The translations under genes and the position numbers were made by a program. This document shows, piece by piece, positions 1-42,022 of a DNA stretch of 42,022 nucleotides (the stretch's first letter is position 1; the number at the start of each line of letters is the position of its first letter). This stretch comes from a virus, in IMG/VR virus record IMGVR_UViG_3300036835_000306, positions 1-42,022 of that record, one strand, 5' to 3'. The notes beneath the pieces were generated by a model. It was not told where the DNA came from, did not search any database, and saw nothing but the letters and a program-made list of their open reading frames with translations.

Positions 1-127
1 TTTGCCACGGCCCAGCAGTTGGGCCAACACCGAACCTTGAAACACTTCGGGGAGATCAGCCTCACCCGGTGCACGTTGACGACATGAGCGAACGCGATCC
101 CATTACTGCCTATCCGCTCTATTGGCC
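1..127. repeat. terminal direct repeat, left copy (contig closure)
   Basis: These 127 bases are identical to the last 127 bases of the window. An exact repeat of this size at both ends is what a de Bruijn assembler leaves when a circular molecule, or a circularly permuted phage, closes on itself. The gene ending at 41982 therefore also has its 3' end here (stop at 85-87), and the early operon continues through the junction. Confidence 0.9.
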
Positions 128-689
128 AGAAGGCCGCCCGCGAACCGAGTCCAGCCACCGGAAGAAATCCGAATTCAAACCGTCGTTTGCGCGTTGTCGT
201 GACGAGCTGATGAAAGAACTTCAACGGATGGGAGCGCAACGGCCGATCCTGTCGACAAACATCCCGGTGCGCCTGGACGGGCTGCCCTACGCCGGCACAG
301 CCGAGCCCCGCGATCCCGGTGTTGCTGTTTACTTCGATTACAAGAAGCGGCCGATGTGTTTCGCGTGCGATCGCTTTCGCACTGTGCGCGAGAACGTGCG
401 CGCGATCGGCCTCACGATCGCCGCGATCCGTGCGATCGAGCGCTACGGATCCAGCGACATGATGGAGCGCGCGTTTAAAGGCTTCACCGCATTGCCGGAA
501 AAGGCCGGCGAGTACTGGCGCGACGTCCTCGAGATTCCCGCCGACGCCAGGCCCACCGCCGAAGACATTGAAAAGGCTTTTCGCTTTCAGGCTCACGTGA
601 AACACCCCGATAAAGGCGGAACCCTCGACGAATGGACACAGCTCATTAACGCGCGGGAAAACGCGCTCAAAGACTTAGGGGTCCGATGA
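84..689 (+). CDS. J-domain (DnaJ-like) phage protein
   Basis: A 201-residue protein whose C-terminal part (about 158-198) looks like a J domain and carries the canonical HPD triad at 174-176, inside HPDKGG. J domains stimulate DnaK ATPase, so the protein may recruit the host Hsp70; that role is inference. The N-terminal two thirds contains a CFAC pair at 92-95 and a DPGVAVYF strand and resembles a protein common in phages and prophages. The start at 84 overlaps the stop of the upstream zinc-finger gene as ATGA; an in-frame ATG at 69 is also possible. It opens a chain of overlapping small genes. Confidence 0.85.
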   Translation: MSERDPITAYPLYWPEGRPRTESSHRKKSEFKPSFARCRDELMKELQRMGAQRPILSTNIPVRLDGLPYAGTAEPRDPGVAVYFDYKKRPMCFACDRFRTVRENVRAIGLTIAAIRAIERYGSSDMMERAFKGFTALPEKAGEYWRDVLEIPADARPTAEDIEKAFRFQAHVKHPDKGGTLDEWTQLINARENALKDLGVR

Positions 690-874
690 AACCGCCCAAC
701 GACGAAACCAGCGTGCTCGAGATCACAAACCTCGCCGCGGCCGCCGGATGCACTCTTAAACAGCTCGAGGCCCTCGTCCAGCACATGTTCGACCGGCCGA
801 TCGAGCGCTTGTCGATGCGCCAGCTCCTTGTTCTGCGCGACCACCTCGAGTTGAAAGGGGGAAAGACCGCATGA
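686..874 (+). CDS. small hypothetical protein
   Basis: A 62-residue predicted helical protein, not recognised. The start overlaps the stop of the J-domain gene by four bases (ATGA) and its own stop overlaps the next start in the same way, so translation is probably coupled. No cysteine motif or membrane segment is visible. Confidence 0.75.
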   Translation: MKPPNDETSVLEITNLAAAAGCTLKQLEALVQHMFDRPIERLSMRQLLVLRDHLELKGGKTA

Positions 875-1125
875 AGGGACAACTACGGATCGAGCGCCTG
901 TTCGCGTTCGTACTTGTCGACGACGACGGGAGCGAAGGCGTCCCGGCGTTTCGTAACGGAAATATGGTTTTGCCGATGACCGGCGCCGACATGGCTCGCG
1001 TCGATGAGCTTCGGCCGATCGCTCAGCAGCTCGCCGACGACTTTAAGAAACCGATCACGCTCGTCGTGTTCGAAAACCGAGTCGAAAAGGAAGTGATCTC
1101 CCCTCGCGGCGCTCAACCGTCGTGA
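871..1125 (+). CDS. small hypothetical protein
   Basis: An 84-residue soluble protein of unknown function. It has alternating hydrophobic segments in the first half (LFAFVLVDDDG) and an acidic middle. ATGA overlap with the upstream gene and GTGA overlap with the downstream gene support both ends. Confidence 0.75.
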   Translation: MKGQLRIERLFAFVLVDDDGSEGVPAFRNGNMVLPMTGADMARVDELRPIAQQLADDFKKPITLVVFENRVEKEVISPRGAQPS

Positions 1126-1427
1126 GGAAGTTTCCGAATCCGTCGACTCCCGAGGCCTGGCAAAACACTGTCGACGCCGCCGAGGCTTGTCTCGCGATCG
1201 ACAGCTGTCGGCAGTATGGATTGATCACGGGAGGCCCGACGATCAATGTCGAGCGCTGTATGTGGATCCTGCAGAAAGGAAAGCGCCGCGGTTACACGCC
1301 GGCGCCTGGAGCGGCCGAGCGCTTCATCCTTGAGTACAACGTCAGGGAGCCGGAATCGAGACGAATGACGGTTTTGGAGAGACGACAGGCCGAAATGAAG
1401 AAACGACAGGAGGAAAAATCGAGATGA
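1122..1427 (+). CDS. small hypothetical protein, basic C-terminus
   Basis: A 101-residue protein starting at a GTG that overlaps the previous stop (GTGA). The last 25 residues are rich in Lys, Arg and Glu and likely form a charged helix. No family recognised. It ends in an ATGA overlap with the next gene. Confidence 0.75.
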   Translation: MRKFPNPSTPEAWQNTVDAAEACLAIDSCRQYGLITGGPTINVERCMWILQKGKRRGYTPAPGAAERFILEYNVREPESRRMTVLERRQAEMKKRQEEKSR

Positions 1428-1741
1428 ACGACGATCAGGCCCGCGAGCTCGACGAAACCCTCGAGAAACTCACGAAACACGCGATCGAGGCGTTTCAAAA
1501 ATCTATCTATGACCCACGCGTGCCGGTGTCAGCCGCACGCAAATCCGAGCTCGACGTTGAGCGGGCTCGCAGGAATTGGGGCGAAAACTGGAGAGACGAC
1601 TCGATCGAGAGGCCCTGCTCCGTATGTGGGGAAACCTGCATCCTCCGAAAGACCTACGAGCGCAGCGAAACGATCATTTGCAAAGGTTGCACGCCGGCGT
1701 ACATCGAGGCGCTCCAGGGGAAGTACGCGGGGAATGCATGA
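1424..1741 (+). CDS. small zinc-ribbon protein
   Basis: A 105-residue protein: a helical N-terminal half, then a four-cysteine zinc-ribbon pattern, CSVC near residue 64 and CKGC near 88. Such ribbons bind nucleic acid or protein partners; the target here is unknown. It is linked by four-base overlaps to both neighbours and is one of about twenty small cysteine-pair proteins in this genome. Confidence 0.75.
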   Translation: MNDDQARELDETLEKLTKHAIEAFQKSIYDPRVPVSAARKSELDVERARRNWGENWRDDSIERPCSVCGETCILRKTYERSETIICKGCTPAYIEALQGKYAGNA

Positions 1742-2124
1742 GGTCTGCCGGTCGCTACCGTTTGGATGGGTCTCCTTATCCGGATGGACTCGAGGGACTG
1801 TTCCAATGGGCGCGTGATCTCGAGGACCACCGCGGCCGCATCGTTCGCCAGGAAATAACCTGGAATGGACTTTTCGTGTCGACCGTGTGGATTGGTCTCG
1901 ATCATCGCTTTGGAGATGGGCCCCCGCTGATTTTCGAGACGATGGTTTTCGATCGCATCGGAGACCGCGGCGCCGACGGTCTGGAGATGAATCGCTACTC
2001 AACACTGGCCGAAGCTGAGTGCGGACACTACCTGATACGCGACCGCGTCGCGAGCCTGCGATACACGCTCCGGTATTGGTGGAGACAGGTCCTTGAGCAT
2101 GTGCGGGAAGAAGCAGATGAATGA
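1738..2124 (+). CDS. conserved phage hypothetical protein
   Basis: A 128-residue protein. The order LDG-PYP, a WAR helix, R-V-Q-E, S-T-V-W-GLDH, GPPLIFETMVF and a Y-S-T-EAE-GH segment matches a small protein I recognise from many phages and prophages, where it remains uncharacterised. The start at 1738 is chosen because it makes an ATGA overlap with the upstream stop; the frame stays open upstream to 1576 but that part is antisense-like. Confidence 0.8.
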   Translation: MRSAGRYRLDGSPYPDGLEGLFQWARDLEDHRGRIVRQEITWNGLFVSTVWIGLDHRFGDGPPLIFETMVFDRIGDRGADGLEMNRYSTLAEAECGHYLIRDRVASLRYTLRYWWRQVLEHVREEADE

Positions 2125-2171
2125 ACTGTCACCGGATCCCGGGAGGCTTTCTTTGTGGAGGGAGGAGACGC

Positions 2172-2411
2172 ATGTCGAAAGAGGAAAGCAATCAGCAGGA
2201 GGCCGATCGTCAGATGCAAATCGCGATCGCAGCGATCCCCAAGGCGCAGGAGAACGCGCAAAAGTGCAAAGAGGCGCGCCAGGTGTTCCTTGAGCGGATG
2301 TGGCTCGACGTTGCGAACATCCTCGGCGAGCGTACCGCGATGCAGGCACGCGTCAATCGAGGAAGCGAGATCCCCGACGGTTACCGCGGTGATGGGAGCC
2401 TGTTCGAATGA
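2172..2411 (+). CDS. small hypothetical protein
   Basis: A 79-residue protein, mainly helical and rich in Gln, Glu and Ala. The start at 2172 is preceded by a strong GGAGGAG site at 2158-2167. An alternative ATG at 2121 overlaps the upstream stop and would add 17 residues of atypical composition. It ends in an ATGA overlap with the next gene. Confidence 0.7.
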   Translation: MSKEESNQQEADRQMQIAIAAIPKAQENAQKCKEARQVFLERMWLDVANILGERTAMQARVNRGSEIPDGYRGDGSLFE

Positions 2412-2599
2412 AGATTCAGAAATTGCCGGTGACGTGCCGCGACTGCGACCTTGTGCAAACGATCGAGATTGTCGTCGATTGCCCTGTCGACGTTGCTGTC
2501 GCTTCGATGAAGGTCGCGAGCTGCTCCAAGTGTGGAAGCCGAAAGCTCCTCATCCTGACAAAAAAGCGAGGTTACAATGCGAAACACGAGAGGAGGTGA
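2408..2599 (+). CDS. small zinc-ribbon protein
   Basis: A 63-residue protein with two cysteine pairs, CRDC at 10-13 and CSKC at 39-42, spaced as in a zinc ribbon, and a basic C-terminus. Function unknown. The start overlaps the upstream stop (ATGA). Confidence 0.75.
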   Translation: MKIQKLPVTCRDCDLVQTIEIVVDCPVDVAVASMKVASCSKCGSRKLLILTKKRGYNAKHERR

Positions 2600-2607
2600 C
2601 GCGCACA

Positions 2608-2706
2608 GTGGCAACGAAAAAGGGATCCGCAAAACGAAAGAGCTCCAAAGGAACGATGAAAAACAGCACCCGGACCACCGGGAAAACAGCAGCGCGCCCG
2701 CGATAG
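2608..2706 (+). CDS. very short Lys/Arg/Thr/Ser-rich basic peptide
   Basis: A 32-residue peptide starting at GTG, preceded by AGGAGG about 11 nt upstream. Almost half of it is Lys or Arg, with Ser, Thr and Gly between, like the tails of histone H1-like or other DNA-coating proteins. It would be the last gene of the early operon, followed by a hairpin. Size and composition make it uncertain. Confidence 0.45.
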   Translation: MATKKGSAKRKSSKGTMKNSTRTTGKTAARPR

Positions 2707-2715
2707 CGGCGCCGT

Positions 2716-2742
2716 GGGCCCACTGTCAACGACCTTGGGCCC
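2716..2742. terminator. possible bidirectional hairpin between convergent genes
   Basis: A 7-bp GC-rich stem, GGGCCCA pairing with TGGGCCC across a 13-nt loop, lies between the end of the early operon (2706) and the end of the convergent FN3 gene (2772). There is no T-tract on either strand, so termination is only suggested by position. Confidence 0.35.
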
Positions 2743-2771
2743 GATCCCCTCAGCATCCTACCGAGAGCCCC

Positions 2772-3626
2772 TCACTTCTTGACCGCAGCCGTGCAACCGC
2801 GATCGTCGGTGAAGATCGCAGACGATGGACTCGTAAACACGATCGACTTTACTTTCGACGTGCCGCTGTTCCAGGTGAACGAGCGCGAGCCGGTGAGGCC
2901 TGCAGGCCACTTCAAGCCGGTGATTTTCAGCGGTTGCAGTTGGCACGGATCCGGCGCCACGCCGCCCGAGACGTCGGTCTCATCAATCGAGCCGTCGTTG
3001 TAGGTCAGTTTGACGTGAAACCCATCGTCGGGCAGGCCGGCCTCGGAGATCCAAAGATCGGCGACACCGCCGGCGCCGTACTCCGCCGCCAACGTCCAAT
3101 AGCTCGCGAGGATCGGGAAAGTCCACACGCGACTGTCGCTCGCCGTGATTTCGACGTTCGAGACGGGAGTCGATCGCAATCCCGTCAGATGCAGCTGCCA
3201 GTCCGGCCGCCCATCCAGACCCGAACCGCCGCCCGTACGCGCTTTGTCGTCAGTGAATCCGAGAAACGTCCCTTTCAGCGTCGACGGGAACGTTTGCACA
3301 ACAAACACGCTGATCGTGTTCGATTCGATGCTTTCGAGCTTTTCCGGATCCGGACCGACCGACGTCACCGTGTAGTAGTAGGTGTGTCCCGGCGCGACAG
3401 TGGGATCGGTGTAGGTCGCCTCGGTGACCGTCGCGATCGGCGACGTCAGAGCAACACTCGGACTTTCCGATCGGAAAACGTGATAGGCGACGACGGGAAC
3501 CGGAGCGGGAACGCCGGCGAGGGTCGACGGCGGTGGAGCTGGCGGATCCCAGGCCAGCACAACAGTCTCGGCAGACACAGTCAGCGGAGCGAGGACAAGG
3601 AGAAGCAACGCGCACCAAAGTTTCAT
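2772..3626 (-). CDS. secreted fibronectin type III domain protein
   Basis: A 284-residue protein. Residues 1-19 form a Sec signal peptide (MK start, LLLLVLAP core, VSA cleavage site before ETV). Residues about 20-110 form an FN3 domain (VVLAWDPP near the start, YYYTVTSVG near the end). The remaining ~170 residues are beta-rich, with two cysteines near the C-terminus that could pair after export. An AAAGGA site precedes the start. FN3 domains occur in phage tail proteins and in exported bacterial adhesins or enzymes; the signal peptide points to export from the lysogen or infected cell. It lies after the ejection-protein genes but is separated by two plus-strand genes. Confidence 0.8.
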   Translation of the reverse strand: MKLWCALLLLVLAPLTVSAETVVLAWDPPAPPPSTLAGVPAPVPVVAYHVFRSESPSVALTSPIATVTEATYTDPTVAPGHTYYYTVTSVGPDPEKLESIESNTISVFVVQTFPSTLKGTFLGFTDDKARTGGGSGLDGRPDWQLHLTGLRSTPVSNVEITASDSRVWTFPILASYWTLAAEYGAGGVADLWISEAGLPDDGFHVKLTYNDGSIDETDVSGGVAPDPCQLQPLKITGLKWPAGLTGSRSFTWNSGTSKVKSIVFTSPSSAIFTDDRGCTAAVKK

Positions 3627-3683
3627 AGGCGAATCCTTTCCAGATCGAAATAGTTGTCAGTTGATAAGTATCGAGGAGGAGCA

Positions 3684-3911
3684 ATGCTCAGACGTTTGTT
3701 GATCGTGCTTTCGTTGATGTGGGCCGTTTTGTTTTTCATCGCGATTGCGCGATATTCCGGCGCCGCAGCTTTCGACGGTTGGGACGCGGCCGCGACATTG
3801 GCGATCGGACTCGGTCCTCTTATTTCTGTTTTGTTGACGAGGCCCCTCGTCCGTTTTGTGTTGTTTGGTTTCCAGCAGAATTACCGCGTGACCCTGGAGA
3901 GGCGAGATTAA
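3684..3911 (+). CDS. small membrane protein with two predicted TM segments
   Basis: A 75-residue protein with hydrophobic stretches at about 5-24 and 38-56, ending in a basic tail. The start at 3684 has a strong GAGGAGGA site; an upstream in-frame ATG at 3654 lacks one. Function unknown. It is divergent from the FN3 gene and is followed by another small membrane protein. Confidence 0.65.
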   Translation: MLRRLLIVLSLMWAVLFFIAIARYSGAAAFDGWDAAATLAIGLGPLISVLLTRPLVRFVLFGFQQNYRVTLERRD

Positions 3912-3978
3912 GGAAACTATTCAGCTGGGCACCGGCGGGCCATGGACACAGCGCCGACAGTAGTGTAAAGGAGCGGGT

Positions 3979-4155
3979 ATGAATCAGATTCAATCGGACA
4001 ACTTAAAGGGTACCGTGATCGTCATCGGTGCGCCGCTCGGGCTCGGGCTGTTGTTTGTTTGTGGTTTCCTCATCGGTGGAGTCTTGGGCGGCGGCATTGC
4101 CGTGCTCGTCGCGCTTCTGATCCTCTCGAAGTACTTCACTCGGATTTGGGATTAG
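3979..4155 (+). CDS. small membrane protein with two TM segments
   Basis: A 58-residue protein, AAGGAG site just before the ATG. After about 10 polar residues there is a hydrophobic glycine-rich hairpin (VIVIGAPLGLGLLF, then a second segment rich in Leu, Val and Ala). The last 20 bases overlap the 3' end of the convergent ejection-protein gene. Holin-like or superinfection-exclusion roles are possible but unsupported. Confidence 0.6.
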   Translation: MNQIQSDNLKGTVIVIGAPLGLGLLFVCGFLIGGVLGGGIAVLVALLILSKYFTRIWD

Positions 4156-5482
4156 CCAGGCCGCGCACACCCCGCTCGGTGCCGGCGGTGAGGATCCCGA
4201 CGGCCTCAGCGAGCGCTCCGCCGCCTTTCGACTGAAGCAGGTTGAGGGCTTGACGCCGCGCGGCGACCGTTGCCGTTCTCCAGGCGGGCTCCTGCATAAT
4301 CCGCTTCGTCAGAACCGCGCCTGCACCCAACACAGCCGCCTCGGCGGATCCCCCATGCATCGCCCCGGTCAACGCCCCCACGCTCGCAGCGACGGAGTCT
4401 CCGAGATGGGATTTGTTGACGCCGCGCGTTTCTGCTTTTTCCAAGAGATCCCGCGCACCCTTCCACAGATGCACGCCGTAATTGGCGTCGGCGATGTCTT
4501 TGCTGCTGCCGTTGATCAACCCGCGGAGAAGGTTTGCGCCTTCCTCATACACCGCCTCGCGTGCCGGCTGAGTGGTTCCAGGCAAACGGCCCCAATTGAC
4601 GAGCTGATCCCAAAGTTGACGGTTCTTTCGCAGCGCATCGATCGACATTTGAGGGTTGGCTTTAAACCAGTCAATCAATTCCTGGTAGGCCTTCAGCTGC
4701 TGGCCGGTGCCCGGGGTTGGTTTTCCGTTCACGTAAAGCGCGCGTTGGGAGTCCTGGAGATTTTTCAGGATGGGAGCGGTGTCGAAGGTTGTTCCCTTCG
4801 GGACCTTCGCGAATGCCGCGTCGAGCGCTTTGTTGGCGTCATCCAGCTTCACGTTGAATTTTTCGAGGAGATCCTCTGCGCTTGTCGCCAGCGGCAGCTC
4901 CTTCGAAATGGGCCCCGCAATTTCCTTGGCAATGGCTTTGTCGCTCAGCCCGGCGGGACTAATTATTTTCGTTGTAGTTCGCGCCATGCCCTTCTCCAGG
5001 AGTTTCGGCACAACTTTTTCGACGGCGACGCCGGTACCTTCCTGGAGCGCGCCCTCAAGCCCGCCCTCTCCGGCCTCAAGGAGAACCTGCTGCGGGGTTG
5101 AAGGCGTTTTCCGCTGACCCGCGAAAGCCTCCAGGAGCTGATAGAGCGCATCGCCGCCGACGGCTCCGAGGGCTCCCCCGGCAACAGCACCCGGAGGTCC
5201 TCCCGGGGCTCCGATAAGGCCGCCGACGGTCGCGCCGCCGGTCCGCATAAGCGTTCGCGGGCTGGGAAGAATATCGGGGACTGCCGTGGGATCTGCGTTG
5301 GCCAGGGCCGGAGCCGATACGGTGGTCGGTGTGAGTCCGCGTTGTCCGTTTCCGGAGGTGCCGGAGAGTGGCTTGCCGTTCTCGTCGACGAGATCGGAGA
5401 TCAACGGCGCGCCGGTCTCGCTGACCAGTTGATGCGCAGGGATCAGAGGCGGCGTGCTGGACGGGACTCCACGTTGAGGCAT
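4136..5482 (-). CDS. putative DNA ejection / internal virion protein
   Basis: A 448-residue protein, last of the late operon. The middle (about 80-115) is a Gly/Ala-rich hydrophobic stretch of the kind found in podovirus ejection proteins that insert in membranes. It is flanked by helical regions rich in Ala, Lys and Glu. The position after two similar proteins matches the gp7, gp20 and gp16 trio of P22, which leave the capsid with the DNA and form the trans-envelope channel. The assignment rests on order and composition; I see no unique motif and no lysozyme domain. Confidence 0.65.
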   Translation of the reverse strand: MPQRGVPSSTPPLIPAHQLVSETGAPLISDLVDENGKPLSGTSGNGQRGLTPTTVSAPALANADPTAVPDILPSPRTLMRTGGATVGGLIGAPGGPPGAVAGGALGAVGGDALYQLLEAFAGQRKTPSTPQQVLLEAGEGGLEGALQEGTGVAVEKVVPKLLEKGMARTTTKIISPAGLSDKAIAKEIAGPISKELPLATSAEDLLEKFNVKLDDANKALDAAFAKVPKGTTFDTAPILKNLQDSQRALYVNGKPTPGTGQQLKAYQELIDWFKANPQMSIDALRKNRQLWDQLVNWGRLPGTTQPAREAVYEEGANLLRGLINGSSKDIADANYGVHLWKGARDLLEKAETRGVNKSHLGDSVAASVGALTGAMHGGSAEAAVLGAGAVLTKRIMQEPAWRTATVAARRQALNLLQSKGGGALAEAVGILTAGTERGVRGLANPKSE

Positions 5483-7087
5483 CTATTTCTCCTGGTACCC
5501 GGCCGCCTTCAGCGAGTCGATGATCTGCTGACGTGTGGCTTTCGGGTGTGCTGTGAGGTTGGCCTGGATCAGAGGCTCGGTGATGACTTTTCCGGCAGGT
5601 CCAGCCGCTGGATTAAAGCCGGGCTGACCGTACACTCCCATCTGGTTGAGCAGCGTGTCCTTCTTTCGGGCGAGGAACGGAACGACGACGTCATTGATGG
5701 CGGACTCGAACTGCTGAGGCGACAGTGAGGGATCGGTCATTGCAAATCCCATTTCGCGCGACATGTCTGTCGCTGAGCCGTAACCCAGAGCGCCCGAGAG
5801 TTCGTCGGCAAACGCGGTCACAGCCGTCTGGAAGTTCGAATAGTTCCTGTTGCCGAGCTTCAAGCCGCCTTTCACGGTGAACTGGTTGATCAGGGGAACA
5901 CTGCTGCGCTTCGCGGCGTCGGACAGGGCCAGTAGATCGGGAACTGCTGCGTTGACGTTATCGAGCGATGCCAGCTGCTGCTGGACTTTGGGATTGGACG
6001 CGAGCTTGAATCCCATCTCGAAGGCTGCAGGGTTGAAGTTCGGGTTGAGGTCTGCCGCCTTGTTGTAGATCGCAAGTTTCCTCCCAGGATCCCGCGAGTA
6101 GGCGAACAGTGCCTTAAATTGCTGAAACGTGGTTTTCCCGTAAGCAAGATCCTGAGCGATCCGAAAGTCGCCTGAACCCGCCTTGATATCTGCCGTTGTG
6201 GATGTGGTAGTGCTCGCGTCGGGTTTCACGTACGGTTTCGGATTCGAGATTTCCTTCCCTGTCGACGGGTCGTAGGTCTTTCCCGTTTTCGGATCGAAGT
6301 TGGCAAACATTGGCTTGCCGTCAGGTCCGACGATTTGTTTTTCCTGGAAGGATGTCGGGGTCGGGGCGGGAGTCTTCGCCGCGACGTACTCGCGGATCTT
6401 GGCGAGTTGTTGGTCCGGAGGCAGCTGGTCAAACTTCGGATAGAGCGTGTAAATCTCTCCGAGAATTCCAGGCTTGGCCTGCGGTGCGGGGGCCTTCTCC
6501 CCGAGCTGATAGCGGGCAAACTGTTGCAGTGGTCCATGCTGCTGCTCGAACTCGGCACGTGTTCCCGGAAAACCGAGAGTGGCCGCCTCGGATTGAGTGC
6601 CGAGGCCTGCCGGATTCTGCGGACCCTGCGAGAGCAGATCCTGTAAGCCCCCGCGTTCTGCGTTGAACGCCATGTCCATCTCGTCAGGGGTCGCGTTTGC
6701 GATACGCGTGAGCATCGCTTTGTGCTGCGCTTCGCGCTGTGACGCAGCTTTCTCGTCTGCCGTTTTCTTATCGGCGGCCGCTTTCTCCTGTTCTTGTTTC
6801 TGCTCTTTGGCTTTTGCTTCCGCCAAGCCTCGAAACCTCGTCGAGATCTCCATGTCGATCGGCGCAGCCAGCTCTGCAAACTTCGCAAGATCCCCGTCTG
6901 CGTCGAGCCAAGCTTTGGTGATTGCGGCGCGTTTTTGCTGTTCCGTGAGTGCGTCGTTGATTCTCAGTTGATCCAATTGGCCCGCGCGCGCGGCATTGGC
7001 GATGCTGATGCGTTTCTGTTGGTCGGCAAGGATTCTGTCGTCCACACTTGGACCGAGCGCAGTGAGCCATTCTTGTGCGCGTGACAT
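5483..7087 (-). CDS. putative DNA ejection / internal virion protein, coiled coil
   Basis: A 534-residue soluble helical protein. Residues about 85-135 are rich in Lys, Gln, Glu and Ala and predict a coiled coil. The rest is mixed helical with a proline-rich linker and no membrane segment. It directly abuts the genes on both sides (7088 and 5482). By order it corresponds to the middle member of the P22-like ejection set. Confidence 0.65.
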   Translation of the reverse strand: MSRAQEWLTALGPSVDDRILADQQKRISIANAARAGQLDQLRINDALTEQQKRAAITKAWLDADGDLAKFAELAAPIDMEISTRFRGLAEAKAKEQKQEQEKAAADKKTADEKAASQREAQHKAMLTRIANATPDEMDMAFNAERGGLQDLLSQGPQNPAGLGTQSEAATLGFPGTRAEFEQQHGPLQQFARYQLGEKAPAPQAKPGILGEIYTLYPKFDQLPPDQQLAKIREYVAAKTPAPTPTSFQEKQIVGPDGKPMFANFDPKTGKTYDPSTGKEISNPKPYVKPDASTTTSTTADIKAGSGDFRIAQDLAYGKTTFQQFKALFAYSRDPGRKLAIYNKAADLNPNFNPAAFEMGFKLASNPKVQQQLASLDNVNAAVPDLLALSDAAKRSSVPLINQFTVKGGLKLGNRNYSNFQTAVTAFADELSGALGYGSATDMSREMGFAMTDPSLSPQQFESAINDVVVPFLARKKDTLLNQMGVYGQPGFNPAAGPAGKVITEPLIQANLTAHPKATRQQIIDSLKAAGYQEK

Positions 7088-8209
7088 TTACGCCGCTCCT
7101 TTGAAGAAACGCGCGATCCCCGACTGTTGCGAGAGGGGGAACGACGCGCCGAATTTGCTCGGATCGCCGTAGTTTTCGAGGAACGTTTTTTGAGCGTTAC
7201 GGATCACGGTTTTCTGATCACTGCCCAGGCCGGCGAATTGTTTCGCCGCCTCGAAGTACTTCGCGACCAGAGCGTTTCTTGTCTGTTGCGCCTGATCCGG
7301 CGAGACCTGCCCGCCGCGCTCGGCCGAGTCGATATCGCGCATCGCCTGATCGAACAGGTTTTGATTTCCCTGGACCCACGTGTCGGCCTTTTCGTGCGTG
7401 TTGCCGATCCCGAAAACTTTTTTGCCGAGCAGGATCGCGCCGGCTGCGCCGAGTGCAATCTGTCCGGCCAGCGGGATCGAGCCGATCGCGCCAACGACGG
7501 CTTTACCGGCTGCCGTGGCGCCTTTAGCCACAGCTCCCAGAGGCGAGCCCGTTCCCACTGTCCCGCCGACGTTGGTCCCTGGAACACTCCACGGCACCGC
7601 CCCGCCCCCGCCGAAAAGGCTCTCGGCCAGGCCGACCCCTTTCTTAAGCATGTCCGTCAACGTGCTGGCTCGCGCGAGATCGCCGCTGGCCAGCGCGTCA
7701 TAAATCTGTTGATGGAGTTGGCCGACGTTGGCCGCTTCGTTTTGCCTGCTCGCGTTTTGCGCGTTGACGGCATTTTGTCCGATCGCCGCGACGGACTGAT
7801 TGCGATCGAAAACCTTTGACAGCTCGTTCGAGGCGTAATCCTGCGCGTAACGGAGGAGCGCTTTCTGTGTGCCACCCGAGCCGAGGGTCTGCGTTGCGGA
7901 CTTTGCCGCCAGCAGCGCCCGCTGTCCCTGATTGAGTCGAAATTGATACCCCGGATCCTGCTCGAGCAGCGCCGAAACGTCGGCGCCTGGCGTGGTGAGC
8001 TGTTTAAGGTTGGTGAGCCCCTGCGCGCCCGTGTCGGCGTACTCCTGGAGCGCATCGCGCGAGGCCGTGCCGGCGCCGGTGATGTCGGCGATCGCTTGCG
8101 TCGATCCCGACTGTGTCGCGGTTTGCGCGTTGTTGAGCGCTTTCCGGCGCTGGAGATAGTCGATCCCCGGTACGGCCGCGCTGACGATGTTGGAGAGTGA
8201 CAGAGGCAT
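7088..8209 (-). CDS. putative DNA transfer / ejection protein (P22 gp7-like position)
   Basis: A 373-residue protein. The segment LLEQDPGYQFRLNQGQ followed by a GGTQKALLRYAQDYA stretch is a signature I recognise in DNA-transfer proteins of BPP-1-like and related podoviruses. A Gly/Ala-rich hydrophobic region at about 220-265 could insert in a membrane. It is first of three ejection-type genes. Confidence 0.75.
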   Translation of the reverse strand: MPLSLSNIVSAAVPGIDYLQRRKALNNAQTATQSGSTQAIADITGAGTASRDALQEYADTGAQGLTNLKQLTTPGADVSALLEQDPGYQFRLNQGQRALLAAKSATQTLGSGGTQKALLRYAQDYASNELSKVFDRNQSVAAIGQNAVNAQNASRQNEAANVGQLHQQIYDALASGDLARASTLTDMLKKGVGLAESLFGGGGAVPWSVPGTNVGGTVGTGSPLGAVAKGATAAGKAVVGAIGSIPLAGQIALGAAGAILLGKKVFGIGNTHEKADTWVQGNQNLFDQAMRDIDSAERGGQVSPDQAQQTRNALVAKYFEAAKQFAGLGSDQKTVIRNAQKTFLENYGDPSKFGASFPLSQQSGIARFFKGAA

Positions 8210-8223
8210 AGTTCCTTCCTTGG

Positions 8224-9000
8224 TTACGCGTATTCGATCCGTCCGCAGCGCAACATGCCGAATTCAATGGATTCGGTGTTGTTGTTTTCGCGGTGCATGA
8301 AACCGGGCAATCCATCCTGAATCGGGAATGACGCGTCGGTCGCACTGGCGATCACGACGCCATCGTCGAGAAATTCGAGTAGGTTTTGTCCGCTGCCAAA
8401 CGTCACCCGGAACTGGCAGACCGAACCGAGCGCCGGAACCGCGGCCGAGGTCAGTGTCGCCAGCGACGTGCCCGTGACGCGCTTTTCGATGCGGACGATC
8501 TGCCCTTGCGCGACCTGAGCCAAAAAATTCGCGAAGTAGGCAAAGCCGTTGGGATTACCCGCCGCATCCAAACAGGAGATATGCGTGCCGGTGTTCGAAT
8601 CGCGGGCGCTGCCGTAGCAGCACAGCGCCAGTCCACCCGAACCCGCTTTCCCTCCCGTGTCCTCTAGGTACACCATCTCGACGAATTGGCTTTTGCCCCG
8701 TGCGCCCCCCAGAGCCGAGGGGATCCAGGCCTGGTACCGCGCCACAGCGGAGGCCCCGCCGGGATTGGTGAACCGGAAGCCTTTGTTGACGCCAATCGAT
8801 TCGGCACCCGTACCGAGCCCCACGTGCAGGTAGTCTTTGAGGACCGCACTGAGATCGCGGTTGATATCGACGGCGTTGAAGCTGTCGGTCCAGTACTCGT
8901 AGTTGGTCGAATCCGGCTCGGGAAGAATCCGCACCATGTCGCGCCCGTAGGCCATGAACTGCCCGGGCTGTTTGGGATAGATCCGGATCGCCGGTTTCAT
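8224..9000 (-). CDS. putative tail/virion protein, beta-rich
   Basis: A 258-residue beta-rich protein with Gly, Asn and aromatic residues, in the style of a jelly-roll or concanavalin-like carbohydrate-binding fold; the fold is an inference from composition. The start overlaps the stop of the upstream gene (ATGA). Located between the fibre gene and the ejection proteins, it may be a tail appendage or receptor-binding component. Confidence 0.6.
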   Translation of the reverse strand: MKPAIRIYPKQPGQFMAYGRDMVRILPEPDSTNYEYWTDSFNAVDINRDLSAVLKDYLHVGLGTGAESIGVNKGFRFTNPGGASAVARYQAWIPSALGGARGKSQFVEMVYLEDTGGKAGSGGLALCCYGSARDSNTGTHISCLDAAGNPNGFAYFANFLAQVAQGQIVRIEKRVTGTSLATLTSAAVPALGSVCQFRVTFGSGQNLLEFLDDGVVIASATDASFPIQDGLPGFMHRENNNTESIEFGMLRCGRIEYA

Positions 9001-9314
9001 ACCGGGAGATTTCCTGCCGTCAGGATGAAGTCGACGTCCTCGCCCGCGCTCTGATAGCCGGTGATGGTCTCGCCCGCCTCCAGAAGAAAAGGCAGATTCA
9101 GTTCGAGCTGTTGGCCCGCCTTAAGCGGTGAGTTGGTGACATCGCCCTGAAACACTGTGATGCCCGCGGCGGTGATAGTGAGAATCCGGCTCGTCGCGCC
9201 CTTGTTTATGAACAGGCCGTAGACGCGCACCGATTGATAGCCATCCGGAATGGTCAGCAACACCTGGTTGTCGGTGTTCAGTGTTCCCAGGCCACGCAAC
9301 TGCGTCAAAATCAT
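8997..9314 (-). CDS. small virion-associated hypothetical protein
   Basis: A 105-residue beta-rich protein without cysteines. The start at 9314 overlaps the upstream stop as ATGA, which favours it over an in-frame start at 9332. Position and composition suggest a tail or decoration component. Confidence 0.65.
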   Translation of the reverse strand: MILTQLRGLGTLNTDNQVLLTIPDGYQSVRVYGLFINKGATSRILTITAAGITVFQGDVTNSPLKAGQQLELNLPFLLEAGETITGYQSAGEDVDFILTAGNLPV

Positions 9315-9511
9315 AGGTCCCCCATGAACCAAAAATCAGGGTTGAGCGGATGAAATCCCTCGTCCTCGTCTTCGGTCTGCGTTTGCTGCAGCACAAACAC
9401 GCGCTCGAACCAGCGGAGCCAGGGTTGAGAGACACCGCGGAATCCGTCGCTATTGGGAGGATCCAAAAACGGTGTTTGAACCGGAGGAGGAGGAAGCGGC
9501 GTCCGTGCCAC
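9311..9511 (-). CDS. small proline-rich tail-region protein
   Basis: A 66-residue protein: a Pro-rich N-terminus, then FRGVSQPWLRWFERVF and an acidic stretch. A short 'S-x-PWxxWF' protein is frequently found next to fibre genes in podoviruses; its role is not known. Coupled to the next gene by ATGA. Confidence 0.7.
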   Translation of the reverse strand: MARTPLPPPPVQTPFLDPPNSDGFRGVSQPWLRWFERVFVLQQTQTEDEDEGFHPLNPDFWFMGDL

Positions 9512-9523
9512 GTGTCCCCCTTC

Positions 9524-10591
9524 TTAAATTCGCTTGAGCGTGACGGTGATCGTGACGCCGGCGGTTTGCGTGATTGTTCCCGTACAAGCCCAATCGACCG
9601 AGAGCCGGTTACCGGAGGCCAGTTGCAGCGACGCCACCGTGCCGGTGAGTGTTCCTGTCTGTACGGTGTTTGCTGTCGCGCGCGCGTCGAAACCCGCGTT
9701 GGCGTTGTTGGTCAAAAGATCTGTGCCGGCGCCTGGCGCATCCGTCCCCGTGTCCTTCACCACTTGAACGTTGCAAGGGTTTGCCGTCGTTTCTGCGGTC
9801 GACTGGACGTAAGTCACGTTGGTGACCTGGTAGGCCCGATTCGCTATGAAAAACGATTGATCAATGAACGTCGCCGGCGACGCGGCGAATTGACCGTGCC
9901 ATACCACCTCGAGGTGTTGCGGCGTGATGATCCCGCCGATGGTCTCACCGTCGGCCGAAGACACCGCGCTTGTGCCGGTGATCGTTGGCGATGCGATCGT
10001 TTTGTTGCTGAGGGTGTCCGTTGTCGACGTGCCGGTTAGCGTGAGCGAGGCATCGGGCATCGTGATTGTGCGCGTTGCCGCGGACAGGCCCGACAGTTGA
10101 AACACCACTTGCCGCGACGTGTTCCCCTCGTCCTGGATCGTGAAAAGCGAATCCTTAACCGTGATTGTGTTTGTGTTGTTGAGGGTCTTGTTTGAAAGGG
10201 TCTGCGAGTCGCTCGTCCCGACGATCGCGCCCGAGATCGACAGCAGCGGTACCGGACAGACGTTGTCCTGAGTGAAAACGGTAACGTCAGCTGAGGTTTT
10301 GACGACGATCTTGTAGCACGAGGTTGAGATCAGATAGATCGTGGCGCGGCCACTCGAGTTGAGAATTACCGGGTTGGTGTTCGGTGTGCCGGCATTGTCG
10401 CTGTAGCTGTTGAGAGGCGTTGTCGTGCCGGCCGTGTAGGTGTAGACCTTCCCGCTCGCCAGCGGGTTTCCGTTGGCGTCAATGTATTGCACTTGAGGCA
10501 GAGGCGAGATCGTGTAGGTCTGCCCCGGCAGCCGGACAGCAATCGCCAGGAGGCCAGCCGCCAGCGCAGTCAATAGAACTCTTGATTTCAT
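9524..10591 (-). CDS. tail fibre / tailspike-like protein with N-terminal signal-like sequence
   Basis: A 355-residue beta-rich protein. Residues about 28-90 match the head-binding region seen in P22-like tail fibres (YIDANGNPLASGKVYTY, then a TTTPL and an NP-VILNSSGRA segment). The central part has two copies of a TLSNKT(L/I) repeat typical of phage fibres. Unusually, residues 1-24 (MKSR start, LLTALAAGLLAIAV core) look like a Sec signal peptide, which cytoplasmically assembled fibres should not need. It follows the gp10-like neck gene with a 4-base gap. Confidence 0.75.
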   Translation of the reverse strand: MKSRVLLTALAAGLLAIAVRLPGQTYTISPLPQVQYIDANGNPLASGKVYTYTAGTTTPLNSYSDNAGTPNTNPVILNSSGRATIYLISTSCYKIVVKTSADVTVFTQDNVCPVPLLSISGAIVGTSDSQTLSNKTLNNTNTITVKDSLFTIQDEGNTSRQVVFQLSGLSAATRTITMPDASLTLTGTSTTDTLSNKTIASPTITGTSAVSSADGETIGGIITPQHLEVVWHGQFAASPATFIDQSFFIANRAYQVTNVTYVQSTAETTANPCNVQVVKDTGTDAPGAGTDLLTNNANAGFDARATANTVQTGTLTGTVASLQLASGNRLSVDWACTGTITQTAGVTITVTLKRI

Positions 10592-10595
10592 CGTT

Positions 10596-12047
10596 TCACC
10601 CCACGTCGATATAAGCCGCCGCGATCCGCACCGGCACAGCGTCGGAGATCACCATCTCGTACACCGAGTCGGACATCTTTCCGTTGCGCTGCCAGATCAC
10701 CTGTTTCTTGTACTCGCCGACGTCGCCAAGACTCCGGAAACGCTCCGAGCCGTAGGTCTCGCCGCCATTGGGGGAGATCCGGAGCGAGACTTGAGGCGTC
10801 CGTGTTGGCAGGCCGTCGCCGGTTCGCATGTCGAGCTCGAAAGAGTTGTGCTTGAGCAGCTGATTGAGCTTTGTGACATGCGGCGTCCGGCGCAGCCGGC
10901 GCAGCGCGGCGCCGGCGTCGTCGTAAGCGAGGAGACTCTGCACGTACACCTTTCCGTCGACACGCGAGCCGACGAGGTGACGATTCCCCCGGACCATGTG
11001 ATGCAAGCCGAGATCGGCCTCGTATTGCGAGGTTTGGTTGTTCCAGTAGCCGCGCTCGTGCCACATTTCCGTGTTCACGTCGTAAACGAGCGTGGCTTGC
11101 GCCGTCGGAAACGACAGCTGATAGAAACTGTGTCCGCCCTCCTGGTAGGCGTAGGAGACCGCATCGTCGATCGTCGAGTACCCTGAGATCATCGTCTCGA
11201 TCGCGTGCGTCGAGATGCGAGACGGCGCAAACCCCTGCGCCCTCCATACAAGACCCGTGCCTCGTTTGTCGGATCCGAGCCAGAAAATCGTATTGTCGAG
11301 CGTGGCCAGCGAATTCTCGGCCGCGCATCCGACCTCGATCACACCGCCGCCGATCGGCACGATCGGAGTGTCCGCGTCGCCGGAGTTGTAGAAGGCCTGC
11401 GTCATTTGCGAGCCGAAAATCCACAACTGACGGTTTGAGATGATCATCCCGACATCGCGGTTAAGGTCGACCTCGACCTTGAAGTAATCGAGCGCGTCCC
11501 AGCTCGTCGAATCGTTCAGCGCCGAGAAGTAGGCGCGATCGTCGTTAGTGGGATAGTCGCCTCTCGAGAGCACGACAAAGTACCCATCGAGGTAGCCGGC
11601 GCCGTGAGGGTTGATCGGAAAATCACCGTCGGTGATCTGATGGACCCCTGTCCCGTCGATGTAATAGCCCAGGCCTGCGGAAACGATCAGGAACGAGGCC
11701 TCAGAGGCCGCCTGTTGAATGGGTAGCCCGTCGTTGGCGATCGTGCCGGCGAGTAGCGACTCCGTGCCGTCGACGGCGATCTGATACACCTCGGCGCCCG
11801 AGACAATGTAGCTGACCTCCCCGGCCGTCGTTTGAAAGGTCCGCATCCCGCGGATCGGGCCCGTGCCAAACGTCGAGTAGAGGGTTTTCCCAGGGGACCC
11901 GATCAGCGCGTACCGATTCTTGCCGCTCCCGCTCTCGACAAGCTCCGCGTACAGGTTGACCGCGCGCTGTGCGTCGATCTTTTTAGAGAGCGCCTGGTAC
12001 GTCGGGCCGCAGAAATCCGGCCAGAGCTTCGCGTTTCCCCGTCCCAT
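10596..12047 (-). CDS. packaged DNA stabilisation protein, P22 gp10-like tail hub
   Basis: A 483-residue beta-rich protein. The N-terminal F-GPTYQ--S--ID-QR-VNLYAE pattern and several repeated strands are characteristic of the gp10-like phage stabilisation family. In P22, gp10 binds the gp4 adaptor below the portal, closes the head after packaging and carries the needle. It abuts the holin gene and lies two structural blocks away from the gp4-like gene, with the lysis genes between. Confidence 0.88.
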   Translation of the reverse strand: MGRGNAKLWPDFCGPTYQALSKKIDAQRAVNLYAELVESGSGKNRYALIGSPGKTLYSTFGTGPIRGMRTFQTTAGEVSYIVSGAEVYQIAVDGTESLLAGTIANDGLPIQQAASEASFLIVSAGLGYYIDGTGVHQITDGDFPINPHGAGYLDGYFVVLSRGDYPTNDDRAYFSALNDSTSWDALDYFKVEVDLNRDVGMIISNRQLWIFGSQMTQAFYNSGDADTPIVPIGGGVIEVGCAAENSLATLDNTIFWLGSDKRGTGLVWRAQGFAPSRISTHAIETMISGYSTIDDAVSYAYQEGGHSFYQLSFPTAQATLVYDVNTEMWHERGYWNNQTSQYEADLGLHHMVRGNRHLVGSRVDGKVYVQSLLAYDDAGAALRRLRRTPHVTKLNQLLKHNSFELDMRTGDGLPTRTPQVSLRISPNGGETYGSERFRSLGDVGEYKKQVIWQRNGKMSDSVYEMVISDAVPVRIAAAYIDVG

Positions 12048-12461
12048 TTAGCTCGAGGCGACGCCCTTAAACTTTTCCCACATCCGCATGCCGCCGACGC
12101 CGAGCAGCGTCAGGAGCAGCGCCATCAGCTCGGATGTGTCGATCGGAGGAGCTGCAGGGCCGCCGAACAGGCTCGAGACGAATGTCACAATCGGCCGAGC
12201 CAGGAACGTGTAACCGACGCCGGCCACACACACCCAGCCCACCGCCGGCCGCCATCCGGATTTGAAGAGAGACGGCGACGCCGCCTCGATCTTGTTGATT
12301 TCGGTTTGTGCCAGGTTGGCCGCGAGATCCGCCTCGAGCTGCTTAAACTCGCCGGCTTGCTCGAGCTGTTGAAACTGGAGTTTCATCGCGTCCCGTTGCG
12401 CCGGATCCGGAATAACTCTGTCGATAACTTTGCCGATCAGCTCGCCGATGATGGGAATCAT
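12048..12461 (-). CDS. 3TM-type holin
   Basis: A 137-residue protein. A helical N-terminal half with amphipathic segments is followed by GWRPAVGWVC at about 69-78 and two hydrophobic segments (about 73-95 and 108-125). The GWRP-GW signature belongs to the '3TM holin' family found in phages and gene transfer agents. It would form inner-membrane lesions that release the endolysin encoded two genes upstream. The ribosome-binding GGAG can pair with CTCC right before the ATG. Confidence 0.85.
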   Translation of the reverse strand: MIPIIGELIGKVIDRVIPDPAQRDAMKLQFQQLEQAGEFKQLEADLAANLAQTEINKIEAASPSLFKSGWRPAVGWVCVAGVGYTFLARPIVTFVSSLFGGPAAPPIDTSELMALLLTLLGVGGMRMWEKFKGVASS

Positions 12462-12496
12462 GGAGCGCCCCTCCTTGGGCTTTTTACTTAGTAGTT

Positions 12497-12775
12497 CTAC
12501 TTAGTAACTCGCTCGACCTCGTAAACCGTGCCGACAGGCAGCACGGCACACGGCCGCCCCCGGCAGATCTGCTTGAGCGCTCGATCGAGTGCGTCGCGAT
12601 CCGTCGCGACCAGGCGCGTCTGTGTGCCGTGATCCTGGTAGAGGTAACCGGGCCCGCGGACAACGGTCTGCTCGTCCGGGATCCCGACGCGCTTCCCGCA
12701 GCTCGAGCACGAAAACACAAGGCAGAAGGCGAGCACGCTCGAGAGCGCGATCGCGCGCAGCGTGTCCCTATCCAT
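12497..12775 (-). CDS. small lipoprotein-like protein, possible o-spanin
   Basis: A 92-residue protein. It has a charged N-terminus, a hydrophobic segment (LSSVLAFCLVF) and then SCSSC, which could be a lipobox with lipidated cysteine near residue 23. The mature part is short and polar with one further cysteine pair. Located between endolysin and holin, an outer-membrane spanin role is plausible, but the lipobox is not ideal. It overlaps the upstream gene by 8 bases. Confidence 0.6.
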   Translation of the reverse strand: MDRDTLRAIALSSVLAFCLVFSCSSCGKRVGIPDEQTVVRGPGYLYQDHGTQTRLVATDRDALDRALKQICRGRPCAVLPVGTVYEVERVTK

Positions 12776-12962
12776 CCCCTTTTTTCCCCTTCGGTCCCCT
12801 CTTACTTTTCTTCGCGAAAACCTCGGCCGGATCGAGGATCTTGAGCTCGTATTCCTTCATTTCCGGCGAGTAGACGTCCTCGGCATGGGTGCCACACCGG
12901 CAGCATTTCCAGAGGGAGAAATGTCCCGCGACGGAGTGCCAGCAGTGTGCGCAGGCGTTCAC
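12768..12962 (-). CDS. small zinc-ribbon protein
   Basis: A 64-residue protein with CAHC at 4-7 and CRCG at 21-24, and a Lys-rich C-terminus. The GTG start at 12962 overlaps the stop of the endolysin gene as GTGA, which fixes the start; the frame remains open upstream but that part is antisense-like. Function unknown. Confidence 0.65.
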   Translation of the reverse strand: MNACAHCWHSVAGHFSLWKCCRCGTHAEDVYSPEMKEYELKILDPAEVFAKKSKRGPKGKKGDG

Positions 12963-13450
12963 ACGCGAAACTTGGCCTGACGTGCGAGCACCTCGGCCGG
13001 ATAGTTCTTGTTTCCGCCGCCGTTCCACAGCAACAGCGCTTGAGGGACACGGCCGCCCGCCTGGCGTAGTTTCTTCGCGAACAGCTGACAGCCCCACTTG
13101 AGCCCGTCCCAGGGATCGCAGAGCGCCGTCGGATATCGGAGCTCCTCGGTTGAGGAGGGGAAATTCTCAATGATCACGCAGTACAGCGTTTGCATGAGGC
13201 CGTAGCTTGCGTAAAAGGCATCCTCGAACCGGATCCAGCGATCGTCCCACTTCGAGGCCGACTCGAGCACGATCCGGTGATATTCGGCGCCGTAGCGCTC
13301 GACGAATCCGCTCTCAGACTCCGGCCGAAACGCATACGGGTTGAACGCCGACTCCTGCTCAACGATCGAACAGGCGAGGACAGGATCAATCCCGAACACG
13401 CCGGCGGTTTGCTTGGTGAGCGCGACGAGCTCGAGTGTCGTGTACTTCAC
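12959..13450 (-). CDS. SLT-type lytic transglycosylase (endolysin)
   Basis: A 163-residue protein with the lytic transglycosylase signature. There is an ES-xx-NP motif (catalytic Glu33) after a helix, YGLMQ at about 83-87, and a LWNGGG-NKNY segment near the C-terminus replacing the usual AYNAG. It cleaves the MurNAc-GlcNAc bond in peptidoglycan. No signal peptide is visible, so release should depend on the holin. The start overlaps the upstream TM-protein stop by four bases. Confidence 0.88.
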   Translation of the reverse strand: MKYTTLELVALTKQTAGVFGIDPVLACSIVEQESAFNPYAFRPESESGFVERYGAEYHRIVLESASKWDDRWIRFEDAFYASYGLMQTLYCVIIENFPSSTEELRYPTALCDPWDGLKWGCQLFAKKLRQAGGRVPQALLLWNGGGNKNYPAEVLARQAKFRV

Positions 13451-13671
13451 TTTTCCACCGGCCGCCCAGGGATGACAATCGGGGGAAAAATCACTTCCTC
13501 GAGCTTCTTGAGGCGATCGTTTTGGTCCCTGTGCCGTTCGTCGTCACTCGCCGCGTGATCCTTTGACCACTGCACGACCCTTCCGGAGTTGTAGGCTGCC
13601 TTGATCGCAAAGCCCGCGCCGCCACTGCTCACGATCAGGCCGAGAACGCCCAGGATCGTCTCCGTCGTCAT
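13447..13671 (-). CDS. small N-terminal TM protein with coiled-coil tail
   Basis: A 74-residue protein: one transmembrane segment at about 5-26, then a charged helix (about 35-60) and a proline-rich end. This is the layout of an inner-membrane spanin or of a pinholin-like accessory. It lies directly upstream of the endolysin, joined by overlapping start and stop. The i-spanin suggestion is inference. Confidence 0.7.
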   Translation of the reverse strand: MTTETILGVLGLIVSSGGAGFAIKAAYNSGRVVQWSKDHAASDDERHRDQNDRLKKLEEVIFPPIVIPGRPVEK

Positions 13672-14624
13672 TGCGGCAACCTCGGATCCGTGAAATTCAT
13701 GTTGGAGTACTTCCGGCGCGCGCCTGGCGCCGTGTTCTGCATTCGCGGGGGATTCTGCGAGTTGATCGACAGGATCCGGGCCTCGGCTTTGTTCGCCTCG
13801 AGCAGCGTCGCCGGCTTGATCTCCTCGTCGAAGGGTACCGAGCAGCGGATCGCCAGCTTGTACATGAGCAGGTTGTAGTAACCGGGAGGAAACGACACCG
13901 TGTCGGCCAGGCTCGAGAAACTCGAGAGCACGGTCCACGCAAACAGCTCGAGGCAGGCCGCGGCCGTCAGGTAGCTGTTGAGCTTGATCGTGCCGTTAGG
14001 GTACGTCGGGTTATAAAACAGGTCTGTCGGCACGCCAATGACGCCTCGAGTCCGCAGTGCGGCCCAATAGTCGTGATCCTGCGTGACGTCGATCGGCGAT
14101 CGGTACGGGATCCGGATCACGCGATAGGAGATCGCGGATCCGCTCGAGCCCGGATCGGTTTCCAGCGTGAGCGTTGTCGTCCCGACAGCCGTTATCCGAT
14201 AGATCCCCGCCGTCACGCCGGTACCGGAAACCACGTAGACCAGGTCGCGCCCTTTGGTGATGCCGAGCGCTGTAAAGTCTTTGCCCGAGTCGGTGAGGAT
14301 CTTGTCGCCGGCGCCGGTTGTCGCTGTCGATCCGCTGATCGTCGTATCGCTGATGTCGATCAGGTTCGCGTTTTCGATCCGTTCCGGACGTGTCGCAACG
14401 ATCGTGCCCGATGTGCCGATCGTCGGTTCCTGGGTGTTGGCCGGCAGCAGATACAGATCCTCGGAGATCGCGTAGACCATCATGCGATCGGTGTTGAGAT
14501 CCTCGATCAGCTTGTTGAGCCGGCTAAAGGCGAGATCGGAATCCTCCGGCGCCGGATCGTCGCCCGCGCGGAGTACTCCGATCTCGATCAGGCTGTCGTT
14601 TACTAGATCGTTGACGGTGCTCAT
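13668..14624 (-). CDS. head-to-tail adaptor, P22 gp4-like
   Basis: A 318-residue protein. The N-terminal VNDLVNDSLIEIGVL followed by LAF-RLNKLIEDLN matches gp4-like head-completion adaptors, which bind the bottom of the portal ring after DNA packaging. The middle third is beta-rich and looks like an insertion relative to the short helical core of the family. It overlaps both neighbours by ATGA. It pairs functionally with the gp10-like protein at 10596-12047. Confidence 0.85.
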   Translation of the reverse strand: MSTVNDLVNDSLIEIGVLRAGDDPAPEDSDLAFSRLNKLIEDLNTDRMMVYAISEDLYLLPANTQEPTIGTSGTIVATRPERIENANLIDISDTTISGSTATTGAGDKILTDSGKDFTALGITKGRDLVYVVSGTGVTAGIYRITAVGTTTLTLETDPGSSGSAISYRVIRIPYRSPIDVTQDHDYWAALRTRGVIGVPTDLFYNPTYPNGTIKLNSYLTAAACLELFAWTVLSSFSSLADTVSFPPGYYNLLMYKLAIRCSVPFDEEIKPATLLEANKAEARILSINSQNPPRMQNTAPGARRKYSNMNFTDPRLPQ

Positions 14625-14944
14625 TTGGCTTTCTTGTAGAGCGAGTCGGCCGTGTCATCCTCGTTGCCCTCACCCTCCAGGCAACATTTCGTCAGCTGCA
14701 GCTCGATCGAGCGCCGCGTCTCGCCCTTGCTCTCGTTTTGTGAAACAGAGGTGACGACCGCTTTACCCTCGAGCTCGAACGTGTCGCCGACCTTCGGCAT
14801 GTCGTCGATCCCGAGTTTTTGGATCGTGTCGTTATCGAGGCGCAGCTGCAGTCCGTAGGGGTATTGAGGCCGATCGGCGGCTACCTCGACCGGCCCCTCT
14901 TTGGTTTTCGACTTCGGCAGTTTGAGATCGACGAGCTTGCTCAT
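14621..14944 (-). CDS. capsid-associated small protein (capsid staple-like)
   Basis: A 107-residue protein. The pattern MSKLVDLKLP, a Y-PYGLQLRLD segment, LGIDDMPKVGD and V-SVSQNES resembles small head proteins of BPP-1-like phages that are sometimes named capsid staple proteins; I am moderately sure of the family and less sure of the role. The start at 14944 overlaps the upstream stop (ATGA). The C-terminus contains a CC pair and ends in Lys-rich residues. Confidence 0.7.
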   Translation of the reverse strand: MSKLVDLKLPKSKTKEGPVEVAADRPQYPYGLQLRLDNDTIQKLGIDDMPKVGDTFELEGKAVVTSVSQNESKGETRRSIELQLTKCCLEGEGNEDDTADSLYKKAK

Positions 14945-15240
14945 GTGTACCGCCCGCAGGCAAGAACGGTCACCGCGGATCCCGTCGTCACCTTCCAAGC
15001 GCCGCTCGTCGATCGGATCCCGAGAGGGATAACGATCGTCCCGCTTGCCGCGGCCGCCGTGAGTGGAATCGCGGAGCCGCTGCCGTCCTTGATGCTGACG
15101 GCGCTATTCGCGCCGGTTCCCAGGATGATCAGCGACTCGAGGATGTCCCCCGCGGCGCCGACCGGCCCGAGAACCTGATCGGTTTGCCCCGCTGCTACCG
15201 TCTCGTAATCGGTGTTTCGGTGTCCGCCTCGTCCGGCCAT
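14941..15240 (-). CDS. small conserved virion protein
   Basis: A 99-residue beta-rich protein. The order AGRG, a T-VAAGQTDQVLG-GAAGD segment and IPLGI-S-SGAWKVTTG is recurrent in phage head and tail operons of this type. Role unknown, perhaps decoration. Coupled to the following gene through ATGA. Confidence 0.72.
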   Translation of the reverse strand: MAGRGGHRNTDYETVAAGQTDQVLGPVGAAGDILESLIILGTGANSAVSIKDGSGSAIPLTAAAASGTIVIPLGIRSTSGAWKVTTGSAVTVLACGRYT

Positions 15241-15252
15241 GTGTTTCTCCTC

Positions 15253-15507
15253 CTATTTGTGATTGATCAGCACGAACACGTCGGTGTTCCCGCTGTCTGT
15301 GATGGCGTAAACCGAATCCCCGGCTGCGGCTTTCAAGCTCAGGTTATTGGTCACAACCGGAAAGCCGGTTGTTTCGTCGACACTGTCGTCGCCGATGAAA
15401 ACCTGTGCTCCTCCGGCCGCGTAGAGTGAGAACTCCAGGTCATGATCTGCCGTGAAAAGAAGGGTCGGCGAACCATCGCCGACGTTGGTTTTGCTGTGTG
15501 TGAACAT
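15253..15507 (-). CDS. small beta-rich virion-region protein
   Basis: An 84-residue protein. The start at 15507 has a strong GAGGAGAGGAG site and is preferred over an upstream in-frame start at 15576, which lies inside the neighbouring gene. No cysteines. Not recognised; position suggests a head accessory. Confidence 0.65.
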   Translation of the reverse strand: MFTHSKTNVGDGSPTLLFTADHDLEFSLYAAGGAQVFIGDDSVDETTGFPVVTNNLSLKAAAGDSVYAITDSGNTDVFVLINHK

Positions 15508-15511
15508 GGAT

Positions 15512-16075
15512 CTACTCCTCTCCTCTGTGCGTGCCCGGCATGCGTGACCGGAACGTGTCGGCGTTGGCCTGATCAATGGCCTTTTGCGCGCCGGTGATCG
15601 TCTCGACTTCGGAGGGATCGACGAGCTCCATCCAATTCGGGGAAAATTGCTGCATCGCCGTGATCAGCCTCATGCGAACTTCGCCGGTTGCGGGATCCAC
15701 TTCCGGACGTTGTAGCGACACGTTGTAGACGGTGATCTCGCGCGGCTTGAGCGTGAACACATCCCCAGGCCTGCGCCGTGAGTGTTCGTAGTAGCCGAGT
15801 TTGGTAGCGCGCACGCGAACCTCGCCGCGCGCGAGGCGACGCTCTCGAGGCGAGCGCGGCGTCAAGCGAGTGAGCATCGGATCTTCCTCGGCGATCGGCG
15901 CGGGCCCTTCCCGGAGGCCTGGTTCCTCGCGGTTTTGATACTGTCCGTCGGCCTGCTCCGCGACGGGCCCGAGGCACTCGCCGAGCTGTTCCTGGAGGCG
16001 CTCGGTTTCTGCCGGCGTGGTTTGTTTTGCAGCAGCAGCTTTGCCGCGGCTTCCCTGTCCCTGTGACTTGCCCAT
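15512..16075 (-). CDS. conserved virion-region hypothetical protein
   Basis: A 187-residue protein. The first 75 residues are low-complexity (Gln, Ala, Glu, Pro). Then comes VRVRATKLGYYEHSRRRPGDVFTL, a segment common to small head-operon proteins in many phages, and later an FSPNWMELVD motif. Likely a minor capsid or assembly protein. Start preceded by AAGGAG. Confidence 0.72.
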   Translation of the reverse strand: MGKSQGQGSRGKAAAAKQTTPAETERLQEQLGECLGPVAEQADGQYQNREEPGLREGPAPIAEEDPMLTRLTPRSPRERRLARGEVRVRATKLGYYEHSRRRPGDVFTLKPREITVYNVSLQRPEVDPATGEVRMRLITAMQQFSPNWMELVDPSEVETITGAQKAIDQANADTFRSRMPGTHRGEE

Positions 16076-16086
16076 GTGAATTCTCC

Positions 16087-16872
16087 TTAGTTGGCTTGAG
16101 TGACCTCGAGCGCGACGCCCTGTAGAGCGATATCTGTCGCCGCGGCCGTGGTAACCGTGATCAGGACGTAGTAGGTTTCGTCCTCGGCCACGGGTTGATT
16201 AAGTCCTGCTTTGCGTGTGTTGGTTGCCGACAGAATGCCGTCGGCCGTGAACGAGGCCTGAGTGATCGAGCCGACCAGTGCGTCGGTGACGTCGGCCGCG
16301 GCCGCTTTCATCACGCGCAGCTGCGCGTCAACGGTTGCCGTGTTCCCGCCCGACTCGACTTGTCCGATCAGATGAAATCCGCGAATGATGTCCCCAGGCC
16401 GCAAGCCTGAGAGCGGAACGACCAGCTTGGAGCCCGACTGTGACGCCGGACACGTCACGAGCGCGATGTTGTCGGCCGCGGCGACAACGAAACCGGACGT
16501 GCCGCCGACTTTCGATCGGCCGGCCGCGCTGAAAATGATTTTTCGATCAATCTTTACCGGCGCCTGGCTTGCCTTTGGAGTGACGTCGTTAAGCGTCGCC
16601 GTGATGTTTCCTGACGTGAACGTGAGCGACTTCGCGCGGTATTGCCGCGGCTTGTTGGTCTCGTTGATGAGTGTCGCCGACGCCGTTGTCAGACTTCCCG
16701 CTGTTCCCGTGTGTGAGGCTTCGCGCCGCAGCGTGGCGAAGTTATCCGTCGAGCTTTCGATCACGAGCTGCCCCGTGTGACCCGCGGACGAGAGCGAATA
16801 GGTAAACGATTCGCCAGGTTGAACGAGCTGCGCCAGCGACACGCCGGCCGCTGAAAACGTTTTCGTGATCAT
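16087..16872 (-). CDS. putative head decoration / structural protein
   Basis: A 261-residue protein rich in Ala, Thr, Ser and Gly, without cysteine except one, consistent with a beta-rich virion protein. Not recognised as a named family. AAGGAA precedes the start. It lies between the cement-like gene and smaller head genes. Confidence 0.65.
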   Translation of the reverse strand: MITKTFSAAGVSLAQLVQPGESFTYSLSSAGHTGQLVIESSTDNFATLRREASHTGTAGSLTTASATLINETNKPRQYRAKSLTFTSGNITATLNDVTPKASQAPVKIDRKIIFSAAGRSKVGGTSGFVVAAADNIALVTCPASQSGSKLVVPLSGLRPGDIIRGFHLIGQVESGGNTATVDAQLRVMKAAAADVTDALVGSITQASFTADGILSATNTRKAGLNQPVAEDETYYVLITVTTAAATDIALQGVALEVTQAN

Positions 16873-16936
16873 GGGTTTTCCTTAGTGAATGAAAGTGACG
16901 AGGCCCCCAGGCCTGCGCCTGGAGGCCTCGAGGGGT

Positions 16937-17389
16937 TTAGCTGACCGTGTAACCCTTCGCGTAGGTCTTGTCGGTCTGGATCATCGACAACGGCTGAATG
17001 ACGGCCGTGACGGTGATCGTCGGAGTCGTGCCGTCGACGTTGTAGAACGCGCCGACGTAACGTTTCGTCACAAGTTGAGGCGTGAACGCCATGTAGAACT
17101 TGTAACCAGCCACGAGGACCGTGCGAGTCACGAGAGCCGTGTCGGTTTTCGTCAAAATGTCGGGTGAGGACAAGTTCGAGTTGGCCGACTGGATCACTTG
17201 AAACTCGTAGGTTTCGTCGCCGTCGGCCACATCGGCCGCGACGTCGACCGCGAACGCAATACAGAGGGGCTCTCCGGAAGAGATTTCCCGCTTCGGTGTC
17301 ACGTTGCCGCAGTCATAGCTGTTGGTCGACGCTGCATCGGCCGAGACCGCCTGCGCGTCGGAGAGAAGGCAAAGAGCATCAATAAACAT
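16937..17389 (-). CDS. Bbp16-like capsid cement protein
   Basis: A 150-residue protein. The N-terminus MFIDALCLLSDAQAV followed by an ISSGEPL-IAFAVDV segment matches the Bbp16 family of capsid cement proteins from Bordetella phage BPP-1 relatives, which sit on the coat lattice and stabilise it. The start at 17389 is preceded by AGGAG; the frame extends further upstream but overlaps the coat gene. It is next to the coat gene, as in the relatives. Confidence 0.82.
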   Translation of the reverse strand: MFIDALCLLSDAQAVSADAASTNSYDCGNVTPKREISSGEPLCIAFAVDVAADVADGDETYEFQVIQSANSNLSSPDILTKTDTALVTRTVLVAGYKFYMAFTPQLVTKRYVGAFYNVDGTTPTITVTAVIQPLSMIQTDKTYAKGYTVS

Positions 17390-17415
17390 CGTGTTTTTCT
17401 CCTTTCTTTCCGCGC

Positions 17416-18420
17416 TTAGCTGACGGTTGCTTCGGTTTCGAGCAGCTGATCGACGATGCGGATCGGAATCCCGCGGAAGAAGTTCACGCGCTTGCCGTCG
17501 ACCAGTTCGTAGGTGAGCTGTCCGCCGGTTTGCACGTCGTCGCGCCGTTGGATATCGAGCATTTCCATACACGTCCGATTCATGTAGAAAACGGGCTTCG
17601 CGACCTTCAGAGAAGGAACGCGATAGAGCGCCTTGATCATCAGCTCGGGGAGATCCGCGGCCGAGGACTTCGCGATCAGGTTGGAAATGTCGATATTGCA
17701 GATCCGGACTACATAGCGCCAATCGCGCAAGGCAATGCCGGCTTTCCACTGCCAGCGCTCCTGGTACACGCGCATGCGAGTGCCGCCGACGCCGGCCGTG
17801 ACTTCTGCGGTTTGTTCGCCGTAGTCGTCATGCTGCAGGCCTGCTTTAGAGCCTTTGGGGAAAATGCCGACGCAAGTCTGCTCGCCCCAGCACACCAGCC
17901 AGACCGAAGAGTTATCGGACTGAGAGCCCCCGCCGCTGATCACGTGCGAGGCGTTGGTCGCGCCAGAGATCGCAGAGTATCGAGCAGCGAGTCCGGTAAA
18001 TTCCTCTTGCGCTGTTCCGGTGTTTCCGTAGAACAGCGTTTGAGCCATTTCCTGATTCATTGCCTCGATAAAGGCCTGCGCTTCGGAGAGACGGAAACGG
18101 TTGACGTTCCCGTTGAGTTTGGCGAGATCGCAATCGACTTCGCTCCAGGCCTCGAGCATTCCGCATTGCTCGTCGATCTGTGCGGTTGTCGACTTGCTCG
18201 TCGCGACGCCCTGGTTAAGCAAGCGCCAGGCGACGGTAGGAAGGCCCGTCCGAACCGTGGTTCGATGTCCGGTCGGAAGGTTTCCTTCGATGAAAAGCAT
18301 GTCGTCGAGGATCTCGTTTGTCTGTCCGAGGAGCTCAACGATCGTTGCCGTTTTGCCGTTGGGATCAACGCGCTTGGCCCAATCCAAAAGGGTCAAAGCG
18401 CCGGTAGAGAGTACCGCCAT
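17416..18420 (-). CDS. major capsid protein
   Basis: A 334-residue protein. The N-terminal WAKRVDP, IVELLGQTNEILDD (27-40), EGNLPTGHRTTVRTGLP and WRLLNQGV segments are typical of major capsid proteins of BPP-1-like podoviruses. It forms the icosahedral shell with the scaffold encoded just upstream and the cement protein just downstream. AAGGA precedes the start. Residues 27-40 reappear, with 24 identical bases, in the plus-strand gene at 27914. Confidence 0.9.
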   Translation of the reverse strand: MAVLSTGALTLLDWAKRVDPNGKTATIVELLGQTNEILDDMLFIEGNLPTGHRTTVRTGLPTVAWRLLNQGVATSKSTTAQIDEQCGMLEAWSEVDCDLAKLNGNVNRFRLSEAQAFIEAMNQEMAQTLFYGNTGTAQEEFTGLAARYSAISGATNASHVISGGGSQSDNSSVWLVCWGEQTCVGIFPKGSKAGLQHDDYGEQTAEVTAGVGGTRMRVYQERWQWKAGIALRDWRYVVRICNIDISNLIAKSSAADLPELMIKALYRVPSLKVAKPVFYMNRTCMEMLDIQRRDDVQTGGQLTYELVDGKRVNFFRGIPIRIVDQLLETEATVS

Positions 18421-18463
18421 GAGTCACGTCCTTGTGAGTCGAGGCGCGCCTGTCCTGTTCTAC

Positions 18464-19336
18464 TTATCCGTAGAGAACTTCCTCAGCTGTCTTTTGCTTG
18501 GGAGGTGCCGAGCCACCGCCGACGTTGCTCGGAGGCTTTGGCGCGCGGGTTATCGGTGGAACCGGAGTTTCCTCTGCCTTTTTCGGCCGGAGGCGAGTCT
18601 CGAGCTCGAGGAACATGTGCTCGCGCCGCCATTGCGACATTGCCGCGAATCGTTTCGCATCGTCGGGATTGCTGCCGAAGTGATAGAGCAGCTCCCCCGG
18701 GATGTCCGAATCGTTGATCAATGCGACGGTGTGATCGTCGAGCTCGATATCCTCGTTGTCGTCGACCACTTGCGCGAAATCGTCGTGGGCCTGGCGAGCC
18801 ACCTCAACGCGGGATTGAAACTCTTGCAGACGTTTGTCGGCCGCGTCTTTCTGCGCCTTGTCGGTCGCAGCTTTCTGATCGGCGTCACGCTGTCGAGTCC
18901 GTTCCTCGTCGAGCCGTGTTTCGACGGCCTCGTCGACTTCCCATTTCCGATGAGCCTTTGCGTGCTCCTCGTAGCTGGGAAAATCCTCGACCTTGGGCTC
19001 GGGTTTCGGTTGCCGCTTTTCAGGCGGCTTTGGATTCTGCTTTCGCAGAGTCTCGAGCTCTCCCTTGAGCTGCTTGTTTTCCTTAACGAGCCCTTTGATC
19101 CTTCCCGTCGCGTCGGTTCGCTCGGGAGGTTTCGTTTCCGGTGTTTTCTTTTCCCCGGTTTCCGAGACCGGCGCACTTTCGACCCCTTCTTTCGTTGGAG
19201 TCTCGGACGTGGGTTTCCCTTCGCCTGGCAGAGCGCCAGACGTCGGGGTTTCCGGCGTCGGATAGAAGCTATCGGCGCCGGCGGGTACTTTGTTTTCGAC
19301 GGGTGACGAGCCCGTCGGATTTTCGTCTTTTGGCAT
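18464..19336 (-). CDS. putative capsid scaffolding protein
   Basis: A 290-residue, highly charged protein (Glu, Lys, Pro, Asp) with a predicted coiled coil at about 70-180, located between portal and coat genes: the usual profile of a scaffold, which directs coat assembly and leaves before packaging. No protease is visible, so it is probably released intact. It ends in KTAEEVLYG; two small proteins encoded upstream of the terminase carry the same VLYG near their ends. Start at 19336 chosen for its GAGGT site; an upstream in-frame start at 19369 is possible. Confidence 0.78.
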   Translation of the reverse strand: MPKDENPTGSSPVENKVPAGADSFYPTPETPTSGALPGEGKPTSETPTKEGVESAPVSETGEKKTPETKPPERTDATGRIKGLVKENKQLKGELETLRKQNPKPPEKRQPKPEPKVEDFPSYEEHAKAHRKWEVDEAVETRLDEERTRQRDADQKAATDKAQKDAADKRLQEFQSRVEVARQAHDDFAQVVDDNEDIELDDHTVALINDSDIPGELLYHFGSNPDDAKRFAAMSQWRREHMFLELETRLRPKKAEETPVPPITRAPKPPSNVGGGSAPPKQKTAEEVLYG

Positions 19337-19374
19337 CGGTTTACCTCGATGAGTGGTTGTGAGAAACAAAGAAA

Positions 19375-19396
19375 AAACCCGGCCAAAACCGGGTTT
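19375..19396 (-). terminator. intrinsic terminator on the late strand
   Basis: A perfect 8-bp stem (AAACCCGG with CCGGGTTT) and a 6-nt loop, followed on the minus strand by six T. It would stop late transcription just before the scaffold gene, so read-through or antitermination is needed for coat and downstream genes. Confidence 0.7.
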
Positions 19397-19400
19397 CCTC

Positions 19401-19413
19401 TAAACTGCGGCCC
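19401..19413 (+). promoter_or_regulatory. -10-like box of a leaderless start
   Basis: TAAACT ends 7 nt before the GTG start at 19414, with no ribosome-binding site between. No convincing -35 is visible. The same geometry recurs before 22374, 27914 and 30041 and, with 8 nt, 27709. Confidence 0.4.
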
Positions 19414-19731
19414 GTGAAAAACCTTCGAGCCTTATGGAAAAAACTGTGCGGCCGCGTCGCCTGGTACTTTTTGAAGGCCGCGGACTTCGACAACATTGCA
19501 AACGAGCTCCTGCAGGCCTGCCACGTGTACGCGGATCCGGCGCTACAGATCCCGATCCGCTTCGATGCGATCAGCCGACGGATCGCACGAGTCGACGAGG
19601 ATCACCGCAGCGTCGCCGAGTCCCTGTCGCAAGAGTTGGAAGTGCATCGCCTCTACCTCGAGGCCCTGCAGGCTGTCCTCAGAAAGAGCGGTTTCCGCGA
19701 GCTGCCGGAGCTGGCGCCGAAAACCGAATAA
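19414..19731 (+). CDS. plus-strand moron-like gene inside the late operon
   Basis: A 105-residue helical protein of unknown function. A basic N-terminus with an amphipathic segment (LCGRVAWYFLKAADF) is followed by heptad-like helices. It is transcribed against the late operon, starts at GTG without a ribosome-binding site, and is bracketed by two hairpins. This resembles a moron, an autonomous cassette active in lysogeny; that is inference. An antisense effect on late transcripts is the other possibility. Confidence 0.6.
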   Translation: MKNLRALWKKLCGRVAWYFLKAADFDNIANELLQACHVYADPALQIPIRFDAISRRIARVDEDHRSVAESLSQELEVHRLYLEALQAVLRKSGFRELPELAPKTE

Positions 19732-19736
19732 AAATG

Positions 19737-19770
19737 GCAAAAGAATGCCTTAATTATGGCTTTCTTTTGC
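19737..19770. terminator. hairpin terminator between convergent genes
   Basis: A 12-bp stem with one T-T mismatch and an 8-nt AT-rich loop separates the end of the plus-strand gene (19731) from the end of the minus-strand microprotein (19771). On the minus strand it is followed by a T5 tract, so it should terminate the portal transcript; it could work in both directions. Confidence 0.65.
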
Positions 19771-19884
19771 TCATTCCCCGGTTTCGTGGATCCGCCCCAA
19801 CGTCTCGTTGGGATCGCACTCGTCGCACAACGTCCGGCCCGGCCGCGTTTCGTCCTCGCAGATGAAACACCGGCCGCGCGGCAC
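19771..19884 (-). CDS. zinc-ribbon microprotein after the portal gene
   Basis: A 37-residue protein with CFIC at 6-9 and CDEC at 20-23, a compact four-cysteine zinc site. The GTG start lies 9 nt after GAGGAG, which is formed by the last codons of the portal gene. Too short for most gene callers. Function unknown. Confidence 0.6.
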   Translation of the reverse strand: MPRGRCFICEDETRPGRTLCDECDPNETLGRIHETGE

Positions 19885-19890
19885 GTTCGA

Positions 19891-22089
19891 TCACTCCTCG
19901 CTACGACCTTCGCCGCCGGCGTCGCTATCCTGCGAGTACTTGGCCACGTGCGCCTCTCGAGCAGCCTGGATATCCAGCACGTTTTTGATCTGATCGACGT
20001 TGGCCTGCAGTGCGGCGACGTCGCGCTTTGTTCTGTCCTCGAGCTGGATTTTGAGTTTGTCGACCTCGGCCTGCATGGCCGCAATCCGTTCTTTGCTCGC
20101 GTTGCCCTCGGCCGCGATCTGTTTGTCGGCCTCGATCTTCGGGAGATCCGCCTTGTAGGCGTCCAGCTGTTTCATGGCGTCGTTGAGCGCTGCCTCGAGT
20201 TGCTGGATCTGTCCCTGTAGCTGGGCGAGTTGCTGTTGATCGGTGGGCTGTTCGCGGTATTCCGCCGGCGTCAACCGCTCCGCAATCTGATCTCCGATCG
20301 GGCCCAGGTTCTTTAGCTTGACGACCAGGTCGCCGACCTTCTCGAACACGGCCGGATTGCTCGAGGCCAAACTGTCGAGGAAATCGTCGGCCGCTTCGCG
20401 TTGCGACTGGAACGACGGCGCCGTGCCGACCGTGACGTCGTGTTTGGAGCTCGCCGCGCCTGGAGCGTTGTAGCTGAGGATCCGCGCCTTGCCGCCTTGC
20501 TCGAACGGCTTATTGATCGTGACGACGTTGTGTTGCCCGTCGGCCGATCGGACGCCGACTTGACGTTGTGTGTCCTCGACGATATCGAGGATCCCGTTGA
20601 GAACGCGGCCGGCGTGTTGGATCGCGATTTTGTAATTGTCGATAAAGTGGAAGCTACCGAGATCCGCCTGCTTATCGAGCAGGTTGATCGCTTTCCCACT
20701 TTTGACGTTGGTATCGTCGAGCCGAGTGACCCCGTAGGATCCCAGGGCCGCCTGGATCGCGCGCCGCGCGGACTCGGCGCCGACTTCGAGCGCCTGCGTG
20801 TTGGGTTGATAGGTCTCCCAGGTCGGCAGCGGGAGCAGATCCTCGCCGGTAAGAGGCGTTTTGCCCTTCACCTCGACGTAGGTTACGTCGGACTTGTTGA
20901 GATCCTTCCACGGCGTCGCCGTGTTGAACTGTCCCTCATAGCCGACCCACTTCGGTTTGGGTGTGTATCCGACGTCCTCGGCCTCGTTGGTCTTGTAGTA
21001 GTCGAACAACATTTGACCGTGCCGGCCCATGCGGATGTAGCTCTCGAGATCGCGGATGACCTTCCCTTTTTCGCGTCGGAACTTTTCTTTCCCCAGGATC
21101 GGGAAAATCGGAATGAAGATCCCCGGGAACTCGGAGCGCTCGAGGATCTCGAGCCCGTTGGTCAACACCTGCTTCACGAAAGGCTGTTTGACGTCGCGCT
21201 CCTTGGCGATCGCGATCGTGCCCGCGGGCGTTTGCATCGTCTTTCCATCGTTGGCGACGCTGAAACCCTTCTGCGCGAGCTCGTCTTTGAAAACGCGCGT
21301 CCCGTCGGCCAGGGTGTACATGTGACGCTTCTTAAACTCGCGATACCAGTACTCGGCGATCTGAATCGTTTCTTCGTTACGATCGACCCACGCGGTAACC
21401 AGCTCGGAGTTTTCGCCCTTAAAGTCGACGATCGTCGCGTCGGGATGATCCTCTTTGAACTTGTCCCATGTGACCCGATCGAGCACAAACGCGTCCGCCA
21501 TGTCGGAGCAGTCCTGCTCCTTGCAATCGGGATCCCAGCTGATCGCGTCCGGGTTTGGAAAACGCCGGAACTTAAACACCAGGTTGTCGCTATCCCAGCT
21601 CTCGTAATCCGTCGTGAGGCCAAACACGCCGTAGCCGCGCTGGACACAACACTCGAACGCTGTCCGGTAGGCCACCGGCGCGTTAGTTTCGTACTCGATC
21701 TGTCGGATCCGATCCGCGCGCAGGAGCGCCGTTTGATCGTTGGATCCGTCGCCCGCCGGCGCGATGTTGATCCCGATCGGGTTTTGCCGCACTTCGTTGA
21801 TCAGGTTGTTGCAGTACTGCCCGAGCTGATCGAGGTGCAGGTGCGGCCGGCCGGCCTTGTCTCGATCGTCGATCTCTTCAGGTTCCCAAAGGCCGTTGAC
21901 CGAGAGCGCGCGCATGTCTTCCTCGGCCTCGTCGCGAATGTGGGACCATGCCTGCGTGTGATACCGGAAACGCTTTAACAGCTTGTCGAGGAGCTTTTTG
22001 TCCTCGTCCGATACCGTTTTCGGCGTGTTGGCCTGCGCCGGCGTCGCGTCGTTTGGGCCCTCATTGGCCTGGTAGATCGTCGAAGACAC
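19891..22089 (-). CDS. portal protein (P22-like)
   Basis: A 732-residue protein starting at GTG. The N-terminal helical region (a W-x-x-IRDEAEEDM segment, then LHLDQLGQYCNNLINEVRQN) and GYGVFGLTTDYE match large podovirus portal proteins of the P22 type. The last ~130 residues are a long charged coiled coil, like the P22 portal barrel. The dodecameric ring forms the DNA channel and docks terminase and the gp4-like adaptor. Encoded downstream of the terminase. Confidence 0.88.
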   Translation of the reverse strand: MSSTIYQANEGPNDATPAQANTPKTVSDEDKKLLDKLLKRFRYHTQAWSHIRDEAEEDMRALSVNGLWEPEEIDDRDKAGRPHLHLDQLGQYCNNLINEVRQNPIGINIAPAGDGSNDQTALLRADRIRQIEYETNAPVAYRTAFECCVQRGYGVFGLTTDYESWDSDNLVFKFRRFPNPDAISWDPDCKEQDCSDMADAFVLDRVTWDKFKEDHPDATIVDFKGENSELVTAWVDRNEETIQIAEYWYREFKKRHMYTLADGTRVFKDELAQKGFSVANDGKTMQTPAGTIAIAKERDVKQPFVKQVLTNGLEILERSEFPGIFIPIFPILGKEKFRREKGKVIRDLESYIRMGRHGQMLFDYYKTNEAEDVGYTPKPKWVGYEGQFNTATPWKDLNKSDVTYVEVKGKTPLTGEDLLPLPTWETYQPNTQALEVGAESARRAIQAALGSYGVTRLDDTNVKSGKAINLLDKQADLGSFHFIDNYKIAIQHAGRVLNGILDIVEDTQRQVGVRSADGQHNVVTINKPFEQGGKARILSYNAPGAASSKHDVTVGTAPSFQSQREAADDFLDSLASSNPAVFEKVGDLVVKLKNLGPIGDQIAERLTPAEYREQPTDQQQLAQLQGQIQQLEAALNDAMKQLDAYKADLPKIEADKQIAAEGNASKERIAAMQAEVDKLKIQLEDRTKRDVAALQANVDQIKNVLDIQAAREAHVAKYSQDSDAGGEGRSEE

Positions 22090-22090
22090 G

Positions 22091-22318
22091 TCAGACCGTG
22101 CGCCTCGAGCGCGGGATCAGCAGCGGCGAGGCCTCGCGCTTCAGTTTCTCGGAGAATCGGCGCGCCTCGAGGAGCAAGTGCACCCCGTAGACTTGGCCTG
22201 GCGTCAGCGACTCACCGGAAACCGACTGCTTGAGCATCGTCTCGAAATTCGGCGTGCCCTTGATGTGCACCGAGCCGTCGTCGTTGTCCATGATCACGAT
22301 CACGCATGCTTGTTTCAT
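22091..22318 (-). CDS. small hypothetical protein
   Basis: A 75-residue protein upstream of the portal gene. The N-terminal part (CVIVIMDNDDGSVHIKGTPN) is a predicted beta hairpin, the rest helical and basic. This resembles small phage proteins often found near structural genes, function unknown. An AAGGTGA site lies about 12 nt before the ATG. Confidence 0.7.
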   Translation of the reverse strand: MKQACVIVIMDNDDGSVHIKGTPNFETMLKQSVSGESLTPGQVYGVHLLLEARRFSEKLKREASPLLIPRSRRTV

Positions 22319-22373
22319 TTTTTGGGAATCACCTTTAGTAGGCTGTGGTCCGACCTTGTGCTAACGTCGGCGC

Positions 22374-22787
22374 ATGAAAAACCTAGAGACAGACAAACAC
22401 TTTCAATTCGGCGCCGACGTCGGAAAGGCCGCGTCCGAGGAGTGGACACGGATCGAAAACGGCACCTCGGACAACCTCGGGTTGATCCCTTCCCCTAAAA
22501 CGCCGATGTCGCTGAGAGACCGGCAGTTGTTCAAAGCCGGCTTTACGCTCGGGCTGCGACGCCGGCGTGATGTTGTTGCCTTGCTGCGCCGTGTACTTGA
22601 TCCCGTCGACCATGTTGATCCAGTTTTGAAACTTCTGAATCAGCGGATCCACCTGCGCGGACGCCTGGACCGGCACGAGCGCGACGAGTGCCGCACCCAA
22701 AACGAACGAGAGACCGAAACGCTTGCTCTTGGTAAGTGTTTTCACGGAATCCTCCTTGATTTCGATGCGGTGTTACCTACTACGTGA
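22374..22787 (+). CDS. plus-strand gene overlapping a convergent signal-peptide gene
   Basis: A 137-residue reading frame. The first ~65 residues look like real coding sequence (acidic, then AGFTLGL), but the second half is the antisense of the convergent gene at 22383-22745 and rich in Arg, Asp and His. It starts 6 nt after TGCTAACGT, an extended -10 box, with no ribosome-binding site. I read it as a gene that lost its own stop codon by fusion to its neighbour, or an N-terminal gene fragment. Confidence 0.45.
   Translation: MKNLETDKHFQFGADVGKAASEEWTRIENGTSDNLGLIPSPKTPMSLRDRQLFKAGFTLGLRRRRDVVALLRRVLDPVDHVDPVLKLLNQRIHLRGRLDRHERDECRTQNERETETLALGKCFHGILLDFDAVLPTT
22383..22745 (-). CDS. small exported protein (Sec signal peptide), C-terminus possibly chimeric
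   Basis: A 120-residue frame starting at GTG after a strong AAGGAGG. Residues 1-30 form a clear Sec signal peptide (KSKR, a LSFVLGAALVALV core, ASA cleavage site before QVDP). The following ~30 residues (IQKFQNWINMVDGIKYTAQQ) look natural; from about residue 65 on, the sequence is antisense to the plus-strand gene and Arg-rich. A periplasmic protein of unknown role in the late operon. Confidence 0.6.
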   Translation of the reverse strand: MKTLTKSKRFGLSFVLGAALVALVPVQASAQVDPLIQKFQNWINMVDGIKYTAQQGNNITPASQPERKAGFEQLPVSQRHRRFRGRDQPEVVRGAVFDPCPLLGRGLSDVGAELKVFVCL

Positions 22788-22992
22788 CTTTGGACACTTC
22801 CGCGGCCGTCGGCTTGACGATCGCGGAGTTGAGCTGCACGTCCATTTGAGGCACGACAGAAATCGAGATGATCCATTTACAGGCCGCACACGAGAAGATC
22901 GCCGCGACCAATCCGTTAGGCCACTTGAGCAAACGCGAGTTGATCGTCGGCCCTTCCTTAAAACAGTGCGGACACTTAATATCTGCCGGCAT
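22780..22992 (-). CDS. small zinc-ribbon protein
   Basis: A 70-residue protein with CPHC at 7-10 and CAAC at 34-37 and a beta-rich core, a classic zinc ribbon. The start at 22992 follows GGGGAT. It lies directly after the terminase large subunit gene. Function unknown. Confidence 0.65.
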   Translation of the reverse strand: MPADIKCPHCFKEGPTINSRLLKWPNGLVAAIFSCAACKWIISISVVPQMDVQLNSAIVKPTAAEVSKVT

Positions 22993-22996
22993 TGAG

Positions 22997-24514
22997 CTAT
23001 CCCCACGGCCGCGGCCGTTTCGGCGCCTGCGACCCTTGTTGATGTTTTCGCTGGGCAACCCGCATCGCAAACGTCAGTGCGAGCGCGTCGCCGTCGTCGG
23101 GAGAGTCGAGCTCGCGAGCTTTCATTTCTTCTTTGCTCTCGAGTACGTACCGATCGCTTTTGTCGTGATGGAACCCCGGCCCGGTGAGATCGACTTCGAG
23201 CTGATCGTCATCGTCGATCGAACCGCGTAGGAGCCAGTCCCGCATGCGGCCCCACATGTAGGCGCGCATATTGGCGTAGTGAGAGTCGGGAGACTCGTCA
23301 CCGAACCCGATTTCGTAGACGTTGACATGCCCGAGCTCCTGGAGCCGATTGACGATCGGCCCGCCGATCCCCGTCCCGTCGACGAACATCGCCGCGATCG
23401 GAACGCCGCCGACACCTTCGTCGAGCAGCTGCGAGAGTTTGTTCCACAGCTTCGAGCTGTCCTTTGTCGCCGAGCCCGGGATCCGGATCGGCTTGATCGA
23501 GCGCGCATCGTTGCCGCGCCGGAATCGAATACAGTTGTCGTCGAGCCCGCCTCGAGCCACGTCGACGCCACACACGAGCGGATCGTCAGGAAGGAACACC
23601 GCCGGCCGATCCATCGCCGCGCGCACTCGGTCACCGTCGATAAACTGCAGATCGTCCGCCTTCGGAGGCAGGCCCTTGACTCGGACCCGGTAGAAATCGG
23701 AATCGACGCCCTTTGTCAGCGCCCATTTCGCGATCTGTTTCTTGTTGGCAAATTCGGAGTCCTCGGCCGATATCGGCCGCATCTTCCATTCCTTGCGATC
23801 GCGCCCGTAGGAGATATCGAAAAACTTTCCCGATCGCCGCAGCGGGTTGCCCATCGGGATAAAAATCGGTTCGCCGTCCGTGAGGCCGCCCTCGGCCGCG
23901 TCCCATATCGCGTTAGGTATTCCCGAGGCCTCGTCGAAGACGTAGAGCGACGTCGACGTGATCGCGTGTTGACCGTTGAACGCGTCGGAGTTTTGCTCGC
24001 GACAGGTGAGCGGGTTAACAAACCAATCGTCTTTTTCCCCCTTGCGCCACATGCGCTCGGAGGTGATATCGAACCAATGGCGGTTGATCAGGAGCTTTGT
24101 CCACCGCTGTATTCCCGACCAGGTCTTTGTTTGCAGCTGCGCGTTTGTGTTCGCGGTGACCGTGCCGCGCATCGCCGGCGCCGTCGACATGCGCCAACAG
24201 ACAATGAACGCCGCGAGCGCCGTTTTGCCGATCCCGTGACCGGAGGTGATCCCCATCCGGATAGGCTCAACCGGGTGGATCCCGTCAAACTTGCGATCGG
24301 CGACCGCGTCGCCCAGGTCGATTAGAAAGTTTTCCTGCTCGCGGTTGGGCCCGCGGAATCTCTCGAGGGGCCCGCGCTCGCCCCAGGGAAAGGCGAACAG
24401 CACGAAACCAAGCGGATCCGCATAAAACTGCGAGATCTGTTCCCACAGCTCAAGCTCGTACGCATTGAGCGCGAGAGCGTTAGCTCCTCGGGTTTCGTTT
24501 AGCGAGGCGATCAC
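22997..24514 (-). CDS. terL: terminase large subunit
   Basis: About 505 residues from the GTG at 24514 (alternative GTG at 24559 gives 520). It has a Walker A motif SGHGIGKT, a Walker B-type VFDEASGI about 110 residues later, and a C-terminal nuclease region with acidic residues (CGVDVARGG, FVDGTGIGG and a D-P-DSGD-like end). It is the ATP-driven motor and nuclease that packages DNA into the prohead through the portal. The start overlaps the end of the small subunit gene. Confidence 0.92.
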   Translation of the reverse strand: MIASLNETRGANALALNAYELELWEQISQFYADPLGFVLFAFPWGERGPLERFRGPNREQENFLIDLGDAVADRKFDGIHPVEPIRMGITSGHGIGKTALAAFIVCWRMSTAPAMRGTVTANTNAQLQTKTWSGIQRWTKLLINRHWFDITSERMWRKGEKDDWFVNPLTCREQNSDAFNGQHAITSTSLYVFDEASGIPNAIWDAAEGGLTDGEPIFIPMGNPLRRSGKFFDISYGRDRKEWKMRPISAEDSEFANKKQIAKWALTKGVDSDFYRVRVKGLPPKADDLQFIDGDRVRAAMDRPAVFLPDDPLVCGVDVARGGLDDNCIRFRRGNDARSIKPIRIPGSATKDSSKLWNKLSQLLDEGVGGVPIAAMFVDGTGIGGPIVNRLQELGHVNVYEIGFGDESPDSHYANMRAYMWGRMRDWLLRGSIDDDDQLEVDLTGPGFHHDKSDRYVLESKEEMKARELDSPDDGDALALTFAMRVAQRKHQQGSQAPKRPRPWG

Positions 24515-24983
24515 GTCCGGCCTGTAGCTTCGCGGCGAGCTCCTGCGGAGCGATCCCACCGTCGCCCTTGCCGCCTTCCTTGGTTTCGCGGAACTCCGGA
24601 CACTTGGCCCGCGCCAGCAGCTCGAGCAGCCGATCGGAGTACTTGCGGATCGTCACCGGCCGTTTTTTCTTGCCGCGGCCGATCGTCGAGGGTTTGCCCT
24701 GGAAAATAACGGGCTCGTCCCAGCCCTGGAGGCCGCGCCGGTGTACTTCGTCGCGCACGCCGTCGGCGTAGAGCAGCTCGGCCTCGCCGAATCGGAGCGA
24801 GTACTCCTTGTCGGTCTTGAGCCATCCGTAGTGTGTCGACCAATGAATACCGACCAGCTCGCACGCCGTGCGAACCGTGCCGCACTCGATAAACTGTCGA
24901 AGAAACCTGTCTTGATTCGACCTTTGTCGGACCAGGTCGACGCGCTCGGGTTTTTTGTGAGTGGGTTTAGGGGCTTTCTTCAC
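24480..24983 (-). CDS. terS: terminase small subunit
   Basis: A 167-residue protein with a basic N-terminus, then a helix-turn-helix-like region (FLRQFIECGTVRTACELVGIH and HYGWLKTD) as in small terminases, which recognise pac or cos DNA. Next comes ADGVRDEVHRRGLQGWDEPV, typical for the family. GTG start overlaps the upstream stop (GTGA). Located directly before terL. Confidence 0.88.
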   Translation of the reverse strand: MKKAPKPTHKKPERVDLVRQRSNQDRFLRQFIECGTVRTACELVGIHWSTHYGWLKTDKEYSLRFGEAELLYADGVRDEVHRRGLQGWDEPVIFQGKPSTIGRGKKKRPVTIRKYSDRLLELLARAKCPEFRETKEGGKGDGGIAPQELAAKLQAGRDRLAKRNPRS

Positions 24984-25237
24984 CGGCCCCCATAGAGCAC
25001 GCTCTCGGGTTTCTTTTTCTTGGGGCCCTTCGAGCCTTTTCCGAGGATCCGGTTTGCTTTCGCGTCGATCTTGGCCTTTTCCGAGGCGCTGAGATTGCCC
25101 TTTTTCTCTTGTTGAGACGCGCGCGCTTTGGCGTTTGCCGCGTGACTCTTGTCCGGCATCGGATACTTGCGCTCCCCAGGTTCCCCGAACGAGCTCGCCG
25201 GCAGCTTCTTGCGATCAGAGGCTTTCAATTTGCCCAT
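24980..25237 (-). CDS. small conserved phage protein ending in VLYGGR
   Basis: An 85-residue, Lys-rich protein. The segment FGEPGERKYPMPDKSHAANA is the hallmark of small phage proteins of the 'PGxRKYPxPDxxHAxNA' type, function unknown. It ends in ESVLYGGR, echoing the scaffold C-terminus and the protein at 25379-25612. Linked to terS by GTGA. Confidence 0.78.
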   Translation of the reverse strand: MGKLKASDRKKLPASSFGEPGERKYPMPDKSHAANAKARASQQEKKGNLSASEKAKIDAKANRILGKGSKGPKKKKPESVLYGGR

Positions 25238-25379
25238 AAGACACCTCGTCGGTGATCACCAGCGAGACCCGACGTCGGATGTCCGCAAACAATCGGTTGA
25301 AATGCCGGTAGATCGGCCGCCAGTGCTTCACGATGAAATAAACCTCGAACGTAAACGTGCGATCGACGCGGATCCGCAC
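25215..25379 (-). CDS. small basic hypothetical protein
   Basis: A 54-residue protein starting at a GTG that shares one base with the upstream TAG stop (TAGTG), a common coupling arrangement. It is rich in Arg, aromatic residues and Val (FTFEVYFIVKHW). It overlaps the next start by 23 bases. Not recognised. Confidence 0.55.
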   Translation of the reverse strand: MRIRVDRTFTFEVYFIVKHWRPIYRHFNRLFADIRRRVSLVITDEVSYGQIESL

Positions 25380-25612
25380 TACTTCGTTTTCCCGTAGAGG
25401 ACCTGATCGGCCGTTTTGACTGCGGGTTTTCGTTTGTTGCGGGCTCGATCGAGGTTTTCGGCCATTTCCATAGCCGACATGTTCTTTTCGTTGTCGGCCG
25501 CGTCGAGCTCCTTGAGTGCCTGGCGCGCCGCGCTCGATTTAAAGAAACCGTCGGGAAGCATCTTCCCGGCCTTCCTCGCCGTTTCGATCTCTGCTTTGTA
25601 GTCTCGAGGCAT
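25379..25612 (-). CDS. small helical protein ending in VLYGKTK
   Basis: A 77-residue charged helical protein. Its end, KTADQVLYGKTK, is strikingly like the scaffold end KTAEEVLYG. A capsid- or scaffold-related role is suggested by this shared tail only. AAAGGGGA precedes the ATG. Confidence 0.68.
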   Translation of the reverse strand: MPRDYKAEIETARKAGKMLPDGFFKSSAARQALKELDAADNEKNMSAMEMAENLDRARNKRKPAVKTADQVLYGKTK

Positions 25613-25835
25613 CGTCGTGATCCCCTTTCAAAACTTTCTGTACTGCCTGGCTCTCGATCCGCTCGAAACAGCCCTGGCATATCGGCCAGTCGACCTTGAT
25701 CCCGACCCACTGAAACCGCAGAACGCCGTTTGTCGGCCGTTCACATGTGCGGCAGCGTGGAGGCAGCTTCACAATCCGCTCGACGACGTAGCCGATGCTA
25801 ATCTGCTCGAGCTCGATCGGCCTCTCGTCGTCCAT
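25539..25835 (-). CDS. small zinc-ribbon protein
   Basis: A 98-residue protein with CRTC at 28-31 and CQGC at 53-56. The last ~25 residues lie in the overlap with the next gene and are low in hydrophobics. Function unknown; one of the cluster of small genes upstream of the terminase. Confidence 0.68.
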   Translation of the reverse strand: MDDERPIELEQISIGYVVERIVKLPPRCRTCERPTNGVLRFQWVGIKVDWPICQGCFERIESQAVQKVLKGDHDDASRLQSRDRNGEEGREDASRRFL

Positions 25836-26001
25836 TCAGTACCGCGCGGAACTCCTCGGCCGACAGGCCGACCATGTGTTGCGAGTCGACGTCGGACTCC
25901 CAGACAAACTGAATCCGGCCCGTGTCCGGGTTAGTGATGTGGATGTGCTGCAGCCGGCGCCCAGGTTGCGCTTGCAACAGATACGCGTCGATCCCATCCA
26001 T
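25798..26001 (-). CDS. small hypothetical protein
   Basis: A 67-residue protein starting at an ATG that shares one base with the upstream stop (TGATG). It contains the beta-type segment HIHITNPDTGRIQFVW. No family recognised. It overlaps the zinc-ribbon gene by 38 bases. Confidence 0.65.
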   Translation of the reverse strand: MDGIDAYLLQAQPGRRLQHIHITNPDTGRIQFVWESDVDSQHMVGLSAEEFRAVLNGRREADRARAD

Positions 26002-26222
26002 CAGCCTCGACTCCGTCGTTTTCGAATTGGTACCAGCTGCATCGTTGTCGCGCCCCAACTTGGCGTGCCGCGCAGCTCGTCCGCTTCAGTGAGGATCCGG
26101 ATCGTGTCCGTCCAGATCCAGACGGCTTTTTGTTCGTGGACGAGTTGCCAGGCCTGCGAGCGCGTGCAGAAGGAGAGACCAGCCTCGACGTCGATCACGC
26201 GCACCCGTGTTGTGTGAGGCAT
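26001..26222 (-). CDS. small hypothetical protein
   Basis: About 73 residues from the ATG at 26222, mixed alpha/beta with three Trp. The frame stays open to 26342; segments such as GWVKVIHG directly upstream look coding, so the true start may be earlier. Coupled to the next gene by TGATG. Confidence 0.6.
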   Translation of the reverse strand: MPHTTRVRVIDVEAGLSFCTRSQAWQLVHEQKAVWIWTDTIRILTEADELRGTPSWGATTMQLVPIRKRRSRG

Positions 26223-26258
26223 TCGTCCGTGAATGACCTTGACCCAGCCGGAGCGCGT

Positions 26259-26277
26259 GTACTGCGTTTTGCAGTAC
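26259..26277. other. inverted repeat, possible operator or hairpin
   Basis: GTACTGC and GCAGTAC form perfect 7-bp arms around GTTTT. It lies about 40 bp upstream of the assigned start at 26222. There is no T-tract, so an operator or RNA hairpin is likelier than a terminator. Confidence 0.4.
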
Positions 26278-26359
26278 CGGAGGCCCCCGGGCCCTTCCTT
26301 GGCGAATTGTGGCGCCGTGCCCGGCGCCGAAACACCAGGCAACGGCCTCTTATGTACCG

Positions 26360-26686
26360 TTACCCGGCGAGCTTTTTCTCGAGGGACTCGGCGACCTTGT
26401 CGGAGATCACCACCTCGAACCGGCGCACCTTCATGCCGGTACTCGTCGAGTCTTTTTCCGCGAACTTATCGACCAGGCGCCCGACTTTGCCGTTGCCCAG
26501 GTCGACGGGCTCACCGACTTTCACTCGGCCGAACCGCATCTCTTCGACCAGGGCGTCGAGGTGCTCGTCCGCGAGCTTGTAGCCGGTTTTGCCGGCGCCG
26601 AGCGAGCTATCCTGCGCGAGCATGCGCTCCGCGATCGTCATTTTCGGTTTGTTGGTTTTTGTCCGTTTCGTTGCTGTTTTGCTCAT
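26360..26686 (-). CDS. small charged hypothetical protein
   Basis: A 108-residue protein. A Lys/Thr-rich N-terminus is followed by helical and beta segments (VKVGEPVDLGNGKVGRLVDKF). GAGGT lies 10 nt before the chosen ATG; the frame is open further upstream but there it is antisense to the next gene. Function unknown. Confidence 0.65.
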   Translation of the reverse strand: MSKTATKRTKTNKPKMTIAERMLAQDSSLGAGKTGYKLADEHLDALVEEMRFGRVKVGEPVDLGNGKVGRLVDKFAEKDSTSTGMKVRRFEVVISDKVAESLEKKLAG

Positions 26687-26700
26687 TTTCCGACTGTACC

Positions 26701-27183
26701 TCACGCCTCGGACATTGCCGGCGTTGCCCTGGCGCCCAGGTTCGCGATGTGCTCGCGCCGATCGCGACGCCAGGCCTTGCGAACCTTCACCGGCCGGCGA
26801 TCCTTGTCGACGCGAACGAAAGCGCCGGTGAATTGCCCTTTCCGTGGGCCCGACGCATACATTTGCAGGGTGTAAACACCGCCCGATCGCATTCGAAAGA
26901 ACGGCTGTTTTACGCTCAGCTTGTCTTTGAGGAAGTCGATCGACCACCAATAGACCGTGCGGAACTGCAGCCGCCGGCCCGTGATCTTTTTCTCTCGAGG
27001 ATCCCGGCCGAGTGCGCGATCGAGCAGCGAGAGATCGAGCCCGTGCTTTACGTTCTGTCTGGTATCGTCCGCCGGCGCCGATCGAAACGCGTTTGTGAAC
27101 CTGTCGACCAGGCCTCGAGCTTTATCAGCGATCGCGCGCAGCAGCTTCACGCGGCCACCCCGTAGACGATCGTCGATCGACAT
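26701..27183 (-). CDS. hypothetical protein, basic
   Basis: A 160-residue basic protein without cysteines. A helical N-terminal half is followed by a region with several aromatics (FRTVYWWSIDFLKDKL) and an Arg/Lys-rich C-terminus, which could bind nucleic acid. Not recognised. Its 5' end overlaps the gene at 27147-27437. Confidence 0.65.
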   Translation of the reverse strand: MSIDDRLRGGRVKLLRAIADKARGLVDRFTNAFRSAPADDTRQNVKHGLDLSLLDRALGRDPREKKITGRRLQFRTVYWWSIDFLKDKLSVKQPFFRMRSGGVYTLQMYASGPRKGQFTGAFVRVDKDRRPVKVRKAWRRDRREHIANLGARATPAMSEA

Positions 27184-27437
27184 TGGCCTTTAGCCCTACT
27201 CCGGCGCCGCCGGGCTTCCGCGAGGGATTCGCTTTGTCTTCCACGGAGGAGAAAACGCACGAGCGCATCAGCAAGGGCAGCGACGGAGTAAGGATCTCGA
27301 GAGGGATCCGCTATCGAGCAAGGTTTAGGAAAAGGAACGACGGAGGGAACAACGACGGCCGACGTGGCGCTCGTCGGCATTTCGGCCGAATCAAAGGAAA
27401 AACAGAGTTGTGTTCCCATCCGTGGTTTCACAAGCAA
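27147..27437 (-). CDS. small hypothetical protein
   Basis: Up to 96 residues (starts possible at TTG 27437, GTG 27431 or ATG 27419; GGGAG lies 5 nt before the TTG). The N-terminal half is Ser, Pro and Val-rich, the C-terminal half helical and Arg-rich. It may be the first gene of the long late operon, just downstream of a perfect 21-bp palindrome. Confidence 0.5.
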   Translation of the reverse strand: MLVKPRMGTQLCFSFDSAEMPTSATSAVVVPSVVPFPKPCSIADPSRDPYSVAALADALVRFLLRGRQSESLAEARRRRSRAKGQCRSTIVYGVAA

Positions 27438-27447
27438 TCAGTCTCCC

Positions 27448-27468
27448 GCGGTGCAATCGTTGCACCGC
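27448..27468. promoter_or_regulatory. perfect palindromic operator
   Basis: Two perfect 9-bp arms, GCGGTGCAA and TTGCACCGC, separated by TCG. On the minus strand a weak promoter-like pair (TTCCGG, 17 nt, GATTAT) lies upstream, which would put the palindrome over the transcription start of the late operon. Repressor or activator unknown. Confidence 0.55.
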
Positions 27469-27511
27469 ACGCGAGCAGATAATCGAACCAGAACGGGAAA
27501 ACCGGAAGGAG

Positions 27512-27709
27512 TCAGGCCCCCTGCGAGGGGCTATTTGCGGAAAGTGCTTTCTTTCCGTCACCGAGGCGAGCCTTGCGGGCGATCTCTTTGTGTTTGCGTC
27601 GGAAGTATTTCCGGCCGGAGGTTTTGCGCGCGACAAAAGGAGCCCGACAGCCGCAGGCACACTCTCGCACTTCCTCGTCGTCGTCGATAGCCACCGTTAC
27701 AACGCGCAC
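27512..27709 (-). CDS. small zinc-binding protein
   Basis: A 65-residue protein: CACGC at about 18-22 followed by a basic FVARKTSGRKYFRRKHK segment, like the short 'CACGC-x-FxP-RxxxRYC' zinc motifs of bacterial and phage proteins, though the second cysteine pair is absent here. The GTG start lies 8 nt after TAAAAT with no ribosome-binding site, suggesting a leaderless message. The frame extends far upstream but that part is antisense. Confidence 0.55.
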   Translation of the reverse strand: MRVVTVAIDDDEEVRECACGCRAPFVARKTSGRKYFRRKHKEIARKARLGDGKKALSANSPSQGA

Positions 27710-27886
27710 GCGGCGTAATTTTAGCCGACGGACCCAAGCAATCGCGCACCGGCGCCGGTTGTGATCCCAGCGCCCGCGCGTCGGGAGAGTCCCGCGCTCG
27801 AGGCGTACCGCAACGAATCCGCCCGACCCTGTCCTACGGACGGCCGCCGGTGACAGGTAGGCCGCCCCAGCTCCGGAACGCCGCAA

Positions 27887-27906
27887 AGTGTAAACCGGTT
27901 TACACT
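27887..27906. promoter_or_regulatory. 20-bp perfect palindrome overlapping a -10 box
   Basis: AGTGTAAACCGGTTTACACT is fully self-complementary. Its last six bases, TACACT, act as a -10 box 7 nt before the GTG at 27914. The GTAAACCGGTTTAC core has the form of LacI-family operators. No LacI-type gene is in the window, so a host regulator could bind. Confidence 0.6.
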
Positions 27907-27913
27907 CGGCCAC

Positions 27914-28612
27914 GTGAGTCGACGATCGAAACGCCGAGCCCATCGCCGACGCTTGGCGCAGCAGCTCAAGCAATGGCTCACCGGTGAGGATCCGCGCTTT
28001 GTCCGCTTCGATATCGTGGGACTGCGGCCGCGCTTTGCCGATGTCTTCGAGCAGATGATCAGCCGACAGGTGCCGGACATCGTGGAGCTGCTCAGCCAGA
28101 CAAACGAGATCCTCGACGACGTTCCTGTACACTTTGGCGTCGACACGGCGCACGGCCGCGATCGTTCCTCGGTTTGGTGGATAGGGCCCGACGGTACCGT
28201 GCACCACTCGGGAGGCCTGGATGATGGAACGCCGGAAATTTTTAACGAACTTGATCGGGCTCTCAACGGCCGCACTCTTGGCGCCGGAGGAGATCCTCGA
28301 TCGTTTGACCTGGCGCCCGAAACTGATCTCGATCCCGGCGCCGGCGATCGACCCGTGGGAACAGATCGACCGGATGGAAATTCGGTTTACCCGGCGCATG
28401 GGTTTGCCGCCGCCGCAGTGGATACGCTTGAACGCGGGAGTGGAGCCTCTGAGGGTTTTCGCGATCATCGAGACCACGCCGATCGGCCTCTACCGTCGCA
28501 GAATGGGACTCACGCAGGAGGAATTCGCGGCCCGCCACCCCGGCGCCGTCGAGCTTGGAAAACACCTCGTCGCGTTGAAGATCGGAAAGCACGGACCGAT
28601 CACGCGCTATGA
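27914..28612 (+). CDS. plus-strand gene containing a coat-protein-like segment
   Basis: A frame of 232 residues. Residues 1-25 are very basic (MSRRSKRRAHRRR). Residues 56-69, IVELLSQTNEILDD, match residues 27-40 of the major capsid protein at 13 of 14 positions, and the DNA matches at 38 of 42 bases, 24 of them contiguous. Up to about residue 105 it looks coding; beyond that it overlaps the next gene in another frame and becomes Arg, Gly and Pro-rich. Leaderless start under a palindromic operator. Function unknown; interference with capsid assembly or capsid targeting is a testable guess. Confidence 0.5.
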   Translation: MSRRSKRRAHRRRLAQQLKQWLTGEDPRFVRFDIVGLRPRFADVFEQMISRQVPDIVELLSQTNEILDDVPVHFGVDTAHGRDRSSVWWIGPDGTVHHSGGLDDGTPEIFNELDRALNGRTLGAGGDPRSFDLAPETDLDPGAGDRPVGTDRPDGNSVYPAHGFAAAAVDTLERGSGASEGFRDHRDHADRPLPSQNGTHAGGIRGPPPRRRRAWKTPRRVEDRKARTDHAL

Positions 28613-28667
28613 CAGCGAACACTCGCCGTTCACGGTGGAGTACCCAGTGACCCAGTGGCCACGCTGA
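28221..28667 (+). CDS. Tat-signal-like hypothetical protein
   Basis: A 148-residue protein. The N-terminus ERRKFLTNLIGLSTAALLA is like a twin-arginine signal (RRxFL, then a hydrophobic stretch). The remainder is soluble, with PWEQIDRMEIRFTRR and LYRRRMGLTQEEFAARHPGA segments. GGGAGG precedes the ATG. It overlaps the 3' part of the preceding gene in a different frame. Small phage proteins with RRKFL starts exist; whether they are exported is unclear. Confidence 0.68.
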   Translation: MMERRKFLTNLIGLSTAALLAPEEILDRLTWRPKLISIPAPAIDPWEQIDRMEIRFTRRMGLPPPQWIRLNAGVEPLRVFAIIETTPIGLYRRRMGLTQEEFAARHPGAVELGKHLVALKIGKHGPITRYDSEHSPFTVEYPVTQWPR

Positions 28668-28948
28668 CGCCCGCCTGCCACCACTTCGTTAGAGTCACCC
28701 ACCGCGAGCCGATGCTCAACCCGGTTGACGACGAGGGTGTGTACCACCATCCGACGTGCAACTGTTGCCACTTCGAGGCCGCGCCGATATCGACCGAGCA
28801 CCTCGGGTTTCTGTGCATGCCGTGTTTCATGGGAAGGCACGACGAGATCGTCGCGCTCGAGCGCATGTTGTATCTCGATCGGCCGGTACCGGCGCGCGAT
28901 GGCTGTTTGTGGTTTGCTTTCGTGGACTTCTATATCCGCAGCGAGTAG
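28655..28948 (+). CDS. small cysteine-rich protein
   Basis: A 97-residue protein starting at GTG, overlapping the previous gene by 13 bases. CNCC at about 35-38 and CMPC at 54-57 form a probable zinc site. The C-terminal half is helical and aromatic. Function unknown. Its stop abuts the stop of the convergent gene. Confidence 0.65.
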   Translation: MATLTPACHHFVRVTHREPMLNPVDDEGVYHHPTCNCCHFEAAPISTEHLGFLCMPCFMGRHDEIVALERMLYLDRPVPARDGCLWFAFVDFYIRSE

Positions 28949-29155
28949 CTACTCGACGTCGAACGGTTGAGGAACTCGTGGCCCGCCCAGGTAGTGCGAT
29001 GCTGTCGGAACGCGGCCCGTTTTCACATCCTCGGCGTGTTGCTCGAGCAGCTCCGGCCGTTTGGCGGTAGGCGTCCCGATCGCACAGCAATCAATACACA
29101 GCCCGCAGACCGAACAGCTCACCAACCTGGACGAAAGGCACTTGTCACAGATCAC
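28949..29155 (-). CDS. small zinc-binding protein with clustered cysteines
   Basis: A 68-residue protein from the GTG at 29155. It contains CDKC at about 3-6 and a dense CSVCGLCIDCC cluster at 14-24, which could bind one or two zinc ions. The start lies inside the end of the upstream gene; an in-frame ATG at 29224 would add 23 residues. Function unknown. Confidence 0.6.
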   Translation of the reverse strand: MICDKCLSSRLVSCSVCGLCIDCCAIGTPTAKRPELLEQHAEDVKTGRVPTASHYLGGPRVPQPFDVE

Positions 29156-30041
29156 GGCGCCCTCGATACGGTTTGAAGTACTGCACCCGATCGAGAACCT
29201 GGAAGGAGACAGGAGGATCGACACGATACACGAGATGTGTCTCGCCGGCGCCGTCGACCGCGTGGCAGATCCGGAAACTCACGTGATGCGACGTGATCAT
29301 CGCCGCGTCGGGAGGAATGCCTCCCCGCAGGTTCCACGCCGACAGCTTCGGCCGATCGGCGACGCGCAGGTGATAGTCCTTCTCGCAGTCCTGCTTTTCC
29401 CGTGGCAGCCAGCCGACCAGGTTCGGGGTTTCGCCCATCCGGACTTCACGCCACACGAGCTCGTTCTGTCGATCGCGCCAACGCTCCATTGTTTCCGGCC
29501 TGACTGCGATCGTAACCGTCCCGCCCGGGTGTTGCGGCAGCCAGGACAACCAGGTGTAGAGATCGTGCACCAGTTGCTCGGCCTGCAGCTGCGCGCGTCG
29601 CTCGCTCGCTCGAGCCTGGCGCTCGCCATCGCCGGCGGGCCCGATGATCGTTACGATCTCCTGGATCCGGAGGAGATCCTCTTTCGTGGCAGCCGCCGGC
29701 GTCTCAGTGACGCGCGCCTCGATATCTATCTTTTCTTGCTGCAGAGCTATAAGCGCTATGTACTCGTCCCCGGTCACATCCACGCCGCGCCATTGGTAAC
29801 GACGTCCGTGAGGGTCGATCCGGATCAGCGCATCGAGCCGATCCGATGTCACGCGATCGACGGCGCGTTGCGCCTCACGCAGCTGCTCGATAGTGACCCT
29901 TTCGAAGGCCTCGGCCTCACGCTGTCGTCTGGCGATCGCCGTCCCGGAGAGCAGCGGACGCCCGTTCAAATGAGGGGAAGAAACGAGACCACCACTCAAA
30001 TGAGTGGTATTCCCCCCTGACGAGGAGGGGACGCCGAACAC
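29145..30041 (-). CDS. hypothetical protein, helical then beta-rich
   Basis: A 298-residue protein. Residues about 35-160 are helical and charged (REAEAFERVTIEQLREAQ), followed by a Trp-rich mixed region. Not recognised. The GTG start lies exactly 7 nt after TACGAT with no ribosome-binding site, and the first 50 nt of the message contain two strong hairpins, so expression may be structure-controlled. Confidence 0.65.
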   Translation of the reverse strand: MFGVPSSSGGNTTHLSGGLVSSPHLNGRPLLSGTAIARRQREAEAFERVTIEQLREAQRAVDRVTSDRLDALIRIDPHGRRYQWRGVDVTGDEYIALIALQQEKIDIEARVTETPAAATKEDLLRIQEIVTIIGPAGDGERQARASERRAQLQAEQLVHDLYTWLSWLPQHPGGTVTIAVRPETMERWRDRQNELVWREVRMGETPNLVGWLPREKQDCEKDYHLRVADRPKLSAWNLRGGIPPDAAMITSHHVSFRICHAVDGAGETHLVYRVDPPVSFQVLDRVQYFKPYRGRRDL

Positions 30042-30225
30042 TTATCAGATCGTAACTGTTTGAGGCTCTCAACGATGGGGCGTGCACGCCCCAACCTGGC
30101 GTAATAGAACACGCCACCAAGTCGGGTGTTTTCACCCGACTTTCATGCACGAAACCTGCATTTTTATGCACGCCGGCGTCGATCCGATGCAAGGCAAGTT
30201 GAGTATCAGAGTACTCAACTCCTAT
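30042..30225. other. intergenic cluster of strong palindromes and hairpins
   Basis: No gene is seen. Four dyads lie in series: an 18-bp perfect palindrome at 30076-30093, arms TGGCGT/ACGCCA at 30097-30116, a 10-bp stem with TTTT loop at 30119-30142, and a 9-bp stem with a 6-nt loop at 30197-30220. A shorter one is at 30157-30170, and two more (29991-30008, 30011-30031) continue into the adjacent gene. All have different sequences. Possible roles: replication origin, recombination site or structured RNA. Confidence 0.6.
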
Positions 30226-30432
30226 TTACCCCCGCGCTGCAGCTCGCCTCGTTCGTAGCGGTTCGGCCCGCATCGCCCCTGTAGGTTTCTTGCGACTGCC
30301 GCAGTTGCGACACATCAGCTCTATTTCGCGCTTCGTCGTCGTCGACGTGAGAGCGCCGTGATCGCTCACCTTGTTGGTTGTCGTTTCGCTGACGGTGACC
30401 GTGTCGAAGTAATGCTCGTTGTCTTTGCACAT
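30226..30432 (-). CDS. small zinc-ribbon-like protein
   Basis: A 68-residue protein. The start at 30432 has a perfect AGGAGG 7 nt upstream. A Thr-rich middle is followed by CRNCGSRKKPTG and a basic tail; with an early Cys at residue 2 it could bind zinc. Function unknown. Divergent from the serine recombinase. Confidence 0.62.
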   Translation of the reverse strand: MCKDNEHYFDTVTVSETTTNKVSDHGALTSTTTKREIELMCRNCGSRKKPTGAMRAEPLRTRRAAARG

Positions 30433-30544
30433 TTCAAGGCCTCCTGGAGGATCACAAAACCGGGTTTCCACGCGCGCGCGTAGGGGTGTCGGATTGCGTC
30501 GGGGATCAGGGTATACGTCCCCGCGCTATACGTTCTCTGTAAAC

Positions 30545-30561
30545 TGCAGCGGATTGCTGCA
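30545..30561. promoter_or_regulatory. inverted repeat before the serine recombinase gene
   Basis: TGCAGC and GCTGCA flank GGATT, 18 bp before the recombinase start. A weak -10-like TTGAAT lies 7 nt before the ATG, so the repeat would occupy the promoter spacer, as expected for an operator, possibly autoregulatory. Confidence 0.45.
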
Positions 30562-30578
30562 AATTTTGAATTGCACGG

Positions 30579-31238
30579 ATGCAGATGGAGCAGCAGGAAG
30601 CAGCGAAACGCGTCGCACTTTACGCCCGAGTTTCAACAAAGCAACACGGCCAGGATCCAGAGACCCAGCTCCAACCGATGCGCGACTACATCCGAGCGCG
30701 CAATTTTCACGTTTTCCGCGAATACGTCGACGTCGGATATAGCGGCGCAAAGGAGCGCCGGCCGCAGCTCGATCGAATGATGCACGACGCGAAGACCGGG
30801 AAACTCGACGCTGTGATCGTGTGGCGTTTCGATCGCTTCGCGCGCAGCGTCTCGCACCTGCTCCGAGCCCTCGAAGATTTCCGGAAATGGGGAATTAACT
30901 TTGTAAGCCTCACCGAGGCGATCGACACCTCGACGGCCGTCGGGAAAATGATCTTTACCGTCCTCGGAGCTGTCGCCGAGCTGGAGCGCTCGTTGATCCA
31001 GGAGCGCGTACAGGCCGGCGTCGATCGAGCGAAAAGAGAGGGGAAAAAGATCGGCCGGCCTCGAGTGCTCGTCGACGAGGAGCGCGTCTACGAACTACAT
31101 CGAGCCGGCCAGAGTGTGCGAGCCATTGCCAGGACTACGGGAATCGCCCGAGGAACGGTTCAGGCGATCGCGACCAGGTGGACAGAGAAAAAACGCCTCG
31201 AAAGCCCGGCCAAAACCCCTACGCCGATTGAAAACTAA
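30579..31238 (+). CDS. serine recombinase (resolvase/invertase family)
   Basis: A 219-residue protein of the usual small-resolvase length. The catalytic serine is Ser19 in YARVSTKQ; the VWRFDRFARS segment supplies the arginines; the LTEAIDTSTAVGKM region and a long E helix follow. The C-terminal ~45 residues form a helix-turn-helix (GQSVRAIARTTGIARGTVQAIA). It catalyses site-specific inversion or resolution. No second integration site is obvious; candidate targets are the nearby palindromes. It is a monocistronic plus-strand gene in an accessory region that also faces a tyrosine integrase 2.5 kb away. Confidence 0.9.
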   Translation: MQMEQQEAAKRVALYARVSTKQHGQDPETQLQPMRDYIRARNFHVFREYVDVGYSGAKERRPQLDRMMHDAKTGKLDAVIVWRFDRFARSVSHLLRALEDFRKWGINFVSLTEAIDTSTAVGKMIFTVLGAVAELERSLIQERVQAGVDRAKREGKKIGRPRVLVDEERVYELHRAGQSVRAIARTTGIARGTVQAIATRWTEKKRLESPAKTPTPIEN

Positions 31239-31305
31239 ACCACTTAACGCAAGTGACCAAGTACCCGGCAAACAATCACCTGTTTTTTGACCGGAGACAA
31301 ATACG

Positions 31306-31470
31306 TTGGCCTGGCTAACCATAACCTCAGACACCGCGGTCGACGTCGTACCCGACTTTGGTCCGGAGCACGTTCTTGAATCCGGCGAGTGTTGGTGCGG
31401 ACCAACAGTAGAAAAGGGCGATGGTGGAGAGACGACGCGCGATCTCATCGTGCACGAGGCACAGAACTAA
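31306..31470 (+). CDS. small conserved 'ECWCGP' protein
   Basis: A 54-residue protein. The HVLESGECWCGPTVE segment followed by LIVHEA is a recurring motif (EH-L-x-CWCGP ... VVH) in small proteins of phages and mobile elements, function unknown. Start is a TTG, GGAG about 9 nt upstream. Too short for common size cut-offs. Confidence 0.62.
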   Translation: MAWLTITSDTAVDVVPDFGPEHVLESGECWCGPTVEKGDGGETTRDLIVHEAQN

Positions 31471-31497
31471 CCAAATTAGCTCAAATAGCCAAATTGG
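31471..31497. repeat. three 9-bp imperfect tandem repeats
   Basis: CCAAATTAG, CTCAAATAG and CCAAATTGG follow one another directly after the stop codon at 31470. AT-rich against a GC-rich background. Possibly an iteron-like or protein-binding site; too short to be sure. Confidence 0.35.
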
Positions 31498-31521
31498 CCG
31501 GAATGCTTGACCGAAAAGGCT

Positions 31522-31547
31522 GAAGGAAAGTGTTCAGAGTTTCCTTC
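31522..31547 (-). terminator. hairpin at the end of the replication-region operon
   Basis: GAAGGAAA and TTTCCTTC form a perfect 8-bp stem with a 10-nt loop, starting at the stop codon of the gene at 31546. On the minus strand it is followed by AGCCTTTTC, a weak T-tract. Confidence 0.5.
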
Positions 31548-31773
31548 AAACTTCCGCGCGGACTACCGGATCGCGGTCCTTCAACCTGTCGATCGCCGCT
31601 TTGACTTTGTCCAGATCATCACGGGTCAGGATGATATCGGCGTCGGCCGGCATTTCTGGTGTGTGGCGCGCGACGAGTGTCAGGGCATAGCTCGAACCGA
31701 GCAACCGTTCGATTCTCTCAAGGTGTGGCTGAATCGTAAGCGCGAGTTGGCGATGGAACGCGGACCCACTCAT
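31546..31773 (-). CDS. small hypothetical helical protein
   Basis: A 75-residue protein from the ATG that overlaps the previous stop (ATGA). Segments LALTIQPHLERIERLLG and a C-terminal DDLDKVKAAIDRLK helix suggest a compact helical fold. Function unknown. Confidence 0.7.
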   Translation of the reverse strand: MSGSAFHRQLALTIQPHLERIERLLGSSYALTLVARHTPEMPADADIILTRDDLDKVKAAIDRLKDRDPVVRAEV

Positions 31774-31967
31774 TGTTTCCTCCCAAACTTTTCGAACTCT
31801 TCTTTCGAAAGTGCCGTCAGGTGAAGGCTTCCGCACTTCTCGCACTCGTAAGCGCGCAGCTGCTCGCCTCGAAACGTGGCCGCGCGCTCGATCTCGAGAT
31901 CAGCCTCATGTGCGCTGTACCTGTACTTACCCGTACAGCTGTCTTTGCGATGAAATCGACGGATCAT
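31770..31967 (-). CDS. small zinc-finger-type protein
   Basis: A 65-residue basic protein. The YRYSAHEADLEIERAA helix followed by YECEKCGSLHLTAL resembles the common phage 'Y-C-x-x-CGxWHLT' proteins, which have one cysteine pair plus His. Likely nucleic-acid binding, function unknown. Coupled on both sides by overlapping stop and start codons. Confidence 0.72.
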   Translation of the reverse strand: MIRRFHRKDSCTGKYRYSAHEADLEIERAATFRGEQLRAYECEKCGSLHLTALSKEEFEKFGRKQ

Positions 31968-32173
31968 CAGCCCGCCGGCGTAGTTTCACTCCTACGGCGC
32001 CGCTGTGCCCACTCGTCGAGGCCCTCGAGTGTGGGTGTGACTTGCATAGGCTCCTCGAGGCCCTGCTCCCACTCGATGACAATCGCGTCGACGCAGGTTT
32101 CACAGAAAAAAGACGTCGGCCGATGAAGTAGACCGAGCTCGATATCGGCGCCGCACCTCTTGCAGGGACTCAT
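31967..32173 (-). CDS. small zinc-ribbon protein
   Basis: A 68-residue protein with CKRCG at 4-8 and CETC at 24-27. The ATG overlaps the stop of the frameshifted gene upstream as ATGA, which fixes the start. Function unknown. Confidence 0.7.
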   Translation of the reverse strand: MSPCKRCGADIELGLLHRPTSFFCETCVDAIVIEWEQGLEEPMQVTPTLEGLDEWAQRRRRSETTPAG

Positions 32174-32365
32174 GACTCCACGCGCGGAGGCCAGTTCCAC
32201 TGACAAGGCCCGTCGCCCCCTTTCGGACCAAACACAAAGAGGCGCACCGTGCCGTCCTCGGCGACGTTCTTGAATAATTGCCGGCGACTGTGTCGGCGGA
32301 TACTTGCCGTCAGCACTGCCAGGATGGTTGTAGAGCACGATTCTTCCGATTGACGGTCTTTGCAT
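32170..32365 (-). pseudogene. frameshifted small phage protein ('PSIGRIVLY')
   Basis: The first frame from 32365 encodes MQRPSIGRIVLYNHPGSADG and a PPTQSPAII segment; the +1 frame then encodes FKNVAEDGTVRLFVFGPKGG and ends QWNWPP. Together they have the shape of a common phage protein that begins PSIGRIV and ends in a GxWxWP motif, so one gene appears split by a +1 shift near 32265-32275. The second frame retains its ATGA overlap with the next gene. It may be a mutation, an assembly error or programmed frameshifting. Confidence 0.6.
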
Positions 32366-32518
32366 AAACCCTCCATAAGTTGCGAACGTTATCGAAATCG
32401 CGCGGATCGGATTGGCCCCTTACCGATCGGGAGGAATGGCTGCCATGGGTTGATCGCCATCGGGACGCGCACCGTGCCCCAGCCGCGCGAAAAATGCAGA
32501 CATGCTGCAGGCCTACAT

Positions 32519-33379
32519 TTACGGGCCGCGTGCGTCAACGGCGGCCGCGTACGTGCGTGCCTCAACCACCCCTCGCAGTTGTCGGAGCTTGAATTCGAGA
32601 TAGTGGGCGTAGAGATTCGGCAACGGTTGCGAGCGCAGCTCCTCGACGATCGTCCGGAAATACTCCGCGGAGTGGATCCGTTGCCTTGCCTGGCTTCGCA
32701 GGAGGCCCAACAGCACGACGTCGCGCGCCGAGCCAGATTCGAGGCCGAATTTTTCAACAACACGCGTTGTGAGGCGATCCACTTCCGATTCTGCGATCGG
32801 TGTCGAGACGACGGTCTTTTCTCGTTTTCGAAACTCATCATCGAGCCCGGAAGGAGAAGAGGGTTTGGGAGATGAGGATTCTTTCCCTAACGTTGTCTTA
32901 CCGTTGTCTATTAAACGCGCGCGCGTTTCATCTACAGTGACCTGTTGAGTGGCGGTTTGAGTGGCGGAGTTGTTCTTAACGCCCTGTGTTTCAAACAACA
33001 TCGGAGTGGCGGCTTGAGTGGCGGATTTCACCGCACCCTTGGAAACATTGGTGTTTTTCGCTTTTTCTCCGTTGTAGCGCGCAAAGTCGACGACACGGTA
33101 GATCGCCGCGGAGTGTTTCGTTGCCGCGACGTCGATCGCGATCTTGCCGAGTTCAACCAGACGCCGGAGAAATTTCCGGACACGATCCTCGGTCACCTTG
33201 AGCAGCCGCGCAAAGTCCCGATAGGAACCCTCCAGTTGACCGCGTGCGAGGCGATCGTTTGCGATCCCTCGAGCGCGCATAAGCAATTCGGTCCAGGCCG
33301 CACGATTCCAAAAGTCGTCGAAGAAGGGATGGTCGAATTCATCCCGCGGAAGGATTACGAAACCAACGCTTGAACCCAT
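32519..33379 (-). CDS. winged-helix replication-type protein
   Basis: A 286-residue protein. The N-terminal ~110 residues (GFVILPRDEFDHPFFDD, then SYRDFARLLKVTEDRVRKFLRRLVELGKI) form a winged-helix domain of the kind at the start of phage replication initiators and DnaD-like proteins. A Ser/Pro/Thr-rich linker follows, then a helical C-terminal domain. It may load replication proteins at the origin; no helicase is encoded, so the host's is presumably used. Start at 33379 has GGAGAG upstream. Confidence 0.7.
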   Translation of the reverse strand: MGSSVGFVILPRDEFDHPFFDDFWNRAAWTELLMRARGIANDRLARGQLEGSYRDFARLLKVTEDRVRKFLRRLVELGKIAIDVAATKHSAAIYRVVDFARYNGEKAKNTNVSKGAVKSATQAATPMLFETQGVKNNSATQTATQQVTVDETRARLIDNGKTTLGKESSSPKPSSPSGLDDEFRKREKTVVSTPIAESEVDRLTTRVVEKFGLESGSARDVVLLGLLRSQARQRIHSAEYFRTIVEELRSQPLPNLYAHYLEFKLRQLRGVVEARTYAAAVDARGP

Positions 33380-33448
33380 CAAAACTCTCCGGATACACCA
33401 CGAGCATTGACACGAGCGGAGAACACCAGCGTTGCCGCCCTTCATCCT

Positions 33449-33466
33449 TGGTCCTGTTTTGGTCCT
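33449..33466. repeat. integrase arm-type repeat, left copy
   Basis: TGGTCCTGTTTTGGTCCT, itself two tandem copies of TGGTCCT spaced by GTTT. The identical 18-mer occurs at 33695-33712 on the other side of the tRNA-like core. Paired direct repeats flanking a core are typical arm sites for a tyrosine integrase. Confidence 0.65.
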
Positions 33467-33570
33467 GTTTGAAATCCGGGACTATCGGTGGAGATCGTCT
33501 ATTCCGCAGAGCCCAATACCGCGTCAACTACACGGTTTCTGCGGATTTCCACGAAAACACTAAGGCAGTT

Positions 33571-33630
33571 GTTCTAGATTCAGGTTCTAGTCCTCGCAAG
33601 GGGGTGGAGGTTCGAGTCCTCTTTTCGGCA
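33571..33630 (+). other. attP core: 3' part of tRNA-Leu(CAG)
   Basis: The segment reproduces the 3' part of a class II tRNA-Leu: anticodon stem CTAGA/TCTAG with loop TTCAGGT (anticodon CAG), a variable arm with CCTC/GGGG pairing, the T arm (GGTTCGAGTCC) and 3' acceptor strand TTTCGGCA. The 5' half of the tRNA is absent, so this is not a functional tRNA but the part that restores the host gene after integration. It lies 16 bp from the integrase stop codon. Confidence 0.85.
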
Positions 33631-33645
33631 TTCGTTTCCCCTCAA

Positions 33646-34815
33646 CTATTTACCCGCATCCAATGAATACAACCGCTCCAGCTCCTCAACCGACTGGTCC
33701 TGTTTTGGTCCTAGTCCAGATTCGAAAGCGAACATGAGCTGACGCAGTGATTCCGACTCCGCCTGCTGCGTCTCGAGGATCCGCCGAGCCGCCCAGCCTG
33801 GAACGAAATGCGCGTAGCGCATGGTCGTGTGGATGTCAGAGTGGCCGGCAAGCTCTTGCACGACCCCAGGATCGATTCCCCGGGACATCCACTGGGTTAT
33901 TCTGAAGTGACGAAAGCTCTCCGGGTGTACATCCAGGCCTGTTCTCTCACGCGCTTTCGAAAACGCGCCGCGTGTATCCTTCACGCGTTTGAGAGTCGTG
34001 TCCCGAATGAATACGTGCGGATCGTCCGTCACGTGCGGCAACATCCCGAGCAGGTCCTTGCAGAAATCTGACATCGGGATGTGCCGCGCCTTCTTGGTCT
34101 TTGCGATACCAGCCGGGACCGTCACAATCCGAGACTCCAGGCCGATCGTGCGCCAGGTGAGGCGCAGCCCTTCCTCGGTCCGGATTGCCGTTTCCCCCAA
34201 AAAACCGGCATACGCGCCGACTGCCAAATCGATGCTCAAGAGCGCCGCGACGAAAGCGCGCTCCTGAGCCAGAGTCATGATGAAGAGATCACGCTCGGCC
34301 TCCTCATAGCTGTCGAGCCCAAACAGCGGATTTGGGCCGGGCAACAACTCCGCCTCGATCGCACAACTCAACATGGAGCTTAAAACCGCCATGCCGCGAT
34401 TGATCGTCGCCAAAGCCAGGCCGGATGGACGCGAGGCGCGGTAGCGCAGCGCCTCCGCGCGGGTTATCGACGTGAGGGGCAACTCACCGAGGACCGGCAA
34501 GATGTTGCCCAACTGAATGCGGTGAAAATCGGGCCGCCGGTTCCGGCGCTGCATTTCGGCCAGAAACATCGGGGCGTATTCGTTCAGGGTGAGCACGCGG
34601 GCAGGGGCGGGTGGAGGCTCTTGTCTCTCGAGCGAGAGCTTGGCTTTCAACTCCCGCCAGGTTCCGTCGGCGATGGCGGCTTCTATCCGTGCGCGCATCT
34701 GACGGGCAAGCGTAAGATTGGGAAACGGGCGCCGGAAGCGCGTGCCGTCGGGCCAGTACTTGGACAGCTCTAGCCGGCCACGGCGCTTCAGGATGTTGCG
34801 ATCTTCATTCGACAT
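33646..34815 (-). CDS. int: tyrosine-type site-specific integrase
   Basis: A 389-residue protein (an upstream start at 34857 would give 403). The catalytic region has the box I arginine in ETAIRTEEGLRLTW, the lysine in TKKARHIPM, an ESFRHFRITQW box in place of the usual HDLRH, and LAGHSDIHTTMRYAH with the nucleophilic tyrosine. The N-terminal ~60 residues look like an AP2-like arm-binding domain, then a SAM-like core-binding domain. It integrates the phage at the tRNA-Leu(CAG) site whose copy is adjacent. GAGAGG precedes the chosen ATG. Confidence 0.92.
   Translation of the reverse strand: MSNEDRNILKRRGRLELSKYWPDGTRFRRPFPNLTLARQMRARIEAAIADGTWRELKAKLSLERQEPPPAPARVLTLNEYAPMFLAEMQRRNRRPDFHRIQLGNILPVLGELPLTSITRAEALRYRASRPSGLALATINRGMAVLSSMLSCAIEAELLPGPNPLFGLDSYEEAERDLFIMTLAQERAFVAALLSIDLAVGAYAGFLGETAIRTEEGLRLTWRTIGLESRIVTVPAGIAKTKKARHIPMSDFCKDLLGMLPHVTDDPHVFIRDTTLKRVKDTRGAFSKARERTGLDVHPESFRHFRITQWMSRGIDPGVVQELAGHSDIHTTMRYAHFVPGWAARRILETQQAESESLRQLMFAFESGLGPKQDQSVEELERLYSLDAGK
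33695..33712. repeat. integrase arm-type repeat, right copy
   Basis: Identical to the 18-mer at 33449-33466, in the same orientation, and inside the last codons of the integrase gene (PKQDQ). It is followed by a diverged continuation (AGTCC instead of GTTTG). Confidence 0.65.
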
Positions 34816-35065
34816 CAACAATCCTCTCTGCTGACGCTGGTATTGGGCGGCGGTCATTATGCCAGCGCGGGAGACGCGCCCTTAACATTTCTAAGTCTTC
34901 GAGTTTGTAGGTGCGGCGGCCGTGGAATTCGTAGCAGGGAAGCAGGCCCGCGTCGGTGTCTTCGCGCAGCGTGTCGGGGCTGATGTCCAGATATTGCGCG
35001 GCGGCTTTCAACCCGAACAGCGCCTTGTTGGGCACCTGGATCAACGCAATCTGTTTTCCCATCAT
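34805..35065 (-). CDS. excisionase-like helix-turn-helix protein
   Basis: An 86-residue protein. FGLKAAAQYLDISPDTLRE, then GLLPCYEFHGRRTYKLEDLE and a short helix form the MerR/AlpA-type winged helix typical of excisionases and recombination directionality factors. It overlaps the integrase start by 11 bases, supporting a shared role in excision. The start ATGATG overlaps the end of a possible 21-codon leader peptide. Confidence 0.8.
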   Translation of the reverse strand: MMGKQIALIQVPNKALFGLKAAAQYLDISPDTLREDTDAGLLPCYEFHGRRTYKLEDLEMLRARLPRWHNDRRPIPASAERIVDVE

Positions 35066-35157
35066 CGCCGGGGACCTCTCCTGTCGCAGGACCGCGCGAG
35101 GATCATCCGCGAGCAATCCCGTTTCATCTCATTGCTTCCTTGGCAAGAAATCGAAAA

Positions 35158-35185
35158 GGCCGGCAGCGCTGTCACGCGGCCGGCC
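35158..35185 (-). terminator. intrinsic terminator before the excisionase gene
   Basis: GGCCGGC and GCCGGCC form a 7-bp stem with a 14-nt loop, followed on the minus strand by TTTTC. It lies just after the stop of the gene at 35192, so excisionase and integrase may need their own promoter or read-through. Confidence 0.6.
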
Positions 35186-35191
35186 TCCTGC

Positions 35192-35818
35192 TTAAACCTG
35201 CGAGACGGTTTCCTCCACAACTTCCTCCGAAGAACGGGATAGCTCCGCCTGGAGAGATCTGACGGCCCGTGACTCGACGGGGTTGAGCTGTCCGTTCTCG
35301 AGCGCACGCAGCTCGTCCCAGAGCGCCTGATCGCGGACGCCTTCGTCGCGCCACATCCGCTCGATCGCTTTCGCGGCGGTCTCGACCCGCGATTGTCGGC
35401 CCGCGTGGTACGCGTTTTCAATCGGCTCGATCCAGTCGGCGATCGCCTCCCGGCTCCAGCGGTGGTGATCGTTGAGGTGCGTGATCGCTTCGATCAAATG
35501 CGCGCTCCGATGCGGCCGCGCGATATCGAGCCAGGAACAGCCGCCCACCGGACACCGGACAGGCAGCGACAACAGAATCCGCCAGGGCTCCGGCGTCTCA
35601 TAGACCACCGTCCCTGGTCCGGCCGGGTGACCCGGCCCGCGGCCATCGGTGACCCACATCCCCGGATGCGGCGGAATTTTTCCGTAACCCGCGCCCTCAA
35701 TCGCGGCCAGCATCGCGCACGAGCGGGTCTCGCCCGGATCGGCCAGCCCCGGCCCCAGGTGTTGCGGTTTTAAGAGCGCCCCGCGGCGCATCGCCTCCGC
35801 AATGCGTAAAACTTCCAT
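35192..35818 (-). CDS. conserved phage hypothetical protein
   Basis: A 208-residue protein. A glycine-rich N-terminal half with a CPVGGC pair is followed by AHLIEAITHLNDHHRWSREAIADWIEPIE, a helical segment I recognise in small phage proteins often found near regulatory genes, then a charged helical tail. Function unknown. GAGG lies 5 nt before the chosen ATG. Confidence 0.7.
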   Translation of the reverse strand: MEVLRIAEAMRRGALLKPQHLGPGLADPGETRSCAMLAAIEGAGYGKIPPHPGMWVTDGRGPGHPAGPGTVVYETPEPWRILLSLPVRCPVGGCSWLDIARPHRSAHLIEAITHLNDHHRWSREAIADWIEPIENAYHAGRQSRVETAAKAIERMWRDEGVRDQALWDELRALENGQLNPVESRAVRSLQAELSRSSEEVVEETVSQV

Positions 35819-35825
35819 ATGCACC

Positions 35826-36137
35826 TCACTTTTTGAATTGACGATTGAGCTCGTCGACTGAGGGAGTTTGTAGATCCGCGAGCTCCCATCGTCCCGCGTA
35901 GACCGCAGTCCGGGACTGCGAGCACTTTGAACAGCGGTCCAGGGACACCGTCAACGGGTACGGGTGTCCATCGCCGATTTCGTGGCGGACCTGGACCGCC
36001 ATCCAGGAATGAAAACAGAGGCCGTTTAACTGTGATCGCAATTTGCGCCGGGTGTGCAGGCCGAGCAGGAACGAGGCCGTGTTGGTCAGGAGCGCAATCC
36101 AGATCGCGACGCCCACATGATCGTGCAACCAGGTCAT
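35826..36137 (-). CDS. membrane-anchored protein with cysteine pair
   Basis: A 103-residue protein: one N-terminal TM segment (about 8-27), then a basic cytoplasmic-type region with CSKC at about 69-72. Not recognised. AGGAG, formed by the end of the previous gene, lies 8-9 nt before the ATG. Confidence 0.65.
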   Translation of the reverse strand: MTWLHDHVGVAIWIALLTNTASFLLGLHTRRKLRSQLNGLCFHSWMAVQVRHEIGDGHPYPLTVSLDRCSKCSQSRTAVYAGRWELADLQTPSVDELNRQFKK

Positions 36138-36142
36138 GGCCT

Positions 36143-36256
36143 TTAACTCCTGCGGAAGAGTCCGAGGTAGAGGCCGACAATCAACCCGCCGATCGCGCCC
36201 AGGCAGAGGCCGGAGACGAAAAAGGCGGCATACACGGTTTCGAGCGCCACGGTCAC
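36143..36256 (-). CDS. very small single-TM protein
   Basis: A 37-residue protein, mostly one transmembrane helix (AFFVSGLCLGAIGGLIVGLYL) ending in LFRRS. GTG start with GGGAGG 8 nt upstream. Small membrane proteins beside a repressor are often superinfection-exclusion factors, but nothing here proves it. Confidence 0.55.
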   Translation of the reverse strand: MTVALETVYAAFFVSGLCLGAIGGLIVGLYLGLFRRS

Positions 36257-36296
36257 GTTTTCAACCTCCCATGGGGTTGACCACTCTCTAGGGGTG

Positions 36297-36545
36297 TCAT
36301 GAGGCCTTCTTGCGCTTGGGAGGTTCGAGAAGATCGCGGACCGTCACGCCGAGCGCCTGCGCGATGGACGTGAGGGCTTCAAGGCTGACGTTCACTTCGC
36401 CCCGTTCGACTTCATACCAGTAGCCCCGGTGAATCCCGGCACGCTGACTGAGTTCGGTAACGCCGCTCGTGGACGCTTCGCGCAGGATCCGCACGTTGTC
36501 CCCGATTTCCCGTTTGAGTTTGCCGATGTCTGTCTTCGTCGTCAT
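36297..36545 (-). CDS. XRE-family transcriptional repressor
   Basis: An 82-residue protein made of a single helix-turn-helix XRE domain (NVRILREA, VTELSQRAGIHRGYWYEVERGEVN, LEALTSIAQALGVTVRDLLEPP). Small cI/Cro-like repressor expected to hold the lytic promoters. Divergent from a second XRE gene at 36649. The ATG at 36545 lies 10 nt after a TAAGGT -10 box; a GTG at 36557 could add four residues. Confidence 0.85.
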   Translation of the reverse strand: MTTKTDIGKLKREIGDNVRILREASTSGVTELSQRAGIHRGYWYEVERGEVNVSLEALTSIAQALGVTVRDLLEPPKRKKAS

Positions 36546-36555
36546 GTAGGACGAC

Positions 36556-36585
36556 ACCTTACACCTACAGATGGAACGCTTTCAA
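36556..36585 (-). promoter_or_regulatory. promoter for the repressor operon
   Basis: TTGAAA, 18-nt spacer, TAAGGT, then 10 nt to the ATG at 36545. The -10 lies within TGTAAGGTGTC, which recurs as TGTAAGGTGAC in the early promoter at 37760. CTTACA half-sites lie around it, so it probably doubles as an operator. Confidence 0.65.
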
Positions 36586-36648
36586 CTTGAAAAAAATTCT
36601 TATCACTGCGAAGCGCCAACCCTAAAGTTGGTGGCTGGTAACTTACAG

Positions 36649-37083
36649 ATGAAGACGTTCCGCCGAATTCTGGGAGAGCAACTGACCCAATACCGAAAGC
36701 AGGCGGAATTGTCCGTATTGAGCCTTGAAGAAAAATCGGGAATCTCCCGCCAGTCGATCTACGACATCGAGGCCGGAGAACAAAACGTCACGGCCGACAA
36801 CTATCAGGTGCTGCTGGCAGCCTGCGGCGTCACACCCGAAGAGTGGCTGAATGGGCTGCCTCAATCCTCATCAGAGATTCCCCAAGATCTGTTTCGGATG
36901 CTGAAGATCATCACCAGTCGCGGTAACGACGAGTTGATCGGCGCGCTCCGTGTTCACCTCGATGCACTTGCTGACAAGGCATTGAAGAAAACACGCGCCT
37001 CCCCATCCCCAGAACACGGGATGGCGGGCGGGCAGGCCACAGGAGGTGGTCCTTTAGGGCGCAGGAAGCCGAAGGCGTCGTGA
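36649..37083 (+). CDS. XRE-family regulator with C-terminal extension
   Basis: A 144-residue protein. An XRE helix-turn-helix occupies about 8-65 (LGEQLTQYRKQAELSVLSLEEKSG, ISRQSIYDIEAGEQN). A helical region and a basic tail follow. It is the first gene of the rightward early operon, so a Cro-type or activator role is likely. The start at 36649 is chosen over 36571; TAACTT lies 4 nt before it and no ribosome-binding site is seen, as for some phage regulators. Confidence 0.8.
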   Translation: MKTFRRILGEQLTQYRKQAELSVLSLEEKSGISRQSIYDIEAGEQNVTADNYQVLLAACGVTPEEWLNGLPQSSSEIPQDLFRMLKIITSRGNDELIGALRVHLDALADKALKKTRASPSPEHGMAGGQATGGGPLGRRKPKAS

Positions 37084-37247
37084 GAAAGATTCATCGCGAT
37101 GCGGACGCGGAGTTGCGGGCCTACCTGGGGGCGCACCCGCGATTACTCGAACGACATCTTATTTATTGCGAGAGCTGCTGGCAGCAATTGCTCCGGCGCG
37201 CAGCCGCGCGAAAAACCGCGCGTACCGGCGGCGGCGCGACGGGCTGA
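37080..37247 (+). CDS. small zinc-finger-like protein (ERHLIYC-xx-C)
   Basis: A 55-residue protein starting at a GTG that overlaps the previous stop (GTGA). LLERHLIYCESC near residues 22-33 has the H-x3-C-x2-C arrangement of anti-sigma-type zinc fingers. A near-copy of the motif occurs in the peptide at 37665. Function unknown. Confidence 0.6.
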   Translation: MRKIHRDADAELRAYLGAHPRLLERHLIYCESCWQQLLRRAAARKTARTGGGATG

Positions 37248-37309
37248 CCCGTTCGGGATGCTGCTGCTCGTCCAGGGTCCGGAGAATAAAACGCGGAGGA
37301 GGATTGACC

Positions 37310-37624
37310 GTGAGAACAGGACGCGGCGAGGCTTTAGACATTTTTCGCAGATGGCGCGAGGAGGAAGCGCTGCTGCGCTGCGCGTTGTCGTTCTCGTCGC
37401 TGGCGGCCTGCTTTGTCGGGCGGCTCGACGTCGTCGAGGATGCCCGCCTCCACTTACTTTCCGGCGATGGAACTTCCGAACTCGAACTTCCCCTGCGGGC
37501 GGAGTTGGAATTCGGATATGGAGACCCCCGGAATTTTCCCGAGGAAGCTGCCGTTTTTGAAGACGCTTTGGTCCTTTTCTTTCCTAATGGCGACACTTTG
37601 AGTTTTGCCTCGCTCAAATCTTAG
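37310..37624 (+). CDS. conserved hypothetical protein, ~100 aa
   Basis: A 104-residue protein starting at GTG after GGAGGA. The layout, a DIFRRWREEEALLRC helix, a LAACFVGRLDVVEDARLHL strand pair and a late FPNGDTLSFA strand, resembles an uncharacterised family that I associate with Acidobacteriota genomes; this is recollection, not a search. An open frame on the opposite strand (37159-37617) is its antisense. Confidence 0.62.
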   Translation: MRTGRGEALDIFRRWREEEALLRCALSFSSLAACFVGRLDVVEDARLHLLSGDGTSELELPLRAELEFGYGDPRNFPEEAAVFEDALVLFFPNGDTLSFASLKS

Positions 37625-37664
37625 ACGATCCGGCCGGGCAACATCGCGAGCGAAGTGTGTGCTG

Positions 37665-37763
37665 ATGGAGCGGCACCTGATCTATTGCGACGACTGCCGG
37701 AGTGCGCTGGTGGGAGAGATGGCCTACTTTCGGGCCATTCACCCCGCACGAAAAATAAGTTGA
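37665..37763 (+). CDS. zinc-finger-like microprotein
   Basis: A 32-residue peptide with MERHLIYCDDC at its start, nearly repeating the ERHLIYCESC motif of the 37080 gene. Its stop codon overlaps the -35 box of the early promoter. No strong ribosome-binding site, so the assignment is tentative; GTG at 37659 is an alternative start. Confidence 0.4.
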   Translation: MERHLIYCDDCRSALVGEMAYFRAIHPARKIS

Positions 37764-37788
37764 CAGCTTACAGGCGTCACTGTAAGGT
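37760..37788 (+). promoter_or_regulatory. strong early promoter with nested operator dyads
   Basis: Consensus TTGACA, 17-nt spacer, TAAGGT, 10 nt before the ATG at 37799. Two nested dyads cover it: CTTACAG/CTGTAAG around a 6-nt centre, and TGACAG/CTGTCA at the outside. CTTACA half-sites and TGTAAGGTG are shared with the repressor promoter region. Confidence 0.8.
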
Positions 37789-37798
37789 GACACCTGTC

Positions 37799-38035
37799 AT
37801 GAACAAGTCGGCAACAAAACACTTCATCACCTTCCGCAAAACCCTGGACGGGCGTCCCCAGCCGCTGTGGCTGGAGGTCGTTGTCGGCGGGTCCTGTAAG
37901 CGCCAGGCGCGGGAAACCGCAGAGGCGGAAATCGCGCTGATCCGGGCCGGAATCGAGGCCCTGCGCGAGCAGACGGCGGCGATGGAGCGTGAAGTTCAGG
38001 TATTTCCGGATTACCGGTTTATCGGCACCAACTAA
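37799..38035 (+). CDS. small hypothetical early protein
   Basis: A 78-residue protein directly behind the early promoter. An N-terminal half with FITFRKTLDGRPQPLWLEVVV strands is followed by a charged helix. No ribosome-binding site and only 10 nt between -10 and ATG, so the message is probably nearly leaderless. Function unknown. Confidence 0.7.
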   Translation: MNKSATKHFITFRKTLDGRPQPLWLEVVVGGSCKRQARETAEAEIALIRAGIEALREQTAAMEREVQVFPDYRFIGTN

Positions 38036-38063
38036 GAAACCCGTCCACGGAGGGACACACACC

Positions 38064-38483
38064 ATGAGCGTTTTATGGATCGGACACCAGACAGCAGCAG
38101 AAGCCTTTCCCCACACCCACGTGTGCGGCTGCGATTGCGAACAGGGCAACGAGTGCGACGAAACCCACGATTGCCCCGAGTGCCGCGCCAAAGAAGCGGC
38201 AACGTATCACTTCGCACCGCAGGTGTTTCCCTGCCTCTGTTGCGAGCGCAATTCCACCCCCGAGAATCCGGTCAGCTACATGCCCGAGTGCCAGATGTTC
38301 GCCTGCGCGGATTGCCAGCGCGAGTTCGCGCGGATTGCCGAGGGCTTCGAGGCGGTGTGCCGATGGGCGCCCGACTCCATTGCGGAGAGTGCGGCGAGCA
38401 ACTGGTGCGCGTGCACGGCATCCCCGGGCCAGTTTGCCCCGCGTGCCGTCATCTGCGCGGCGTGTGCGCGCTGTACCCGTTGA
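38064..38483 (+). CDS. cysteine-rich zinc protein
   Basis: A 139-residue protein with many cysteine pairs: HVCGCDC near 20, CDETHDCPEC near 40, CLCC near 58 and CADC near 82. It looks like several zinc sites in series. GGAGG precedes the ATG. The last ~40 residues overlap the next gene in another frame; the two may be one coding sequence split by a frameshift. Confidence 0.6.
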   Translation: MSVLWIGHQTAAEAFPHTHVCGCDCEQGNECDETHDCPECRAKEAATYHFAPQVFPCLCCERNSTPENPVSYMPECQMFACADCQREFARIAEGFEAVCRWAPDSIAESAASNWCACTASPGQFAPRAVICAACARCTR

Positions 38484-38902
38484 CGCCCTCGATGTGTCCG
38501 CACGGCTACTTCGATGCCGCCGATTGCCGACGCTGCACGCCCGATGGATCGTGTCCGGACTGCGGCACGTGCGGCGATCACCATTGCCCGGCCGACGTCG
38601 CGCGTGGTGATGAAGACCAGGTGGCCGTGAACGCCATCGAAGTCCACTACCGCGTGCTGACCTTGCGCGAGCGCATCGTCGCCCTGCAGGAGGAACTGTT
38701 GAAGATCGAGGACTCGATCCGCGGCGATGCCTCCACGCGGATGATCGCGGCGGCCGAGAAGCTGCTCTTCAAGGCCGAGTTGGAATTGCGCGGTGTCGCG
38801 ACGGCCGAGTGTCCCGAGTTGCTGTTGGAATTTTCGGCGCGTACAGCAGCACCGCGCCGCGCCGAGATTTTGTCGTTCCCGTTAAACAACAACGCCGGTT
38901 GA
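38363..38902 (+). CDS. zinc-ribbon protein with helical C-terminus
   Basis: A 179-residue protein. Residues 1-75 carry cysteine pairs (CGECG near 6, CPAC near 24, then CPH, CRRC, CPDCGTCGDHHC), the rest is helical (TLRERIVALQEELLKIEDS). The start is inside the preceding gene. It ends in a terminator hairpin. Function unknown; DNA binding is plausible. Confidence 0.62.
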   Translation: MGARLHCGECGEQLVRVHGIPGPVCPACRHLRGVCALYPLTPSMCPHGYFDAADCRRCTPDGSCPDCGTCGDHHCPADVARGDEDQVAVNAIEVHYRVLTLRERIVALQEELLKIEDSIRGDASTRMIAAAEKLLFKAELELRGVATAECPELLLEFSARTAAPRRAEILSFPLNNNAG

Positions 38903-38930
38903 AGGGGTCCAGCCCTCAACCGGCATTTTT
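38894..38930 (+). terminator. intrinsic terminator before the ATPase gene
   Basis: GCCGGTTGA and TCAACCGGC, extended by GGG/CCC across a one-base bulge, form a 12-bp stem with a 6-nt loop followed by ATTTTT. It overlaps the stop codon of the upstream gene and probably attenuates the early operon. Confidence 0.8.
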
Positions 38931-38958
38931 AGAAACGTCACTACCGAAGGAGCCCACT

Positions 38959-40209
38959 ATGAACGCAGCCGTTATTCCGAGTCAATCGAGTCTTCTGAAA
39001 CCCGCAACCGTCGAACAGGCCGCCGCCAAGATCGGCATTTTCGGCCCCCAGGGCAGCGGCAAAACCACGACGGCCGCCCTGATCGCGCTGGGGTTGTCGA
39101 TCACCTACCACAACCGCGCGCCCGTCGCCTTCATGGACACCGAGAACGGGTCCGATTACCTGGTGCCGCTGTTTGAGCAGGAGGGCGTGCCGCTGCTGAA
39201 TTTCAAAAGCCGCGCCTTTACCGACATGCGCGCCGGTATCGCCGAGGCGCGCGCGACGGGCTGTTGCGTCTACTTGATCGACAGCTACACGCACCCCTGG
39301 AAGGAACTCCAGGACTCGCTCAAGAAAAAGCTGCGGGTGAACGAACTGCAGTTCCGGCACATGGACGAACTGAAATCGCTGTGGCAGGCCTGGACCGACG
39401 AGATGTTGAATTCGCCGCTCCACGTGATCCTGAGCGGACGCCTGGGCTACGTGTGGGACAAGGAGCAGAACGAAGAGACCGGCAAGCGCGACAACCTGGT
39501 CAAGCTCGGCACGAAGATGAAATCCGAGAACGAAGCCGGATACGAGCCGTCGCTGTTGATTGAGATGGAAGGCCTCCAGGACGCCGAAGCGCGGCAGAAG
39601 AAAACCCGCGCCAAGCGCGGCACCATCACCCATCACGCCTACGTGCTCAAAGACCGCTGGCGCACCCTCAACGGCAAGACGTTTTCCTGGCGCGACATGA
39701 ACGACTACAGCGCGGGCGACTGGGAGCCGGTGTTTAAATCGTTCCAGCCCCACTTTTCAAAGCTGGCCATCGGGCGGACCCAGCAGGCCGTCAACGGCAC
39801 GCGCACCAGCGCGGAGTTGTTCGACAATCGCGGCGCGTCCCTCTACCAGCAACACGTGAAGGAAGTGGCCATCGCGCTGGAGGAAATCGAGGGGACTCTG
39901 GTCACGCTGTGGCCTGGACAGGACGCGAAATCGAAGGAGATGAAACGCGTCGCGGTCGAAGCCGTGTTTGAAACGCGCAGTTGGACCGCAGTCGAAAACA
40001 AGCCGCTCGCGGAGTTGGAGCTGGGCTTGGCGACGGTCCGGATTTTCGAGCAGACCGTCGCCTCCGGACGCGACGCGGACGCGTTGACCGACAAAGCCGC
40101 CGCGCTGAAGCTGCTCGCCGCCTCGAAGGCCCGCGCTCTTGTCGAACTCGACATGACGCCTGCGGGCGAGCCCCGCGAGGTGACGTTCGAAGGGTTTGGT
40201 CCGCGATGA
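38959..40209 (+). CDS. P-loop ATPase, AAA_24 / Sak4-like recombination protein
   Basis: A 416-residue protein. Walker A GPQGSGKT at 29-36, an FMDTENG segment at about 58-64 and Walker B VYLIDS at 104-109 define a RecA-like ATPase core. Such phage ATPases (Sak4 type) promote single-strand annealing and recombination. Residues from about 200 on are helical, with a repeated charged region. GAAGGAG precedes the ATG. First gene after the attenuator, in operon with the HNH-type protein. Confidence 0.8.
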   Translation: MNAAVIPSQSSLLKPATVEQAAAKIGIFGPQGSGKTTTAALIALGLSITYHNRAPVAFMDTENGSDYLVPLFEQEGVPLLNFKSRAFTDMRAGIAEARATGCCVYLIDSYTHPWKELQDSLKKKLRVNELQFRHMDELKSLWQAWTDEMLNSPLHVILSGRLGYVWDKEQNEETGKRDNLVKLGTKMKSENEAGYEPSLLIEMEGLQDAEARQKKTRAKRGTITHHAYVLKDRWRTLNGKTFSWRDMNDYSAGDWEPVFKSFQPHFSKLAIGRTQQAVNGTRTSAELFDNRGASLYQQHVKEVAIALEEIEGTLVTLWPGQDAKSKEMKRVAVEAVFETRSWTAVENKPLAELELGLATVRIFEQTVASGRDADALTDKAAALKLLAASKARALVELDMTPAGEPREVTFEGFGPR

Positions 40210-40505
40210 GCGCCGCTCTGGCTTTTCCCAAACCTGCCCGCCTGAAATCTCCAGCGTATCTGGACTGGATCAAACGGCATTCCTGTTTGCTCTGTCCGGT
40301 GACGGCTGTCGATCCGCACCACACGCGAAAGCGCAGCGTCGGCGGATCCGACTACCGGGCGCTGCCCCTGTGCCGCAAGCATCACTCCGAATGTGAGCGC
40401 GTCGGGGTGTTGACGTTTCAGAAGCGGCACCACATCGACTTTGCCGAGGAGATCGTCCGTCACCTGGAGCGGTATGTGGCGGAGTTGGAAAGGGAGGCCG
40501 CGTGA
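40206..40505 (+). CDS. HNH-type nuclease-like protein
   Basis: A 99-residue protein. LDWIKRHSCLLCPVTAVDPHHTRKRSVGGSDYRALPLCRKHHSECER shows the CLLC pair, the DPHH motif and the CRKHH end of small HNH/DUF968-like nucleases, often encoded next to phage recombination genes. It may nick or resolve DNA. ATGA overlap with the ATPase gene fixes the start. Confidence 0.8.
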   Translation: MSAALAFPKPARLKSPAYLDWIKRHSCLLCPVTAVDPHHTRKRSVGGSDYRALPLCRKHHSECERVGVLTFQKRHHIDFAEEIVRHLERYVAELEREAA

Positions 40506-40732
40506 GCGACCTGGAGGAGATGGAGGATGACGACATGCTCCACTTCCTGATCGGCTGGATGACCAGCGAAATCGCGAGCGGCCGCACGCCGAGCCAGAAA
40601 GTGCAGGCCATCCGGAAAATCCTGATCCGCTATCACCGCGAGGCGTTCAAGCGCGGGCGGGCGGTGGGCGCGGAAATGGCCTACTCGTTGAAGGCGATTG
40701 AACGGCTGAAGCATCCAGGGGAGGGACTGTAA
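40502..40732 (+). CDS. small hypothetical protein
   Basis: A 76-residue helical protein with an acidic start (LEEMEDDDML) and a basic middle. GTG start overlapping the previous stop (GTGA). Function unknown. Confidence 0.7.
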   Translation: MSDLEEMEDDDMLHFLIGWMTSEIASGRTPSQKVQAIRKILIRYHREAFKRGRAVGAEMAYSLKAIERLKHPGEGL

Positions 40733-41076
40733 TGGCCTACCGTTTTCCGCCGCGCTCGACCCGGATCACAAGGAACACGCCCGTCGGCAGCCCGCGCACC
40801 AAACGTGGAGGATTCCGCGAGAGCGGCCAAGGGCGCTGCGGTGCGCTGATGCGCTGTATCCGCCTGGTGCATCTGCTCTCAGCCGCCGGAGGGGAAGGGC
40901 GCAGCTACGATCAGCTATGCCGCGCGGTACGCGTCTCGCCGAAGACGCTGTGCCGGGACCTGGCCGCGCTGCGGCATAACGGATTTGAGATCGAGCAGAA
41001 TCACCATGGCGGGGGCGGTGAGGACCGGTACGCGGTGTTTGTCCTGACGCGCAATCCCTTTGTGGAGGCCCGGTGA
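40732..41076 (+). CDS. winged-helix DNA-binding protein
   Basis: A 114-residue protein. Residues about 42-85 (RLVHLLSAAGGEGRSYDQLCRAVRVSPKTLCRDLAALRHNGFEIE) have the DeoR/WYL-type winged-helix form. It probably regulates transcription late in the early operon. The ATG overlaps the previous stop (TAATG). Confidence 0.75.
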   Translation: MAYRFPPRSTRITRNTPVGSPRTKRGGFRESGQGRCGALMRCIRLVHLLSAAGGEGRSYDQLCRAVRVSPKTLCRDLAALRHNGFEIEQNHHGGGGEDRYAVFVLTRNPFVEAR

Positions 41077-41228
41077 AAAACGGCCCGCACACCCACCGCT
41101 GCGACATGTGCCTGGAGATCTTCGACTGTCCCCGCCTCACGCACTGCACGCTTGAGGATGACGGGCGGCGCGAGATCTTCTGCAACAGCCAGGAGTGTTT
41201 TGAAAAGTATGAACGTTCACAAGTTTGA
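41073..41228 (+). CDS. small zinc-finger protein
   Basis: A 51-residue protein with CDMC at 10-13, CP at 19 and a C-x4-C near 37-42. GTG start overlapping the previous stop. Probably zinc-binding; function unknown. Too short for common size cut-offs. Confidence 0.65.
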   Translation: MKNGPHTHRCDMCLEIFDCPRLTHCTLEDDGRREIFCNSQECFEKYERSQV

Positions 41229-41491
41229 CGGGTTGTCCGGCCTTGTCCGCTGGGGGCGGGGCTGGAGTGCGCTCAGGGCTCTGGCGCAGAGGAGTAGTGC
41301 CCTCAACCCGTCACCTAATTCTGGCGTGGGAGACAACGCGCCGGAAAACGGCATCCGGTTGCCGATGAAAGCCGGAATCACGCGAGCGCGGGTGAGTAAC
41401 CTTCCCCGCGCCGCATTCAGGAGGAGCGCAACCCGGTGTTTTGAAACTGGCTTTTCGGACGCCGGGCCGCTTCTTTTTTTGGAGGAACGAC
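41228..41491. other. 264-bp non-coding, structured region in the early operon
   Basis: No convincing gene: the open frame through it has atypical composition and no ribosome-binding site. It holds ACGGGTTG and CAACCCGT arms (41228-41235, 41304-41311) that would close a 60-70 nt structured domain, then GCGCGGG and CCCGCGC arms near 41390-41415, plus other GC-rich dyads. It could be a leader RNA, small RNA or protein-binding site. The following gene has its own GGAGG site. Confidence 0.4.
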
Positions 41492-41731
41492 ATGAGGATC
41501 ACCATCGAGAGCACGTCGAAAGTAGTCGTGCTCGAAACCGCACGCGGCGCGGTCCCGGCGCGGATCTGGGAAGGCGAGACCGACAGCGGGATCAAAGTGC
41601 AATGCTTCATCACGCGGATTGCGCACCACAAAGACGACGACGCGCGAGCGGACGAATTCCGGAAAGAGTTGGAAGAAACCCGCGCGCCGTCGGCCGAAAT
41701 GGCGGCTTATCCGCTGAGGATGATTCTGTGA
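41492..41731 (+). CDS. conserved small phage protein
   Basis: A 79-residue protein. MRITIESTSKVVVLE, a PARIWEGETDSGIKVQCFITRIA segment and the end AAYPLRMIL match a small protein that recurs in phages and prophages of Proteobacteria, function unknown. GGAGG lies 6 nt before the ATG. Confidence 0.78.
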   Translation: MRITIESTSKVVVLETARGAVPARIWEGETDSGIKVQCFITRIAHHKDDDARADEFRKELEETRAPSAEMAAYPLRMIL

Positions 41732-41982
41732 GCCTGCCCGCTGCGTTCCACTGCCGTGATTGCGGACTCGCGTGTAAATCCGAGGCCGGAGTCGCCCGTC
41801 ACAAGCGCTCCTGCAAGGCCGCGCCTCCACCACTGAAACGTCCGGGCCCCGCCGCGCCCCTGCCGCGCGTGCGTTGTATGACCTGCGCGGAAACCTTTGC
41901 CACGGCCCAGCAGTTGGGCCAACACCGAACCTTGAAACACTTCGGGGAGATCAGCCTCACCCGGTGCACGTTGACGACATGA
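41728..41982 (+). CDS. double C2H2/C2HC zinc-finger protein
   Basis: An 84-residue protein with two classical fingers. Finger 1 is C-x2-C-x12-H-x3-C (FHCRDCGLACKSEAGVARHK). Finger 2 is C-x2-C-x12-H-x4-H (VRCMTCAETF and QLGQHRTLKHF). Such fingers are rare in prokaryotes and bind DNA or protein. GTG start overlaps the previous stop; its own stop overlaps the J-domain gene start once the contig is closed. Confidence 0.78.
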   Translation: MSLPAAFHCRDCGLACKSEAGVARHKRSCKAAPPPLKRPGPAAPLPRVRCMTCAETFATAQQLGQHRTLKHFGEISLTRCTLTT

Positions 41983-42022
41983 GCGAACGCGATCCCATTA
42001 CTGCCTATCCGCTCTATTGGCC
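41896..42022. repeat. terminal direct repeat, right copy (contig closure)
   Basis: Identical to positions 1-127; see the left copy. The start of the J-domain gene is duplicated here and cut off by the contig end. Confidence 0.9.

Follow-up and report, generated by a model that had tools for sequence, protein, structure and literature searches.

The stretch of viral DNA analyzed here (IMG/VR record IMGVR_UViG_3300036835_000306, all 42,022 nucleotides, hereafter the window) belongs to a podovirus whose major capsid protein is of the genuine epsilon15 gp7/BPP-1 type: the 334-residue product of the minus-strand gene at 17416-18420 scores 443 bits against Pfam PF20911 (GP7) and 355 bits against NCBIfam NF045672, and it matches PDB entries 3j4u (E = 1.3e-89) and 3j40. 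Positions 1-127 of the window are repeated exactly at 41896-42022, an overlap that marks the assembled contig as circular or terminally redundant. SPAdes usually works up to a k of 127, and the contig is probably circular, closed at the assembler's k. Genes for a serine resolvase and a tyrosine integrase lie at 30579-31238 and 33646-34857, so that the phage is probably temperate.

The locus of interest is a run of small plus-strand frames. The first of these, P1, is an orphan that starts with GTG at 27914 and stays open to 28612, which would give 232 residues if translated; the first-pass annotation had ended it at 28220, where there is no in-frame stop. From about codon 103 onward it overprints, in another frame, the gene P2 (28221-28667, plus strand; 148 residues), which is preceded at 5 nt from the ATG by a good Shine-Dalgarno sequence, GGGAGG, and has a codon usage like that of the phage's other genes. 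The N terminus of P2 carries an RRxFL stretch that looks Tat-like by eye. No homologues of P2 were found in phages; IMG/VR gave only the sister contig described below, and relatives gave weak matches only. A possible third gene of the run, encoding 97 cysteine- and histidine-rich residues (28655-28948, plus strand), has a weak coding signal. Upstream of P1, a perfect 20-bp palindrome (AGTGTAAACCGGTTTACACT, 27887-27906) ends 7 nt before the GTG; it has no second copy in the window and is presumably similar to the operators of the LacI family. Another perfect palindrome, of 18 bp (TGGGGCGTGCACGCCCCA, 30076-30093), lies just upstream of the minus-strand gene at 29145-30041. Of the promoter and operator that the earlier proposal gave P1, the operator-like palindrome is real, and a simple sigma-70 scan of the plus strand gave no promoter; a Shine-Dalgarno sequence before the GTG was likewise not found. 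Codons 25-69 of P1 look coding, with a good codon signal confined to 27986-28120 and fading after 28120. AlphaFold models built from the single sequences of P1 and P2 (mean pLDDT, 56 and 37) were too poor to use, and the locus matched no Rfam element and no PADLOC system.

In a self-BLAST of the window, positions 28079-28120 of P1 match the capsid gene at 18342-18301 (minus strand) with 38 of 42 bases identical, both in sense and in frame, and bases 28097-28120 form an exact 24-base run with the reverse complement of 18301-18324. At the protein level, P1 residues 56-69 (IVELLSQTNEILDD) agree at 13 of 14 positions with coat protein residues 27-40 (IVELLGQTNEILDD, encoded at 18301-18342 on the minus strand), which, judging from homology to the BPP-1 and epsilon15 structures, are probably part of the N-arm (PMC5701804). 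The match has an E value of 1.7e-8, and the sole stronger internal repeat of the whole window is the 127-bp end overlap. Comparison with the coat genes of two relatives extends it upstream to about 28068 (87% identity for locus L108 and 85% for L110), so that the coat-gene-derived patch as a whole (VPDIVELLSQTNEILDD, 28068-28120, plus strand) measures about 53 bp, with the 42-bp self match as its core. Both edges are sharp, DNA identity ending at 28120 and at about 28068. Beyond the patch, P1 resembles the coat no more than shuffled sequence does: against the coat profile, 327 of 3,000 shuffles do as well as the two flanks, and in a separate test the same was true of 365 of 1,000 shuffles for the upstream flank and 478 of 1,000 for the downstream one. 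The patch falls within the stretch of P1 that has the best codon score (0.5-0.6, as in real genes), and its placement in sense and in frame would be expected by chance in 1 case out of 6. Our recomputation thus reproduced the residue and base counts of the first-pass annotation, including the contiguous run and the shared sense frame, and bore out its statement that the rest of P1 differs from the coat protein.

The same annotation had the segment copied from the phage's own coat protein, and here the match stands while the source is less certain. The best match to the 42-bp core is indeed the window's own coat gene (38/42), followed by that of L108 (37/42), whose coat protein is about 75% identical to the window's; the patch therefore differs from these two genes at 4 and 5 positions of 42, respectively, and they differ from each other at 6. 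With two coat genes almost equally close, the phage's own gene is not established as the donor, which could, on these sequences, be any close coat gene or one from the phage's own ancestor. The coat genes compared came from 80 IMG/VR loci and from 27 loci of bacterial genomes, and terminase-bearing loci were included as well.

A sister contig (IMGVR_UViG_3300036759_000102) matches the window at 99.8-100% identity around the locus and has the same coat gene sequence throughout the compared stretch, 17440-18420. It lacks 244 bp of the window (27915-28158, a placement ambiguous by 2 bp because CG stands at both junctions), and with them the start codon of P1, codons 1-81, and the patch. The rest of the locus is undamaged: the palindrome at 27887-27906 is kept and P2 is 100% identical. 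The junction in the sister reads GGCCACG/CGATCG, where the slash marks the join, with 2 bp of microhomology. That a near-identical relative does without the start, the patch, and 81 codons indicates that the P1 frame is dispensable, and it speaks against a conserved coat decoy. The direction of the change can be argued both ways from the sequence. A motif resembling one in the large terminase (TerL), GVDTAHG/RDRS, lies across the junction (slash) and would favor a deletion in the sister; the fading of the codon signal close to that point would favor an insertion in the window. We tentatively prefer the deletion. The two contigs also differ elsewhere: about 712 bp of the sister are absent from the window (window 22553-22555 versus L001:3929-4640), which truncates a minus-strand gene with a signal-like N terminus to a stub at 22383-22745, so that more than one such indel separates them.

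The first-pass annotation had suggested searching for the coat-like segment together with its carrier, and these searches returned coat genes and no homologue of P1. None was found by tblastn in phage or plasmid records, when IMG/VR and GTDB contigs were scanned with peptides and motifs, or in the complete records of two bacterial genomes and of 21 virus contigs from relatives; apart from weak, unrelated matches in phages, the searches yielded coat genes only. Weak matches of P1 to DNA polymerases were judged to be due to chance. With epsilon15 gp7 and the BPP-1 capsid protein (PF20911, NF045672, PDB 3j40 and 3j4u), P1 shares similarity in the N-terminal part of the coat family, residues 52-75 matching profile positions 5-28; unlike them, it covers only these 24 of 313 positions and stays below the family cutoffs (18.2 versus 27 bits for Pfam and 14.2 versus 75 bits for NCBIfam). 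Coat similarity beyond the N-arm, in the E-loop, P, or A domains, was not found in P1. A diverged coat paralogue was rejected as an identity for P1, its flanks matching the coat no better than shuffles.

Among the other origins that might be proposed for the patch, chance or convergent similarity is hardly credible. Nothing was found in its favor, and the E value and exact run uphold the earlier judgment that chance is very unlikely; P1 also scores highest of all non-coat open reading frames (ORFs) against the coat profile (19.6 bits; first scan, about 19,000 ORFs). It is very unlikely, too, that a sequencing, amplification, or assembly chimera put coat sequence into the contig. Such an artifact would suit a metagenomic contig whose sister lacks the stretch, but the patch and the contig's single coat gene disagree at 4 of 42 bases, and the contig closes on itself exactly over 127 bp, which we infer to be the largest SPAdes k and at which a 42- to 53-bp repeat should not join assembly paths. 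P1 might also be the degenerate remnant of a foreign TerL-coat module, left by deletions and built up through successive recombinations, with TerL-like sequence at residues 9-50 and 70-90 and the coat piece between them. In keeping with this, P1 is the top-scoring non-TerL ORF of 18,997 against the TerL profile once TerL fragments are set aside (10.1 bits, spanning the linker and the first nuclease strand), a PHROG terminase family matches it at E = 0.21, and its GVDTAHG/RDRS shares the pattern GVDxxHGRD with GVDMSHGRDIS of the MissDaisy TerL, to which the locus has a 28-bp DNA match (E = 0.1). The likeness is marginal, however: 1 in 2,000 shuffles of P1 scores higher, for which reason we treat it as a lead only, and removal of the patch lowers the TerL score, a result on which we also rejected the idea that 14 residues were simply inserted into a TerL-like frame. 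P1 had no Pfam terminase match and nothing like the family-level score over ATPase and nuclease domains that the phage's own TerL attains (589 bits to the TerL profile), and the resemblance lies at the protein level, self-BLAST detecting no DNA similarity between P1 and that TerL. We regard a remnant of this kind as unlikely.

Unlikely as well is a functional coat mimic, in which P1, alone or with P2, would show the coat N-arm peptide as a decoy, whether by poisoning the assembly of superinfecting relatives, by competing for a coat partner, or by soaking up a host defense sensor that recognizes capsid protein. Several observations point this way and count against a mere scar. The patch is in sense and in frame, within the part of P1 that has the best coding signal. 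P2 residues 55-77 weakly resemble a segment of the coat E-loop (RxTxRxGLPxxxWxxLNxGVxP; 7.7 bits), a score that none of 3,000 shuffles reached. In addition, an independent contig (L264; IMGVR_UViG_3300050821_004831) has a small non-coat ORF with the same coat N-arm segment (SERIREIAEMLSQTNEILDDLTFID; 6463-6765, reverse complement; 101 residues with a Tat-signal-like start; 19.5 bits), with a shortened coat homologue of 233 residues upstream of it (5322-6020, reverse complement; 77 bits) and a full coat gene downstream, at 7812. Precedents exist, though of different make: SaPIbov5 uses Ccm, a homologue of the coat protein, to redirect capsids (PMC8569155), Tab is a prophage protein that blocks assembly (PMC10884400), and CapRel senses a coat protein (PMC9712102). 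Against a mimic stand the near-identical sister without P1, the lack of detectable homologues, promoter, or ribosome site for P1, and the rarity of the arrangement: among about 36,000 ORFs from 302 loci, coat-like pieces in non-coat ORFs occurred only in P1 and in L264. A motif scan of IMG/VR for QTNEILDD without a following Met gave 89 stretches, and of the 80 read, 79 were ordinary coat genes and the other was L264; a second motif scan gave three matches, all unrelated. The L264 ORF and the E-loop-like stretch of P2 keep the decoy idea alive at low odds, and we see a slim chance that some epsilon15-type phages carry small accessory proteins, such as P1 and the L264 ORF, that show the coat N-arm helix as decoys against competitors' assembly or coat-sensing defenses.

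Our preferred reading, to which we assign a probability of roughly two in three, is that the patch is a real and recent piece of coat gene in a dispensable orphan frame, most likely a scar of recombination. On this view, recombination of the short-patch or illegitimate kind would have copied some 53 bp of a major capsid gene of epsilon15 type, belonging either to a close relative or to an ancestor of the phage itself, into a small orphan accessory frame on the plus strand, one that may also faintly resemble the linker and first nuclease strand of the large terminase, and the piece would have landed in sense and in frame by happenstance. The carrier appears not to have been maintained: the sister lacks the start and 81 codons across a junction with 2-bp microhomology, perhaps through deletion, and the window's frame has neither a ribosome site nor a proper stop, which suggests that P1 has no function. 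The locus combines donor similarity with sharp edges, unrelated flanks, and absence from a close relative, as a short-patch scar should, the absence extending to the whole 244 bp rather than to the patch alone. Among the three options offered by the first-pass annotation, a recent recombination scar is accordingly the best supported, given the sister without the patch, the start, and 81 codons, which is the kind of relative that the annotation itself had named as counting against its reading; its coat decoy lost ground, the analysis having found no carrier homologue, no promoter or ribosome site, and no proper gene end. Events of this type seem to be uncommon but ordinary. A survey of 127 related loci (1.9 Mb) gave 15 entries, about 11 of them distinct, for short dispersed repeats with 85% identity or more, roughly one per 170 kb. 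One 47-bp repeat, in locus L079, joins two different ORFs that have no connection with each other and keeps its sense and frame in both, the only clear case among the repeats examined.

Recombination between diverged phage DNAs is established, and P1 resembles the short-patch or illegitimate events of phage mosaicism in that a small piece has moved without regard to gene borders, leaving sharp edges and an orphan product; it departs from typical mosaicism in that a core structural gene was the source of the piece, which keeps its sense and reading frame within an accessory frame (PMC2327257). With SaPIbov5 Ccm it shares a coat-derived protein encoded away from the main coat gene, but Ccm is a full coat homologue with an HK97 fold that enters capsids, whereas P1 contains only some 17 residues of coat sequence and lacks the coat fold (PMC8569155). 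If the decoy idea were right, P1 would be like Tab in acting from a prophage on the virion assembly of invaders; Tab, however, is known to be expressed, has been tested, and has the tail tape measure as its target, whereas P1 is known here from its sequence alone and has no PADLOC match (PMC10884400).

Were the decoy idea true, coat-derived peptides would be a new and simple weapon in phage competition. The present evidence favors the ordinary reading, and as a recombination scar the locus would illustrate cleanly how part of an essential structural gene can end up in frame within an accessory ORF, the sister phage being evidence that loss of the host frame is possible.
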